64,000 nucleotides of DNA, taken from assembly GCA_902563335.1 (NCBI GenBank), contig CACEWU010000001.1, positions 41,025 to 105,024 of the forward strand, written 5' to 3'. Below are positions 1 through 64,000 of this stretch, one piece after another (within the stretch, counting starts at the first letter, position 1; every line of letters starts with the position of its first letter). Made by a program: the position numbers and the translations under genes. Source of the DNA: an uncultured Prochlorococcus sp. (GTDB taxonomy: Bacteria > Cyanobacteriota > Cyanobacteriia > PCC-6307 > Cyanobiaceae). The notes beneath the pieces were generated by a model that was not told the DNA's origin, searched no databases, and was given only the letters and a program-made list of their open reading frames with translations.

Positions 1-692
1 GCAAGACGAGTTTCAGGGAGTGCATCTAACACTGGTTTGATTCTTTCTATTTGCTTTTCGGCGGAAAGCCTTCCTACGTAAATCAGTAATGCTCCTTGAT
101 CATCATGTTCACCTAATAGTTTGCGACGCATTGCATCGTTTCGTAATTCTGGCCTAAAAGTTTCAGTATCAACTCCTCTTTGCCACAGTGCTGTGTGTTG
201 TATCCCTTTTTCAGTCAGTTCGTTCACCATTGCTGTAGATGTGCAGAGGTTTAGTACTGCTTGATTGTGAGCTGCTTTTAGCAGTTCCCAGAGGAGAGGT
301 TCCAGCATTCCCATTCCATAGTGTTCGAGGTATTTAGGAAGGTGAGTGTGGTAACTCGCAATCAGAGGAATTCCATTGGTTTTAGCAAGCCAGATTCCTC
401 CTAAACCCAATACAGCTGGGTTTACTACGTGAATCAGGTCGGGCTGTAGTTCATCAAGGGCTTCGGAAACTGCTGGACCTGGCAGACCTAGCTTTAGTTC
501 TGGATAGAGAGGCAGGGGCATTGCAGGAACGCCAATAACTTTTGCTCCCATGTAATTGCTTGGGCATCCTTCGGGACAGAACACCACAACTTCGTCCCCG
601 GCTTCCACTAGATGTTGAACAGTTTTTGTGAGGCGAGTAACTATCCCATCGACCTTTGGAAGGAAAGTCTCAGTAAAAAAGGCAATTTTCAC
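1..692 (-). CDS. sqdX: Sulfoquinovosyltransferase SqdX-like GT4 glycosyltransferase, truncated by window start (GTG start)
   Basis: Reverse-strand reading from GTG at 692: VKIAFFTETFLPKVDGIVTRLTKTVQHLVEAGDEVVVFCPEG...; directly downstream of sqdB in the same orientation. Not in the ORF track. Confidence 0.8.
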   Translation of the reverse strand, partial: MKIAFFTETFLPKVDGIVTRLTKTVQHLVEAGDEVVVFCPEGCPSNYMGAKVIGVPAMPLPLYPELKLGLPGPAVSEALDELQPDLIHVVNPAVLGLGGIWLAKTNGIPLIASYHTHLPKYLEHYGMGMLEPLLWELLKAAHNQAVLNLCTSTAMVNELTEKGIQHTALWQRGVDTETFRPELRNDAMRRKLLGEHDDQGALLIYVGRLSAEKQIERIKPVLDALPETRL

Positions 693-718
693 TTTGTTAA
701 TAGTTCAGCGAAATGCCT

Positions 719-1915
719 TTAAGAAGGTTTTTTGATGGCTTTTGCTTGCGTTGAGGTCCAAGCAGATACACATGGTATTCGTTTTCGGTCACACCGATCG
801 GCATATTTGCGAGCTACATCAACAACCTCAGCAAGAAGGCCATCATCCAAGGTGGTTGGTTTAAGCCCTAACTCAATGAAGCAACGATTGTCAACAATTA
901 GATCGTTTTCTACAGCTTCATTTCTAGGATTTGGAAGGTAGTTGAGTTCTGCACCTGTAAGAGCAGCAACTTTTTTGGCGAGTTCTCCGACCTGATGACT
1001 CTCAGTCATTTGGTTGAAGATTTTTACCCTTTCACCATGATGTGGTGGATTCTCTAAGGCTAATTGCACACAGCGAACCGAGTCACGAATATGAATAAAC
1101 GCACGTGTTTGGCCACCTGTTCCATGCACAGTCAGTGGATACCCAATAGCTGCTTGCATTAAGAATCGATTTAATACTGTTCCATAGTCCCCGTCGTAAT
1201 CAAATCGATTAGTAAGACGTGGATCTTTGCTTGTTGCATCAGTATTAGTTCCCCAAACTATTCCTTGGTGCAAATCAGTAATTCGTATCTTGTCATTTTT
1301 GTTGTAGTAAAGAAACAGTAACTGATCTAAGGTCTTAGTCATGTGATAAACACTTCCTGGACTAGCAGGATGAAGAATCTCTTCTTCAAAACGGCTGCCA
1401 TCAGGCTGTGGAACTTCAACTTTTAAGTAACCCTCTGGGATGGTTGCTCCACGATGTGAGCCGTATCCATATACCCCCATCGTTCCTAAGTGAACAATAT
1501 GAATATCAAGATTGCTTTCAACAATTGCAGCGAGCAGGTTATGTGTGCCGTTGACATTGTTGTCAACGGTATAGCGTTTAGTTGAGCTGCTTTTCATTGA
1601 ATATGGAGCGGCTCTTTGCTCTGCGAAGTGAACCACCGAATTAGGTTTTTCTTCTAATAGAAGATCTACCAGTCTCTGGTATTCATGAGCTATATCCATA
1701 TTTATGAAGCGCATCGGTTTTCCACCGATTTGTTCCCAGGCCTTGAGACGATCTCCGATGCTTGATATCGGAGTCAATGACTCGACTTCGAGATCAATAT
1801 CTATTTTTCGTCGGCTGAGATTGTCGACAATGAGAACGTCATGGCCTTGGTCCGCCAAGTTGACGGCACAAGGCCATCCACAGAAGCCGTCACCGCCAAG
1901 AACAAGAACTTTCAC
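719..1915 (-). CDS. sqdB: UDP-sulfoquinovose synthase; track ORF runs to 1957 but GTG at 1915 (VKVLVLGGDGFCGWPCA) is the likely start
   Basis: Rossmann motif GGDGFCGWPCAVNLADQGHDV, SDR-type active site YHMTK, SqdB-like length. Confidence 0.9.
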   Translation of the reverse strand: MKVLVLGGDGFCGWPCAVNLADQGHDVLIVDNLSRRKIDIDLEVESLTPISSIGDRLKAWEQIGGKPMRFINMDIAHEYQRLVDLLLEEKPNSVVHFAEQRAAPYSMKSSSTKRYTVDNNVNGTHNLLAAIVESNLDIHIVHLGTMGVYGYGSHRGATIPEGYLKVEVPQPDGSRFEEEILHPASPGSVYHMTKTLDQLLFLYYNKNDKIRITDLHQGIVWGTNTDATSKDPRLTNRFDYDGDYGTVLNRFLMQAAIGYPLTVHGTGGQTRAFIHIRDSVRCVQLALENPPHHGERVKIFNQMTESHQVGELAKKVAALTGAELNYLPNPRNEAVENDLIVDNRCFIELGLKPTTLDDGLLAEVVDVARKYADRCDRKRIPCVSAWTSTQAKAIKKPS

Positions 1916-1974
1916 CCAAGACTCCAACAGAAGAGAGCATTTAGCCCATGTAGGCAAGCTACTACAAGGTTTTT

Positions 1975-2142
1975 TCAGCTAATGGTTACCGATAAGGCAA
2001 TTAAGCTGCAAACCAGTAGTGCTCCAACAATGAGAATAATCCTAGAGCTGTTGTTCTGTAGAGCTCCTTTATTAATTACTTCCATCTTGGGCTCTTTCGC
2101 AAAGGAATTTAATCTTCCTCCATCTTCTTCAATAACTGGCAT
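1975..2142 (-). CDS. Small single-TM protein resembling Psb34 / Hlip-like PSII assembly factor (55 aa)
   Basis: Reverse reading MPVIEEDGGRLNSFAKEPKMEVINKGALQNNSSRIILIVGALLVCSLIALSVTIS*: EEGGxLNxFAxEPK N-terminal motif followed by one C-terminal TM helix. Below the ORF-track length cutoff. Confidence 0.65.
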   Translation of the reverse strand: MPVIEEDGGRLNSFAKEPKMEVINKGALQNNSSRIILIVGALLVCSLIALSVTIS

Positions 2143-2219
2143 GCCTTTGATTCATCTCGGCGGACCCTATGGAGCTGATAGCTAGTCAGGTCGATTCCGT
2201 TACTTTCCTTTACGCGTCT

Positions 2220-3041
2220 TCACGAATCTTTGCTTGTAATAAGCCCGCTTGAGGGGGAGCTAGGAGAGGCTTCGAGCCTTTTGGTTAAACGTCCAGCCAA
2301 GAAGGCTGCCCTACCAGCTTCAACGGCTTTAGACATCGCTGTGGCCATTTCTGGTGGACTCCCTGCCAATGCTATTGCACTATTGATTAAAACTGCATCT
2401 GCACCCATCTCCATTGCTTGAGCAGCCTCGCTTGGGACTCCAATACCTGCATCAACAACAACTGGGACTTTCGCGTTTTCGATGATCATTGCAATGTTTG
2501 CTTCATTTCGTATCCCTTGCCCTGATCCAATTGGTGATCCAAGTGGCATCAAAGTTGCACATCCTGCGTCTTCAAGCCTTTTTGCTAATAAGGGATCTGC
2601 ATTTATATATGGCAGAACTTGGAATCCCTCTTTGACAAGTTGCTCTGCTGCTTCCAGTGTTCCAAATGGATCGGGTAGTAAATGAACTGGGTCGGGAATT
2701 ACTTCGAGTTTGATGAAATTGTTATTTTCCTGACCAGCAACTTTTGTCAATTCACGGCCAAGTCTGGCTATTCGAATTGCTTCATCTGCATTTGTGCAAC
2801 CAGCGGTGTTTGGCAACATCCAAAGTTTGGACCAATTAATTGCTTCCATAAGGCCATGGTGGCCTGATTCCAATGCTTGAACTCTGCGAACAGCCACAGT
2901 GACCATCTCGCTTTTTGCGTTTTGAAGGCTTTTGTTCATGATTCCTATGGTTGGATATTTCCCTGTTCCTATAAACAGTCGACTGCAAAAGGTTTTATTG
3001 CCAATCTGAAGCTTGTCATGAGTGTTGAGTATCTGAGTCAT
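2220..3041 (-). CDS. thiG: Thiazole synthase
   Basis: [79 protein letters not shown]. Confidence 0.95.
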
Positions 3042-3119
3042 TAGTTCTTATTGGAGGGGCTTGTTAAACTCATTATTGGAATAATTGTCTTTAGCGTGTC
3101 GTAATCATCCTTAGGTTCA

Positions 3120-3689
3120 ATGCTTTTTTTTTCATTTGTGGATTTGTGGATTGCGAATGAGCCGTCTCTTCAACAATCGTTGCCAATTTCTAGTAGTCCT
3201 GAAGCTTCTCAAGAACAGCTCGAACCAATAGACTCAATTATAGAAATCAAGCCTTTTGTGCTTGAGGGTTCGGTAGAGAGTTTTGATCCTGAATCACGTG
3301 CAAAAGAACTTGTAAAGAATATTCCTAGGAATTGGTGTGGCACTTTTAAGTCTTTTGAGAAAGATTTAAATATTGATGTAACTTTAAGATTTTTTGAAGT
3401 GAGTGCTACTGGACAAATGGTTTCAATGCAGGGAGAAATGATGCTTGGAGATGTAAAAACTTTGGTCAGTGGAAATTTAAATGCAAAATCAGATCAATTT
3501 GAACTGATACCTTTAGCTGAAAAATTATTGCCAGGATTAGAGCCTGGTGGTTCGTTTATAGGATTACAAGGGGTAAAGGTGTTTGGTTGGAATTCTTCTA
3601 ATTTGGATAATGCAGGAGGTCAGTTAAATCTTAGGGAAAAATGTGCAGATGAGATTTCAGAAGCCCCTGTTGTCAGGTCTATTTGGTGA
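3120..3689 (+). CDS. Conserved cyanobacterial hypothetical protein
   Basis: Intact 189-aa ORF; contains IPRNWCGTFKSFEKDLNIDVTLRFFEVSATGQMVSMQGEMMLGD. Confidence 0.6.
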   Translation: MLFFSFVDLWIANEPSLQQSLPISSSPEASQEQLEPIDSIIEIKPFVLEGSVESFDPESRAKELVKNIPRNWCGTFKSFEKDLNIDVTLRFFEVSATGQMVSMQGEMMLGDVKTLVSGNLNAKSDQFELIPLAEKLLPGLEPGGSFIGLQGVKVFGWNSSNLDNAGGQLNLREKCADEISEAPVVRSIW

Positions 3690-4214
3690 TTGGGTTTCCA
3701 TTTTTTTCTGAATAATCTTTATTTGTTTTAGAGCTGTTTTGTTTTTAGGGTCAATATCTAATACTTCTTTGTATAACGTTAAGGCCTCATCTTGTTGAAG
3801 TAATCTTTGCTTGGCAAAAGCTAGGTTGTTAATTGCTACTGGGTAATCAGCCTTTGCTTTGAGTGCTGTTTTGTAGTGCCCTACTGCAGATTCGAAGTCA
3901 TCTTGTGCAGCGAGAGAAAAGCCAAGTGCATTTTCGATTAAGGCTTTGGCTTCATCAGGCTCCTCGCTTAGCTGTTTTAATGCTTTTCTAAGTGTAGATG
4001 TGGCCTGTGGATATAATCTTTTTCTAAGTTGAACGGAAGCAAGTTCGTATAGTTTTGATGCCTCTGAGGATGAAGAGCTACCGCTTTGTTCAAGTTTGAT
4101 TAGATTTATTTCATCTTTTCTAACTCGAAGTAGTTGTCGTCCTACTAAAACAGCAACAATTAAAAGTAAGCCAATTAGGCCTATGAGGTATGTCTCTGGC
4201 TGGAGAATGTTCAT
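3657..4214 (-). CDS. TPR-repeat membrane protein
   Basis: N-terminal TM (YLIGLIGLLLIVAVLVGRQLL) followed by TPR units (VGHYKTALKAKADYPVAINNLAFAKQRL...ALTLYKEVLDIDPKNKTAL). Confidence 0.75.
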   Translation of the reverse strand: MNILQPETYLIGLIGLLLIVAVLVGRQLLRVRKDEINLIKLEQSGSSSSSEASKLYELASVQLRKRLYPQATSTLRKALKQLSEEPDEAKALIENALGFSLAAQDDFESAVGHYKTALKAKADYPVAINNLAFAKQRLLQQDEALTLYKEVLDIDPKNKTALKQIKIIQKKMETQSPNRPDNRGF

Positions 4215-4405
4215 GATTAGTTAGTTGTGCTGGCGCAATTCATGCCTATTGGGGGTAAGGTCCACCTTGAGAATTCATCTCTAGCCACACCTCAAAAGCA
4301 AGTCTCATGAACGGTAATGGGGCATTGATCAATTACACAACAAATCAACACACCTTTTATATCGTTGAAATGGCTTCTGCCGAGTACAGTTTGTATGGAA
4401 CTGCT

Positions 4406-4753
4406 TTAATTCTTAGTTGAGGCCACAACGCTGCTAAAGGTTGTTGGATCGATTACAGCAAGTTGAGCAAGCATTTTTCGATTTAGTCGAACATCAGCTT
4501 TTTTAAGACCTCCAATTAATCTGCTATAGCTCAAACCATTGATGCGAGCTGCAGCATTAATCCGTGCAATCCAAAGTCTACGGAAGTCTCTTTTACGTCT
4601 TCTGCGATCTCTATAAGCATTGCAAAGAGCTTTCATTACCCTCTGATTAGCTGTTCTGAAGAGTCGTCCGTTACTCCCTTGGAAGCCACGGGCTAATCGG
4701 AGAATTTTGTTACGACGTTTACGAGCAACGTTGCCTCTCTTGACACGGGACAT
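4406..4753 (-). CDS. rplT: 50S ribosomal protein L20
   Basis: [43 protein letters not shown]...[16 protein letters not shown]. Confidence 0.97.
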
Positions 4754-4816
4754 AGCTAGAAATTGGTTAAAAGGAGTGTTTGATTAAGTGAAAAAATTGT
4801 ATTTAATGTTTTTTCG

Positions 4817-5014
4817 TTAGGCGTAAGGAAGCATGAGGCTTACATTTTCTGCATCTCTTTCATCCACAACTGCTTTTGTTGCAAGGTGTCGTTTCAGTTT
4901 GGGACTCTTGTGATCAAGTAAATGGTTGCGGAATGCACGACGTCGGATGAATTTGCCTGTGCCTGTTGCTTTGAACCGCTTTGCAGCAGCTTTGCGGGTC
5001 TTTAGCTTGGGCAT
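4817..5014 (-). CDS. rpmI: 50S ribosomal protein L35
   Basis: [44 protein letters not shown]; upstream of rplT. Confidence 0.97.
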
Positions 5015-5118
5015 GTCCTAACTCAAACGCATAACTAGCAAGACTACGACCTCGACCAGCCTGAAGCCAAATTAGAAATGATGGATTTTCGATACACACC
5101 TAAAAACCACAAATCGAA

Positions 5119-6663
5119 TTGATGATTCCAATGATTGTTCGAACGATTTTTATTAGTGCTTTTTTTCTTGTCTTTTCAGGTTTTTTGGGGGGTTCTAAGC
5201 AGCAACAAATAAATGCTTCGTCAGACGTTGCATGGCCTACCCATAGAGAGGTTCCTCATCCCCCATTAGTTAAATCTAATGATCCATTGCTTTTGGTTGG
5301 TTTAGAGCCTTATCTGGGCAAAAGCTCGATTGTCGATGGGGCTTCTCAAGAATTTACCTTGAAAAGTAATGGCAGCTTTTTGGTTTTAAAAGACTCAGCT
5401 GGGATTGTGCATCATTCGAGTGAAATTACTTTAATTTGGAGAAAAGTTGCCTTATCTCATTCCAAAAAATTTGTTCGTCAAGTAGTTGGCCCTTTCGCTA
5501 GTTTTGAATCTGCGAATTCAATTGCTCTGCAATTGAAGAAAGAGGGTATTCAGTCAATTGTGGCTCACCCTAAGGAATGGGAGCTGTGGTTTCCAACTCA
5601 TATAAGCCTTCCAAAGGCTTTGAAAGCTCGTTCTTTGGAAGTGACAGTGAATTCGGAAATTAAGCCTTTTTTAAAAGGAACAAGTGGAGAAGTGTTGTTG
5701 TCAGGACCGATTCAGATTGAAGCTAAAGAAGGCTTGCAATGGAAAGGAGGAGTTTATGTAGGCCCTTTTTTGATTCAAGCAGATGCTTATGGAACCTGGA
5801 CCTTTGTTGAGCAGGTTCCTTTGGAAAGATATTTACACGGGGTAGTTCCGTATGAAATTGGGTTTAAGTCTCCAGCATCAGCATTTGCTGCTCAGGCTGT
5901 CCTTGCGCGTACCTGGGCCTTAGCAAATTCAAAGCGCTTTGTATTGGATGGATATCACATTTGTAGTGATACCCAATGTCAGGTTTATAAAGACCCTCGA
6001 AAGGCAAGTGAAAAAGTCAAAAGGGCAATACTAAGTACTGCTGGCAAGGTTTTGACTTGGCAAGGGCACCCAATTCACGCGGTCTATCACGCTAGTAATG
6101 GTGGTGTAATGGCATCTGGGGTTGAAGCCTGGTCAATGGCACCTGTTCCCTATTTGCGTGCTTCTTTAGATGGCTCGTCCGAATGGAATGAGCGATTCGC
6201 TTTACCGCTTGATACAAATGGTGTGAAGTTACTCTTGGCTAATTCAGATGGCCCTTATGGCGCACAGCACAGACTATTTCGCTGGACTCGAACATTTACT
6301 TCATTAGAATTGCAAGAAAATATTAAATCAACTGGTAATTATCCTTTTATACCAAGGGATGTGAGGGTTTTGAAAAGAGGTGAAAGTGGTCGAGTCCTTG
6401 CTCTAGAAATAAATGGTGATGATAATCAAGCCTCAACTATTCTTCGTTTAGATAACATTCGGCGAACATTGCGCAAGTTGCCCAGCACTTTGTTTGTAGT
6501 CAATAAAGTAAAGGACGGGGTGTGGAGGTTTTCAGGGGGAGGGTTTGGTCATGGCGCTGGGCTTTCTCAAGCTGGAGCAATTGAATTAGCTCTGATGGGT
6601 TGGACTCCTGCTCAGATTTTGAGCCATTACTACCCTGGAACAATTTATGGACCTTTGCCTTAG
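5119..6663 (+). CDS. SpoIID/LytB domain protein (amidase enhancer-like)
   Basis: PLERYLHGVVPYEIGFKSPASAFAAQAVLARTWAL, YHASNGGVMASGVEAW, GGGFGHGAGLSQAGAIELA. Confidence 0.85.
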   Translation: MMIPMIVRTIFISAFFLVFSGFLGGSKQQQINASSDVAWPTHREVPHPPLVKSNDPLLLVGLEPYLGKSSIVDGASQEFTLKSNGSFLVLKDSAGIVHHSSEITLIWRKVALSHSKKFVRQVVGPFASFESANSIALQLKKEGIQSIVAHPKEWELWFPTHISLPKALKARSLEVTVNSEIKPFLKGTSGEVLLSGPIQIEAKEGLQWKGGVYVGPFLIQADAYGTWTFVEQVPLERYLHGVVPYEIGFKSPASAFAAQAVLARTWALANSKRFVLDGYHICSDTQCQVYKDPRKASEKVKRAILSTAGKVLTWQGHPIHAVYHASNGGVMASGVEAWSMAPVPYLRASLDGSSEWNERFALPLDTNGVKLLLANSDGPYGAQHRLFRWTRTFTSLELQENIKSTGNYPFIPRDVRVLKRGESGRVLALEINGDDNQASTILRLDNIRRTLRKLPSTLFVVNKVKDGVWRFSGGGFGHGAGLSQAGAIELALMGWTPAQILSHYYPGTIYGPLP

Positions 6664-6693
6664 TACTAGAAATCCATCTAGAGTTCAATCACT

Positions 6694-8019
6694 TTGAGAA
6701 CAGCAATGTCCGCGGCTGTTGCGACTGGAGACCACCGCCGTGGTAAGACAGCTTTGTTTGTGATTGCTTGTGGTTGGGCTGGGGTATTTCCTCACTCTTT
6801 AGAAGCTGCAAGAAGTCTTTTGCCTGCAATAACACTTGCGTTTTTGTTGGGTGGTTTTGGATTAAGGACAGTTTTACGTGACCGAAAGAAATGGTTTAGC
6901 AGTGCATATGACAGCGATTCTAAAATCCTTTCCCAAGAGAATTACCCTTCTGTTGATGTTTTGGTCGCTGCTAGGGATGAAGAAAAAGTTGTTAGAAGGC
7001 TTGTTAAGCGTCTATTAGCGATTACTTATCCAAAAGAAAAACTGTCTATTTGTATTATTGATGATGGGAGTCGAGACAGTACATCGGCTCAGCTTGATGA
7101 GTTGAGTAAGCAATGCCCAATGCTGAAAGTAATACATCGGCCAAGATTTGCAGGTGGAGGTAAATCTGGGGCACTAAATGAGGCATTAAGTCACGTTAAT
7201 AGTAAATGGTTATTGATATTGGATGCCGATGCTCAATTACAAGAAGATGCCTTGCAACGCTTAGTCTTGTTTGCACAAAAAGGGGCATTTTCTGCTGTTC
7301 AGTTAAGGAAGGCGGTTGTTAACTCTAAAGAGAATCTTTTAACTCGTCTTCAAGCTATGGAGATGGCTATGGATGCAGTTATACAGCAGGGTCGTCAGGC
7401 TGGAGGTGGTGTGGTTGAGCTACGAGGAAATGGTCAGTTAATAGATCGGAAAAGTCTTCTCAGGTGTGGAGGTTTTAATGAAGAAACAGTGACAGATGAT
7501 CTTGATCTAAGTTTCCGGCTGCTGACTTCTGGTGATTTGGTTGGGATTCTGTGGGACCCTCCAGTTCAAGAAGAAGCTGTAGAGACATTTCAATCACTTT
7601 GGAAACAGAGACAGCGATGGGCTGAAGGAGGCTTGCAGCGCTTCTTTGATTATTGGCCATTGTTAATCTCTAATCGATTAAAACTTGCCAAACGTGTTGA
7701 TTTGGCAAGTTTTTTTCTTCTTCAATATGCGCTTCCAGTTATTTCCTTTTTTGATCTAATCACTACATGTCTGACTAGAACAGTTCCAGCTTTTTGGCCC
7801 CTTTCTATTGTTGCATTCAGTGTTTCAGGCGTAGCGTATTGGAGAGCTTGTAAAACTAATAGTGAAGGTCCTGATCTGCCTTTGCCTAAACCTATAATAT
7901 TATTGATTGCAATATCATATTTAGCTCATTGGTTTATTGTTATTCCATGGGTTTCATTAAGAATGGCTTTCTTACCTAAGAAGCTTGTATGGGCTAAGAC
8001 TATTCATCAAGGAAAGTAG
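6694..8019 (+). CDS. Glycosyltransferase family 2, membrane-associated
   Basis: VDVLVAARDEEKVV, ICIIDDGSRDST, LILDADAQL, QRQRWAEGG, C-terminal TM helices. Confidence 0.85.
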   Translation: MRTAMSAAVATGDHRRGKTALFVIACGWAGVFPHSLEAARSLLPAITLAFLLGGFGLRTVLRDRKKWFSSAYDSDSKILSQENYPSVDVLVAARDEEKVVRRLVKRLLAITYPKEKLSICIIDDGSRDSTSAQLDELSKQCPMLKVIHRPRFAGGGKSGALNEALSHVNSKWLLILDADAQLQEDALQRLVLFAQKGAFSAVQLRKAVVNSKENLLTRLQAMEMAMDAVIQQGRQAGGGVVELRGNGQLIDRKSLLRCGGFNEETVTDDLDLSFRLLTSGDLVGILWDPPVQEEAVETFQSLWKQRQRWAEGGLQRFFDYWPLLISNRLKLAKRVDLASFFLLQYALPVISFFDLITTCLTRTVPAFWPLSIVAFSVSGVAYWRACKTNSEGPDLPLPKPIILLIAISYLAHWFIVIPWVSLRMAFLPKKLVWAKTIHQGK

Positions 8020-8036
8020 TATTAAAAGCATTCAAT

Positions 8037-9797
8037 TTATAAATCTAATACTTTACCGTTGAAAAAATCTGCAAGATTTTTGGCTTGATTTTCTATAGGC
8101 TCAATGGTTTTTATATTTTTACTTTCTACTATTTTTGTTTGCGGATCTTCGCTTTTTATAGAAGATTTGACGGTTTTATTATTCGTCTTAGACTCTGTGT
8201 CAACAGCTTTTTCTGTCGCATCCTCGCCTAAACTTCGCTGAAGATTTGTATCCCGAACACTTTTTTCAGATGTAGATATTATATTCTTTTCTAGGATTAA
8301 TGTTCTAGAACTGCCTAATGTTTCATTAATCGCTTGTTCGAGAAGATTGATTCGACTTTGAACCATTCCCATCCAGTTGTCTGATACTTTTACTACTGCT
8401 TTGTCTGGTGTTAATTGAGTGAGCTTAGCTTGTTGGGAAAGAAGCATTCTTGTGGACGGTAGTTCAAGTCTTCCAAGAATCTGTTGCCATAAATCAGTAA
8501 GGTGATGTATTTGAGAGTCTAAGTTTTCTATTGATTTTTCTGAATGCTCATTGCCTGTGCTTGGATCGTTAAATTTGGCTTCTGTTTTTAGAGATAGATC
8601 TTGTACTAATTCGTTGGAATTGCCTTTTTTTGTTGTTATCAAGTTTGGTTCTATTTTGGTTTGTGTTTGTTGTACTTGAACCGTATCTTCCGAACTTAAT
8701 GACGGCCTTGAAAGAATTCCTAAAAGAATGACTTCAAGCCAAAGACGTGGTTGAACACTTAACTTGAGTTGGCTTTCTGTGCCTTTGAGTTGAGCTTGCC
8801 AATATAAGAGGGTAGTTTGTTTTACTTTATTTGAAATTTCTGTAAGTTCTTGTTGAAACTCTGATGAAATATTGATTAGTTCTGGTTTGTTTGGTGCTGC
8901 ATTTAGAAGTACTAGATCTCTAAGTATTGATGCTAATCCTTGAAGAATAGCAATTGGGTCGCGTCCATGATTAAACAGTTGTCTACATTCTTCTAAAAGT
9001 TTGACAGGGTTACTTTCTACTAAGGCCGCTGCAATTGATATTAGCTCTTGTTCTGGAACTGCGCCTAACAAATCCCAAACATATTTAGTTGTGATTGGAC
9101 CTGGCAATAGACTTAATTGATCGAGCATGCTCTCTGCATCTCTTAATCCTCCTTGAGCTTTTTGGGAGATTAAGTGAAGTGCTTCTGGTTCAATTGCAAT
9201 GGCCTCATTTGAGGCAATCATTCCTAAATGTTTCTTCAGAGGTTCTATTCCAATTCTTCTGAAATCAAATCTTTGACAGCGACTAAGGATTGTTGGAAGT
9301 ACTCGCTGAGGGTCAGTGGTGGCTAATACAAATACGACTCTAGGGGGAGGTTCTTCCAGAGTTTTAAGGAGAGCATTAAATGCTGCTGTGGATAGCATGT
9401 GACATTCGTCGACTACATAGACTTTCCAACGGGCCTGAACAGGAGCGAATTTTGATCTTTCAATTATTTCACGAATATTGTCGACTCCAGTATTAGAGGC
9501 AGCATCAATTTCTATAACGTCTAAACATGTTCCACTGGAAATAGAAGTGCAGAGATCACATTTGCCACATGGTTCGGGAGTAGGAGTTTGGCTTTTTTGG
9601 CAATTCAAAGAACGGGCAATAATTCTTGCGCTGGATGTCTTACCAGTTCCCCGAGGACCACAAAAGAGATAAGCAGGGGCGATGCGATTTCTCAGCAGGG
9701 CTTGCTTGAGTGTTGTTGTAATAGCTTCCTGCCCTACAAGCTCATCAAAACGCTCGGGTCGATATTTGTGATGCAGTGGTTGGTAGACCTGACTCAT
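8037..9797 (-). CDS. dnaX: DNA polymerase III gamma/tau subunit
   Basis: HKYRPERFDELVGQEAITTTLKQAL, FCGPRGTGKTSSARI, zinc-binding CGKCDLC, VYVVDECHMLSTAAFNALLKTLEEPP. Confidence 0.95.
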   Translation of the reverse strand: MSQVYQPLHHKYRPERFDELVGQEAITTTLKQALLRNRIAPAYLFCGPRGTGKTSSARIIARSLNCQKSQTPTPEPCGKCDLCTSISSGTCLDVIEIDAASNTGVDNIREIIERSKFAPVQARWKVYVVDECHMLSTAAFNALLKTLEEPPPRVVFVLATTDPQRVLPTILSRCQRFDFRRIGIEPLKKHLGMIASNEAIAIEPEALHLISQKAQGGLRDAESMLDQLSLLPGPITTKYVWDLLGAVPEQELISIAAALVESNPVKLLEECRQLFNHGRDPIAILQGLASILRDLVLLNAAPNKPELINISSEFQQELTEISNKVKQTTLLYWQAQLKGTESQLKLSVQPRLWLEVILLGILSRPSLSSEDTVQVQQTQTKIEPNLITTKKGNSNELVQDLSLKTEAKFNDPSTGNEHSEKSIENLDSQIHHLTDLWQQILGRLELPSTRMLLSQQAKLTQLTPDKAVVKVSDNWMGMVQSRINLLEQAINETLGSSRTLILEKNIISTSEKSVRDTNLQRSLGEDATEKAVDTESKTNNKTVKSSIKSEDPQTKIVESKNIKTIEPIENQAKNLADFFNGKVLDL

Positions 9798-9824
9798 TCC
9801 CAGCCTCTGAGAAGCAGAGAATAC

Positions 9825-10502
9825 TCACTTTTGGTGACTTGATTGGTTAATGAGATCAAGAATCTGTGTTTTGAGATCTTCTAATGCGCTGAGCTCATCT
9901 GCCAGAAGGCGTCCTTTTGTCAGTAGGGAGCTAGGAATTGATACTTGAGAAGTTTCTTTGACAATTTTTGAGGAGTGGTTATTTGAAGTATTTGCTTTTT
10001 CTAGAGTTGATTCAAGTTTGTGCAGTAGCTTGCGGCGAATTTTTTCTAAAATCTCTAACCCTTGCTTTGCTTTTTTGATAGATATCTCATTAGTTAGTCC
10101 TTGTTGAATTAAGAGAGTTAGGGCCTGAATAAATCCTTTAGGGATTATTTTACCCATAGCGATTGCGCCTAGGCTACTTGGTGTGAGTAGGTCTTCCATT
10201 TGACTACTGCTATGCATTCCTGTTTTACACCAATTGGCAAAATGCTCGCAGTTGTTAAAGAGTAAGTTGTAATTTTGTTCACCTATTCGACTCATTGCAC
10301 GAATTAATGTGACCCTTCTGCTTGATGCATTTACATGCTCTATTACAGAAAATGGCTGACCTTTGCAGAATACTTCTAATGAACTTCTAATAATTTCTCT
10401 TCCTTCTAGATAGTGTGCAATTGTTCCATCTCCTAAATCAATTCCATGATGCAAGAAAAGACCATGATGCCTAGGCACCTGAAGGTGATCAGCTGCAACC
10501 AT
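9825..10502 (-). CDS. LRAT/NC-domain-like protein
   Basis: DHLQVPRHHGLFLHHGIDLGDGTIAHY ... NYNLLFNNCEHFANWCKTG: His/Cys arrangement typical of LRAT-like (NlpC/P60 superfamily) domains. Confidence 0.7.
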   Translation of the reverse strand: MVAADHLQVPRHHGLFLHHGIDLGDGTIAHYLEGREIIRSSLEVFCKGQPFSVIEHVNASSRRVTLIRAMSRIGEQNYNLLFNNCEHFANWCKTGMHSSSQMEDLLTPSSLGAIAMGKIIPKGFIQALTLLIQQGLTNEISIKKAKQGLEILEKIRRKLLHKLESTLEKANTSNNHSSKIVKETSQVSIPSSLLTKGRLLADELSALEDLKTQILDLINQSSHQK

Positions 10503-10506
10503 TTAC

Positions 10507-11868
10507 CTAGGCAGATTCTTGCTGTTCAAGTTCATCGTTTGCGGGTAGAGGTAATACAACTTTTCCTCCAGTATGTTTATCTACCATTGCTTGTGTAATA
10601 GTGAAATTCTTGATGTTATTTTGAGAGGGTAGATCGTACATCAAATCAAGCATTAATTCTTCAACAATACCTCTTAGTGCACGAGCACCAGTCTTTCTAC
10701 GATATGCTTCTTCGGCAATAGCTTCTATTGCTTTTGGTTCAAATTCAAGTAGTACATCGTCCATACTTAGAAGGGTGCCAAATTGTTTTACTAGGGCATC
10801 TCTAGGCTCGGTCAAAATAGATTCAAGGGCTTGTGCATCGAGAGGTTCGAGGACTGCACTGACTGGCATACGACCTATGAATTCTGGGATTAGTCCATAG
10901 CGGACAAGATCATCTGGTTGGAGATGATGCAGTATTTGATTGGCATTTACATCTCTATTTCCTCTATTACGTCCTCGATTCTCACTGGACATGAAGCCTA
11001 TTGAATTACGGCCCAGTCTTCTTTGGACTACATCTTCGAGGCCAATAAATGCTCCTCCACATATGAAGAGAATTTGACTTGTATCAATTTGGATACAATC
11101 GTGATATGGATGTTTGCGCCCTCCTTGTGGAGGAACATTTGCGACGGTTCCTTCAAGCATCTTGAGCAAAGCTTGTTGAACACCTTCACCGGATACGTCT
11201 CTGGTGATTGATGGGTTTTCGCTTTTGCGAGCTATTTTGTCGATTTCATCAATGTAGATAATTCCGCGTTGGGCCAGGTCAACATCCATATCTGCTTTTT
11301 GAAGCAGTCTTAGCAAAATATTCTCGACGTCTTCACCTACATAACCTGCTTCAGTAAGAGTGGTTGCATCAGCAACTGCAAAAGGAACATCTAACAATTC
11401 GGCAAGTGTTTGGGCGAGCAAAGTTTTGCCGCAACCAGTTGGACCAATGAGCAGAATATTTGATTTATGTAGCTTTGTAGCTGTTTGGTCGGCTTCTCCT
11501 TGGCCATCGCCTTGCCAAGCTAAACGTTTGTAATGGTTGTAAACAGCTACAGATAAAACTTTTTTTGCGGCTTCTTGTCCCACCACCTGTTGATCAAGAA
11601 AGCTTTTGATATCTAAAGGTTTGGGTATTGAAGCGAGAGTCGGAGCAGGTTTACTGCTGGTTCGATTTGTTGGTGAGGTTTTTCTATTGGGCTCGTTGTT
11701 GTGACGTGGATTTCCTTGACCATCTAAAAGTTCTTCGTCGAGGATTTCGTTGCATAGATCAATGCATTCGTCGCAGATGTATACACCTGGACCTGCGATT
11801 AGCTTTCTTACCTGGTCCTGTGATTTCCCACAAAAGGAGCACTTCAGATGGGCGTCAAACTTTGCCAT
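10507..11868 (-). CDS. clpX: ATP-dependent Clp protease ATP-binding subunit ClpX
   Basis: [27 protein letters not shown] zinc finger; [28 protein letters not shown]. Confidence 0.97.
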
Positions 11869-11980
11869 CGGGCGCTGATGATTTGAATAAGGGCAACAAG
11901 ATCTGACTAGAAGGTCAGCTTTGATTCACAGCATCGGTCGGAATGTGAGCTTCGTCAGCCTTCCTTAACGATTCTGCGGT

Positions 11981-12628
11981 CTAGATACTGGTTACAACTT
12001 GGTCGATCAGGCCGTATTCAACCGCTTCTTGCGGGGAAAGGAAGTGGTCACGATCAGTGTCTTCAGAAATTTTGCTAATAGGTTGCCCAGTGTGATCAGC
12101 CAGAAGCTGGTTCAACGTGTCTTTGAGAAACAGAATTTCTTTTGCCTGGATTTCAATTTCAATTGCCTGTCCTTGTGCTCCTCCAAGAGGTTGGTGGATC
12201 ATGATTCGAGAATTTGGGAGTGCAAGTCGTTTTCCTTTAGTTCCACCTGAAAGGAGGAAAGCACCCATACTTGCCGCAAGGCCATAGCAGATGGTTGTTA
12301 TATCAGGGCTTACTTGTTGCATGGTGTCGTAGATGGCCAGTCCAGCAGTGACTGATCCACCTGGGGAGTTGATATAGATCTGGATGTCTTTTTCGGGATC
12401 TTCAGCCTCTAGAAAAAGCATTTGTGCTACTAATGCATCTGCTACTTGGTCGTTTACTTCTGTTCCAAGAAATATTATCCGCTCTCTTAATAAACGAGAG
12501 TAAATGTCAAAGGCTCTATCTCCTCGTCCAGATTGTTCAACAACAGTTGGAAGAACGCCTGGAGCAGATATGGGACTAGAACCAAGCCAGTGGTTTTGGA
12601 TTGAGTGGTTGTAAAGGCCGTTGATCAC
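11981..12628 (-). CDS. clpP: ATP-dependent Clp protease proteolytic subunit
   Basis: [67 protein letters not shown]. Confidence 0.97.
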
Positions 12629-12668
12629 GCTTGAAGAAGTTTCAGGTCCTATATAGATAATCTATTGC

Positions 12669-14102
12669 TCAATCTTTTGTTTTGGGCTCGTTTTTAGTCT
12701 CTTTTAAAGTCTTGGACTTATTAGCTGTTTTTCCTTTTGTTGATTTAGCCTTATCCGAAGACTCTGTATTCTCTGAGTTGACTTTGGGGGATTTTTCAAT
12801 GACTGTGTTGTTTTCTTCGAGCCATTGAATGACTTTTTCTTGGAGTAAATCTTCTGATACTGCTTGTTTAAGTCTCTCTGGATCAATATTTTTTTGATCC
12901 GCAAATTGGGGCTTTAGCTCTTCTAATTTATCTTCAATTTCTTTGTTTTCTACTTTTATTTTTTCTTTCTCACTAAGTGCATTTAATGCAAGTTTTCTCT
13001 TTAAGTTATCTTCTGCTTCTGGGCGAGAAGATTGCATTAGTGATTGAACAAGTTCCGGAGTAAACATTGACTTCACATCCATGCCTTGTTGTGCAAATTT
13101 TTGTGCAGTTTGCTCCACTAGATTTCTTACTTCAATATCTAAGAGAGTTTTTGGTATCTCCACCTCTAATTGCTTCACCAGACTATCTGTTAATGCATCT
13201 TTTCTATTGCTACTATCTCTACGTTTGGCATCATCTTTTAGCCGTTGTTCGAGTTCTGCTCGTAGTTCTTTTAAGGTTGTTTTGTCACTAGCTTGTTGTG
13301 CAAATGAATCATCGAGTTTTGGTAATTCTCGAATTTTTAAATCTTGCAAAGTAATAGCAAAATTCGCTGTTCTACCTCGCGCATCTTCTTGGGGATAGTC
13401 TTCGGGGAAATGACATTGAATGGTTTTTGTATTATCTAACTCCATGCCTATAATTCCTTCTATAAAGCCTGGAATCATCTGTCCATTTTCTAGATCTATA
13501 TCCATAGAATCTGCACTTCCACCTTCTATCTCACTTCCGTCATCGCTGTAAGTGCCTTTAAAACTTACCACTGCTATATCACCCATTGCAGCAGGCCTTT
13601 TTTCTACTGGCACTACAGTGGCTAGTTGCTTTCTAGATTGTTCGATTAATTCATCAACTTTTGTAGGGTCAAAGGCTATGGTTTCTACTTCAGCTACAAG
13701 GTCTTTGGTTTGTTTAAGTTTTGGAGTTGGTGCAATATCGGTTTCTAGTGTGACTGTTAGAGCTTGATCAGGGTTGAAATTTTCAAATAAGTCCTCAAAT
13801 CCACCGCTTAGCTCTGGTTCACATAGAGGCTCAATAGCTTCTTGCTTAAGAGATGTTTTCCAAGCCTCATCTATTAGCGCTTCTAATGCGGAGGCTTTGA
13901 TTTGGGGAATCCCAATTCTTTGAATTAGTACCGCTTTTGGGACTTTTCCTTTGCGGAAGCCTGGGAGTTTGACCGAACGACTTAAGCGTGCCAATGCTTC
14001 TTGGTAACTAGCTTGACACCGTTCAGCGGGGACGACCATTTCCACAGCTATTCGGCTGTTAGGAAGCGACCTTGTTGTTACTTGCATTTCGATAGCACTC
14101 AT
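12669..14102 (-). CDS. tig: Trigger factor
   Basis: [16 protein letters not shown]-terminal signature; FKBP-like domain; upstream of clpP and clpX. Confidence 0.95.
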
Positions 14103-14274
14103 TTCATTCCTCTAACCATTAGCCCAATACCTTAAGAAATCGGGGGGCCTGTCCACCGCAAAGTATTGTGGCTTGAACGTATTGCCTTTTTAAGGCTGTA
14201 GTGATTTATCCCAGACGGAAATGGTTTTTCGTTCAGATTAAACCTCTCCTGTTGGATGTACCTGATTAGATCTT

Positions 14275-15306
14275 TTGTTGCCCAATCCCTTGTTCGCTGA
14301 TCGTCCTCTTTCAATTGCTGTGCTTGGAGCTAGCGGCGCAGTAGGGCATGAGCTTCTTTCACTTTTGCATCAACGTAATTTCCCTATTCATGAAATTCGA
14401 TTATTAGCATCGGCTCGTTCGGCAGGTTCAGTGGTTCATTGGAATGGAGCCAATATCAAGATCCAAGAGGTGAGTGAGGCGAGCTTGGATGGTGTAGATC
14501 TTGTGCTTGCTTCTGCTGGTGGATCTGTTTCAAGACAATGGCGTGAATATATTCATAGTGTTGGCGCTGTGATGATTGACAATTCAAGTGCTTTTCGCAT
14601 GGATGCGGATGTTCCATTAGTTGTCCCTGAAGTCAATTCTGAAGATGCGTTGAAACATGAGGGATTAATTGCTAATCCAAATTGCACCACAATTTTGTTG
14701 GCCTTGGCATTAGCCCCGTTAGCTAAAAGGATTCCAATTAGGCGAGTAGTTGTTTCAACTTATCAATCAGCTAGCGGAGCAGGGGCTCGTGCAATGGAAG
14801 AGTTGAAGCGATTAAGTCAAGAAGTTTTGGCAGGACGAACTCCTAAAAGTGAGGTTTTGCCTTATTCCTTAGCATTTAATTTGTTCCTTCACGACTCTCC
14901 ATTACAGAGCAATTGTTATTGTGAAGAGGAAATGAAAATGGTCAATGAAACAAGAAAGATTTTGGGTATACCTAATCTTCTCTTGAGTGCCACTTGTGTA
15001 AGAGTGCCAGTCTTAAGAGCTCATTCTGAATCGGTAAATATTGAGTTTGAGAAACCATTTCCTGTGGAATTAGCTAATGAACTTTTAAACGCTGCTCCGG
15101 GTGTTGAGTTGATTGATGATCATCAATCAAATCGTTTTCCGATGCCAACTGACGTGACTGGACGTGATCCAGTTGCGATAGGGCGAGTGCGACAGGACAT
15201 CAGTGATGTTAATTCGCTTGAGTTATGGCTATGTGGAGATCAAATACGCAAGGGTGCAGCTCTTAATGCCATTCAAATTGCTGAATTGTTATTGCCGGTC
15301 AAATGA
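14275..15306 (+). CDS. asd: Aspartate-semialdehyde dehydrogenase
   Basis: [61 protein letters not shown]. Confidence 0.95.
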
Positions 15307-16211
15307 ATTCTGTTGCTGTTGCATCCCCTACCCCATTTGGCCGTTTGCTTACAGCAATGGTTACACCTTTCGATGATCAGGGCGTGGTTGATCTGGCATT
15401 AGCTGGTCGCCTTGCTCGTCATCTCGTTGATGAGGGCTCAGATGGGATTGTTGTTTGTGGTACTACTGGTGAGTCTCCTACTCTTAGTTGGGAAGAGCAG
15501 CATCAATTGATAGAAACTGTTCGAAAAGCTGTTGGACCGGCGGTGAAAGTTTTGGCAGGTACTGGTAGCAATAGCACTGCAGAAGCAGTTGAAGCGACTA
15601 GAGAAGCAGCAGCTGCAGGAGTTGATGGGGCATTGGTCGTAGTGCCTTATTACAACAAACCTCCTCAGGATGGTTTGGAGGCCCATTTTCGGGCAGTTGC
15701 AGCATCAGCTTCTGACTTGCCTTTGATGCTTTACAACATCCCTGGGCGCACTGGATGTTCTCTTGAACCTAGTACCGTTGCAAAATTAATGGAATGCTCG
15801 AATGTGGTCAGTTTTAAAGCTGCTAGCGGTACAACTGCTGAGGTCACACAACTAAGAATGCAATGTGGTCCAAGACTTGCAATTTATAGCGGTGATGACG
15901 GATTACTTCTTCCTATGTTGTCTGTTGGGGCTGTTGGAGTAGTTAGTGTTGCGAGTCACGTGGTAGGCCGACGATTAAAGGCAATGATTGACGCCTATCT
16001 AAGTGGTCAATGTTCTGTAGCTTTGGGCTATCACGAGCAATTACAACCTCTTTTTAAAGCTCTTTTTGCAACTACAAATCCAATTCCAGTTAAAGCAGCT
16101 CTTGAACTTAATGGCTGGCCAGTTGGACCTCCGCGTAAACCTTTGCTCCCTCTCAACTCTGAAATGAAAGAACAATTATTCACCATCCTTTCTGCCTTGC
16201 GTCAGACTTGA
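15303..16211 (+). CDS. dapA: 4-hydroxy-tetrahydrodipicolinate synthase
   Basis: [59 protein letters not shown] overlap with asd stop. Confidence 0.97.
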
Positions 16212-16294
16212 TGCCACGGCTTCATTAAGGATTTGCTTAGCATTCTTGGCTAATGCAATACATCCATTCTCGTTAGTTTTTTCATAGTTTTTCC

Positions 16295-18289
16295 ATGACG
16301 TCCAGTTCTATCAATTCTTCTAGTCCCAGAACTAGTTCATCAGCCGCAACCAAGACAAAGCAGCCTTGTTTGCGTGTTATTCCTCTTGGCGGTCTCCATG
16401 AGATAGGCAAGAACACTTGTGTTTTTGAATATGGCAAAGACATCATGCTTGTGGATGCTGGATTGGCATTCCCAAGTGATGGGATGCATGGTGTCAACGT
16501 AGTGATGCCTGATACGACTTATTTACGAGCGAATCAAGAACGGATTAGAGGGATGATTGTGACTCATGGACATGAAGATCACATAGGAGGCATTCCTCAT
16601 CATCTCAAGCATTTCAATATTCCTGTGATATATGGTCCTCGCTTAGCGATGTCAATGCTTCAAGGAAAAATGGAGGAGGCTGGAGTTACAGATAGAACCA
16701 CTATTCAGACAGTAGGACCAAGAGAAGTTGTGAAAGTAGGTCAATATTTCTCTGTTGAATTTATTAGAAATACTCACTCGATGGCAGATAGCTTTTCGTT
16801 GGCTATCACTACTCCTGAAGGTACAGTAATTTTTACTGGTGATTTTAAGTTTGATCACACACCAGTGGATGGAGAGAATTTTGATTTAGCGCGACTTGCT
16901 CATCATGGTGAGAAGGGAGTGCTTTGTTTATTTAGTGATTCTACAAATGCAGAAGTTAGTGGATTTTGTCCTCCTGAACGTTCAGTCTTTCCAGCTCTAG
17001 ATCGCCACATTTCCCAAGCAGAAGGGCGAGTAATTGTGACTACTTTTGCTAGTTCAATTCATCGAGTTTCTATGATCTTGGAATTGGCTTTAAAAAATGG
17101 AAGAAAAGTTGGTTTACTTGGAAGATCAATGCTTAACGTTATTGCTAAGGCGCGTGAGCTGGGTTATATGCGTGCTCCGGATGATCTTTTTGTTCCAATT
17201 AAGCAAATTAGGGATTTACCTGACAGAGAAACTTTATTGTTAATGACTGGTAGCCAGGGTGAGCCATTGGCAGCTTTAAGTCGAATCTCAAGAGGAGAAC
17301 ATCAACATGTTCAAGTTAAAACTAGTGATACGATTATCTTTTCTGCAAGTCCTATTCCAGGCAATACAATTTCAGTTGTGAATACAATAGATAGATTAAT
17401 GATGCTTGGAGCAAAGGTTGTTTATGGGAAAGGTGAAGGTATACATGTCTCAGGGCATGGTTTTCAAGAGGATCAGAAGTTGATGCTTGCCCTTACAAAG
17501 CCCAAATTTTTTGTTCCTGTTCATGGTGAACATCGCATGCTTGTTTGCCATAGTAAAAGTGCACAATCAATGGGTGTGCCTGAAGAAAATATTCTTATTC
17601 TTGATAATGGTGATGTCGTAGAATTAAGATCTGATGCAATCGCAAAAGGCGAACCTGTAAAAGCAGGAATTGAATTATTGGATGCTTCTCGTAATGGCAT
17701 TGTTGATTCTCGAGTGTTAAAAGAGCGGCAACAGTTAGCTGAAGATGGAGTGGTAACTGTTCTTGCAGCTATTAGTACAGATGGATTAATGGTTGCTCCT
17801 CCAAGAGTCAATTTGCGAGGTGTAGTTACTAATGTTGATGCTAAAAAAATGTCTCTTTGGACAGAAAGGGAAATCTCGTGGGTGTTAGAGAATCGTTGGA
17901 AACAATTAACACGTCAAACGGGAGGTAAGTCTTTAGAGGTTGATTGGATGGGTGTTCAACGTGAAGTGGAAGTTGGGTTAGCTCGTCGAATGCGTCGAGA
18001 GTTGCAAGTAGAACCTTTGATTCTCTGTTTGGTTCAACCAGCTCCTGGGGGAACCCCAGCTTATAAGGTACGAAGTGATGAAGAAAATGATTCGAAATCA
18101 CTTTCTAATACACGTGAGCGACCTACTGCGACGCGGGCAACTACTACGGCATCTTCTGCTGCAGGAAAAGCTAAAGCTGAAAGCTCTGCAGTTAGTTCTA
18201 AATCTCAATCTAAGGAACCTGTTCTGAATGAATCTGACCCGGAGATTCCAACAGGACGTACCCGTCGAAGGAGATCAGCAGTGGCATGA
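16295..18289 (+). CDS. rnj: Ribonuclease J (metallo-beta-lactamase/beta-CASP)
   Basis: PLGGLHEIGKNTCVFEYG, THGHEDHIGGIPHHL, SASPIPGN, PVHGEHRML. Confidence 0.93.
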   Translation: MTSSSINSSSPRTSSSAATKTKQPCLRVIPLGGLHEIGKNTCVFEYGKDIMLVDAGLAFPSDGMHGVNVVMPDTTYLRANQERIRGMIVTHGHEDHIGGIPHHLKHFNIPVIYGPRLAMSMLQGKMEEAGVTDRTTIQTVGPREVVKVGQYFSVEFIRNTHSMADSFSLAITTPEGTVIFTGDFKFDHTPVDGENFDLARLAHHGEKGVLCLFSDSTNAEVSGFCPPERSVFPALDRHISQAEGRVIVTTFASSIHRVSMILELALKNGRKVGLLGRSMLNVIAKARELGYMRAPDDLFVPIKQIRDLPDRETLLLMTGSQGEPLAALSRISRGEHQHVQVKTSDTIIFSASPIPGNTISVVNTIDRLMMLGAKVVYGKGEGIHVSGHGFQEDQKLMLALTKPKFFVPVHGEHRMLVCHSKSAQSMGVPEENILILDNGDVVELRSDAIAKGEPVKAGIELLDASRNGIVDSRVLKERQQLAEDGVVTVLAAISTDGLMVAPPRVNLRGVVTNVDAKKMSLWTEREISWVLENRWKQLTRQTGGKSLEVDWMGVQREVEVGLARRMRRELQVEPLILCLVQPAPGGTPAYKVRSDEENDSKSLSNTRERPTATRATTTASSAAGKAKAESSAVSSKSQSKEPVLNESDPEIPTGRTRRRRSAVA

Positions 18290-18303
18290 TGAAAAAAGAT
18301 TTT

Positions 18304-19329
18304 TTAAGATGATTGATGATTTATTTCAGAGAATTGAACTGAGCCTTTTGTCCAATTAATTTTTAACCCTTTTCCTAAGTTAATTGATCCAGGAGGTTGG
18401 TTAGGCTCGATTTTCTTACTTAGTTCCACAAGAGAGCTAGTTGATATCCCTGAGGCGCCTATTTCTTTTAACCAAGAGGCTAATAATGTTGCTCTTGCTG
18501 TTTGGGAGAGTTGACATAGGGCTTCTCGGCGCAATCCTTTCGATCCCTTTACTGCTTTGAGAGCAAGATTTGACAATGAAAGTTGGTCATTCTTGTAATG
18601 AGTAAGTCTTTCTGCAAGTGCTGCCATTCTTAAGCTACATCCTGGATGAAGTGCTTCTAATGCAGGTAGTACTTCATGTCGAATGCGATTTCTGCTGAAG
18701 TTTAGATTTCTATTAGATGGATCGATCCAAACTGGTAATTGCATTTCTTTGCATATTTGCTCTGTTTCTTTTCTGTTGAAGCATAATATTGGCCTAACTA
18801 ATTTAATTTCTTCATTAAGAGATCTGACTTCTCGTAGACTACTTAAGCCTGCAAGATCTGCTCCTCTTGCCAGGTTCAGAAGAACAGTTTCTGCTCTGTC
18901 ACTACTTGTATGGCCTGTGATTACATGAGTGCAAGTTAATTCTTTTTGAGATGAAAGTGAGTTTGCTTGTTTTACTAGTTGTTCATAGCGCCATTGTCGT
19001 GCGCTTGCTTCATTTTTAGTTAATCCCTTGCTTGCTTGAGAGCTGTGGACTTGTAAATCTTGTTTCGTGCACCATTGCTTGAGTTCATGTGCAGTTAGTT
19101 GAGACTCTTCGTGCCAGCAATGATCGCCATGCCAGATATGGAGATTCCAATGATGGAGTCTTCTGAGATCAAGCAATAGCTTGAGGAGAGCCATTGAGTC
19201 TTGTCCACCAGATATGGCAAGTAAAAGGCATGCACCTTGAGGAAGTAGAGAAGGTTTGTTCTTGAGATGCTTGTGTAGGCGGTAATGCCATGGGCTCCAA
19301 GGCATTTGGTTGGGGTTCGCTGTGGACAT
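18304..19329 (-). CDS. tilS: tRNA(Ile)-lysidine synthetase
   Basis: LLAISGGQDSMALLKLL PP-loop; TGHTSSDRAETVLLNLARGADLAGLSSL; NFSRNRIRHEVLPAL. Confidence 0.95.
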   Translation of the reverse strand: MSTANPNQMPWSPWHYRLHKHLKNKPSLLPQGACLLLAISGGQDSMALLKLLLDLRRLHHWNLHIWHGDHCWHEESQLTAHELKQWCTKQDLQVHSSQASKGLTKNEASARQWRYEQLVKQANSLSSQKELTCTHVITGHTSSDRAETVLLNLARGADLAGLSSLREVRSLNEEIKLVRPILCFNRKETEQICKEMQLPVWIDPSNRNLNFSRNRIRHEVLPALEALHPGCSLRMAALAERLTHYKNDQLSLSNLALKAVKGSKGLRREALCQLSQTARATLLASWLKEIGASGISTSSLVELSKKIEPNQPPGSINLGKGLKINWTKGSVQFSEINHQSS

Positions 19330-19409
19330 TGCTAGCTGGTTATCACTATGGGTGAGCTTTTTACTGCTAGGACTAGGCAGATGGGAGAATCTTTTAATTC
19401 CTTGGTGTT

Positions 19410-20192
19410 TTGATGTCGCACTTAAATCACTTGCCTATTGATTTCAATAAGAGAATCAAAGAAAGATCTCTCTTCAAGGTTATTGCTGGTTTAAACAATT
19501 TTGATCAGTCTTCGGTAGCTCGCATTGCCCGTGCTGCTCGTCATGGAGGAGCTGATTTGTTGGATGTGGCATGTGATCCTGATGTTGTTCGTTTGGCATT
19601 GGAAGTCTCAGGTTTGCCCATTTGTGTAAGTGCAGTTGAACCCCATCTGTTTGAGATGGCCTTAGATGCCGGAGCTTCAATGGTTGAAATTGGGAATTTC
19701 GATTCTTTTTATCCACAAGGACGGTTTTTTGAAGGTGATGAAGTGTTGGAATTGACTCGTTTGACCAGGAGACTTTTGCCGAAGGTTCCTCTTTCAGTGA
19801 CTGTTCCACACATTTTGTCTTTGGATAAACAAGCACAATTGGCTGTTGATCTTGTTGATTCAGGGGCTGACTTTATTCAAACGGAAGGTGGAACTAGTTC
19901 ACGTCCATTAAGTCCAGGCTCTTTAGGGATGATTGAGAAGGCTGCACCAACTTTGGCTGCTACTCATAGCATTGTGGAGACTTTCAACAAGAATGGTTGT
20001 TGTGTACCTGTGCTATCAGCATCAGGACTATCAGCAGTCACTGTGCCTATGGCAATTGCCACTGGAGCTCATGGAGTTGGAGTTGGGTCAGCAATCAATA
20101 GGCTCAATGATGAACTGGCAATGGTGGCTGCGGTCCATAGCCTGCGTGAGGCCATCGATTCTGCTAAATGCTTGATTTCGTGTTCTTTTTAA
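19410..20192 (+). CDS. Ycf23/DUF561-like cyanobacterial TIM-barrel protein
   Basis: KVIAGLNNFDQSSVARIARAARHGGADLLDVACDPDVV..., VSAVEPHLFEMALDAGASMVEIGNFDSFY. Confidence 0.75.
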   Translation: MMSHLNHLPIDFNKRIKERSLFKVIAGLNNFDQSSVARIARAARHGGADLLDVACDPDVVRLALEVSGLPICVSAVEPHLFEMALDAGASMVEIGNFDSFYPQGRFFEGDEVLELTRLTRRLLPKVPLSVTVPHILSLDKQAQLAVDLVDSGADFIQTEGGTSSRPLSPGSLGMIEKAAPTLAATHSIVETFNKNGCCVPVLSASGLSAVTVPMAIATGAHGVGVGSAINRLNDELAMVAAVHSLREAIDSAKCLISCSF

Positions 20193-20356
20193 CCCTAGTT
20201 TAGTTTATTTTTTTAATGATATTAAGATTTCTTTTTTGGACTATTCAGCGAACTTCGTTATCTGAGATGGACGGATTATTTTCTTTATCTAATGGCTTAA
20301 GGAATAAAAATCTTGCTTCATATTTTTATAATATGAAGCAAGATCAGGTGCCTTAA

Positions 20357-22396
20357 ATGCCTGAATATCATTTACAGGCTCCTTATACTCCCAAGGGGGA
20401 TCAACCAAAGGCTATAGCAAGATTGGCTGAAGGGATTAACTTAGGAAAAAGATATCAGACTTTACTTGGTGCAACAGGAACTGGTAAGACATTTACTATT
20501 GCGAATGTTATTGCTCAGACTGGTCGCCCTGCTCTTGTTTTGGCGCATAACAAGACACTTGCTGCACAGCTTTGTAATGAGTTGCGAGAATTTTTTCCGA
20601 ATAATGCTGTTGAGTATTTTATTTCTTATTATGATTATTATCAGCCAGAGGCATATGTTCCAGTTAGCGATACTTATATCGCTAAAACATCTTCAATAAA
20701 TGAAGAAATAGATATGTTGCGGCATTCAGCAACAAGATCATTATTTGAGAGAACTGACGTTATTGTAGTTGCCTCAATAAGTTGTATATATGGTTTAGGA
20801 ATTCCAAGTGAATATTTAAAAGCATCAGTAAAGTTTACGGTAGGTGAAAGTATTGATCTTCGAGGTTCATTGAGAGAATTAGTGAATAATCAATATAGTA
20901 GAAATGATATTGACATTACAAGAGGTAGATTTCGAATCAAAGGAGATGTACTTGAAATTGGTCCAGCCTATGAAGATAGGCTAATTCGAATAGAACTTTT
21001 TGGCGAAGAGGTTGAGGCGATTCGTTATGTAGATCCTATTACTGGAGAGATTTTGCAGAGCCTTGAGACTATTAGCATCTACCCTGCTAAGCATTTTGTG
21101 ACACCTAAGGATAGACTGGAATCAGCTATAAATGCAATTAAAGAAGAGTTAAAAGAACGTCTTCAGATTTTGAATGAGTCCGGAAAACTAATTGAAGCAC
21201 AAAGGCTAAAGCAAAGAACTTCATATGATTTGGAGATGTTACGTGAGGTTGGTTATTGCAATGGTGTTGAGAATTATGCGCGTCATTTAGCTGGTCGGGC
21301 TGAAGGCACACCGCCTGAATGTTTAATTGATTATTTCCCTGATAATTGGCTATTGGTTGTTGATGAGAGCCATGTAACTTGTTCTCAGTTACATGCTATG
21401 TATAACGGTGACCAGTCTAGGAAAAAGGTTCTTATAGAACATGGTTTTAGATTGCCTAGTGCAGCAGATAATCGTCCATTGAAGAGTGAAGAGTTTTGGA
21501 GTAAGGCTAGGCAGACTGTTTTTATTAGTGCAACTCCTGGTGATTGGGAGTTGTCTCAAAGCAATGGTGAAGTTGCTGAGCAAGTTATTCGTCCTACAGG
21601 TGTTTTAGATCCTTTAGTAGAGGTTCGACCTACGGAAGGACAAATTGATGATTTATTAGCTGAGATTCGCAAAAGGGCTCTAAAAGAAGAACGTGTTTTG
21701 GTAACAACTCTTACTAAGAGAATGGCGGAGGATTTGACTGACTATCTTTCTGAAAATGAGGTAAGAGTTAGGTATTTGCATTCTGAAATTCATTCGATCG
21801 AGAGAATTGAAATTATACAAGACTTAAGATTAGGTGAATACGATGTGCTCGTTGGAGTTAACCTTTTGCGTGAAGGATTAGATCTTCCTGAAGTATCTTT
21901 AGTTGTGATTCTTGATGCTGATAAAGAAGGCTTTTTGAGGGCAGAGAGGTCTTTGATACAGACAATTGGTAGGGCAGCTCGTCATGTAGAAGGTTTGGCA
22001 ATTTTATATGCTGATAAACTTACAAATTCAATGGAAAGAGCAATTAGTGAGACTAATAGACGTAGAATTATTCAAGATAATTATAATAAAAAATATGGAA
22101 TAATACCTAAGCCAGCTGGAAAGAGGTCAAGCAATTCGATTCTTTCGTTCCTTGAATTGTCCAGGCGTATCCAAAATGATGATCATAATTTTGTACAGAT
22201 TGCTGGTGCAACTGCTGATTCCCTGGCTGATGATAATGAAGGCTTCTTAGAGCTGGATGCCCTACCAGAATTAATCAATGAATTAGAGGATAAAATGAAA
22301 TCCATGGCCAAAGATTTAGAATTTGAGAAAGCTGCAAAATTGCGAGATCGAATTAGGAAGTTAAGAAATAGGTTGGTCGGTAGGAGTTCAGTTTAG
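20357..22396 (+). CDS. uvrB: Excinuclease ABC subunit B
   Basis: [63 protein letters not shown]. Confidence 0.98.
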
Positions 22397-22398
22397 CT

Positions 22399-22968
22399 AT
22401 GCGTAAATTGTCTGTTTACTTTACAAGAAGAATCTTTTTTAGCATAACTAAATTTAGCACAATCATAGGTATTGTATTTGTAACTCATGTTGTATCTGCA
22501 TTAGCACAGACAGGTAAAAATTTTTCAATCTATGCTGATAAATCGTCTAGTCATGTTTACTCCTACATTGACACTCAACTTCTTTGTAGTAAAGAACCTG
22601 AATTGGCGAGTGCAATACTTAATGTAGGTAGAAAATTGGGAATTGAAGTCATTTCAGGTGAGCCTAAATTGAAGGGCAAGGATGCAACTTATGAAGCTAT
22701 GTATGGGAAGCTGGGGACAATTACCTTACGAGATAGAACTATGTCTTTACAGGTATATTGTCAATTAATAACTCATGAGTTTATTCATGTTCTTCAACAC
22801 TTGAATGCAGATCTGCAAGGAGTAGAGCCTCTAGGCTGGCCATTAAATTCTGATTCAATTAATTATTATGGATCATTGCAGGAAGCTGAGGCTTATACCT
22901 ATCAAAATCATGCTGGACGTGTATTAAATCTTTTAGTAAAAGCTTTGCAAAAAAGTTCTAAAAAATAA
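22399..22968 (+). CDS. Small secreted hypothetical protein with HExxH motif
   Basis: N-terminal hydrophobic signal-like segment (IIGIVFVTHVVSALA) and CQLITHEFIHVLQHLN motif. Confidence 0.6.
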   Translation: MRKLSVYFTRRIFFSITKFSTIIGIVFVTHVVSALAQTGKNFSIYADKSSSHVYSYIDTQLLCSKEPELASAILNVGRKLGIEVISGEPKLKGKDATYEAMYGKLGTITLRDRTMSLQVYCQLITHEFIHVLQHLNADLQGVEPLGWPLNSDSINYYGSLQEAEAYTYQNHAGRVLNLLVKALQKSSKK

Positions 22969-23026
22969 ATATTTTTTGAGCCAATAATTTTCATTATTAT
23001 TGAATAACCATGTGATATTGATGTAA

Positions 23027-24787
23027 TTAATTGTTGCCAAGTCCAAAGGCATTATGCACTGCGCGTAAAGCAGCAATACCATCTGCTTCTGCGACTACAC
23101 AACTAGTACGAATTTCACTGGTAGCAATCATTTCAATATTGATCGTTTCATTGGCTAGTGAACGAAACATTCTTGCTGCTGTACCAACTGTCGCTGGCAT
23201 GCCAGCACCAACTGCACTAATACGTGTTATTTGTGGTCCTTCTTCAAGATGGGCTCCAGGCCATTGGGCTAGTAATGGAGCTAATGTTTTATCTGCTTGA
23301 TTTCGATCAACCCTCTTTAACGTAAAGCTAATATCACGACTCCCATCTTTGTGTTGACGTTCTGACTGCACGATTGCATCTAGACTTATCCCTGCTTCTG
23401 CGAGTGCGGAACAAAGAGCAGAAGCTGTCCCTGGCTTATCTGGTACTTGTCTAACACTTAGCTGAGCTTGATCTTTATCCATTGCGACTCCTCTGACTTC
23501 TGGTTCGCCGGATCCCATTATTGTTGGATTGATTTTGATTTGAGTGTCATTGAGTTCAAAGGTTTCGCTAACAGCACGTAATGCTTTTGATCCAATTGTT
23601 GAATCAATCACACAGCTCACTTTTACTTCACTTGTTGCGATTAATCTGAGATTTACTCCTGCTCTTGATATTGTCTCAAAGAGGCTTGCTGCTATACCTG
23701 GTCGACCCATAATTCCTGCTCCACTAATACTTAGTTTTGACATTCCTTTCTGAGTAGAAAGTTCACCTCCCAAAGAATTTAGAAGACTTTCACATAGGGT
23801 TTTTGCTTTTGTTAGCTCTGATTCCCCAATAGTGAATGTGATGTCATTACTTTTACCTTCATGTGTAGCTTGGATGATTAGATCAACATTTACTCCACCA
23901 TGGGAAAGGGTTTCGAATAGGTGTGCAGCAATCCCTGGCTTGTCAGGTACATGTGATAGACCAATAACAGCTTGACCTTCTACCAGTTCAACGCCATCTA
24001 CTGGTTTACCAAGTTCCAAGCCTTCGCGACCTAATGGACGTCCATCATTACTTGTCAATGTAGTTCCAGGATCTTCACTCCAACTGGAGCGGACAATGAG
24101 TTTGACTCCGTAATTGCGAGCAATTTCTACTGCTCTTGGATGAAGAACTGCTGCACCAAGACTGGCTAATTCCAGCATTTCATCACAACTAATTGTTTTC
24201 ATTAATTGTGCTTGAGAAACATGTCTTGGATCAGTGGTTAAAACCCCTGGAACATCGGTATATATTTCACATGCTTCTGCATTCAGTGCGGTAGCAAGGG
24301 CAACTGCTGAAGTATCAGACCCGCCTCTGCCTAAAGTGGTGATTTCTGCGGTTCCACCGCTGCTAAGGCTCGTTCCTTGAAAGCCTGCTACAACAACAAT
24401 ATGACCTTCATTTAAGCGTGCGTTTAGGCGATCAGTGCGCACTTCCAAAATTCTTGCACGGCCATGTGAAGATTCGGTAACGATGCCAACTTGTGATCCG
24501 GTCATCGACACCGCTGTCAAACCAAGTTCATTGAGAGCGATGGAAAGTAAAGCTATGGATACTTGTTCTCCTGTAGCCAGGAGCATGTCTAGTTCTCTTT
24601 GAGGTGGTTTGTTACTAATTGCTTGAGCTAGATGGGTTAGGTCATCAGTGGTTTTTCCCATCGCAGAAACCACAATCACTAGTTCATGACCTAGCTCTTT
24701 GCTTGCTGCAATTCTTTGTGCTACTGCTTTTATACGAGCAACACTTCCTACGGAGGTGCCTCCAAATTTCTGCACCAGCAACGCCAT
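23027..24787 (-). CDS. lysC: Aspartate kinase with repeated ACT domains
   Basis: [34 protein letters not shown] repeats ([30 protein letters not shown]). Confidence 0.96.
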
Positions 24788-24828
24788 TCAATTCACCTAT
24801 TTGAAGTTTTGATGATTTAAGTCTGTAT

Positions 24829-25848
24829 TTAGCAGAATGAGTTGTCTGTTAAAAGTCCATCACGGAAAGCTGCCTTGGGTAAGGAACCTCTTTTGATTGC
24901 TGCTTCTATTTGCAACAAACTATTGAGTAACCCTAGGAAATTCTTAGGTTGTTTGCCTTTAAGTTGTTTTCGCATGACATAAATGCGTTTTGGATTTCCT
25001 ATCCCTGCTGCCTTTGCTATCACTGCAACATCTTTCTCACCTTCAAGTTCTAGCAGGCTTACCCAGAGCCATCCTCTTACTTGCCCAGTAAGGGTGGCTA
25101 ATATTCTTAATGCTGGTTCACCTGATTCTAATAAGGCATCAAGTAGTGATATTGCTTCAGTAGGATTGCCTTTTAACAAGTAATTTCCAACTTCTAATGC
25201 ATTAGTAGTAACACCTGTAATTAACGCATTTACTGTTTTTACACTAATAAATAAGTTGTTGTTAATTGATTGTTCTTGGTGCATGGAATTTTCTGCATAA
25301 AGAGATAATTTTTGGAGTTCTGAATTAAGTCTGGAACTGTCATTACCTATTGCTTCCACTAGCTTCAACTTTGCTGCAGGTTCGAGCTCTAGCCCAAGTG
25401 CTTTTGCAGATCGTTCAACTAATTCTTGTTGTCCAGCTTCATCCCAAACTGTTGGTAAGACAAATCTCTGTTCTATTACTAAGTTTGATTTTATTAGCTT
25501 TTGAAGAGCTTTAGTGGTTCTTAAGCGACCATCAGGTTTGTTGGGATTATTTAGAATTAGATGTGTTTCTTTTGGAATTAGTTCTAAAATATCTTCAAAA
25601 CGTGATGCTAGTTCACTTGGGCATGCATTACAGAAAGGGCTTTTTCTAACTAATATTATCCTTCCTCCACCTCCTAAGGGTGGTGTTCGCACTTCATCTA
25701 GTGCCTGACTTGCTTGAGAAAGATCACTTCCATCAAGTCTTGTCAAATTGATATTACTCCATGCGGGTTCAATTATCTGTTGAATAAGTGATGCGATAGC
25801 TTTTTCACAAGCAACATCATCATCTCCCCATATCAGTTGGATTGGCAT
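24829..25848 (-). CDS. holA: DNA polymerase III delta subunit
   Basis: MPIQLIWGDDDVACEKAIASLIQQI..., HLILNNPNKPDGRLRTTKALQKL, length and HolA-like organisation. Confidence 0.85.
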   Translation of the reverse strand: MPIQLIWGDDDVACEKAIASLIQQIIEPAWSNINLTRLDGSDLSQASQALDEVRTPPLGGGGRIILVRKSPFCNACPSELASRFEDILELIPKETHLILNNPNKPDGRLRTTKALQKLIKSNLVIEQRFVLPTVWDEAGQQELVERSAKALGLELEPAAKLKLVEAIGNDSSRLNSELQKLSLYAENSMHQEQSINNNLFISVKTVNALITGVTTNALEVGNYLLKGNPTEAISLLDALLESGEPALRILATLTGQVRGWLWVSLLELEGEKDVAVIAKAAGIGNPKRIYVMRKQLKGKQPKNFLGLLNSLLQIEAAIKRGSLPKAAFRDGLLTDNSFC

Positions 25849-25913
25849 TTTTTCTAAAATTGTCGGTTGCCATCCGATGATTGATTAAATGGAATTGGCT
25901 AAAGGAAGACTAA

Positions 25914-26549
25914 GTGAATAGTTTTGATCATCCAATTTTTTTAGAGAGTATTGATCGCATTAAGGCTGAGCTTGGGTTTACAGGCCTTGACTCTCTACAG
26001 CAGCAAGTTCTTGAGAGGTTAATCCATAGCAGTGGTGATTTTGGAGTGAGACCTTTGCTGCGCTTTAGTCCAGCTGCGTGTGATATCGGTTTGTCTTCTT
26101 TAAAGGGTGGTGCTCCAATCCTTACGGATACTGCTATGGCATTTTCTGCCATAGCGCCTATGGCGCTGCGTACGCTTAATTCACCTATCCACAATGTTCT
26201 TCAATGGGCTCCAGATGAATGTATAGGAGGAGATACGAGAACCTCACTCGGCATGCAAAATGCTTGGAAACAACTCTCTTTACTTTATGAAGGAGCTCCA
26301 TCACCGATCGTGGTAATTGGAAGCTCTCCGACTGCATTAGATAAGCTTTTAGATTTAGTTAAAGAAGGTGCAATGTCCCCCAGTTTGATTATAGGAATGC
26401 CTGTTGGTTTTGTTGGGGTTAAAGAGTGTAAAAGTCGATTATTTAATACCGAATTACCATATATATCTCTTGTAGGTTCACGAGGCGGGGCTGGTCTAGC
26501 AGCCTCAGCACTCAATGCATTATTGAGAGCTGCTAAGCTTGCTTTATAG
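25914..26549 (+). CDS. cobH: Precorrin-8X methylmutase
   Basis: DTAMAFSAI, PIVVIGSSPTALDKLL, LIIGMPVGFVGVKECKSRL, SLVGSRGGAGLAASALNALL. Confidence 0.92.
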   Translation: MNSFDHPIFLESIDRIKAELGFTGLDSLQQQVLERLIHSSGDFGVRPLLRFSPAACDIGLSSLKGGAPILTDTAMAFSAIAPMALRTLNSPIHNVLQWAPDECIGGDTRTSLGMQNAWKQLSLLYEGAPSPIVVIGSSPTALDKLLDLVKEGAMSPSLIIGMPVGFVGVKECKSRLFNTELPYISLVGSRGGAGLAASALNALLRAAKLAL

Positions 26550-26552
26550 GGA

Positions 26553-29363
26553 TTATGATGCAGATACTACGGAATTTGTTTGTACTTTAGAGTCTTGATT
26601 TTGTAATATAGTAGAAGATTTTGTTTCTTCCAGGGAATTAAGTATTTGATTAGCCCTTATTATAACTTCCTTAGGAACACCAGCCAATCGCGCTGCTTCT
26701 ATCCCATAACTTCTACTTGCTCCACCTGGAACAACTTTATGAAGAAATAAAAGATCTTCTCCCGTTTCCTTTACTAAAACCTGGAAGTTTGCAACGTTAT
26801 TTATTCTCCTAGATAATTCATTTAGTTCATGGTAGTGAGTGGCAAAGACTGTTCGACTTTTGATTTGAGTTGCGAGAAACTCACTGACTGCCCAGGCAAT
26901 TGATAGGCCGTCGAAAGTTGCCGTGCCTCTACCAATTTCATCAAGCAGAACTAATGATTGATTTGTTGACTGATTCAATATATATGCAGTTTCTGCCATT
27001 TCGACCATAAAAGTTGATTGGCCTGCGGCGAGATCGTCAACTGCACCAACTCTTGTAAATATTCGATCGGCGATGCTGATTGCGGCCGTTTTTGCAGGTA
27101 CCCAACTACCTAATTGTGCCAGTAATTGTACTAACCCAATCTGTCTTAGGTAACAGCTCTTTCCACTTGCATTTGGTCCTGTAAGAATAATTAGATCGGT
27201 AGCATTACCGAGCTCTATGTTGTTTGGTTGGAATACATCTTCAACTAGAAGTTGTTCTACTACAGGATGTCTGCACTCTTGAATACTAATTATTCTGCTA
27301 TGAGTGTTTGATTCGTTAATTAAAATTTCTGGTCGGCAGTATGAGTTTGTTGCAGCAACTTCTGCTAGTCCAGCGAGTGCATCAAGTCCAGCAACAGCTC
27401 GTGCAGCTTTTCTAATTGCTTGTGCGTGGGAGCCAACTTTTTCTCGTAGGCTACAGAATAATTCATATTCACGTTGTGCAGCTCTTGCCTTTGCTTGAAA
27501 GATTTTTCCTTCTCTTTCTTTGAGCAATGGCGTTATAAACCTCTCCTCATTAGCAAGTGTTTGTCTACGAATCCAATGATTTGGTACTTGAGCTGCTTTT
27601 GCTTTGCTAACTGCTAAGAAATAACCAAATGTTCTGTGATATTGAATACGAAGATTGGAATTGCCACTAGCTTTACGCTCTATAATTTCTTGGCTTTTTA
27701 GCCATGAATCTTGGTCATCAAGTTGATTTCTTAGGCCATCTAAGAGTGGATCTATACCGTCGTGAAAAAGTCCTCCTTCTGTAAGACTAAGAGGTGGATT
27801 GTCAATTAATTGTTCACGAATATATTCACCTAATTTAGGTAGCTCCAAGTCTAAATTTATTAGTTCTTTTAACCAATTAGGAGCTTTTTCTTTCAGTAGT
27901 TCTAGATTGCTGGCCAGTCTTGGAAGCCTTGCTAGTCCATCTGCAATAGCAATTAGATCTCTTGCTCCTGCCTGTCCTGCTCCAGCTCTGCCAGCTAAGC
28001 GTTCTAGGTCTCCCATAGAGCGAAGCATTCGACGTATTGATTGCCTAAGAGCCTTTGTCTTTACTAGGCGGCCAACTATTTCTTGGCGGGCTTTAATTGC
28101 ATCAACTTGTATTAGGGGTGCTTCTATCCAGCGACGAAGACATCGAGCTCCCATCGCTGTCAAGGTTCTATCTATTGCCCAAAGAAGAGATCCCTGAAAT
28201 TGACCATCTCTTTGTGTGCTTGTGAGCTCTAAATTGCGTCTTGTTTGGGCGTCGATGCAGAGGAAATTTTCTGCATAAGTTGTGCGAGGACAATCAAGAG
28301 GAATTGTGCTTTTATCTGAAATTTCATTCGATTCGCTATCTATTGGTTTGGTATCACTAAAATATTTCAAAAGACCTCCAGCTGCTCTTGTAGCTAATGG
28401 CCATTGCTCTATGCCTAAGCCATTGAGGGTTTTGAGTTTGAAATGTCTTTTAAGAATTGATTGAGCCTCTGGAAGGCTAAAGCTTGTTTTTGATATTGCT
28501 CTTAGTTTGAGCTTTTCTGGGATCCATTGGTTTTTATTGCTTTTTTCAGGACCGGACAAGACCAACTCGGCAGCGTCAATTTTGATTAGTTCTTGCTGTA
28601 GCGAAGAAATTCCTTCTCCTTGAGTAACTAAAAACTCACCAGTACTTACATCTGCATAAGCGAGGCCCCAGTGAAATAGATGATCATTTTGATCATTACT
28701 TACTACAACTGCTGCTAACCAGTTATTTTTGCGGGCTTGCAGCATCCCTTCCTCGATAATTGTTCCAGGAGTGAGAACTCTTGTGATACCTCTTTTAAGA
28801 AGTGAGCCTTTACTAGGAGTAGTTTCTAACTGATCGCATAATGCAATACTTAATCCTCTATTAATTAGATCAGCGCAATATCGCTCAGCAGCATGATGTG
28901 GAACTCCTGCCATAGGAACTCGACCTATTAACTTTCCTCCTTCTTTTCCAGTCAGAGTTAGCTCTAGAAGCCTTGAGAGGAGAATTGCATCTTCAAAGAA
29001 GCATTCAAAAAAATCGCCCAATCTATATAGGAGGATCCTATCTGGATTGGCTTTTTTGAGCTCTACATAGTGACGGAGCACTGGTGTGAGCTTCTCTAGG
29101 TCAACTAGTTTGTGATTAGACCATGCCGGCAATTCTTGATCTGCATTTTTAAATGGTTGATTACGTGACGAATCTTTATTGGTTGTTGATTCTTTGAGTG
29201 TTTCTCTCGATCGTGGCCTATCTCTTGAATCTTTTGCAAGTTGTTGGTCAGATAGTTCGGTATTGATTCCTGACGTGCTTGTTATAGATCCTTCTACTTC
29301 TTGATTTGTCTGGCTGAAATCTCCAAACAGACTGCCTTGCATTGGTTCAGCATTGGCAGTCAT
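26553..29363 (-). CDS. mutS: DNA mismatch repair protein MutS
   Basis: [81 protein letters not shown]. Confidence 0.97.
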
Positions 29364-29519
29364 AGATGTTTCAGCCCCTAATAGATCGCATAGTAAAGGC
29401 CATTAATTGGTTTGCATGTGAAGCCTCGCGACACCCAAGGGCTTCTTTTGGCAAAACCCCACTTCTTCATGGGAGAATGATTAGATGCTGTGAGCATTGG
29501 CTCCTTCGCTCAATCCCCC

Positions 29520-29759
29520 ATGCAGATCATTTCTGACGTCGCCGCGAACGCACTTCTGTTTGCTTCCTTACTTTTGGTAATTGGAGTTCCAGTTCTTTAT
29601 ATGAGCCAAACAGATCCTTCCGACAGACGCAATAGTGAAATAAAGAAAATTGAGATCATTGGTGGTGTTTGGTTCCACCTCGTACTTCTCAATGGCTTCA
29701 TAGCCGAATACGTTGCTCACCAATTGGTTGGCGTCACTGGTTATATGGGCCCAGTTTGA
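29520..29759 (+). CDS. psbZ: Photosystem II protein PsbZ (start moved to ATG 29520)
   Basis: NALLFASLLLVIGVPVLYMSQTDPSDRRN, second TM IIGGVWFHLVLLNGFIAEYV; located between mutS and ribH. Confidence 0.65.
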   Translation: MQIISDVAANALLFASLLLVIGVPVLYMSQTDPSDRRNSEIKKIEIIGGVWFHLVLLNGFIAEYVAHQLVGVTGYMGPV

Positions 29760-29937
29760 TCCGTTTGGGTCTTTTTCTGGTCTTATTCTTTAGGGTTAGT
29801 CGACTCTGAGGGAGGCTGAATTGGGTGGGCTTTTTTAAGTTCCACCTAGTTTTTACATGATTGATATTTTTTTGCCCTAAAAAACACCTTATCTTCTACG
29901 CTAGAAGTAAATATGTGGCATATGGGCCACTTCAATA

Positions 29938-30432
29938 ATGGCAACTTTTGAAGGTAATTTTAATGACTCAGAAGGCTTGCGAATTGCAGTTGTAGTCGCA
30001 AGGTTTAATGATCTGGTTACAGGCAAGCTTTTAAGCGGCTGTTTGGATTGTTTGGCGCGACATGGAATTGATACCTCCTCTGTAAGTCCGCAATTAGATG
30101 TTATTTGGGTGCCAGGTTCATTTGAGTTGCCAATTGTCACTAAGACACTTGCTAGTAGTGAACGTTATCAAGTGATAATTGCACTTGGAGCGGTGATTCG
30201 TGGAGATACTCCTCATTTTGATGTTGTTGTTGCTGAAGCTAGTAAGGGTATAGCTGCAGTTGCAAGAGAATTTGGTGTACCTGTCATTTTCGGCGTGCTA
30301 ACGACTGACACATTGCAACAAGCTCTCGAAAGAGCTGGTATTAAGAGTAATTTGGGCTGGAACTATGCCTTACAGGCATTGGAGATGAGTTCCTTGATGA
30401 AAGCACTTGATTCGGTCAGAAGTGGCAATTAA
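29938..30432 (+). CDS. ribH: 6,7-dimethyl-8-ribityllumazine synthase
   Basis: [70 protein letters not shown]. Confidence 0.97.
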
Positions 30433-30513
30433 AAAATTTTGCAATTGACCAGATCACCATTTGTAAGGCATGCTGCAATGGTCGTATGGAGCTTATGAGT
30501 TCCATCACAACGT

Positions 30514-30585
30514 GCGGATGTAGCTCAGTGGTAGAGCATCTCCTTGCCAAGGAGAGGGTCGAGAGTTCGAATCTCTTCATCCGCT
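30514..30585 (+). tRNA. tRNA-Gly (GCC)
   Basis: gcggatg acceptor / catccgc; D arm gctcagtggtagagc; anticodon loop ttGCCaa; T arm gagagttcgaatctc. Confidence 0.96.
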
Positions 30586-30600
30586 TATATCGATTTTGAC

Positions 30601-31065
30601 TTAATGGTTAGATCTTTTTTTGATGAGAAGGCTTTGGTTATCAACTCTTTCGAAGCCAATTTGTTGATAAAAATCTGAGCTTTTTGTTGTCATGAGATAA
30701 ACGCGTTCAACGTTGCGTATGGAGTATGAATCCAGAATGGCTTGAACAACTTGTTTACCTAGACCAAGACCTTGTAAATCTTCTGCAACAACAACATCCC
30801 AAAGCACTGCTCGATAAACTCCATCGCTAGTTGCTCTGCCGAAACCAACTAATCGATTCCCTTGCCAAAGACTTACAACAACTGTGCTACCAGCTAATAA
30901 AGCACGTAACTTTTTATTGCTTCGGCCGTGTGCCCAGAAAGCATGTTTATCCAACAGGGTACGTAGTTTGATTATTCCCTGTTTGGGTATAAAGCCTGGA
31001 CCTAGTCCAAGGAACCTAAGACCTAGAGCTCCTCGTCCGTGTTTTATCAATGTAAAGGCTGCCAT
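30601..31065 (-). CDS. GNAT-family N-acetyltransferase (likely start ATG 31065, MAAFTLIKHG; track ORF runs to 31185)
   Basis: LVGFGRATSDGVYRAVLWDVVVAEDLQGLGLGKQVVQAILD..., FYQQIGFERV. Confidence 0.85.
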   Translation of the reverse strand: MAAFTLIKHGRGALGLRFLGLGPGFIPKQGIIKLRTLLDKHAFWAHGRSNKKLRALLAGSTVVVSLWQGNRLVGFGRATSDGVYRAVLWDVVVAEDLQGLGLGKQVVQAILDSYSIRNVERVYLMTTKSSDFYQQIGFERVDNQSLLIKKRSNH

Positions 31066-31107
31066 AGAACCAACTCCATGGCAGCATCCTCCCAGGGGCA
31101 GGTCAAA

Positions 31108-32007
31108 ATGACTTACAAAGGCATCATTCTCGCAGGTGGTACAGGAACAAGGCTTCATCCGATAACACAGGCAGTCAGTAAGCAATTGCTTCCTGTATAT
31201 GACAAGCCAATGGTGTTTTATCCACTTACGACTTTGATGCTGGCCGGTATTCGGGAGGTCTTAATAATTACTACTCCTAAAGATCAGATGGCCTTTGAGC
31301 AGTTGTTAGGAGATGGAAAAGCCTTGGGGATGGTTATTAGTTATGCAGTGCAACCTAGTCCAGATGGGCTTGCTCAAGCCTTTTTGATTGGAGCTGATTT
31401 CTTAGCAGGATCTCCTGCTGCCTTGGTGTTAGGGGATAACCTTTTTCATGGACATGATTTAGTGCCTCAGCTTTTGTCAAGCCAAAGTGCTGAATTTGCT
31501 GCAACGATATTTGCTTACCCCGTTAGGGATCCGGAGCGTTATGGAGTTGTTGAATTCGCGAAGGATGGACGTGTACTTTCTATTGAAGAGAAACCTGCAA
31601 AACCGAGGAGTAGATATGCAATTACTGGACTGTACTTTTATGACGAAACGGTTGTGGAGCGAGCACGAATGGTTATGCCCTCAGACAGGGGGGAACTTGA
31701 GATTACTGATTTAAATCGTCAATATTTAGATGAAGGAAGTTTGAGAGTTCAATTAATGGGGAGAGGTATGGCTTGGCTTGATACTGGTACATGCGATTCT
31801 TTACATGAAGCGGGTGCCTATATCAGAACCTTGGAGCATCGACAGGGATTAAAGGTTGGTTGTCCTGAGGAGGTAGCGTGGCGAAAGGGCTGGATTAGTG
31901 ATGAGCAGCTTGCAAGCCTTGCTGCGCCGCTAATGAAAAGTGGTTATGGCGACTATCTAATTGAGGTTCTTGAGTCTTCAAAAGCAATTTCTCCTTATGA
32001 AAGCTGA
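31108..32007 (+). CDS. rfbA: Glucose-1-phosphate thymidylyltransferase (start ATG 31108)
   Basis: MTYKGIILAGGTGTRLHPITQAVSKQLLPVYDKPMVFYPL; LGDNLFHGHDL; EEKPAKPRSRYAITGLYFYD. Confidence 0.97.
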   Translation: MTYKGIILAGGTGTRLHPITQAVSKQLLPVYDKPMVFYPLTTLMLAGIREVLIITTPKDQMAFEQLLGDGKALGMVISYAVQPSPDGLAQAFLIGADFLAGSPAALVLGDNLFHGHDLVPQLLSSQSAEFAATIFAYPVRDPERYGVVEFAKDGRVLSIEEKPAKPRSRYAITGLYFYDETVVERARMVMPSDRGELEITDLNRQYLDEGSLRVQLMGRGMAWLDTGTCDSLHEAGAYIRTLEHRQGLKVGCPEEVAWRKGWISDEQLASLAAPLMKSGYGDYLIEVLESSKAISPYES

Positions 32008-32587
32008 AGGACTTATTAGTTTTCAAGGGTTGCCTTTAGATGGGCCATTGCTTTTAAAGCCAAACGTTTTTGGGGATGAAAGAGGCTTTTTCTTTGAGAG
32101 TTGGAATGAAACGATTTTGAATGATCTACTTGTAAGCAATGCGCAAAATCCCGAGTCATTTGTTCAGGACAATCATTCGCGCTCAGTTCGTGGAGTGTTA
32201 CGTGGTTTACATTTTCAAATCCCTCCTCATGCACAAGCGAAATTAGTTAGATGTGTTGCAGGTGAAATTTTTGATGTGGTTGTTGATCTTCGTTTGACTT
32301 CCCCTACTTTTTGCCAATCGGTTGGTGTTAATTTAAATGCTGAGAATCATCATCAGTTGTGGGTGCCACGAGGGTTTGCACATGGTTTTCTCACTCTTTC
32401 TAATAATGCTGAAGTGCTTTATAAGACAACAGATTTTTGGAACCGCAATTCTGAACGTTCAATTCGCTGGGATGACCCTCATTTAGCAATTGCCTGGAAA
32501 GACTTGGGCTTTCTTCCAAGTCTTTCTGAGAAGGATGCAGTTGCACCATTGCTAAAAAACTTGTCAGAAAGAGAGTTATTCCAATGA
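31997..32587 (+). CDS. rfbC: dTDP-4-dehydrorhamnose 3,5-epimerase
   Basis: LKPNVFGDERGFFFESWN, QDNHSRSVRGVLRGLHFQ, WVPRGFAHGFLTLS. Confidence 0.96.
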   Translation: MKAEGLISFQGLPLDGPLLLKPNVFGDERGFFFESWNETILNDLLVSNAQNPESFVQDNHSRSVRGVLRGLHFQIPPHAQAKLVRCVAGEIFDVVVDLRLTSPTFCQSVGVNLNAENHHQLWVPRGFAHGFLTLSNNAEVLYKTTDFWNRNSERSIRWDDPHLAIAWKDLGFLPSLSEKDAVAPLLKNLSERELFQ

Positions 32588-33471
32588 GAGTTCTTCTGAC
32601 TGGTGCGACAGGACAACTTGGAAAAGCTCTTCAGGCTAGTGTTCCTACAGATGTTCAGCTGATTTCACTTGGCCGGGCCAAATTAGATTTGGCTGACCAT
32701 GAATCTTGTCGAAAGGCTGTATTTAATAATAAGCCTGACTGGATAATAAATACTGGTGCTTATACAGCTGTTGATAAGGCTGAGAGTCAGCCAGAGTTGG
32801 CCTATGCAATTAATGCTGGTGCTCCAAATGCCTTTGCTGAGGCCTTGTTAGATCTTGGCGGTAATTTGTTGCAGCTAAGTACTGATTTTGTTTTCTCTGG
32901 TCAACAAAACATTCCTTATGAGGTCACCGATGTTGCTGATCCAATAGGCATTTATGGTGCAAGTAAGGCTGCCGGTGAAGTTGCTGCAATGAAACTGCCT
33001 AGTGCATGTTTACTTCGAACTGGTTGGTTATATGGACCTGTTGGACATAATTTTTGTCTTACTATGCTTCGTATGCATGCTTCAAGAGCTGCTAAAGGTG
33101 AATCTTTGAAGGTAGTTTCGGATCAGATTGGTTGCCCTACTGCAACTGATACTCTTGCATTAGCGTGTTGGCGTGTAATTTTTTCGGAAAGCTTATCTGA
33201 AAGACAGGTACTTCATTGGAGTGATGCTGGCGTGGCAAGTTGGTATGACTTTGCAGTTGCAATTGGAGAATTAGCTCTAGAAGTTGGCTTGTTAGATCAA
33301 TCTGCCAACGTTGTGCCGATTAGAACTGCTGAATATCACACAGCAGCTACTAGACCAAAATATTCTGTACTTAATTGTGCTAGCACTAAGCAAATCCTTG
33401 GACTGGATCAGAGATATTGGAGAAAATCACTAAAAAATGTTTTAAAGCAATTAACGAAAAAACCTATTTAA
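32584..33471 (+). CDS. rfbD: dTDP-4-dehydrorhamnose reductase
   Basis: MRVLLTGATGQLGKALQ, INTGAYTAVDKAESQPELAYAINAGAP, STDFVFSGQQNIPYEVTDVADPIGIYGASKAAGE. Confidence 0.96.
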   Translation: MRVLLTGATGQLGKALQASVPTDVQLISLGRAKLDLADHESCRKAVFNNKPDWIINTGAYTAVDKAESQPELAYAINAGAPNAFAEALLDLGGNLLQLSTDFVFSGQQNIPYEVTDVADPIGIYGASKAAGEVAAMKLPSACLLRTGWLYGPVGHNFCLTMLRMHASRAAKGESLKVVSDQIGCPTATDTLALACWRVIFSESLSERQVLHWSDAGVASWYDFAVAIGELALEVGLLDQSANVVPIRTAEYHTAATRPKYSVLNCASTKQILGLDQRYWRKSLKNVLKQLTKKPI

Positions 33472-33517
33472 TGCAATTAACTGTTCAAAATTATTCTTTC
33501 TTTAGGAGTTAATTTCT

Positions 33518-34618
33518 TTGTTTGATCTCTCATCTCTACTGAATAAATCACATCGAATTTTGGTCACTGGTGGTGCTGGTTTTATTGGGGGTGCAGTCAT
33601 TCGTCGTCTGCTTAAAGATAGTGAAGCTTTGGTATTCAATCTTGATAAGATTGGCTATGCAAGTGACTTGACCGGAGTTGATTCAGTTCTTTTGGACTTG
33701 GGTCCTAATGCTGTTGATCGCCACCAATTGTTGAAAGCAGACCTTGCAAGTTCTAAACAAACATTTGATGCTGTTAAAAACGCAGATCCTGATCTGGTTC
33801 TTCATTTAGCAGCCGAGAGTCATGTTGATAGATCTATCGATGCTCCAGAAATGTTTTTAAAGAGTAATGTTACGGGTACATTTAATCTTTTACAAGCAGT
33901 TCAATCTCATTGGGAACTTTTACCACAGTCACGGAAAGAGAGTTTTCGCTTCCATCACATCAGTACTGATGAAGTCTTCGGTTCATTGGGAGATACGGGA
34001 AGCTTTTCAGAGCAGTCTCCTTATGATCCACGTAGTCCTTATTCGGCTAGCAAGGCAGCAAGTGATCACCTGGTAAATTCATGGCACCATACTTATGGAT
34101 TGCCAGTCGTTATTACTAATTGCTCTAATAACTTTGGCCCTTGGCAGTTTCCAGAAAAGCTCATTCCGGTTGTAATCCTGAAGGCAATTGCTAGGGAACC
34201 TATACCACTTTACGGTAATGGTTTAAATGTTCGAGATTGGCTTTATGTCGAGGATCATGTGGATGGTTTGTTGCTAGCAGCACTGAAAGGAAAATTAGGT
34301 AGCAAATATTGCATAGGTGGTAATGGAGAACGAACGAACTTGTATATAGTTCAGCAAATATGTTCTTTACTTGATCAATTACGACCTATTGAAAAGTCTT
34401 ATTCGTGTTTCATTAAACCAGTGAAGGATAGACCAGGTCATGATTATCGTTATGCTATTAATTCACAGCTGATAACTAGTGAATTGGGTTGGATGCCAAG
34501 ACATAGCGTTGACGAGGGATTGTTGATAACAATTCGTTGGTATTTAGAAAATCTTGATTGGTGCAAAATAGTTAAGGATCAGGCTGGTTATTTTGGCGAA
34601 CGATTGGGAGAGCTTTAA
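33518..34618 (+). CDS. rfbB: dTDP-glucose 4,6-dehydratase (TTG start as tracked)
   Basis: ILVTGGAGFIGGAVIRRLL, HLAAESHVDRSIDAPEMFLKSNVTGTFNLL, STDEVFGSLGDTGSFSEQSPYDPRSPYSASKAASDHLV. Confidence 0.96.
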   Translation: MFDLSSLLNKSHRILVTGGAGFIGGAVIRRLLKDSEALVFNLDKIGYASDLTGVDSVLLDLGPNAVDRHQLLKADLASSKQTFDAVKNADPDLVLHLAAESHVDRSIDAPEMFLKSNVTGTFNLLQAVQSHWELLPQSRKESFRFHHISTDEVFGSLGDTGSFSEQSPYDPRSPYSASKAASDHLVNSWHHTYGLPVVITNCSNNFGPWQFPEKLIPVVILKAIAREPIPLYGNGLNVRDWLYVEDHVDGLLLAALKGKLGSKYCIGGNGERTNLYIVQQICSLLDQLRPIEKSYSCFIKPVKDRPGHDYRYAINSQLITSELGWMPRHSVDEGLLITIRWYLENLDWCKIVKDQAGYFGERLGEL

Positions 34619-35816
34619 TGCCGTGAATACAGAATTAAATACTAGTTTGATAGATAATGAAGTTATTTTATTTTATGTAGATCATACATCACGCTTTCAG
34701 CGAAACACTGGAATACAGCGTTGCGTTAGATGTCTTGCAAGGGCTTTTCATGAGATTGGAATTTCTTTGCAGCCAGTTGTTTGGAATAGGCAGTTTGGAT
34801 ATTTAGAGCCAGCAAATGAGGAACAGCGTCTTCATTTGGCTAAATGGAATGGTCCTAGTCCGAACCAATGGGCTGATGGTTCTGTTCCATCCGCAGATGG
34901 CTTGATTAATGCTGGTTGGTTGATTATTGCGGAGCTTGTGAGTGGTCCTTATAACCCAACTTCAGATGATTTTGTAAGAGTTGCGATGCTTAATGACCTT
35001 TCATTGGCATGGCTTTTTCATGATGCAATTCCTTGGCGATTACCTTTTTTGTATGGAAACAAAGCTTTCTCCGCATCTCAGGCCCATTGTGCGTATATGG
35101 AGGGCTTGGCCAATTTTGAATTGGTTCTTGCGAATTCTCAAAATACGGCAAATCATTTACGAGAATTTTGGAGGGAGAAGAGGATTTTTCCAAAGGGTAA
35201 TCTTTTATCTATACCATTAGCCGAGGAGTTTCCTGGTAAAGATCGTTCATTACCTACTGATGAAGGTGATATCGTCCTTTGCGTTGGATCCTTGGAACCA
35301 CGTAAGAATCATTGTGCTTTGATAAAGGCTTTAGCAGATTTAGTTTTTAAGGAGAGGTGGCCTGATGATATTGTTTTGGTATTAGTGGGTTGGCCAAATG
35401 ATAGAGAGGTTGTTGCTTTAGTTGAACGAGCTTTGAAATTATGCTTGCCATTGAGGTGGGAAAGTCAAGCTGATGATGCTTTATTGGAGAAACTATATAG
35501 GGATTCATTATTTTGTATATTTCCTTCAATTGAAGAGGGGTTTGGCTTACCAGTTGCTGAGAGCCTTTGGCATCATCGCTCATGTATTTGTAGTCAAAAT
35601 GGAGCTATATCTGAGTTGGCTTCAGGAGGAGGATGCTTGACTGTTGATACGACTAATTGGCATGAATTAAGAGATGCATTGGAACGCCTTCTGATAGATA
35701 AAAATTTGCGCAATGAACTGCAAAATCAAATTACTAAACGCCCTGTCAGGCTTTGGCAAAATGTTGCTTTTGATTGGTTTAAAGCGATTAGTGAATCGAA
35801 GCTAGCTAATACTTAA
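34593..35816 (+). CDS. GT4-type glycosyltransferase
   Basis: TSRFQRNTGIQRCVRCLARAF, LCVGSLEPRKNH, FCIFPSIEEGFGLPVAESLWH. Confidence 0.85.
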   Translation: MANDWESFNAVNTELNTSLIDNEVILFYVDHTSRFQRNTGIQRCVRCLARAFHEIGISLQPVVWNRQFGYLEPANEEQRLHLAKWNGPSPNQWADGSVPSADGLINAGWLIIAELVSGPYNPTSDDFVRVAMLNDLSLAWLFHDAIPWRLPFLYGNKAFSASQAHCAYMEGLANFELVLANSQNTANHLREFWREKRIFPKGNLLSIPLAEEFPGKDRSLPTDEGDIVLCVGSLEPRKNHCALIKALADLVFKERWPDDIVLVLVGWPNDREVVALVERALKLCLPLRWESQADDALLEKLYRDSLFCIFPSIEEGFGLPVAESLWHHRSCICSQNGAISELASGGGCLTVDTTNWHELRDALERLLIDKNLRNELQNQITKRPVRLWQNVAFDWFKAISESKLANT

Positions 35817-35829
35817 GCTAAGAAATAAT

Positions 35830-37026
35830 TTAATTCGAAATAAGATCATATTTTATAATTAATTCATGCTTAATTTCTTCAATAACGCTTCCCCAATCAT
35901 TTGCTCTTGGTTGACGAAATAACCTCATATTGGGATACCAGTTTGTATGTCTTTTATTTAATCCCCAGCGCCACTCTGCTGTCCATTTTAATAGAACCCA
36001 TGTAGTTTTACCCATGGCACCTGCTAAATGAACTATTCCATTGTCGGAGCTAATTACAAGATCACATTGAGCAACTATTGCTGCGGTGTCACGGAAATCA
36101 ATACTGTTATTGAAGATGCTTTGTCCTTGTACAAAGTGCATGGATTTATGCTTTTCTATTTGTTTCTTCTCATCTCCTTTTTGAAGAGATATGAATTCAA
36201 CATTCTTTAGCTTATTTAATTCTAGAAAATACTGGAAAGGTATTGACCTTCCTTTCATGTAGAGAGGAATTTCGGACTTTGGGTTACCTTGCCAGCTTAA
36301 TCCAATTAAAAGATGGTTAGGTTTTCTTTTTAGTGCTTTACGCCATTTAAAAAGTCGGTCTGACTTAACCTGTATATATGGTTTTTCCCAAGGTATATTT
36401 TCTTCATTTATGCCAAGTTTGCCAGGCATACTTAAAAGATGGCACCAAGTGGTTCCAGGCCCTAATTCGTCTTTGGAGTATCTGTTGGTTATATTATTAA
36501 TTTCACTGCCTTCTTGAAGTAAATCTACAAGTTCATTTTGACAGAAGAGACTTACCTCTACTCCTGACTTTTGCATTACAAGAGCAAAGCGACAAAATTG
36601 CAAAGTGTCTCCAAAACCCCCTTCACTTATTAGTAAAAGCTTCTTAGGAAGATCATGAAGTTTTGATAAGCCTTGCCAAGGATTACCTAGATTATATTTA
36701 AAGAATTCAGTTTCTTCTTTTTTCAAACGCTCTTCATAAATTTTCCAGCCTTCTTGAAACTTTCCAATAAGAAGGAGATCAAGAGAAAGATTGTTGAGAG
36801 CTTCTTTTCTAGGACTGTCTGGCATATTCAGGCTAGTTCGATATGCCCGAATAGCTGCTTCTGGCCTTCCTTGCATATGAAGTGCTATACCAAGATTAAA
36901 ATAAGCAGCAGCTTTATTTGATTCTATTTGAATACCTTTGGAGATTATTCTTTGAGCTAGCCAAGGGTCTTGCTCGCTTAATAGACTTCCATGCATTATC
37001 CAATCGACTCCGCTCCACTGATTCAT
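35830..37026 (-). CDS. TPR protein with GT9-like C-terminal domain
   Basis: TPR (AAAYFNLGIALHMQGRPEAAIRAYRTSL); C-term RDTAAIVAQCDLVISSDNGIVHLAGAMGKTTWVLL. Confidence 0.75.
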   Translation of the reverse strand: MNQWSGVDWIMHGSLLSEQDPWLAQRIISKGIQIESNKAAAYFNLGIALHMQGRPEAAIRAYRTSLNMPDSPRKEALNNLSLDLLLIGKFQEGWKIYEERLKKEETEFFKYNLGNPWQGLSKLHDLPKKLLLISEGGFGDTLQFCRFALVMQKSGVEVSLFCQNELVDLLQEGSEINNITNRYSKDELGPGTTWCHLLSMPGKLGINEENIPWEKPYIQVKSDRLFKWRKALKRKPNHLLIGLSWQGNPKSEIPLYMKGRSIPFQYFLELNKLKNVEFISLQKGDEKKQIEKHKSMHFVQGQSIFNNSIDFRDTAAIVAQCDLVISSDNGIVHLAGAMGKTTWVLLKWTAEWRWGLNKRHTNWYPNMRLFRQPRANDWGSVIEEIKHELIIKYDLISN

Positions 37027-37922
37027 AAAACTTGTTTCCGCAAACCCTGAGCAATTTTTGAAAGATTTCTATCTTGTAGTAACCATCGATATTGTAAGCT
37101 CCAGCATTGACTTGCCATGGTTACAAAACTAGTGAGCTCGCCAAGTAGGCTATCATTTACTTTAACTTCTTGAATGGTACTTAGAGTTTCAACCCCAGGC
37201 CATAACTCAGCATTGTTCCATCCTTGTTCATATTCAAGTGGCGTACAATGGACGCCTATCGGGCCATTATGTCTAACTCTAGGGAGAAGGCTTTGTAAGC
37301 AGAATTTTTGCTTCTCTAATAAAGCTTCGGTCAGGGAATAGTCCCATCCAGCGCCACGATTTCCGCGTAAATCACGTACTTTTAGAGGGTGTGTCCACCA
37401 ATGAGGAGATATAAACTGTTCAAATTGCTCTATAGAAAAAAATAATCCATAGCTAGATAAAAACTTGCTTTTAATCGCAAGATGAGGCCAAATAGGATTG
37501 ACTTGTTTTGGAATAGCTAAATGGGCATGGTTTGAGCATCCTGAAAAATGTAAATTACCTGCAACAAAATTTTGTGAGAAGTTGGGCATTGCCATTGCAA
37601 GTTCAATAAATTCAAGAGCATCTCCACTTAATTCCAGGTCATCTTCTAAATAAAAAAATAGTTTTGCACCATGTTGAGCAGCACGTTGTAGACAATGAAA
37701 AGTATTACCTCTTACTCCTAAAATTTTTGCATTGCATTCAATATTGATTTTGCATGAAAGTTCAGATTTTTCAATTTGAATAAGGATTTCACTAAGTTTT
37801 GATGATGGATCAATTTGTATAAATAGAGTCCATTCCCTTAAGCCCCGTTGGATATTGAGGCATTGAAGGGTTTCGCTTAATTCATTAGGTCGGTTCCATA
37901 CTGGCATACAAATTGCTTTCAT
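37023..37922 (-). CDS. GT-A fold glycosyltransferase, possibly GnT-I/GT13-like
   Basis: MKAICMPVWNRPNELSETLQCL; GNTFHCLQRAAQHGAKLFFYLEDDLELSGDAL. Confidence 0.6.
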   Translation of the reverse strand: MKAICMPVWNRPNELSETLQCLNIQRGLREWTLFIQIDPSSKLSEILIQIEKSELSCKINIECNAKILGVRGNTFHCLQRAAQHGAKLFFYLEDDLELSGDALEFIELAMAMPNFSQNFVAGNLHFSGCSNHAHLAIPKQVNPIWPHLAIKSKFLSSYGLFFSIEQFEQFISPHWWTHPLKVRDLRGNRGAGWDYSLTEALLEKQKFCLQSLLPRVRHNGPIGVHCTPLEYEQGWNNAELWPGVETLSTIQEVKVNDSLLGELTSFVTMASQCWSLQYRWLLQDRNLSKIAQGLRKQVL

Positions 37923-37924
37923 TG

Positions 37925-38845
37925 TTAGGGTCCTAGCCAGTTTTTGGAATACATCTTGATTGCGTAATCAATGTCAGTCTCTAAATTATTGATAATTTGC
38001 TTTGCTAATATTTTACCATTATTGGCTATCTGCTCACAATATTGATTATTCTCTCTGCACCATATCAATTGCTCTTCAAGATTGCTAAGATCATTTTTTA
38101 TGGGTATAAAATGTTCCATAGGAATTAATAAATGATGATACCACTGCACACGTTTACTAGCTACACGAATAACGCAACTGCCACTTAATAATTTCCAAAG
38201 TAGACCCCATGAATTGACATTTCCATCAATATCAATTAACCATCGATGCAGGGCTCCATGCCAGGGACTAGTTCGCGGAGAGAATAGATTATTTTTGATC
38301 AAATGTTTATTGATTTTTTGTTTCTGATTTGCCGATCTTGTTTGTACAAGAGCAGTGAATTTTGCATCTAACAAAGTTTTTCTTTGGTTACTCAGTCTAC
38401 AAAGAATATAACGCGGTAAAGTCTCTAAATTAGATTCGTTTAAATCTGATAAACCGGTTGTTGAACCTCTCCAGAATGCTTTGTTTAATTTTTCTTGCCA
38501 ATTAGGGAGGGGGTTGTTAATTTCAAATTCTTTAATCAACTCTGAGTAACCTTGTGTTGCTAGACAATAAGGATCAGGGATTAATGGTGGCCCAAGATGG
38601 TCATTAATTGGTGCGTCAAAGCGGAGGCAAGGCAGTCCTGGGTCTTCATCGTGGACTTGAATTGCGATTAGACCAGTCCGTTCTTCCTTGCTTAATTTGT
38701 TTACAGCAAGTTGACCTACTCTAAGAAGAGGGTTGATTCTGTTGGGGATTTCTGCTCCATGGATTGGCAGGCTTAGTTTTGGTTTCTGATATTGGGCGAG
38801 TGTGATCTCGATTAGTCCATTGTGGTTTGCAGGTGCTTGCACCAT
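37925..38845 (-). CDS. CAP10/GT90-like glycosyltransferase (start proposed at ATG 38845; track ORF runs to 38908)
   Basis: KAFWRGSTTG...SPRTSPWHGALHRWLIDIDGNVNSWGLLWKLLSGSCVIRVASKRVQWYHHLLIPMEHFIPIKNDLSNL matches the CAP10-type C-terminal pattern. Confidence 0.75.
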   Translation of the reverse strand: MVQAPANHNGLIEITLAQYQKPKLSLPIHGAEIPNRINPLLRVGQLAVNKLSKEERTGLIAIQVHDEDPGLPCLRFDAPINDHLGPPLIPDPYCLATQGYSELIKEFEINNPLPNWQEKLNKAFWRGSTTGLSDLNESNLETLPRYILCRLSNQRKTLLDAKFTALVQTRSANQKQKINKHLIKNNLFSPRTSPWHGALHRWLIDIDGNVNSWGLLWKLLSGSCVIRVASKRVQWYHHLLIPMEHFIPIKNDLSNLEEQLIWCRENNQYCEQIANNGKILAKQIINNLETDIDYAIKMYSKNWLGP

Positions 38846-38888
38846 CCCCACGTCATGAGAAGCTTTAGAAAGATTCAGTGTCTTGAGT

Positions 38889-39800
38889 ATGCGGATCTTG
38901 GTGGCCATAGTGCACCATTGGAACCCGAATGGAAGTGGTCGGCATGCTTCCCTCAGGCCAAATCCTCATCCACGTAAATGTGGCTTGCAAGATCAGCTAT
39001 TGGCTTTGCGCCGCTTAGGGACTCTTCAGGGGAATCTGGATTTTGTTTCCTTATCAGTTCAGCCTGTCAATCATTCTTTGGGAAATGTATTTGATATTAG
39101 GGTGATTACTGACGGCAAGAATTCAGTTATTGATCAGCTTGATGACCCTTATAAGAACCTATTTCAAGAAGTTGTTAGGGAACCAGTAGATGGACTTCAT
39201 CTTGGCTTTGAAGTTCAAAAGTATTTGGCTTCTCAATTGAATGAGGGATATCACCTTTATTGCTATATGGAAGATGATTTAATTATTCATGACCCTATGT
39301 TTTTTAGAAAGATTTGTTGGTTTAATCAAGAACTTGGTGACGAAAAACTTCTGTTGCCTCATCGAATGGAGTTTTCTACTCGTCCTAACAGGATTGATAA
39401 GTTGTATATAGATGGATCTATGCCTGAGAAAGATCTTAGAGCTGTTATTCCAAAACCTCCCAAACCTTTTGTTGCTGGTACACCAGCAGGAGAGATTCTT
39501 TATGAATCTCCAAGAAATCCTCATGCAGGATGTTTCTTCTTAACTCATAGTCAGTTGACTTCTTGGACTGAACAGTCTTGGTGGCAAGATGGTGATACAA
39601 GTTATGTATCACCTTTAGAGAGTGCAGCAACTTTAGGATTGACAAAGTCTTTTGATATTTACAAGCCTGCTTTTAGTCATGCTGCTTGGCTTGAACTTCA
39701 GCATTGGGGCACTAGTTTTATTTGTCAGATACATCCACAGGCAAATGAGGCTAATACTAAATCGCGCAAAGTTAAAGATGATGATTACTCTGGATCTTGA
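38889..39800 (+). CDS. GT-A-like hypothetical glycosyltransferase
   Basis: MRILVAIVHHWNPNGSGRH; LYCYMEDDLIIHDPMFF acidic motif; NPHAGCFFLTHSQL. Confidence 0.55.
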   Translation: MRILVAIVHHWNPNGSGRHASLRPNPHPRKCGLQDQLLALRRLGTLQGNLDFVSLSVQPVNHSLGNVFDIRVITDGKNSVIDQLDDPYKNLFQEVVREPVDGLHLGFEVQKYLASQLNEGYHLYCYMEDDLIIHDPMFFRKICWFNQELGDEKLLLPHRMEFSTRPNRIDKLYIDGSMPEKDLRAVIPKPPKPFVAGTPAGEILYESPRNPHAGCFFLTHSQLTSWTEQSWWQDGDTSYVSPLESAATLGLTKSFDIYKPAFSHAAWLELQHWGTSFICQIHPQANEANTKSRKVKDDDYSGS

Positions 39801-41011
39801 AAGTGAAGTTTCTACTCATCCATCAGAATTTCCCAGGTCAATTTCGGCAGTTGGCTCCTTACTTACATGAAAAAGGTCATGAGCTAGTCGCTATTTGTTC
39901 TCATCAAAGATATTTACCTGCAAAATTCCGGTTGCTTCGTTATCAAGTACCTCCCAAGCCTCCAGATGGTTTACCGCATTCTTCTCAGCTTGCACATGAG
40001 GCTTTTCAAAGAGCTGCCTTGGTTGCCCGGCTTTGTGAACAGTTGAAAGGAGAAGGGTGGAGGCCAGATTTAATATGTGCACATCCTGGATGGGGTGAAA
40101 CTCTTGCTATTAGAGAGGTTTGGCCAGAAGTTTTTCAAATTCTTTGGCCAGAAGTTTGGTTGAGGCCTGAACATGCCGGCTGGGGTGTTGACCCTGAAAA
40201 GCCTTTGCCTGGGCTTGAGCAGAAGCTCGAACATGTTGCTCGCAATTCGCTTACACGAGCCTCGCTGGATCAGGCGCGAGGATGGGTTTTACCTACGGTT
40301 CATCAAGCCAGAAGTTTCCCTCATGAATTTCAAAATGAGCGTATGCAAATTGTCCATGAAGGAATTGATACTAAACTTGCCTGCCCTAATCCTGAAATTA
40401 GTTTTGAAGTGCGTGGGATCAAGATCACTAAAGATGTGCCTGTTATCACCTTTGTAAATAGAAACTTAGAGAGGCTTAGAGGATTTGATACATTTATGCG
40501 TTCGTTACCAGAAGTTTTATCAAATAACAAGAAAGTCCGAGTTTTGATTGTGGGTGATAATGAAGGTGGATATGGTGGAGGTCATTCGAGTGGTCGAATA
40601 CTGAAGGATGTAATGCTTGAGGAGCTTTCGGGGAAATTGGATTTGGAGAGAATTCACTTTCTTGGCCGGATTCCACATTCATCTTTAATTGCTTTATTTC
40701 AGGCAAGCTCCGTTCATGTATATCTAAGTTATCCATTTATTTTGGGCTGGAGTTTACTCGAAGCAATGTCATGTGGATGTTGCATTATTGGAAGTGAAGG
40801 CATGCCAGTCAAAGAGGCTATTACTCATGATGTTGAGGGATTACTTGTTCCAATTATTGATCCCTTGCTTTTGTCAAAGAGAATTTTATATCTTTTAGAG
40901 ACCCCTTTGGAACGTCAACGTTTTTCAGAGGCTGCTAGAAAGAAGGCAATGTTTTGGGAGCAGTCTTATACATTGGATAAGCTTTATCATTTTCTTATGA
41001 ACATTAAATGA
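39797..41011 (+). CDS. GT4-family glycosyltransferase
   Basis: FLLIHQNFPGQFRQLAPYLHEKGHELVAIC; VHEGIDTKL; HVYLSYPFILGWSLLEAMSCGC. Confidence 0.85.
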   Translation: MKVKFLLIHQNFPGQFRQLAPYLHEKGHELVAICSHQRYLPAKFRLLRYQVPPKPPDGLPHSSQLAHEAFQRAALVARLCEQLKGEGWRPDLICAHPGWGETLAIREVWPEVFQILWPEVWLRPEHAGWGVDPEKPLPGLEQKLEHVARNSLTRASLDQARGWVLPTVHQARSFPHEFQNERMQIVHEGIDTKLACPNPEISFEVRGIKITKDVPVITFVNRNLERLRGFDTFMRSLPEVLSNNKKVRVLIVGDNEGGYGGGHSSGRILKDVMLEELSGKLDLERIHFLGRIPHSSLIALFQASSVHVYLSYPFILGWSLLEAMSCGCCIIGSEGMPVKEAITHDVEGLLVPIIDPLLLSKRILYLLETPLERQRFSEAARKKAMFWEQSYTLDKLYHFLMNIK

Positions 41012-41012
41012 T

Positions 41013-41050
41013 AAAGTAAGGATAAATCTAAAAAGATTTATCCTTACTTT
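41013..41050. terminator. Bidirectional intrinsic terminator hairpin between convergent glycosyltransferase genes
   Basis: aaagtaaggataaatct-aaaa-agatttatccttacttt: perfect 17-bp stem, 4-nt loop. Confidence 0.8.
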
Positions 41051-42195
41051 TGAAATAAAATTTCTAATTTTCTAGCTGAAGCTATTACACTAAATTTTTC
41101 TTCAGCAATTTCTTTACCTCTGTCGCCAAATTCTTTTATTAACCTTGGCTTGTCTACTAGACAAGATAATTGCTTTGAAAGGTCATCAGAATTACCTTGT
41201 TGAAATAATAAACCATTTACTCCTTGTTCTACAAGCTCTTTGCTGCCACCAACTCCGCTAGAGATAAGTGCAAGACCACTTGCCATAGCTTCTGCTTGAA
41301 CTATTCCAAATGCTTCTGGGTATATTGATGGAAATACAAACACATGATTTAGTCTGAAAAATCTTGCAAGTTGATTCCTATTTAACTCTCCTGTGAAAGA
41401 AACCGAATGCTTCATGTTATGTGTTGATAAAAAAGCCTCTAGGTCTTTTCTGTAGCCACTTTGAAATTCTGCCCCAGCAATTAATGTTCTTGTTGAAATG
41501 CCTTTATATTTCAATTTTATTATTGCTTCGATCAGTATATGTAATCCTTTTGTTGTCATTAAAAGACCAGCATATGCTATGCAAATTGGGTTATTTATGG
41601 AACCAGTTGGCAATTTAGGAAGTTCGCGGCTTGTTGCTTTTTTACCAAAGAGTTCGACTCTAGCTCCAGGATAAATAACGGGAGAATTTTTTTGAGCAAA
41701 GCCAAGGGAAATCAGTGACTCTTTAACTGCTTTACTTGCAGAAACTACCTTGTAATTTTTTTCTTTTGGTAGATAGATTGGATCAAATGGAGGTGATGTA
41801 AATCCAATATGATGAATTATTGGAAGCCCAGTTTTTGTCAAGATTCCAAGAATTTCGTGCTCAATTAGGTCTAAGTTTCCTATCAGGATTCCATCCCAAT
41901 GATATTTGCCTAGCATATTTTTTAGAATAGTTTGATTGTGTAGATCTATCTTCTTTCTTTCAAATGGATCTAAGATATGACTAACACCTTTTTGAAATGA
42001 GCCTTTCAATTGCAATTGCCTGTGAGTTGTTGGCTCAAATTGGTTAGATTTTTTTTTCAAGTAAGGAGCATCACTACAAACAACTTCCACTGAGTGTCCT
42101 AATTCTCTGAGGCCCCAGGCAAAATCTGCCATAGATCTTCCATATCCACCTAATTCTTGAGGCGGGTACAAATTGGTTATGAGCAGTAGTCTCAT
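41044..42195 (-). CDS. GT4-family glycosyltransferase
   Basis: MRLLLITNLYPPQELGGYGRSMADFAWGLRELGHSVEVVC; VFVFPSIYPEAFGIVQAEAMASGLALISSGVGGSKELV. Confidence 0.9.
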   Translation of the reverse strand: MRLLLITNLYPPQELGGYGRSMADFAWGLRELGHSVEVVCSDAPYLKKKSNQFEPTTHRQLQLKGSFQKGVSHILDPFERKKIDLHNQTILKNMLGKYHWDGILIGNLDLIEHEILGILTKTGLPIIHHIGFTSPPFDPIYLPKEKNYKVVSASKAVKESLISLGFAQKNSPVIYPGARVELFGKKATSRELPKLPTGSINNPICIAYAGLLMTTKGLHILIEAIIKLKYKGISTRTLIAGAEFQSGYRKDLEAFLSTHNMKHSVSFTGELNRNQLARFFRLNHVFVFPSIYPEAFGIVQAEAMASGLALISSGVGGSKELVEQGVNGLLFQQGNSDDLSKQLSCLVDKPRLIKEFGDRGKEIAEEKFSVIASARKLEILFQK

Positions 42196-42200
42196 GGTTA

Positions 42201-43805
42201 TTGGTTTGCTTTACTCATAGGTGGACCTCAAAAACTTGCATCCCCGTGTGCGTTCTGCCTGTTTTGGTCGCCAGTTCAGATTTACTCCCTAACGGTGGTC
42301 CACTAAACGGGCGGCGTTCTGCTGGGCAAACTTTATTGAGCCTTTGGGCAAGAGAAGCAGGCGAGGGGCCATTAACTTTTGCGCTAGCAGTCCCTGAACA
42401 ACGCAAATTTCTAGAGCAGTATGTGCGGTCATTCGGCCATACAGGTGACTTTAATTGCATTGATCTGATTAATCCTGGAGGAATGCTTCCGCATGGCGCT
42501 CTTTTTCTTCCGGATCCTTCAATTGGACGTTGGGCTCATTGGAGAGGGTTGGTCGGGTCTGCATCTTTCTCATTAATTGGCCAGATTCACACTCTTAGCA
42601 CCCCAGCTTCTATGGCTCTTATTGAGGAGCTAGTTACCGAACCTATTCGACCTTGGGATGCTGTGATTTGCAGCAGTACTGCAGGTAAGGCAGTGGTGGA
42701 GTCGGTTATTGAAGATAGGGAACGGCAGTTGCGCGAGAGATTCCAAGTAAAGGGTCCTGAGACTTGCTATAGACCTCAATTGCCTGTCATACCTTTACCA
42801 ATTAGTACAGAACAGATTGGTGCTGGCTTGCCTTCCAAGGCTTTAGCAAGAAAAGAATTGGGGATTGAACAGGATAGCCATGTAGCTCTTTGGCTAGGCC
42901 GTCTGTCAATGCTTACGAAGTTTGATCCGTGGCCAACTTATCTAGCTCTACAAGAGGCAGCCTTGAATTTAGACAAACCTCTTGTTTTGATTGAATGTGG
43001 TCCTGATGATTCCACTCAACAGAGTGATCATTTTCGAAAAATTAGATCTCTGTGCCCAAATGTAGTTTTTTGCAGACTTGGGGGAGATAAGCCAGTCTCT
43101 GAGAGTACAAAACTTGCATCATTGGCATCTGCAGATATTGCAGTTTCGTTAGTTGACAACACACAAGAAACCTTTGGATTGGCTGTAGCAGAAGCTATGG
43201 CAGCAGGTTTGCCAGTTGTTGCATCTGATTGGGATGGTTATAGAGACTTGGTTCGGTCTGGAATAGATGGTTTTCTTGTTCCAACTAGATGGAATGCAAT
43301 GGCTCAAGAGTTGTCAACTCGTTTGGGTTGGGCCAGCGAATTAGGTGTTCTGAGTTATCCAATGACAGCTGGCTGTCTTGCTCAGCTGGTTCAAATTGAT
43401 TTGTCTGCAGCAGTAGCAGGAATAGTTGCTCTTTTAAAGCAACCTGTGATGGCTCGAGCTATGGGGGCTGCAGCAAAGGATCGAGCAGAACAAGAATTTA
43501 GTTTTAAGGTTGTTATGGGTAAATATAAAGATCTATTTAGCGATTTGAAGGAGAAACGTAAGAGAGCATCTGGTACTAATATTGATAATGATTCGTTCCC
43601 AGTTTCTTTTGATCCGGTAACTGCTTTTGCAAGTTATCCTTCAAAGGAATCTATATTTATTTCAGACTCAGATAAAATAAATAATGTCCCAGAGCTTGTG
43701 AAAGAAGGCCGTAAACCTCTTTGGAATCAATTAAGGCATTCTCTTTCGGCTGCACAATGGGCGAAATTAGAGCGTGAGCTTCTCCTTAAACATCAACTTA
43801 ATTAA
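42201..43805 (+). CDS. GT4-family glycosyltransferase (start uncertain)
   Basis: ALWLGRLSMLTKFDPWPTYLALQ; QETFGLAVAEAMAAGLPVVASDWDGYRDLVRSGIDGFLV. Confidence 0.85.
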   Translation: MVCFTHRWTSKTCIPVCVLPVLVASSDLLPNGGPLNGRRSAGQTLLSLWAREAGEGPLTFALAVPEQRKFLEQYVRSFGHTGDFNCIDLINPGGMLPHGALFLPDPSIGRWAHWRGLVGSASFSLIGQIHTLSTPASMALIEELVTEPIRPWDAVICSSTAGKAVVESVIEDRERQLRERFQVKGPETCYRPQLPVIPLPISTEQIGAGLPSKALARKELGIEQDSHVALWLGRLSMLTKFDPWPTYLALQEAALNLDKPLVLIECGPDDSTQQSDHFRKIRSLCPNVVFCRLGGDKPVSESTKLASLASADIAVSLVDNTQETFGLAVAEAMAAGLPVVASDWDGYRDLVRSGIDGFLVPTRWNAMAQELSTRLGWASELGVLSYPMTAGCLAQLVQIDLSAAVAGIVALLKQPVMARAMGAAAKDRAEQEFSFKVVMGKYKDLFSDLKEKRKRASGTNIDNDSFPVSFDPVTAFASYPSKESIFISDSDKINNVPELVKEGRKPLWNQLRHSLSAAQWAKLERELLLKHQLN

Positions 43806-43813
43806 CTCTCAAC

Positions 43814-44038
43814 GTGCGCCATTCTTATATTCGTCATCTTTTAATTCGTAGTCATTGGAAACGATGGTTAATACCTGTGATTTGTTTAGTACCTTATTTT
43901 GGTTCAATTGTCTGGCTTTTTACTAGTGGTCTTTTTTGGGTAGGACAATTGATGCTTGCACCTTTAATAATGGGTCTTTTGCTCGCTTTTTTGACTTATA
44001 TGCTCGCTTTGTTGGAGTTTCGTGGCAGGCTTCGTTGA
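43814..44038 (+). CDS. Small two-TM hypothetical protein
   Basis: 74 aa; WLIPVICLVPYFGSIVWLFTSGLFWVGQLMLAPLIMGLLLAFLTYMLALLEF; GTG start. Confidence 0.55.
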   Translation: MRHSYIRHLLIRSHWKRWLIPVICLVPYFGSIVWLFTSGLFWVGQLMLAPLIMGLLLAFLTYMLALLEFRGRLR

Positions 44039-44067
44039 GCCCTTTCATTTATCATAGAAATACCTAA

Positions 44068-45018
44068 ATGAATTTGAGGGACGTGGATCTACCCCTAGAA
44101 GCATGGTCTTTACAAAATGCTCAGGCTCGAAGAGAAGCCTTGGCAAGATTTTGGCTTTATGCCCCAACTGACTTGTTGGAGACTTTGTGGTCCTCACCTG
44201 TTGGTAATACAACTACTGAATTGGTAAGGCTCCTTAAGGATGATAGTCAACTTAACGCTAGTGAGATTGCCCTTAGAAATCAGATTAATGAGGCTCTGAG
44301 TCATGGATTGCAGCAACCTTTGTCACCACAATTATTGATTGCGAATTTTTTATTCTCTCCAATTGGTCGCCTGAAGATTCAGAATCCTGAACAATACTTA
44401 CCAGCATGGTTTGTCTTAATTTATAAGGGTTTATATGAGCAAGGTGAGGGTGATAAACAAAATTATGTCCCTTTAGAGGCATCTAATGTGCAGCAGGTTG
44501 CATCTGATGTGCCAATACAAAATAACCAAAATCAACAGCAGGATTTGAATCAATTTCCTTCTAATTTAGAGGAATTAGTTGTTAATAGAATCCAACTTAA
44601 TAGAATGCTTGGGCTTTCCAACCTGCACTATATAGATCCAGATGATCAGGAGATTAGTGAAGAGTTGATCGCACTTCGTTGCTCTTTTGCGAATGCTATA
44701 AAAGCCTGTCCAGAAGAAAAGTTGGAGAGTCTTTGGGCGGGAGAACTTAATGATAGATATTGGTCAATGGTTCGTAGTGGTATACAGAAACAGGCTCTTT
44801 CATCTGTAGATGAAGCAATGAAGCAAGAAGTTGTACTGAAACTTTCTCCGGCTCAAGGAGGAGGGTTTGATAAGCCAGGTTCAATTAATGCCTTGTTGAT
44901 TGCGATGCTTTATTTCGAGCCAGGAACAATGACTGTTAATGATCCGGAGAGCAATGTTCCGAGTTGGCTGCTAGAAAACTTCCGAGAGATATTTATGCAG
45001 ACACTTCCTTCGTCTTGA
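44068..45018 (+). CDS. Hypothetical protein with internal duplication
   Basis: Intact 316-aa ORF; two diverged copies joined by a Gln/Asn-rich linker. Confidence 0.65.
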   Translation: MNLRDVDLPLEAWSLQNAQARREALARFWLYAPTDLLETLWSSPVGNTTTELVRLLKDDSQLNASEIALRNQINEALSHGLQQPLSPQLLIANFLFSPIGRLKIQNPEQYLPAWFVLIYKGLYEQGEGDKQNYVPLEASNVQQVASDVPIQNNQNQQQDLNQFPSNLEELVVNRIQLNRMLGLSNLHYIDPDDQEISEELIALRCSFANAIKACPEEKLESLWAGELNDRYWSMVRSGIQKQALSSVDEAMKQEVVLKLSPAQGGGFDKPGSINALLIAMLYFEPGTMTVNDPESNVPSWLLENFREIFMQTLPSS

Positions 45019-45040
45019 TCAGAGAAATGCATCTTGTTGC

Positions 45041-46249
45041 ATGCGCTTACTTTTTTCACACTCCAATTATCCATCACAATTTCGACGATTAGTTCCTGCT
45101 CTGCAGAAGGCAGGTCATGAAGTTGTTTTTTTATGTCGCCAGAAGGAGTGGCATGCCCCGCCTTCCAAGGGGTTTAGGTTGCTTCCTTATAAAATTCATC
45201 GTGCTTCAAAACCAGAATTTCTACATCCTTATTTGAGACGCTTTGAAGATGTTGTTCTGGCTGGCCAGGCAGCCTTTAGGGCTGCCACACGTTTGAAGTC
45301 AGAAGGATGGATTCCTGATGTCATTGTGAGCCACATTGGATTTGGCAGTGGCCTTTACCTTTCAGATTGTTTTCCCGAAGCTAGAAGAATCGGATGTGCT
45401 GAGTGGTACTACAGGCCCTTTGGCAGTGATGTTGATTTTTTGAGAAAGGGAATTGTCTCAGATGATCGCAAGATGCGACTTAGAACTTGGAATGCTCAGC
45501 TTTTGCTTGAGGCTGAGTCTTGTGATCTTTTAGTTACACCTACTAAATGGCAATGGAAACAGTTTCCTGAAGAACTTCAATCACGAATGAGGATTGTTCA
45601 TGAAGGCATTGACTTTGAGGGACTTTCTTTGCTTCGAGCAAGGCGCCCCAATCTGCCAGCGTCTCTTCCCACTAGTGAGCAAATCGAATGGGTTACTTAT
45701 GTAAGTAGGGGTTTTGAGGAATATCGAGGATTCCCTCAAGCAATGCAAGCATTGCATTTGCTTCAGGAAAGACGGTCGTCGATACATGTAGCTATCGCCG
45801 GTGCAGATGTTGTTGCATATGGATCTCCTAGAAGTGATGGTCGAACATGGCAGCAATGGGCTCAACAGGATCTTGGTCTGGATTCTTCACGAACTCATTG
45901 GTTGGGGTCATTACAGGAGAATGAATATCAGGCGCTTTTATCCCATAGCAGAGCCCATTTATATCTCACGATTCCTTTTGTATTGAGTTGGAGTTTGCTT
46001 GAAGCAATGGCTGTTGGGTGTCCGATAGTTGCCAGCTCGACTCCCCCAGTTCAGGAGGTCTTGATTGATGGAGAGAATGCGTTATTAAAAGATTTCTGGG
46101 ATCCATTGGCTCAGGCAGATGCATTGGAAGAGCTTGTGAAGTCCAGTGATTATTCAAATCATCTTGGAGCTAATGCCTCCGAAGCTGCCAAAAAATATGC
46201 GTTCAAGGATTCTTTGAAGACTTGGAATTCAATGCTTTTTGGACAATAA
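45041..46249 (+). CDS. GT4-family glycosyltransferase, paralog of 39797..41011
   Basis: LFSHSNYPSQFRRLVPALQKAGHEVVFLC; RIVHEGIDFEGL; HLYLTIPFVLSWSLLEAMAVGCPIV. Confidence 0.85.
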   Translation: MRLLFSHSNYPSQFRRLVPALQKAGHEVVFLCRQKEWHAPPSKGFRLLPYKIHRASKPEFLHPYLRRFEDVVLAGQAAFRAATRLKSEGWIPDVIVSHIGFGSGLYLSDCFPEARRIGCAEWYYRPFGSDVDFLRKGIVSDDRKMRLRTWNAQLLLEAESCDLLVTPTKWQWKQFPEELQSRMRIVHEGIDFEGLSLLRARRPNLPASLPTSEQIEWVTYVSRGFEEYRGFPQAMQALHLLQERRSSIHVAIAGADVVAYGSPRSDGRTWQQWAQQDLGLDSSRTHWLGSLQENEYQALLSHSRAHLYLTIPFVLSWSLLEAMAVGCPIVASSTPPVQEVLIDGENALLKDFWDPLAQADALEELVKSSDYSNHLGANASEAAKKYAFKDSLKTWNSMLFGQ

Positions 46250-46330
46250 AAAAGGCTTGATTAATGTGGTTTAGAGCGCTTTGCACCGTATTGATAGTGT
46301 TAGGACACCCTAACTACTGGGCCAGGGGCA

Positions 46331-46359
46331 TTGATTTGACCTCTTTGAGGCGCTATAAA
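46331..46359 (+). promoter_or_regulatory. Putative sigma70-type promoter for the RTX-like gene
   Basis: TTGATT (46331-46336), 17-nt spacer, TATAAA (46354-46359). Confidence 0.6.
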
Positions 46360-46403
46360 TATGCCGCCAAGTCTCTTAGTTTTTCTAAGCGACTTTTTTA
46401 AGG

Positions 46404-46434
46404 CACACTCCGCCCCCTTGGTGGGTGCGTTGTG
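46404..46434 (+). promoter_or_regulatory. Predicted 5'UTR hairpin upstream of the RTX-like gene
   Basis: caca...cgcCccc-ttggt-gggTgcg...tgtg: nested complementary arms with one mismatch in the inner stem. Confidence 0.45.
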
Positions 46435-46472
46435 ACATAAACCAACCCACCAAATCCAAAAGTCCGCCACCG

Positions 46473-48515
46473 ATGTCTTCGAGTTACAACACAATTCTGG
46501 GTACCGACACTGCGAATACGCTTATCGGATCCAACGGTGCTGATTCCATTGCTGCCCTTTCAGGTGACGACACCGTCGTCGTTCAGGGAGACGATCTCAT
46601 TTATCTCGACGCTGGCAATGACAGCTTGTCGATGAATAGCAACATTACTTCTGGCTCCGTATACGGAGGAGACGGTAATGACACATTCAATCTCACCGCT
46701 ACTGCACACAATTCACTGTTCAGTGGTGACTCAGGTAATGACACCCTGTCATTCAGCGTTGGCCCTCTTACATCAGAGCTCCAAGGTGGTGCCGGTAATG
46801 ACTCATTAGTTATTAACGATGATGTAACTGGAGTCACTATTTCCGGTGGTAACTCTGCTGCAACCTCTAGCGATGGTGCTGACACTATCTCGGTTTCAGG
46901 AACTCTTGCTAGTTCCTTGGTCGAAGGAAATGGTGGTGCTGATACCTTGGTTGTTGGCGGTAAAGCAAGTTCTTCAACAGTTAGGGGTGGCCAAGGTAAT
47001 GACACCCTTTCATTCGGCGCCAGTGTTACAGGGTCAACCATTTATGGAGACCTTGGAGCTGACACCCTCCAGTTAAATACAGGAAATGTAAGAAACAGTC
47101 TTATACAAGGTGGAAGCGATACCGATACTTCAAGCGACGGAAAGGATTTAGTTTCTATCGGAGTTGCTATATCAGCTTCTACAGTTCTTGGTAACGGTGG
47201 CGATGACACCATTAATTTGGCCGGAACTGGCATCCTTGATGGTTCAAGTGTTCATGGTGGTAAAGGAAACGACGTCCTTTCCAAAGGTGCTGGAACTTTA
47301 AGTACTGCTTATCTTGCTGGTGACCTAGGAAACGACACAATTAGTCTTCTTGCAGTTTCTCTTTACGGTTCAACTCTTTACGGAGATAACTCAACAACTT
47401 CAGGTGGTGATGATGTCATCAACCTTGCAGCTGCTGGAACAGGGATCCAGAACACCACAGTTTATGGAGGCTCCGGTAAGGACACTATCGTTGTTAACGA
47501 CAACACTACTGAGGCCAACCTTACTAGCTTCTTCCAAGGAAATGCTGGTAACGACTCACTGAGATTTAGTGGTTCTGCTATCTCCTCTACGGTTCGTGGT
47601 GGTCAAGGTAATGACACTATTGCTCTTAGCTACTCTGGTTCTGGTGGCTCCGTTGCTTCTCAGTTCTATGGTGATAAGGGTGATGACTTCATAACAGTTG
47701 CTGTTGCTTATGGTGCTGGAACTATTTACGGAGACGAGTCAGCAACAGGTGGTAGTGGTCAGGACACCATTTCCGCTGGTAATTTGACCAACAGCGCTGT
47801 TATTTATGCTGGTGGTGGCAACGACACTCTGGATGTTTCCGCATTAACCTCTTCCACTCTTTACGGTGGAGATGGAGCTGACACCATTGGCGTTGCAGGT
47901 GGTGCAGCTGGCCAGATCTACGGTGATGCAGGAAATGACACCCTGAGTATTGGTGCAGGCACTACTACTCTTTACGGTGGTGCAGGTACTGACTCTGTAA
48001 ACGTTGGTACTGGCGCAAGTAACAAGCTTTACGGCGGTGCTGACAACGACACCTTCGATGCAGCTGGCGCAGTAAATACTGCAACTGTTGTTGGTGGAGC
48101 TGGTGCTGACATCTTCACATTCGATGGAGCTGGAGTAACTTCCTCCAAGATCAGTGGTGGTACTGGAAATGATTCCGTTAACTTCGGAGTTCACGTTACC
48201 GTCGCTAGCAGCAATACCACGGTTTACTTTGGTTATGGAGACGGCCAAGACTCAATAGCCTTTGGCGCTCACGCAACACAAGTAACTGCAGGAACTCTGA
48301 TGATTGCAGTTGACAGTCAGTACGGAGCAACTTCCTCTTACGGAATCTCTGGTGCGGCTGGTGCGGCAGACAGAACTGTTACCTTCGGTTCAGGTTCTAA
48401 CCAAGGCAAGATCGCGTTCACTAACTTGTTCTCTGTAACTAGTGGAACATTCTTGAGTGCACAAGGCGTTAGCTTCACAACAGTAAGCACAGCCACTATC
48501 ACCGCTCTTGGTTGA
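46473..48515 (+). CDS. RTX-like Ca2+-binding repeat protein, probable type I secretion substrate / surface protein (start ATG 46473, MSSSYNTILGTDTANTLIG)
   Basis: About 20 GGxGxDT[LI]-type motifs (GGDGNDTF, GDSGNDTL, GGAGNDSL, GGQGNDTL, GDLGADTL, GNGGDDTI); no N-terminal signal peptide; Gly/Asp/Ser/Thr rich. Confidence 0.9.
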   Translation: MSSSYNTILGTDTANTLIGSNGADSIAALSGDDTVVVQGDDLIYLDAGNDSLSMNSNITSGSVYGGDGNDTFNLTATAHNSLFSGDSGNDTLSFSVGPLTSELQGGAGNDSLVINDDVTGVTISGGNSAATSSDGADTISVSGTLASSLVEGNGGADTLVVGGKASSSTVRGGQGNDTLSFGASVTGSTIYGDLGADTLQLNTGNVRNSLIQGGSDTDTSSDGKDLVSIGVAISASTVLGNGGDDTINLAGTGILDGSSVHGGKGNDVLSKGAGTLSTAYLAGDLGNDTISLLAVSLYGSTLYGDNSTTSGGDDVINLAAAGTGIQNTTVYGGSGKDTIVVNDNTTEANLTSFFQGNAGNDSLRFSGSAISSTVRGGQGNDTIALSYSGSGGSVASQFYGDKGDDFITVAVAYGAGTIYGDESATGGSGQDTISAGNLTNSAVIYAGGGNDTLDVSALTSSTLYGGDGADTIGVAGGAAGQIYGDAGNDTLSIGAGTTTLYGGAGTDSVNVGTGASNKLYGGADNDTFDAAGAVNTATVVGGAGADIFTFDGAGVTSSKISGGTGNDSVNFGVHVTVASSNTTVYFGYGDGQDSIAFGAHATQVTAGTLMIAVDSQYGATSSYGISGAAGAADRTVTFGSGSNQGKIAFTNLFSVTSGTFLSAQGVSFTTVSTATITALG

Positions 48516-48572
48516 TTAATCTCTAAATATCAATCTGTAGAAAACTACTAAACTACAGTTGAATAATTAAGC

Positions 48573-48606
48573 GGGGAAGGTCTTAATCAACCTTCCCCAT
48601 TTTTTT
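48573..48606 (+). terminator. Rho-independent terminator after the RTX-like gene
   Basis: ggggaagg-tcttaatcaa-ccttcccc followed by atttttt. Confidence 0.9.
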
Positions 48607-48616
48607 GTCAAAAACA

Positions 48617-50746
48617 ATGAAACCAACTTGGCAAAACATATTGCTCCGCAAGACATCTCATGATGTTCTTGTTGATTCAGTAGACTCGACTCAAGGTCTT
48701 GCTCGCATAGCAAGTTTAATTATTCAGGCAGAATGGGCTACGGCTGAGTCCGCATTACTCTCAAGCGTTGATTTCACTGAAAAAGCCAGACTTTCTTTGC
48801 TTGCATTTCTAGATTTACGTATAAGGAATTTTTCTAGACTAAATCGACTGATTCCATATTTAGTTCAGAGGTTTCCTCAGGATCCATTTGTTCGCTCCTT
48901 GTGGGTGAATTGGAATCTTATTTCAGGCAATGAATCTGACTTGCTTAAGCTTCCAGATTCGTTTTGGGCAAAAGAGACTTCTTGTCTACATCTTTGCTTA
49001 TCACATGGCTATTGGTTATTGAAAAAGACTGCTTTTCAAGAGTGCGAGTTCTTAATTGAGACTGTCTTATCTCAGGAATCATTAGATAGAGATTTATTGA
49101 TATCTCAACTCTTTCAGAGGAAGAGAGAACCACATAAGGCATTAGAAAAGTTGATGCCTTGGTGTAATTATGCCTTTGGCCGGCCTGATTTTTGGCGCAC
49201 TTTTCTTCAGCTTCATTTTGAATTGAGGAAAGGTGATCATCTTGCAACTTTTCTCAGGCAAGGACTAGGAGAGGTTCCTCGAAAGGAGGAAATCCTTGAT
49301 CTTTTTGCTTGGGGCTGTGTTTTGCAGAGAAAGCCTGCCGAAGCTCGTAGGAATCTTTTTGTGCAGAGGCTATTGGGTTGGAATTTGTTTGAACCCACGG
49401 CTGTTGCTCATCTTTTTACTTGCTATGAAAACTTAGGTGAAACTGAAAATGTACAGTATATGCATTCATCTATATCTTCTGAACCGACTAAATTTCTTGA
49501 TGTTTTTGCAAGTTTAATCCTTCATCTCACAAGCATTGAACATCAATCAATTAGTTCAACTAGCAAGACGTTAATTGATGTTTTAGAGCGTAATCCAGGC
49601 TATAAAAAACATCTCCCTGTTAAACCATTAACTCCAGCATCTAAGAAAAAAAATGATCGATTACGCATTGCTTGGGTTACTGGGGATTGTAGATATCATC
49701 CAGTATCTAGGTTTTTACTTGGCTTTTTGAATTCTTTATCAGGAAATTTCTCTCATGATCATCTTTTAGTTAGTACAACTCCTTTTGATGATCAATTCCC
49801 TGAGTTTTTTCAGAAAATTGATGATTTACAAGTTATTGATTTTTCAGGCAATATGGCTCATCACATGACTAATGCTATTCGTGATTTAAGTCCAGATATT
49901 GCTATTGATCTTTCTGGCTGGACACATTCAAATATTGCAGCTTCTTTCATGGCAAGGGTGGCACCAATCCAGGTTAACTATTTAGGTTATTTCGGCTCTA
50001 CTGGTATCCCTGCTATGGATTGGTGGTTAGGCGATTCAAATTTGTTTCCTTCAAAAATGTCTCAGTGGCATAGTGAAAAAATATATCGCTTATCCCGATG
50101 TTTTCTTGCTTGGGATCCGCACCCTGAGTTACCTGAGGCAAACATTGATGTTCAAGAATCACCGCAAGGCCCTGTACGTTTTGGTTGCTTTAATCATCTG
50201 AGAAAACTTTCAGATTTTACTTTAAGGACTTGGGCTTCGATATTAGAAAAAGTGCCTAACTCACGACTAGTGTTGAAGGCTGCTGGTCTTGAGGATATGG
50301 AGGCTATTGCATTATTGAAGAGACGTCTAATGAGAGCAGGTTTTGACCTTGAGAGGATAGATTTTTTATCATTTGCTTCTTCAGTTTCAGAACATTTGTC
50401 TCAATATAGGTTTCTAGATATAGCATTAGATCCTTTCCCTAATGGTGGATGTACTACTACAGCTGAAGCTTTATGGATGGGAGTACCTGTAATAACTATG
50501 AAAGGAAAAAGTTACGTTAGTAGAATGAGTACTGCTGTCCTGAAAGGAGTTAATATGGATTCATGGATAGCTAATGATTACTCTTCTTATGAAGATTTAG
50601 CAGTTTTACATTCAAGTAACCTCTCTACTCTACGCCAGACTAGAGAGAATTGGCGATTGAAATTAAAGAAATCGGAACTAGGGGATTCAAAAGGATTAAT
50701 GAGGGAACTAGAAGAAGCTTTTAGTGTTATGAGTTCTCCGACCTAG
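48617..50746 (+). CDS. SPINDLY/OGT-like (GT41) glycosyltransferase (start ATG 48617)
   Basis: RLRIAWVTGDCRYHPVSRFLLGFL; IDLSGWTHSNIAASFMARVAPIQVNYLGYFGSTG; FGCFNHLRKLSDFTLRTWASIL; DPFPNGGCTTTAEALWMGVPVITMKG. Confidence 0.88.
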   Translation: MKPTWQNILLRKTSHDVLVDSVDSTQGLARIASLIIQAEWATAESALLSSVDFTEKARLSLLAFLDLRIRNFSRLNRLIPYLVQRFPQDPFVRSLWVNWNLISGNESDLLKLPDSFWAKETSCLHLCLSHGYWLLKKTAFQECEFLIETVLSQESLDRDLLISQLFQRKREPHKALEKLMPWCNYAFGRPDFWRTFLQLHFELRKGDHLATFLRQGLGEVPRKEEILDLFAWGCVLQRKPAEARRNLFVQRLLGWNLFEPTAVAHLFTCYENLGETENVQYMHSSISSEPTKFLDVFASLILHLTSIEHQSISSTSKTLIDVLERNPGYKKHLPVKPLTPASKKKNDRLRIAWVTGDCRYHPVSRFLLGFLNSLSGNFSHDHLLVSTTPFDDQFPEFFQKIDDLQVIDFSGNMAHHMTNAIRDLSPDIAIDLSGWTHSNIAASFMARVAPIQVNYLGYFGSTGIPAMDWWLGDSNLFPSKMSQWHSEKIYRLSRCFLAWDPHPELPEANIDVQESPQGPVRFGCFNHLRKLSDFTLRTWASILEKVPNSRLVLKAAGLEDMEAIALLKRRLMRAGFDLERIDFLSFASSVSEHLSQYRFLDIALDPFPNGGCTTTAEALWMGVPVITMKGKSYVSRMSTAVLKGVNMDSWIANDYSSYEDLAVLHSSNLSTLRQTRENWRLKLKKSELGDSKGLMRELEEAFSVMSSPT

Positions 50747-51930
50747 GAGGGTAATAGTTCATTTATTTTTATTTTGCAGTAGGTTTCTATCTGTTCAGCA
50801 ACTCGTTGACCATTTGCGAGTGGAGATCTGTTTATTTTTTCTCTTAGTATTTTTCTAGAGTGCACATCTCTTTGCCCTTGAGATGCAAGCTTTTTAGCAA
50901 TTAATTGGTATTCCAAGCAATCATGAGCGATCCAACTGTCGCATTTAGCACTTCTGAGCAAACTAGTACTTAACCTCCCTACCATTCCTTCCCCAGCAAG
51001 TGCTATTACAGGCACTCCCATCCATAAAGCTTCAGCTGTTGTTGTTGCACCTCCATAGGGGATTGGATCTAACGCAATGTCAATCCACTTATAAAGCGTA
51101 AGGTGCGATTCAGTTCCTTCAACCCAATCGAGCATTATTAAGCGATTGTTCTCTAATCCATTTTTTTGAAATAGTTCTCGAATGCGATCCTTTTCTTCTT
51201 TTTCAACAAAGGTAATACTTTTAATTACTAATTCACTATTAGGTATGCCTTTTAAAACTTGACAGAAAAGATTAATAGCCTGAGTTCCTAACTTTCTACT
51301 ATTATTAAAACTGCCAAATCTTACATTTTCTCCATCTTCTCTCTCTAAGGGTGGTAACTTTATTGGCTTATAGGCCATATAGCCACCTTCAATATGTAGC
51401 AAATTCTGACGTCTGTCTATTTTATTTAAATTACCAAATAATTCTTTATCGCCAATCCAGCCATCAATGCATGAAAGGTAAGTCGGGGCAAAATAACCTA
51501 AGTAACTAAGTTGAACTGGTGCTGGCTTATAAATTAGTGCTTTTATCCGACTAAATCCTGTATATCCTCCTAACTCTATTATAACGTCTATATTTAGATC
51601 AGAAATGATTCGCGCAACTTCTATATCATTTGCTCCAGTTAAATCTATCCACTGTGAGCACTCTGCTTTTACTAAGTTTGTGACCTTATCTTGATTGGGA
51701 CCACAATGCAAACCGATTATTTCAAAATTTTTTTCGTTATGACTTTTTAAGATTGGTAGAAGGAAGCGAGAAACTGGATGATTACAGAAGTCTGATGATA
51801 TGTATCCAATCTTTAATCGTCTATCTACCAAAGGTTCATGAATACAATCAGCCCACATGTTTTTCATTCCTCGGATGGATACTTTCTCCTCCCATTTTTT
51901 TTGCGACCTTAGCAAGTTCCTTTGGATCAA
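50743..51930 (-). CDS. SPINDLY/OGT-like (GT41) catalytic region, downstream half of a frame-split gene
   Basis: RLKIGYISSDFCNHPVSRFLLPIL; PAPVQLSYLGYFAPTYLSCIDGWIGD; RFGSFNNSRKLGTQAINLFCQVL; DPIPYGGATTTAEALWMGVPVIALAGE. Confidence 0.85.
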   Translation of the reverse strand: MIQRNLLRSQKKWEEKVSIRGMKNMWADCIHEPLVDRRLKIGYISSDFCNHPVSRFLLPILKSHNEKNFEIIGLHCGPNQDKVTNLVKAECSQWIDLTGANDIEVARIISDLNIDVIIELGGYTGFSRIKALIYKPAPVQLSYLGYFAPTYLSCIDGWIGDKELFGNLNKIDRRQNLLHIEGGYMAYKPIKLPPLEREDGENVRFGSFNNSRKLGTQAINLFCQVLKGIPNSELVIKSITFVEKEEKDRIRELFQKNGLENNRLIMLDWVEGTESHLTLYKWIDIALDPIPYGGATTTAEALWMGVPVIALAGEGMVGRLSTSLLRSAKCDSWIAHDCLEYQLIAKKLASQGQRDVHSRKILREKINRSPLANGQRVAEQIETYCKIKINELLPS

Positions 51931-52894
51931 TTAAGCTTGTTGCTGAACCAATGAACTGTAGATTAAATAATTGAACGTCATTAAATATATCCCCATTTTT
52001 TAGATGACGTTTTAAAATAGAAACAGATTTTTCTGGGTGACCAGTTTCAGCAAAATTTTGTGCAAGTGCTTCTTCTAAAGTTGTATTGTTTGGGCAGTAT
52101 TTGAGTCCATTTTTTAAAGTTCTTTGGCAAGCAATATTGTGTTTGAGAGCTTTCTGACAAGCTGCTAAATTTATCCAGTTGCTTGCTATTTGAGTGGTTT
52201 GCTTTGAAAGTGGTTCTAGTATTTCAATTGCTTCATCAATGTGTTGACGCTTCATGAGTATTGCTGCCCATGCTCCTTGAATGTGCTTTGCTTGCTTGAG
52301 GCTGTTCGAGAGTGATTGATACAGCTCTTCAGCTTTTGTGAGCTCATTTAAATCTTTTAGAAGGGTCAATCTGTTTGCAATAAGACTTGGATGTTGAGGT
52401 AAAGACTTGCTGCCATTCTCGAATGCTTGGAGTGCTTTTTCTGGCTCATTTTTTTTCCAGTAGATGACACCTAGCTCTAGCCAAGCAAGTCCTTCATTTG
52501 GATTATTCTGGCAGAACCTTTCTAGTAATAAACAAGATTTATTGGTATGATTATTACTTACAAAGATTTTTGATAATTTGAGTACAGGCGAGAAATTTGC
52601 CGGGTGTTCTAAGGTGGCCTTATTTAGCAACTCTATTGCTAGCCTTTGATTTCCAACTTTTAGATATGCATTAGCAGCATTAGAAAGTAGCTGTAAATTG
52701 TTTGGCCATTTCTGAAGATACTTGTTGTAGAGATTAATTGCTTCCTTTAGTTTTTGTTGTTGGCTCAGGAGTGCACCAAGATTCCCTACGTCTTCTGGTA
52801 TACACTTTTGATCAAGCAAAGCTTTATATAGGCTTTCTGCCTTTTGAAGTTCACCACAGGCGTGTGCTTTGTGTGCCCTTTGACGTAAGGTCAT
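51848..52894 (-). CDS. TPR region, upstream half of the frame-split GT41 gene
   Basis: MTLRQRAHKAHACGELQKAESLYKALLDQ..., repeated TPR units; overlaps the GT41 ORF in another frame at an A8 tract. Confidence 0.8.
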   Translation of the reverse strand: MTLRQRAHKAHACGELQKAESLYKALLDQKCIPEDVGNLGALLSQQQKLKEAINLYNKYLQKWPNNLQLLSNAANAYLKVGNQRLAIELLNKATLEHPANFSPVLKLSKIFVSNNHTNKSCLLLERFCQNNPNEGLAWLELGVIYWKKNEPEKALQAFENGSKSLPQHPSLIANRLTLLKDLNELTKAEELYQSLSNSLKQAKHIQGAWAAILMKRQHIDEAIEILEPLSKQTTQIASNWINLAACQKALKHNIACQRTLKNGLKYCPNNTTLEEALAQNFAETGHPEKSVSILKRHLKNGDIFNDVQLFNLQFIGSATSLIDPKELAKVAKKMGGESIHPRNEKHVG

Positions 52895-52928
52895 TCCAAT
52901 GACATCGCTGAGCTCCAGCTAAGGCCTG

Positions 52929-54689
52929 ATGCCCATACTTTCAGAATACAGGCAAGTAAAGGACTGGGCTAGTTTTTTAGAGTACGTGGTTACTGGCCCC
53001 CTTGAGAGGCTTCAGGAATTCGAGGAACATGCACGTCAGCAATTGGCTGTTTCAGGAGATCATGGTTGGGTTATTCCAATAGGCTTTTCTTTGTGGAGAG
53101 TCGAAAAGTATGTTGATGCATTAGATATCCTTGAAGTTGGAAATTCTCTGTCCAATTCAAATAGTCAATATAATGTTGTTAAAGGTATGGTTGCTAGGCG
53201 CATTCCTGGCAAAGAATCAGTTGCCAAAAGAGCATATTGTCATGCCTTAAAGCTTGAGCCAATGCGAGCGGATGTTTATTATAATCTTGCTAATCTTCTT
53301 CGTACAGATAACCCATCAATATCAGAGAAAGCCTATTTGCTAAGCTTAAAACTCGACCCAAATGCTCACCTTACTTGGCATAACTTAGGTCTTGCCCTTA
53401 ATGAGCAAGATAAACATGTGGAAGCACTCAGAGCATTTCGAAAAGGAATAGTCCTTAATCCTGAATACCCAGATGGCTGGTGTAATGCAGGGTTGGCATT
53501 GTTTGGTATGGATGATTATGCAACTGCTATTCGTTATTTTCATTACACAATAAATTTAGATGATAAAAATGAGGCTGGGCATGTGAATTTAGGTTATGCA
53601 TTGATGAATGAAAATCGTCCTTTGGAGGCTTTAGAGTGTCTGAAGCGTGGGGTGCAAATAAGTTCTGGTTCAGTAAATGCTATTTGGAATCTTTCTCTTA
53701 TACACCTCATGCTTGGTAACTATAAAGAAGGATGGGATCTTTATGAAGCTCGTTTTAAAACAGAACAATTTAAAAGCACTGTATATCCAACTACTGGTAC
53801 AAAAATAGAAAAGATGTCTCAGTTACCCTCAAAAGGAGAACCTCCAGTTGTTGTATGGAGTGAGCAGGGCATGGGGGATGCAATACAGTTTTGTCGTTAT
53901 CTCTATCTTTTGGAGGAGAAAGGAGTTCCATTTGTATTTAGCACACGTGAAATGCTGTTTTCACTTATGAAAGATTGGCTTCCTTATTCGCAGCGAGTGC
54001 TACTTGAAAAGACTTGGGATCGTAATGAAGACAAGAGACCTCATCTAGCTTTGATGAGCTTGCCTAGGATTTTTGATACAGATGTGCATACAGTACCCAA
54101 TGCTTATCCATACTTGACTGCTTCCAATGAAACGCCTAGTGAGTTCTTAATTGATAAGGCTCCTGGAGGGGTCAATGTGGGTTTGGTATGGGCATCTAAT
54201 CCTGACAACAAGGCTATGTATCGCCATAAAACGATCCCACTAGATTTACTTTTTTCTGATTTGGAAGAATTAATAGCTCTTGATTTAATTCAGCTACATT
54301 CTCTTCAGGTAGGTAAAGATGCAGAACAATTGGATAAATATAAAAAACATTGTGGTTTGCATGATTGGAATGGTCGATTAAATGATTTTTCAGATACTGC
54401 CTATGTCATCAGTCAACTTGATCTAGTTATTAGTGTAGATACTGCTGTTGCTCATTTGTCAGGTGCTCTTGGGAAGCCTACGTGGTTGCTATTACCTGCA
54501 AATGCAGATTTTCGCTGGTTATTGGATTGCTCTGACTCCCCTTGGTACCCAACCATGCGAATTTTTCGTCAGCCAGGACGTGGAGACTGGCAATCGGTTG
54601 CTAACGAGATCATTGAACAATTGAAAATTGTTTTTTCTCTTGATACAAGTGCACTTGCCAGTTCGAAGTTCTCGAGATCAAATACCTAA
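52929..54689 (+). CDS. TPR protein with GT9-like C-terminal domain
   Basis: TPRs (ADVYYNLANLLRTDNPSISEKAYLLSLKLDPNAHLTWHNLGLALNEQDKHVEALRAF); C-term SDTAYVISQLDLVISVDTAVAHLSGALGKPTWLLL. Confidence 0.82.
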   Translation: MPILSEYRQVKDWASFLEYVVTGPLERLQEFEEHARQQLAVSGDHGWVIPIGFSLWRVEKYVDALDILEVGNSLSNSNSQYNVVKGMVARRIPGKESVAKRAYCHALKLEPMRADVYYNLANLLRTDNPSISEKAYLLSLKLDPNAHLTWHNLGLALNEQDKHVEALRAFRKGIVLNPEYPDGWCNAGLALFGMDDYATAIRYFHYTINLDDKNEAGHVNLGYALMNENRPLEALECLKRGVQISSGSVNAIWNLSLIHLMLGNYKEGWDLYEARFKTEQFKSTVYPTTGTKIEKMSQLPSKGEPPVVVWSEQGMGDAIQFCRYLYLLEEKGVPFVFSTREMLFSLMKDWLPYSQRVLLEKTWDRNEDKRPHLALMSLPRIFDTDVHTVPNAYPYLTASNETPSEFLIDKAPGGVNVGLVWASNPDNKAMYRHKTIPLDLLFSDLEELIALDLIQLHSLQVGKDAEQLDKYKKHCGLHDWNGRLNDFSDTAYVISQLDLVISVDTAVAHLSGALGKPTWLLLPANADFRWLLDCSDSPWYPTMRIFRQPGRGDWQSVANEIIEQLKIVFSLDTSALASSKFSRSNT

Positions 54690-54690
54690 T

Positions 54691-55425
54691 ATGCATTTCC
54701 CGATAAGTCAGGAAAAAGTTGTAGAGCTTGTTAGCCGAATGGAACTAACTGCTCAAGTTATGCAGCGATGCATTGAGGAGGAGATTATCGAATTAGTCAA
54801 TCTTTCAGATGAATGGCACCAGAACGCTTTAGAAGAGTTTTTAACGGCAAAGAAACTTTCTCAGGATGATTTGTCAGTTTGGTTAGATAAGAGAGGTTGG
54901 AGATCAGCGGATCTGGATATACATTTAGCGAAGCCTGAAGCACTTTTTCGTTTTGCGAAGCAACGTTTCGGGCCTGGCTTGGAGGAACGTTATTTGGCTA
55001 GTGCTTCAGATCTTGATAATGTGATTTATTCACTTTTAAGAGTTAAGGATGCTCTTTTGGCTAGGGAGTTGTGGTTGAGACTATGTGAAGGTGAGATTAG
55101 TTTTGTTAATGCTGCTGCCAAGTATGGTGAAGGGCCTGAAGCAAAGCGCAAAGGGTTGATTGGTCCTATTCCTATAGGGTCTATACAACCACCAAAGATT
55201 CGGAAGTCCTTAAGGGAGCTTAGTCCAGGTGAATTTACCTCTCCCAAGCAACTTGGTGAATGGAATCTTTTATTGCGATTGGAGCAGCTAAGTCCTTCCT
55301 CTTTTGATGAAACTATGCAGAGAAAACTTTTACTTGACCAATTACAGAGCTTTCTTAGTGAGCGCGCACAAGCTTTGCTTGAAGATCAGCCAGTAGACGA
55401 ACTTCATTACGACGCTGAATCATGA
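54691..55425 (+). CDS. PpiC/parvulin-like peptidyl-prolyl isomerase (start ATG 54691)
   Basis: LCEGEISFVNAAAKYGEGPEAKRKGLIGPIPIGSIQPPKIRKSLRELSPGEFTSPKQLGEWNLLLRLEQL matches parvulin pattern. Confidence 0.8.
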   Translation: MHFPISQEKVVELVSRMELTAQVMQRCIEEEIIELVNLSDEWHQNALEEFLTAKKLSQDDLSVWLDKRGWRSADLDIHLAKPEALFRFAKQRFGPGLEERYLASASDLDNVIYSLLRVKDALLARELWLRLCEGEISFVNAAAKYGEGPEAKRKGLIGPIPIGSIQPPKIRKSLRELSPGEFTSPKQLGEWNLLLRLEQLSPSSFDETMQRKLLLDQLQSFLSERAQALLEDQPVDELHYDAES

Positions 55426-58400
55426 GCAGCAAGCCAATATCCACTGAATTATTGGCAAGGTTTGAAGCTTTTAGTTCGCTTGAGCCGAATCATTTGGAAT
55501 GGCTTTCCAATCGGGCGGTCCCTTTACGGGCACGTATTGGTCAAGACATCCTCTTAGCTAATCGCTTGCCAGAGCATTGTTATTGCATTCTTGAAGGCCG
55601 TGGAAGGGTTCTGCATGAAGATCCTGGACTGCGCAGGCCAGTCACCATTGCATTGAGTAAGCCTGGCGATTTAGTTGGGTGGGTTGGGTTGAGAAGGCGT
55701 TCTCCTTGTGAATGGATCACATGTTCGGACCCGATGAAGCTTATTGGAATAAGTGCAGAAGATTTCTATTGGCTTGAAGAGAATTCCCAAGCTTTTGCGA
55801 ATTGGCTTTCAACAAAGAATTCGCCAGCTGAATTTATGGATGCTTTGAGGTCAGCTTTACGTAGAAGATCAATGGCTGATCCTCCAGAACGTGATGTTTT
55901 GCGTAGGCTTTTACCAGGGATGAAGGTTATTACATATAACTCAGGAGATTCTTTGCCTAATGATGATTCTATTTGGATTTGGAATGGTCTACCAACCTCT
56001 GAGAGTGAACTTCCCATAGAAATTGGTCAGTTTGTTGATTTTGAATTACTTGAAAAATTGCCTGATAAGAGTTCTGTACGCTTATTAAAAGTAAATCATG
56101 AACTTTGGGAAGAGTTGCTTGAGTCACCTGACGAAGTTGCTCCTGTTGAATTTATACCTCCTAAAATAAATGAAGGTACAGCTGAAGATCGCTATTCTGA
56201 TTTATTTGTTTCTGACCCTCAAGGACAACGTAATGATGGAGATTTAACAGCAAATGATGCTGAAGGTATATCGAACCTTTCTTCAACATCAAAGGTTCCA
56301 GTTTCAACAGGTGTGGGCTCATTAGGACAGGTGATGTCTTGTTTAGAGATGTTATCTACTTACTATAGAATTCCTTTTCGCTCTGATATTATTGAACGCA
56401 TTGCACGTGAACAATTACGTGATAAGTCCCCTAGTCTTCAATTAGTTGGTAATATCTCTACAATACTTGGATTTACAGGAGCATTTACTCCTGTAGCAGA
56501 GGATCAGCTGCATAGGGTTCCTTTTCCATGTATTGCTTTGATTGCTAATCAACCCTCTGTAATTTATGAAATTAGGAAAGGTGAAGTTAAAGCAGTAGTG
56601 CCAGAATATGGAAAGGTCACTTTATCAATTAAGGAGTTGACTCAAGGGGAAGGAGGTGCATCAATTTTAACATTATCTCCTGGACGTGATGCTCAGCGAA
56701 AGAAGTTAAATTTCAAATGGTTTTTGCCTCAATTAAATAAATATCGCAGAAGTTTGATTGAAGTATTTATAGCTTCATTGGTTTTGCAATTGACTAATCT
56801 TGCCACCCCATTAGTTTTTCAGCAAATATTTGACAAGGTTATTGGTCAACAAAATTTAGATACTCTTTATACATTGGGACTCGTATTATTAGCCATCAGC
56901 ATGTTTCAGGGGCTGTTAGGTGCTGTCAGAAGTTATCTTTTTACAGATACCACCAATCGAATTGATATTGCACTTGGAGGAGAAGTCATTCAACATCTAT
57001 TAAGGCTGCCTCTAAGTTATTTTGATAGAAGACCTGTTGGTGAATTACAAACACGAATCGCTGAGCTTGGAAACATTCGTGGTTTCCTGACTGGGAATGC
57101 AATTACCTTAGTCCTAGATGTTGTTTTTTCGGTCATATATGTGGCGGTTATGTTAAGTTATAGTGGCGTTTTGACTGCTGTTTCCTTAGCGGTTGTTCCA
57201 CTTTTCTTGGGCTTGACAATCATTGCTTCACCTTTAATTAGAGGACAATTGCGCAAGGCTGCTGAAAAGAATGCTAGGACCCAGGCTTTATTAGTAGAAG
57301 CACTCAGTGGTGTTCAAACTATTAAAGCTCAAAATGCAGAGAATTCTGTTCGATGGAACTGGCAACAACGTTATTCTGCTTTTATGAGTGAGAGTTTTCG
57401 AACACTTCTTATAGGAATATCTGCAGGTACGGTTAGCAACTTTCTTAATCAACTTACTGGATTACTAACTCTTTGGGTTGGTGCATATTTAGTTATTAAG
57501 GGTGATCTTACAATTGGTCAACTTATCGCCTTTAGAATTATCTCCGGCTATGTTGTTGGTCCATTACTTAACTTAGCTACTAGTTGGCAAAGTTTTCAAG
57601 GCGTTGCTCTTTCTATGGAACGTCTTAGTGATGTTGTTGATGCAGTCGATGAATCAGGTGGAGAATTAACTGATCAGTTGCCTTTGCCTCCAATTGATGG
57701 TGAGGTTGATTTCCAAAATGTTGATTTCAGTTTTAATGAAGGAACCAAAGTTGTTTCTAATGTTAGTTTTAAAATCCCTCCTGGTTCCTTTATAGGAATT
57801 GTTGGAAGAAGTGGCAGTGGAAAAAGTACTATTATGAAATTATTGCCACGTTTATATGAGCCTGAAAAAGGTCGAATTCTTATTGATGGATATGATATAG
57901 CTAAGCTACAACTGGCTTCAGTACGTAGACAAATAGGAATTGTTCCACAAGATAGTTTGCTTTTTGATGGCACTATTAGAGAAAATATATCCCTAACAGT
58001 TCCAGAAGCAACTAGTGAGGAGATTGCTGAAGCTGCACGAATTGCTGTTGCTCATGATTTCATCATGGAATTACCAGAAGGTTATGCAACACGTGTTGGA
58101 GAAAGGGGGAGTGGTCTATCTGGCGGCCAGCGACAGCGTATTGCAATCGCAAGGGCTGCCTTGCAAAAACCCTCTCTATTGATTCTTGATGAAGCGACAA
58201 GTGCACTTGATTACATTACAGAAAGGCAGGTTTGTTTAAACCTAAAGAAGGTTTTTGCGGGCACTACGGTTTTCTTTATCACTCATCGGTTAAGTACTAT
58301 TCGATCTTCTGATGAAATTCTGCTGATGGAGACAGGGAATTTAGTTGAGCAAGGGTCTCATGCTGAACTAATGGAATTAAAGGGTCGTTACTATGCCCTT

Positions 58401-58430
58401 TATTCGCAGCAGGAGGCAGACATTGACTGA
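55422..58430 (+). CDS. Type I secretion ABC transporter: cNMP-binding-like, degenerate C39-like, TM and ATPase domains
   Basis: Crp-like fold at N-terminus (RIGQDILLANRLPEHCYCILEGRGRVLHED...KPGDLVGWVGL); Walker A GRSGSGKST; LSGGQRQRIAIARA; LLILDEATSALD. ATGA overlap with preceding gene. Confidence 0.93.
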   Translation: MSSKPISTELLARFEAFSSLEPNHLEWLSNRAVPLRARIGQDILLANRLPEHCYCILEGRGRVLHEDPGLRRPVTIALSKPGDLVGWVGLRRRSPCEWITCSDPMKLIGISAEDFYWLEENSQAFANWLSTKNSPAEFMDALRSALRRRSMADPPERDVLRRLLPGMKVITYNSGDSLPNDDSIWIWNGLPTSESELPIEIGQFVDFELLEKLPDKSSVRLLKVNHELWEELLESPDEVAPVEFIPPKINEGTAEDRYSDLFVSDPQGQRNDGDLTANDAEGISNLSSTSKVPVSTGVGSLGQVMSCLEMLSTYYRIPFRSDIIERIAREQLRDKSPSLQLVGNISTILGFTGAFTPVAEDQLHRVPFPCIALIANQPSVIYEIRKGEVKAVVPEYGKVTLSIKELTQGEGGASILTLSPGRDAQRKKLNFKWFLPQLNKYRRSLIEVFIASLVLQLTNLATPLVFQQIFDKVIGQQNLDTLYTLGLVLLAISMFQGLLGAVRSYLFTDTTNRIDIALGGEVIQHLLRLPLSYFDRRPVGELQTRIAELGNIRGFLTGNAITLVLDVVFSVIYVAVMLSYSGVLTAVSLAVVPLFLGLTIIASPLIRGQLRKAAEKNARTQALLVEALSGVQTIKAQNAENSVRWNWQQRYSAFMSESFRTLLIGISAGTVSNFLNQLTGLLTLWVGAYLVIKGDLTIGQLIAFRIISGYVVGPLLNLATSWQSFQGVALSMERLSDVVDAVDESGGELTDQLPLPPIDGEVDFQNVDFSFNEGTKVVSNVSFKIPPGSFIGIVGRSGSGKSTIMKLLPRLYEPEKGRILIDGYDIAKLQLASVRRQIGIVPQDSLLFDGTIRENISLTVPEATSEEIAEAARIAVAHDFIMELPEGYATRVGERGSGLSGGQRQRIAIARAALQKPSLLILDEATSALDYITERQVCLNLKKVFAGTTVFFITHRLSTIRSSDEILLMETGNLVEQGSHAELMELKGRYYALYSQQEADID

Positions 58431-59979
58431 TAAAACAAAAAAGGAAGTTATTTCTGTCAATGAATCTGTAAGGAAGGATGGTATTTCTGTAGTTAGATTG
58501 ACAAGGAATTTATTCAGAGATAAGCTTTATCCATATATATATAAACTTAAGAACTTATATAAGGATAGTATTAAATTCAAGATTCGTTCGGTAACAAGTC
58601 ATATTAAACAGGAAATAAGTCCTCAAATGAGTAGCTATAAGAATTCAATTAAAGAAAAACTGTATAACCGATTTAAATTAATTAAATCAGTATTTAAAGA
58701 TCGCTTTTTAGATAAAAATATTCCCGATGAGAACCATTCATCAGATTCAAAGGTTCTTCCAAGTCCTTTTAAGGAGTGGAGCGATCATTCTTCTTCGCTT
58801 TCTCAAGGAAGGCATTGGTCTTCCACAATCATTGCATTATGTTCAACAATGTTCGTTGGATCATTGCTTTGGGCATTTACAGCTCGAATAGATCAGACAA
58901 TTACAGTTAGAGGTAGATTGCAACCTTCAGGATCTGTTAGGGAAGTTGAATCACCTAGTGCAGGAGTAGTTAGTAAAGTCTACATAAATGACGGAGATGT
59001 TGTTAAAGCTGGTCAACCATTATTTATAGTTGAAGCCAAAGGACTCTCAAGTCGTCGCTCTGCATTAAATAATACATTAGCAATTTATGATGTTCAAGCA
59101 AACTCTCTGAAGAATATTATTGATGGAGGGGGAGATCCTTCTAAAATCAATGAAATACCTGAATTACCAATTATAAGTGACCCTAGTCTTTCTGCAAAAC
59201 TTATTACTGCCAGACAGCAATCTCAGTTAATTTTATCTCAATTATCTCAGATTTCATATAGAATTGAAAGTAGAGAAAAGACCTTAAAACTGCAGCAGCA
59301 AATTGCTGAGGGCCTGAAGCCTCTCTATGAGGCTGGTGCAATTGCACGTAACCAGTACTTAAATAAGTTGAATCAAGTTCAGGAAGTACGTGCTGATGCT
59401 CAGAGTCTTAAAGAAGAACGAATTCGAATATTAGGACAGGCAGCAAGTCAGCTCAATCAATTAAATACTCAAATGATCCAAATGAGATCTGAATTAGTAA
59501 ATTTACAAGAAACGTTGGATTATCGAACAGTCAAAGCTCCTATAGATGGTAAGATATTTGATGCAAAAGTATCTCCATACTCTGTCGTTAGTGGAGGTTC
59601 CATTGTTCTTAAGATTGTTCCAGATAATCGCTTAGAGGCAACTGTAAAAATAGGTAATAGTGATATTGGTTTTGTTAAAGTTGGTATGCCTGTGAATGTA
59701 TCAGTTGATTCTTTCCCTTCAGGTGAATTCGGATATCTTGAAGGGACTCTCAAGAGCATAGGTTTAGATGCATTGCCACCTTCTCAGTCATCACCTGACT
59801 ATAGTTTTCCAGCTACCGTTACTTTAAAACAACAAGAAGTTGAATCAGGAGGTAAACTTTTAAATCTTCAGAGTGGTATGAGTGTTAATGCAAATATAAA
59901 ATTGAGATCTAGACCAGTAATTACTATATTGACTGATTTGTTTACAAAGCAAATAGAAGGAGTGAGTCGTTTTCGATGA
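58423..59979 (+). CDS. HlyD-family membrane fusion protein (probable TTG start 58423 with AGGAGG 6 nt upstream)
   Basis: Single TM IIALCSTMFVGSLLWAFTARIDQTITVRGRLQPSGSVREVESPSAGVVSKVYINDGDVVKAGQPLFIVEA; C-term VKAPIDGKIF...VSGGSIVLKIVPDNRLEATVKI. Confidence 0.93.
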   Translation: MTDKTKKEVISVNESVRKDGISVVRLTRNLFRDKLYPYIYKLKNLYKDSIKFKIRSVTSHIKQEISPQMSSYKNSIKEKLYNRFKLIKSVFKDRFLDKNIPDENHSSDSKVLPSPFKEWSDHSSSLSQGRHWSSTIIALCSTMFVGSLLWAFTARIDQTITVRGRLQPSGSVREVESPSAGVVSKVYINDGDVVKAGQPLFIVEAKGLSSRRSALNNTLAIYDVQANSLKNIIDGGGDPSKINEIPELPIISDPSLSAKLITARQQSQLILSQLSQISYRIESREKTLKLQQQIAEGLKPLYEAGAIARNQYLNKLNQVQEVRADAQSLKEERIRILGQAASQLNQLNTQMIQMRSELVNLQETLDYRTVKAPIDGKIFDAKVSPYSVVSGGSIVLKIVPDNRLEATVKIGNSDIGFVKVGMPVNVSVDSFPSGEFGYLEGTLKSIGLDALPPSQSSPDYSFPATVTLKQQEVESGGKLLNLQSGMSVNANIKLRSRPVITILTDLFTKQIEGVSRFR

Positions 59980-59989
59980 GCCTTATATG

Positions 59990-61153
59990 CTACTTTTTAT
60001 GCAAGATACTGTCATATAATTGAATTGTTGAGTCTGTTGTATTTTCCCAGTTAAAATCAGATAAGACTCGTTTTTTTAATCTCATTACTCTTGGGTGGAA
60101 AGGTCCTTCTTCCCATGCTTGCACTACAGCATTAAGTACTGAATCTGCGTCGGCAGGATCTACATATAAGGCATCATTTTTTAAATATTCAAGTTCGTGT
60201 CCAAAAGTACTACCAATTACCTGTGTATTATTTAGCGATGCTTCTAAGCTAACAAGTCCACAAGTTTCACACCAACTTGGAAGAATATGAATGGCAGAAG
60301 CTGCATATGCAGATGCAAGTAGCTCTTGAGGGAGATGATCAATAATAGTTAATTTATCTCCCGAAATTTCTTTGCATATTTCAGCATAAGCCGGCCAATT
60401 ATTACTACTACCAATTAAAACAATTGGTATCTTTGTTTTGCGTAATGCCCAGCAGAGCATAGCTTGATTTTTAGCAGGTTCAATTCGCCCTGCTTGCATT
60501 ATGAATTTAGTATTGATTCCTGTATGATCTTTAAATTTTTGAGCGTCTGCATCTAAAAAAATCTTTGGATTGACGCCATAGTTTGCAATATTAAATTGAT
60601 TTCCATTCCAATGAAGATCGTCTCTACAGGCTTTCATTTCAAGCAAACTATTAGGAAGGAGTCCATTGACCTCATTAATCAGTTTGCGTAGTTGAGGTAT
60701 TGAGAATAATTCTTCTTTCCCAAAACCATGGCTTTGATGGAGTTCATCATCTGCATTAAGTATGAGACGACGATCTTTGAGTTGTTGTAGTGCACTGTGT
60801 GCGTCATTTCCAGATTCCATTGCATCTTGAATTGCACTAAATGTGGCTCTGCTTCCCCAGAAGGCTCGCGGAATGGACACCCAAATTGGAGATACAACAA
60901 TTGGGACATTTGTTTTTTGGCAACTTTCGATCTGTTTTTGAAAAGATTTGACGTCTCTACAGTTGAAAAGATGCACCAAGTCAAAACCATTGGTGTCTGG
61001 CTGATTATTGTTAGTGATTGCTATTTGGTGACCGCGTTGATGTAGTCGTTGAGTAGTTTCTTGAATTTGGACAGAATCACCACCTTTGAAGTTTGCGGCC
61101 ACGCCGTGGTTCACCATTAGGATCCTCATCTGGCCCTGTTTGTTTGGATTCAA
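59990..61153 (-). CDS. GT4-family glycosyltransferase
   Basis: MRILMVNHGVAANFKGGDSVQIQETTQRLHQRGHQIAI; FIMQAGRIEPAKNQAMLCWAL; IHILPSWCETCGLVSLEASLNN. Confidence 0.85.
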   Translation of the reverse strand: MNPNKQGQMRILMVNHGVAANFKGGDSVQIQETTQRLHQRGHQIAITNNNQPDTNGFDLVHLFNCRDVKSFQKQIESCQKTNVPIVVSPIWVSIPRAFWGSRATFSAIQDAMESGNDAHSALQQLKDRRLILNADDELHQSHGFGKEELFSIPQLRKLINEVNGLLPNSLLEMKACRDDLHWNGNQFNIANYGVNPKIFLDADAQKFKDHTGINTKFIMQAGRIEPAKNQAMLCWALRKTKIPIVLIGSSNNWPAYAEICKEISGDKLTIIDHLPQELLASAYAASAIHILPSWCETCGLVSLEASLNNTQVIGSTFGHELEYLKNDALYVDPADADSVLNAVVQAWEEGPFHPRVMRLKKRVLSDFNWENTTDSTIQLYDSILHKK

Positions 61154-62718
61154 CTTCCCAGCATCTCATGAAGCAAACAATCCACTTCATCAAGCGCTGT
61201 TTGCCACGCACCGAATTGCTTACATCTTGCTAAGCGGATTGATGGATATAGAGAGGTTTGATTTCCTTTTTGTCCCCACCTCCAGTCGCAAGGTGAATTT
61301 AATAGGACTACGCAAGGTATTTCTAGCATTCCGCAAAGATGGGCCATTGCAGTATCTACTGTGACAACTGCCATGAGTTGTTCGACAAGTTGTGCAGTTG
61401 ACTCCCAGCTAGGGAAGCGTGGAGGTGGCTTTAAAAGTCCTTGCTGTATCTCGTTTAATACATCATTTGCTAATGCGTCTTGCTGAAGGCCTTGTAAATC
61501 AGCATTAAATGAAAGTGCCCACTTTCTTCCTTGCTTTATCAATAAATTGAAGGGGATGTCACGAACTCTCGCATTTCTTTCTGGCTGTGCATTCTTATGT
61601 ATCCCTGCATTCCAAAGTAGTCCGATAGTGGCTTGCCTCTTTGACGAGGAATTAATTGTTTTCAGAGACTTACCTTTTATTGGGCTGTTTTGTTTCCAGA
61701 CACCCAAGATGATTGGTAGATACCACATGCCAAGATGAATTGAGTTTTGATGCCAAGGTTTGCTTTTTGCATACATTGGTTCAAGGCAGCAGTTTTTAGG
61801 CAAGTCAAGTCGGTTGCGAGCTAGATCTATGAGTGATGGCCTTAACCAAAGACGTAATTTTTTAGTGCGTTTTGCGGCTTCTTGTACCCAGCCAAGATTC
61901 TGTATCGTATCTCCAAACCCTTGATCATCCCATAAAGCGAGTTCAAGGGTTGAATTTCCTTTCCAGATATTCTCTCTAAATTGTTTATCTTGCCAGAAAA
62001 GTGTTTGAGCACCCATGCCAGCAAGAAGGAATTCTTGTGCATCATTATCAAGAATATTGCAACAAAGACGTAATACGCCGAAATTCATCAACTGCAGGTG
62101 AACTTCGATCGTATCTTTAAGGGTTTCTCTTGGTGTAGAAACTAAACTTTTTAAACTTTTACTTATTAAGTAATTAGAGTGAAATTTATTTCCATTAATA
62201 ATTTCCAATTGCTTTTCTAGTGCTTTACTCTGCATTGCTAATGCTCTTTCTAATTCACCATTCCATTGCAGGCTTATTGCTAAATTGCTATAACTTCTTG
62301 GACTAGGTTGGAGTTCTACTTGTTGTTTAGCGAACTCAACTGCTTCGGAAAATCGTTGTTGGAATATCCTTAGTTGACAAGCTGTATTTAGGATTAATGC
62401 TGTTTCCTCTTGATTTGAATTGTTGACACCAAGAGCTGCTTGCAGGTAGCCTTCTGCATTATTTGGATTTAAAACTTCAAGTTCTAATAAGCATAGATTG
62501 TTAAGAGTTCTGATTCTATCTGAATCGCTCTTTAATGTTAACTTGTAAGCACGTCTGGCTAATTTATTCTCATTCAATGATTGATAAAGTCTCCCAAGTT
62601 GATGTAATTGATCTGCAGAGCCACCTTCTATAAGAATTAAGCTTTTTATTGCTTTAATAGCTTCTATTAAAGATCCACTTCTCTCCAGTGTATCGATTTC
62701 TATTTTTTTCTTATTCAT
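61150..62718 (-). CDS. TPR protein with GT9-like C-terminal domain
   Basis: N-terminal TPRs; C-term ESTAQLVEQLMAVVTVDTAMAHLCGMLEIPCVVLLNSPCDWRWG. Confidence 0.75.
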   Translation of the reverse strand: MNKKKIEIDTLERSGSLIEAIKAIKSLILIEGGSADQLHQLGRLYQSLNENKLARRAYKLTLKSDSDRIRTLNNLCLLELEVLNPNNAEGYLQAALGVNNSNQEETALILNTACQLRIFQQRFSEAVEFAKQQVELQPSPRSYSNLAISLQWNGELERALAMQSKALEKQLEIINGNKFHSNYLISKSLKSLVSTPRETLKDTIEVHLQLMNFGVLRLCCNILDNDAQEFLLAGMGAQTLFWQDKQFRENIWKGNSTLELALWDDQGFGDTIQNLGWVQEAAKRTKKLRLWLRPSLIDLARNRLDLPKNCCLEPMYAKSKPWHQNSIHLGMWYLPIILGVWKQNSPIKGKSLKTINSSSKRQATIGLLWNAGIHKNAQPERNARVRDIPFNLLIKQGRKWALSFNADLQGLQQDALANDVLNEIQQGLLKPPPRFPSWESTAQLVEQLMAVVTVDTAMAHLCGMLEIPCVVLLNSPCDWRWGQKGNQTSLYPSIRLARCKQFGAWQTALDEVDCLLHEMLGS

Positions 62719-63818
62719 ATTTTAAAGCTACATCCACTAGATGCTTGCGGGAATCTTTCTAATAGTATTTGATCAAGCTTTGCTCGTTGATTCCAAATTA
62801 AATTGTAAAGCTTGATTCTATTTGGAAGAAGATCACGTAAATTTGATTCTTTGAGGAGCTTTCTGTGAGAATTTGATACCTTAATCAATCTTTTTTCTGG
62901 ATCATTATATAGTATTTTAGCTTGCGGTATTAATTGATCAAGAGTTTCGCAGAATAAACCATTTTCATTGTTTCCTATAACCTCTTTATATAGTCCAGGT
63001 CCACCAATGACTGCTACAGACTCTGCTGCTGCCTCCATCCATTTAATAGGTGTTTTGCAATTGTTTGGGAGAGAATTTTCTAAAGGTAAAAGGGCTAAAT
63101 GACAACTACCCATGACTTTACGGTAATCTGAATATTTTAGGAGTGGATATTTTTCTACACTTTGATTTGGAAGTGAATCAGCAAGCTTTGAATCACCGAC
63201 TATTACAATTTTTATTGAATTAGTTTTGTTGCACCATTCAGTCAATGGAATGCTCAACTTCTTGTGTTCATTTTGCCTGTTTTGGTTTCCAATGAAGATG
63301 CGAAAGCTTGAGCCATATTCTATGTGCTTCTTAATATTTAATGATGGTATTCTCCAAATAGCATTTGGAACAATGAAGCTCATTGGTTGGATAGATTCTA
63401 ATTCCTTAGCTAGTAGTTGGGAGGAGGTATGTAAGCCATGAGATAAGCACAGCGGGGCCATTTTAATATTTTTAAGTGCTTTCTTTATTTCCCGAGGGAA
63501 AAGATCTGGATGATCGTCCCATTCGATTAATAATATACATCCTCGATCTCTTATCCATCTAAGAATATTTAGCTGTTCTTCCCAGCTTGATGGTCGAGGT
63601 CTTTGCCAAATAACTAGGCTGTTAGGTCTAATTGCCTTTGGGAGGAGAAAAGGATGTCGATGTAACCTGCAATCAACACCTAGGCGTTGAAGTCCACAAA
63701 AAGGTTCGCGAACTCTTACTTGTTCATGAGGACCATGGCTATTGACTAATACCTCTATCTGTAGTGGACGGCTTAGTCCAAACTGCATTTGATTTTTTAG
63801 GTTTTGATTGATCTTCAC
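62715..63818 (-). CDS. Glycosyltransferase-like protein (GT1/GT4-type)
   Basis: IEVLVNSHGPHEQVRVREPFCGLQRLGVDCRLHRHPFLLP; HLALLPLENSLPNNCKTPIKWMEAAAESVAVIGGPGLYKEVIGNNENGLFC. Confidence 0.7.
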   Translation of the reverse strand: MKINQNLKNQMQFGLSRPLQIEVLVNSHGPHEQVRVREPFCGLQRLGVDCRLHRHPFLLPKAIRPNSLVIWQRPRPSSWEEQLNILRWIRDRGCILLIEWDDHPDLFPREIKKALKNIKMAPLCLSHGLHTSSQLLAKELESIQPMSFIVPNAIWRIPSLNIKKHIEYGSSFRIFIGNQNRQNEHKKLSIPLTEWCNKTNSIKIVIVGDSKLADSLPNQSVEKYPLLKYSDYRKVMGSCHLALLPLENSLPNNCKTPIKWMEAAAESVAVIGGPGLYKEVIGNNENGLFCETLDQLIPQAKILYNDPEKRLIKVSNSHRKLLKESNLRDLLPNRIKLYNLIWNQRAKLDQILLERFPQASSGCSFKI

Positions 63819-64000
63819 TAAAAGCTCAACCCTTTACGATGACTGGAAAAACATGTGAACACTTAATTTTTTAATAGATTACTGTGGAGTATGCAAATAG
63901 TTCATTGCATTAGGATTTCTATAAAGAATTTTAATGGATCTTTTCGATTTCATTAGTGAGATAAAGTGAAATCATATGCATTCAAGATTTGTAGAGAGAT

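Follow-up and report, generated by a model that had tools for sequence, protein, structure and literature searches.

In pathogens, surface or glycosylation genes are subject to phase variation through homopolymer runs, and the locus described here likewise carries such a run within a glycosyltransferase gene; unlike theirs, the run is short and unconserved, and its length is the assembled tract length of one genome. Proteins of the TPR-GT41 type (PF13844), which include SPINDLY, OGT and the bacterial homologues XcOGT and 5djs, consist of TPR repeats followed by a GT41 domain. The gene analyzed here has the same arrangement but differs in that, through one base and in this assembly only, the two parts lie in two frames.

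Frameshifts rescued at poly-A runs are known from genes of Buchnera and Blochmannia and from an 8A insertion in M.HaeIII (PMC5009743, PMC3812077). They share with the present case a one-base indel, a poly-A run and an otherwise intact gene, whereas the present case is known from sequence alone and the indel itself is doubtful. Single-cell assemblies show isolated one- or two-base indels that break core genes in fragmentary assemblies of low completeness, which is also what is seen here, except that single-cell origin is in our case deduced. Literature searches retrieved no relevant paper on homopolymeric phase variation in cyanobacteria and nothing relevant on GT41 in cyanobacteria.

Structure of the split gene

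The window, i.e., the whole stretch of 64,000 nucleotides that was analyzed, contains on its minus strand two ORFs in different frames, which a previous sequence-only reading had interpreted as the halves of one gene. Their coordinates were confirmed. The TPR half (52894..51848, minus strand) is an ORF of 348 aa with an ATG start and TPR families in Pfam; it aligns with the first ~340 residues of fused orthologues and ends 16 residues past the frame break. The catalytic half (51930..50743, minus strand) is a 395-aa ORF beginning with TTG, which passes the curated Pfam cut-off for PF13844 (Glyco_transf_41) with 140.2 bits (cut-off 25) and 8.6e-41, and its homology to the orthologues begins near residue 11, at a run of eight A. 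Both ORFs overlap by 83 nt around this A8 run, located as previously reported at 51902..51895 (minus strand) and, judged from the sequence, a deletion scan and the orthologue codons, one A longer than an open frame allows. As assembled (GCA AAA AAA ATG GGA), the TPR frame continues to the stop at 51848; with one A fewer (GCA AAA AAA TGG GAG), the halves are joined through KKWEEK...RLKIGY, in agreement with the earlier proposal. The fused protein of ~715 aa is similar in length to the intact convergent GT41 neighbour (48605..50746, plus strand; 713 aa, PF13844), as had also been pointed out. The deletion scan demonstrated that any one-base deletion in the 85-nt stretch 51932..51848 opens the frame, the A8 being the longest run there. 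Except for this one base both halves are intact, and no further decay was seen in the gene.

Orthologues of the TPR-GT41 gene

Orthologues were searched for in 400 genomes of the family using the GT41 half as query, and those also matching the TPR half were kept. This yielded 18 orthologues with 42-66% identity over the GT41 half, every one of them holding both halves in a single open frame. In the alignments the TPR half matches the first part of each orthologue, the match to the GT41 half follows on almost or entirely without a gap, and the three nearest orthologues (L005, L007 and L006) are the same set for either half. In two of the 18 (L007 and L018) a contig end truncates the catalytic domain, but the frame is continuous at the junction. 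The TPR repeats, encoded here in another frame than the GT41 domain, are thus part of one polypeptide in all orthologues. The contig scan gave only two named loci from Prochlorococcus single cells, which both lack the split, one being a full-length single ORF (L035) and the other (L034) staying in one frame up to the contig end. A search of viral contigs for the junction with seven or more A gave no match.

The comparison with orthologues, which the sequence-only reading had suggested, shows the two ORFs to be one gene split by one base, since all 18 counterparts are fused. For the same reason the split is, on this alignment, derived and unique to the present assembly within the sample, and the ancestral state is one gene. 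Directly after the tract, W-E (TGG GAR) is conserved in 18/18 orthologues. The codons preceding it vary, for example GCA CTT AAG TGG GAA, GCA AAA TGC TGG GAA or ACT AAG TCC TGG GAA, and the A8 is found at this position in none of the 18, the longest A run there being A6 (L008). One orthologue (L015) has an A9 a few codons beyond the tract position with the frame unbroken. By this codon comparison the A run exists here only through two AAA codons before TGG in this lineage.

A candidate restart site for the GT41 half is present at 51872..51856 (minus strand), where GAGGA (51872..51868) is followed nine bases later by an in-frame ATG (51858..51856), just ahead of the TPR stop codon (51850..51848). 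Such an arrangement would also be in line with two natural genes whose translation is coupled and whose products, a TPR protein and a GT41 enzyme, are separate. Besides the fusion in 18/18 orthologues, however, it is the GT41 frame whose residues from the tract to this ATG (KKWEEK...) agree with those of the orthologues, and we consider two natural genes extremely improbable.

Frequency and conservation of A runs

In the 819 kb of the genome scanned, 104 A/T runs of 8 and 27 of 9 were counted, and ORFs of 200 aa or longer contain 71 runs with a length of 8 or above. The 64-kb window has five A/T runs of at least 8. A second A8 inside the TPR ORF itself (52456..52449) breaks no frame. An A8 is therefore unremarkable for this genome, and the tract is not beyond chance expectation. 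Two runs of 9 in the window were also inspected: one (3124..3132) lies right at the start codon of the ORF 3120..3689 and the other (42049..42057) near the N-terminus of a group 1 glycosyltransferase (41044..42195), both with no obvious frame break.

The sequence-only reading had offered a slippage or phase-variation switch, or an error, as explanations and had suggested that the tract could toggle an active glycosyltransferase. The one positive indication for phase variation or a programmed slippage switch is that the frame of a glycosyltransferase gene breaks precisely at a homopolymer run. Programmed slippage or frameshifting is expected to leave a conserved slip site and conserved split frames; here the run is conserved in 0/18 orthologues and 0/18 are split, A8 runs are common in intact genes of this genome, and no stimulatory RNA structure was detected around the tract (z = −0.54 versus shuffles). 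The toggle is not supported by these data, and we regard a switch as very unlikely; of the two earlier explanations the error is the supported one, given the frame breaks in essential genes described below. Should the indel nevertheless prove real and variable, it would hint that protein glycosylation is phase-variable in picocyanobacteria. That an A8 both real and variable in the population would act as a slippage on/off switch of a protein O-glycosyltransferase in a free-living picocyanobacterium appears highly doubtful.

Frame breaks elsewhere in the assembly

The assembly totals 1.25 Mb, distributed over 58 contigs of which the smallest slightly exceed 2,000 bp; completeness is 65% and contamination 0.5%. 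For a frame-jump scan, 819 kb of the 1251 kb were compared with the ORFs of a relative on one contig (G057); of these 1,634 ORFs, 775 had a match. Besides the TPR-GT41 gene, five further genes showed one- or two-base frame breaks. The gene for isoleucyl-tRNA synthetase (ileS; contig C7, ~28990, L052) has a one-base break near GGGGAAAC, and that for phosphoribulokinase (prk; C10, 15292-15302, L055) is broken at a run of eleven G. The remaining three breaks, in the genes for dihydrolipoyl dehydrogenase (lpd; C16, ~424, L074) and glucose-1-phosphate adenylyltransferase (glgC; C10, ~105, L055) and in a conserved gene of 121 aa (C14, ~125, L072), lie less than 500 bases from a contig end, whereas the break in the TPR-GT41 gene is deep inside a 105-kb contig. 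The names of the four named genes are those of NCBIfam.

A second intact copy of ileS or prk was not found when searching the whole assembly. A phototroph without isoleucyl-tRNA synthetase or phosphoribulokinase is not viable, and the breaks in both genes are therefore errors; indels like the one in the TPR-GT41 gene thus occur here in single-copy genes that are necessarily intact in the living cell. The G11 run in prk looks like a homopolymer error: three G/C runs of 11 and one of 10 occur in the 819 kb of this genome of 40% G+C, and none of 11 in the relative. The reverse scan, with ORFs of this genome against the relative, gave no frame breaks in 662 genes.

Several other matches of the scan were rejected as false. 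One resulted from the start choice of the query ORF (C12, 19079), three from antisense or overlapping frames (C3, 29332; C2, 87725; C14, plus strand), and one had low identity (C14, 12451). A further candidate (C8, 17735-18079, L053) was rejected as a one-base break and classified as a degenerate pseudogene. It is a membrane-protein gene whose homology is spread over three frames and interrupted by many stops, and its decay is apparently real.

The main alternative to an error is a genuine mutation: the sampled cell would have acquired the extra A recently, leaving its gene broken or leaky. An A8 is a slippage-prone run, and slippage of RNA polymerase would bring some transcripts, though a minority, back into frame. 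A laboratory evolution study measured the bypass of an A inserted into an 8A repeat (PMC3812077), and poly-A slippage corrects the frames of endosymbiont genes, for some of them in 12-50% of transcripts (PMC5009743). Rescue by the ribosome would here take a +1 or −2 frameshift, both less common types at A runs. The gene could also be leaky by restart: with a real extra A, translation starting at the ATG at 51858, which has GAGGA upstream, might produce the GT41 domain as a separate protein. The intactness of both halves apart from one base fits a real mutation as well, though it would have to be very recent because no other decay was seen. With essential genes similarly broken, the indels of this assembly are not to be trusted, and we judge a real mutation unlikely, though less so than the other alternatives.

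Origin of the extra base

The picocyanobacterial single-cell genomes published as one set retained only contigs above 2,000 bp, and the named relatives of our assembly are Prochlorococcus single-cell genomes of that set (PMC6122165). Together with the size of the smallest contigs this indicates that the present assembly is probably a single-cell genome as well. When benchmarked on cultures, the single-cell workflow showed an indel rate of 3.0 per 100 kbp (PMC6122165). At this rate about two indels per 64-kb window and a chance of ~6% for a gene of this length would be expected, both upper estimates because Prochlorococcus single cells had the fewest indels in the benchmark (PMC5519541).

The best explanation, to which we give a probability of roughly three in four, is that the TPR-GT41 gene is an ordinary one into which amplification, sequencing or assembly introduced one base. 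It is likelier than an on/off switch because essential genes are broken likewise and the relatives have the gene whole. According to this explanation, a marine picocyanobacterium would carry an O-GlcNAc/O-fucose-transferase-like gene in which A7 keeps the frame, and the surplus A (A7 to A8) would be a product of single-cell amplification, of sequencing or of assembly. In the cell itself the gene would then most likely be intact and give one protein of ~715 aa, and we infer that the extra base is absent from the cell. Against a technical error, poly-A runs mutate in living cells too, the break is located deep within a contig, and the Prochlorococcus benchmarks were low in indels (PMC5519541). 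Since essential genes carry one-base breaks, it would be unsafe to call split genes switches or pseudogenes from this assembly alone.

Putative function and genomic neighbourhood

Over its residues 33-383 the GT41 half matches the solved structures of SPINDLY, OGT and the bacterial homologues XcOGT and 5djs. In the alignment with SPINDLY two residues of this half, His in the motif HPVS and Lys in NNSRK, have identical counterparts, which we take to be catalytic or donor-binding. The fold is clear from the sequence, which has no bearing on the indel question.

The split gene is situated between the convergent GT41 paralogue, which adjoins the fused gene in most orthologous loci too, and a TPR/GT9-type gene; nearby lie the genes of an RTX-repeat protein and of an ABC/HlyD pair for type I secretion. 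The TPR-GT41 gene may plausibly have a role in glycosylating a secreted or surface protein. The region 46425..59979 of the window, which comprises the RTX-repeat protein, the two GT41 proteins, the TPR/GT9-type protein and, side by side, the type I secretion ABC transporter and HlyD adaptor, may possibly serve to glycosylate and export a secreted protein. The ABC transporter of this region has an N-terminal cNMP-binding-like domain.
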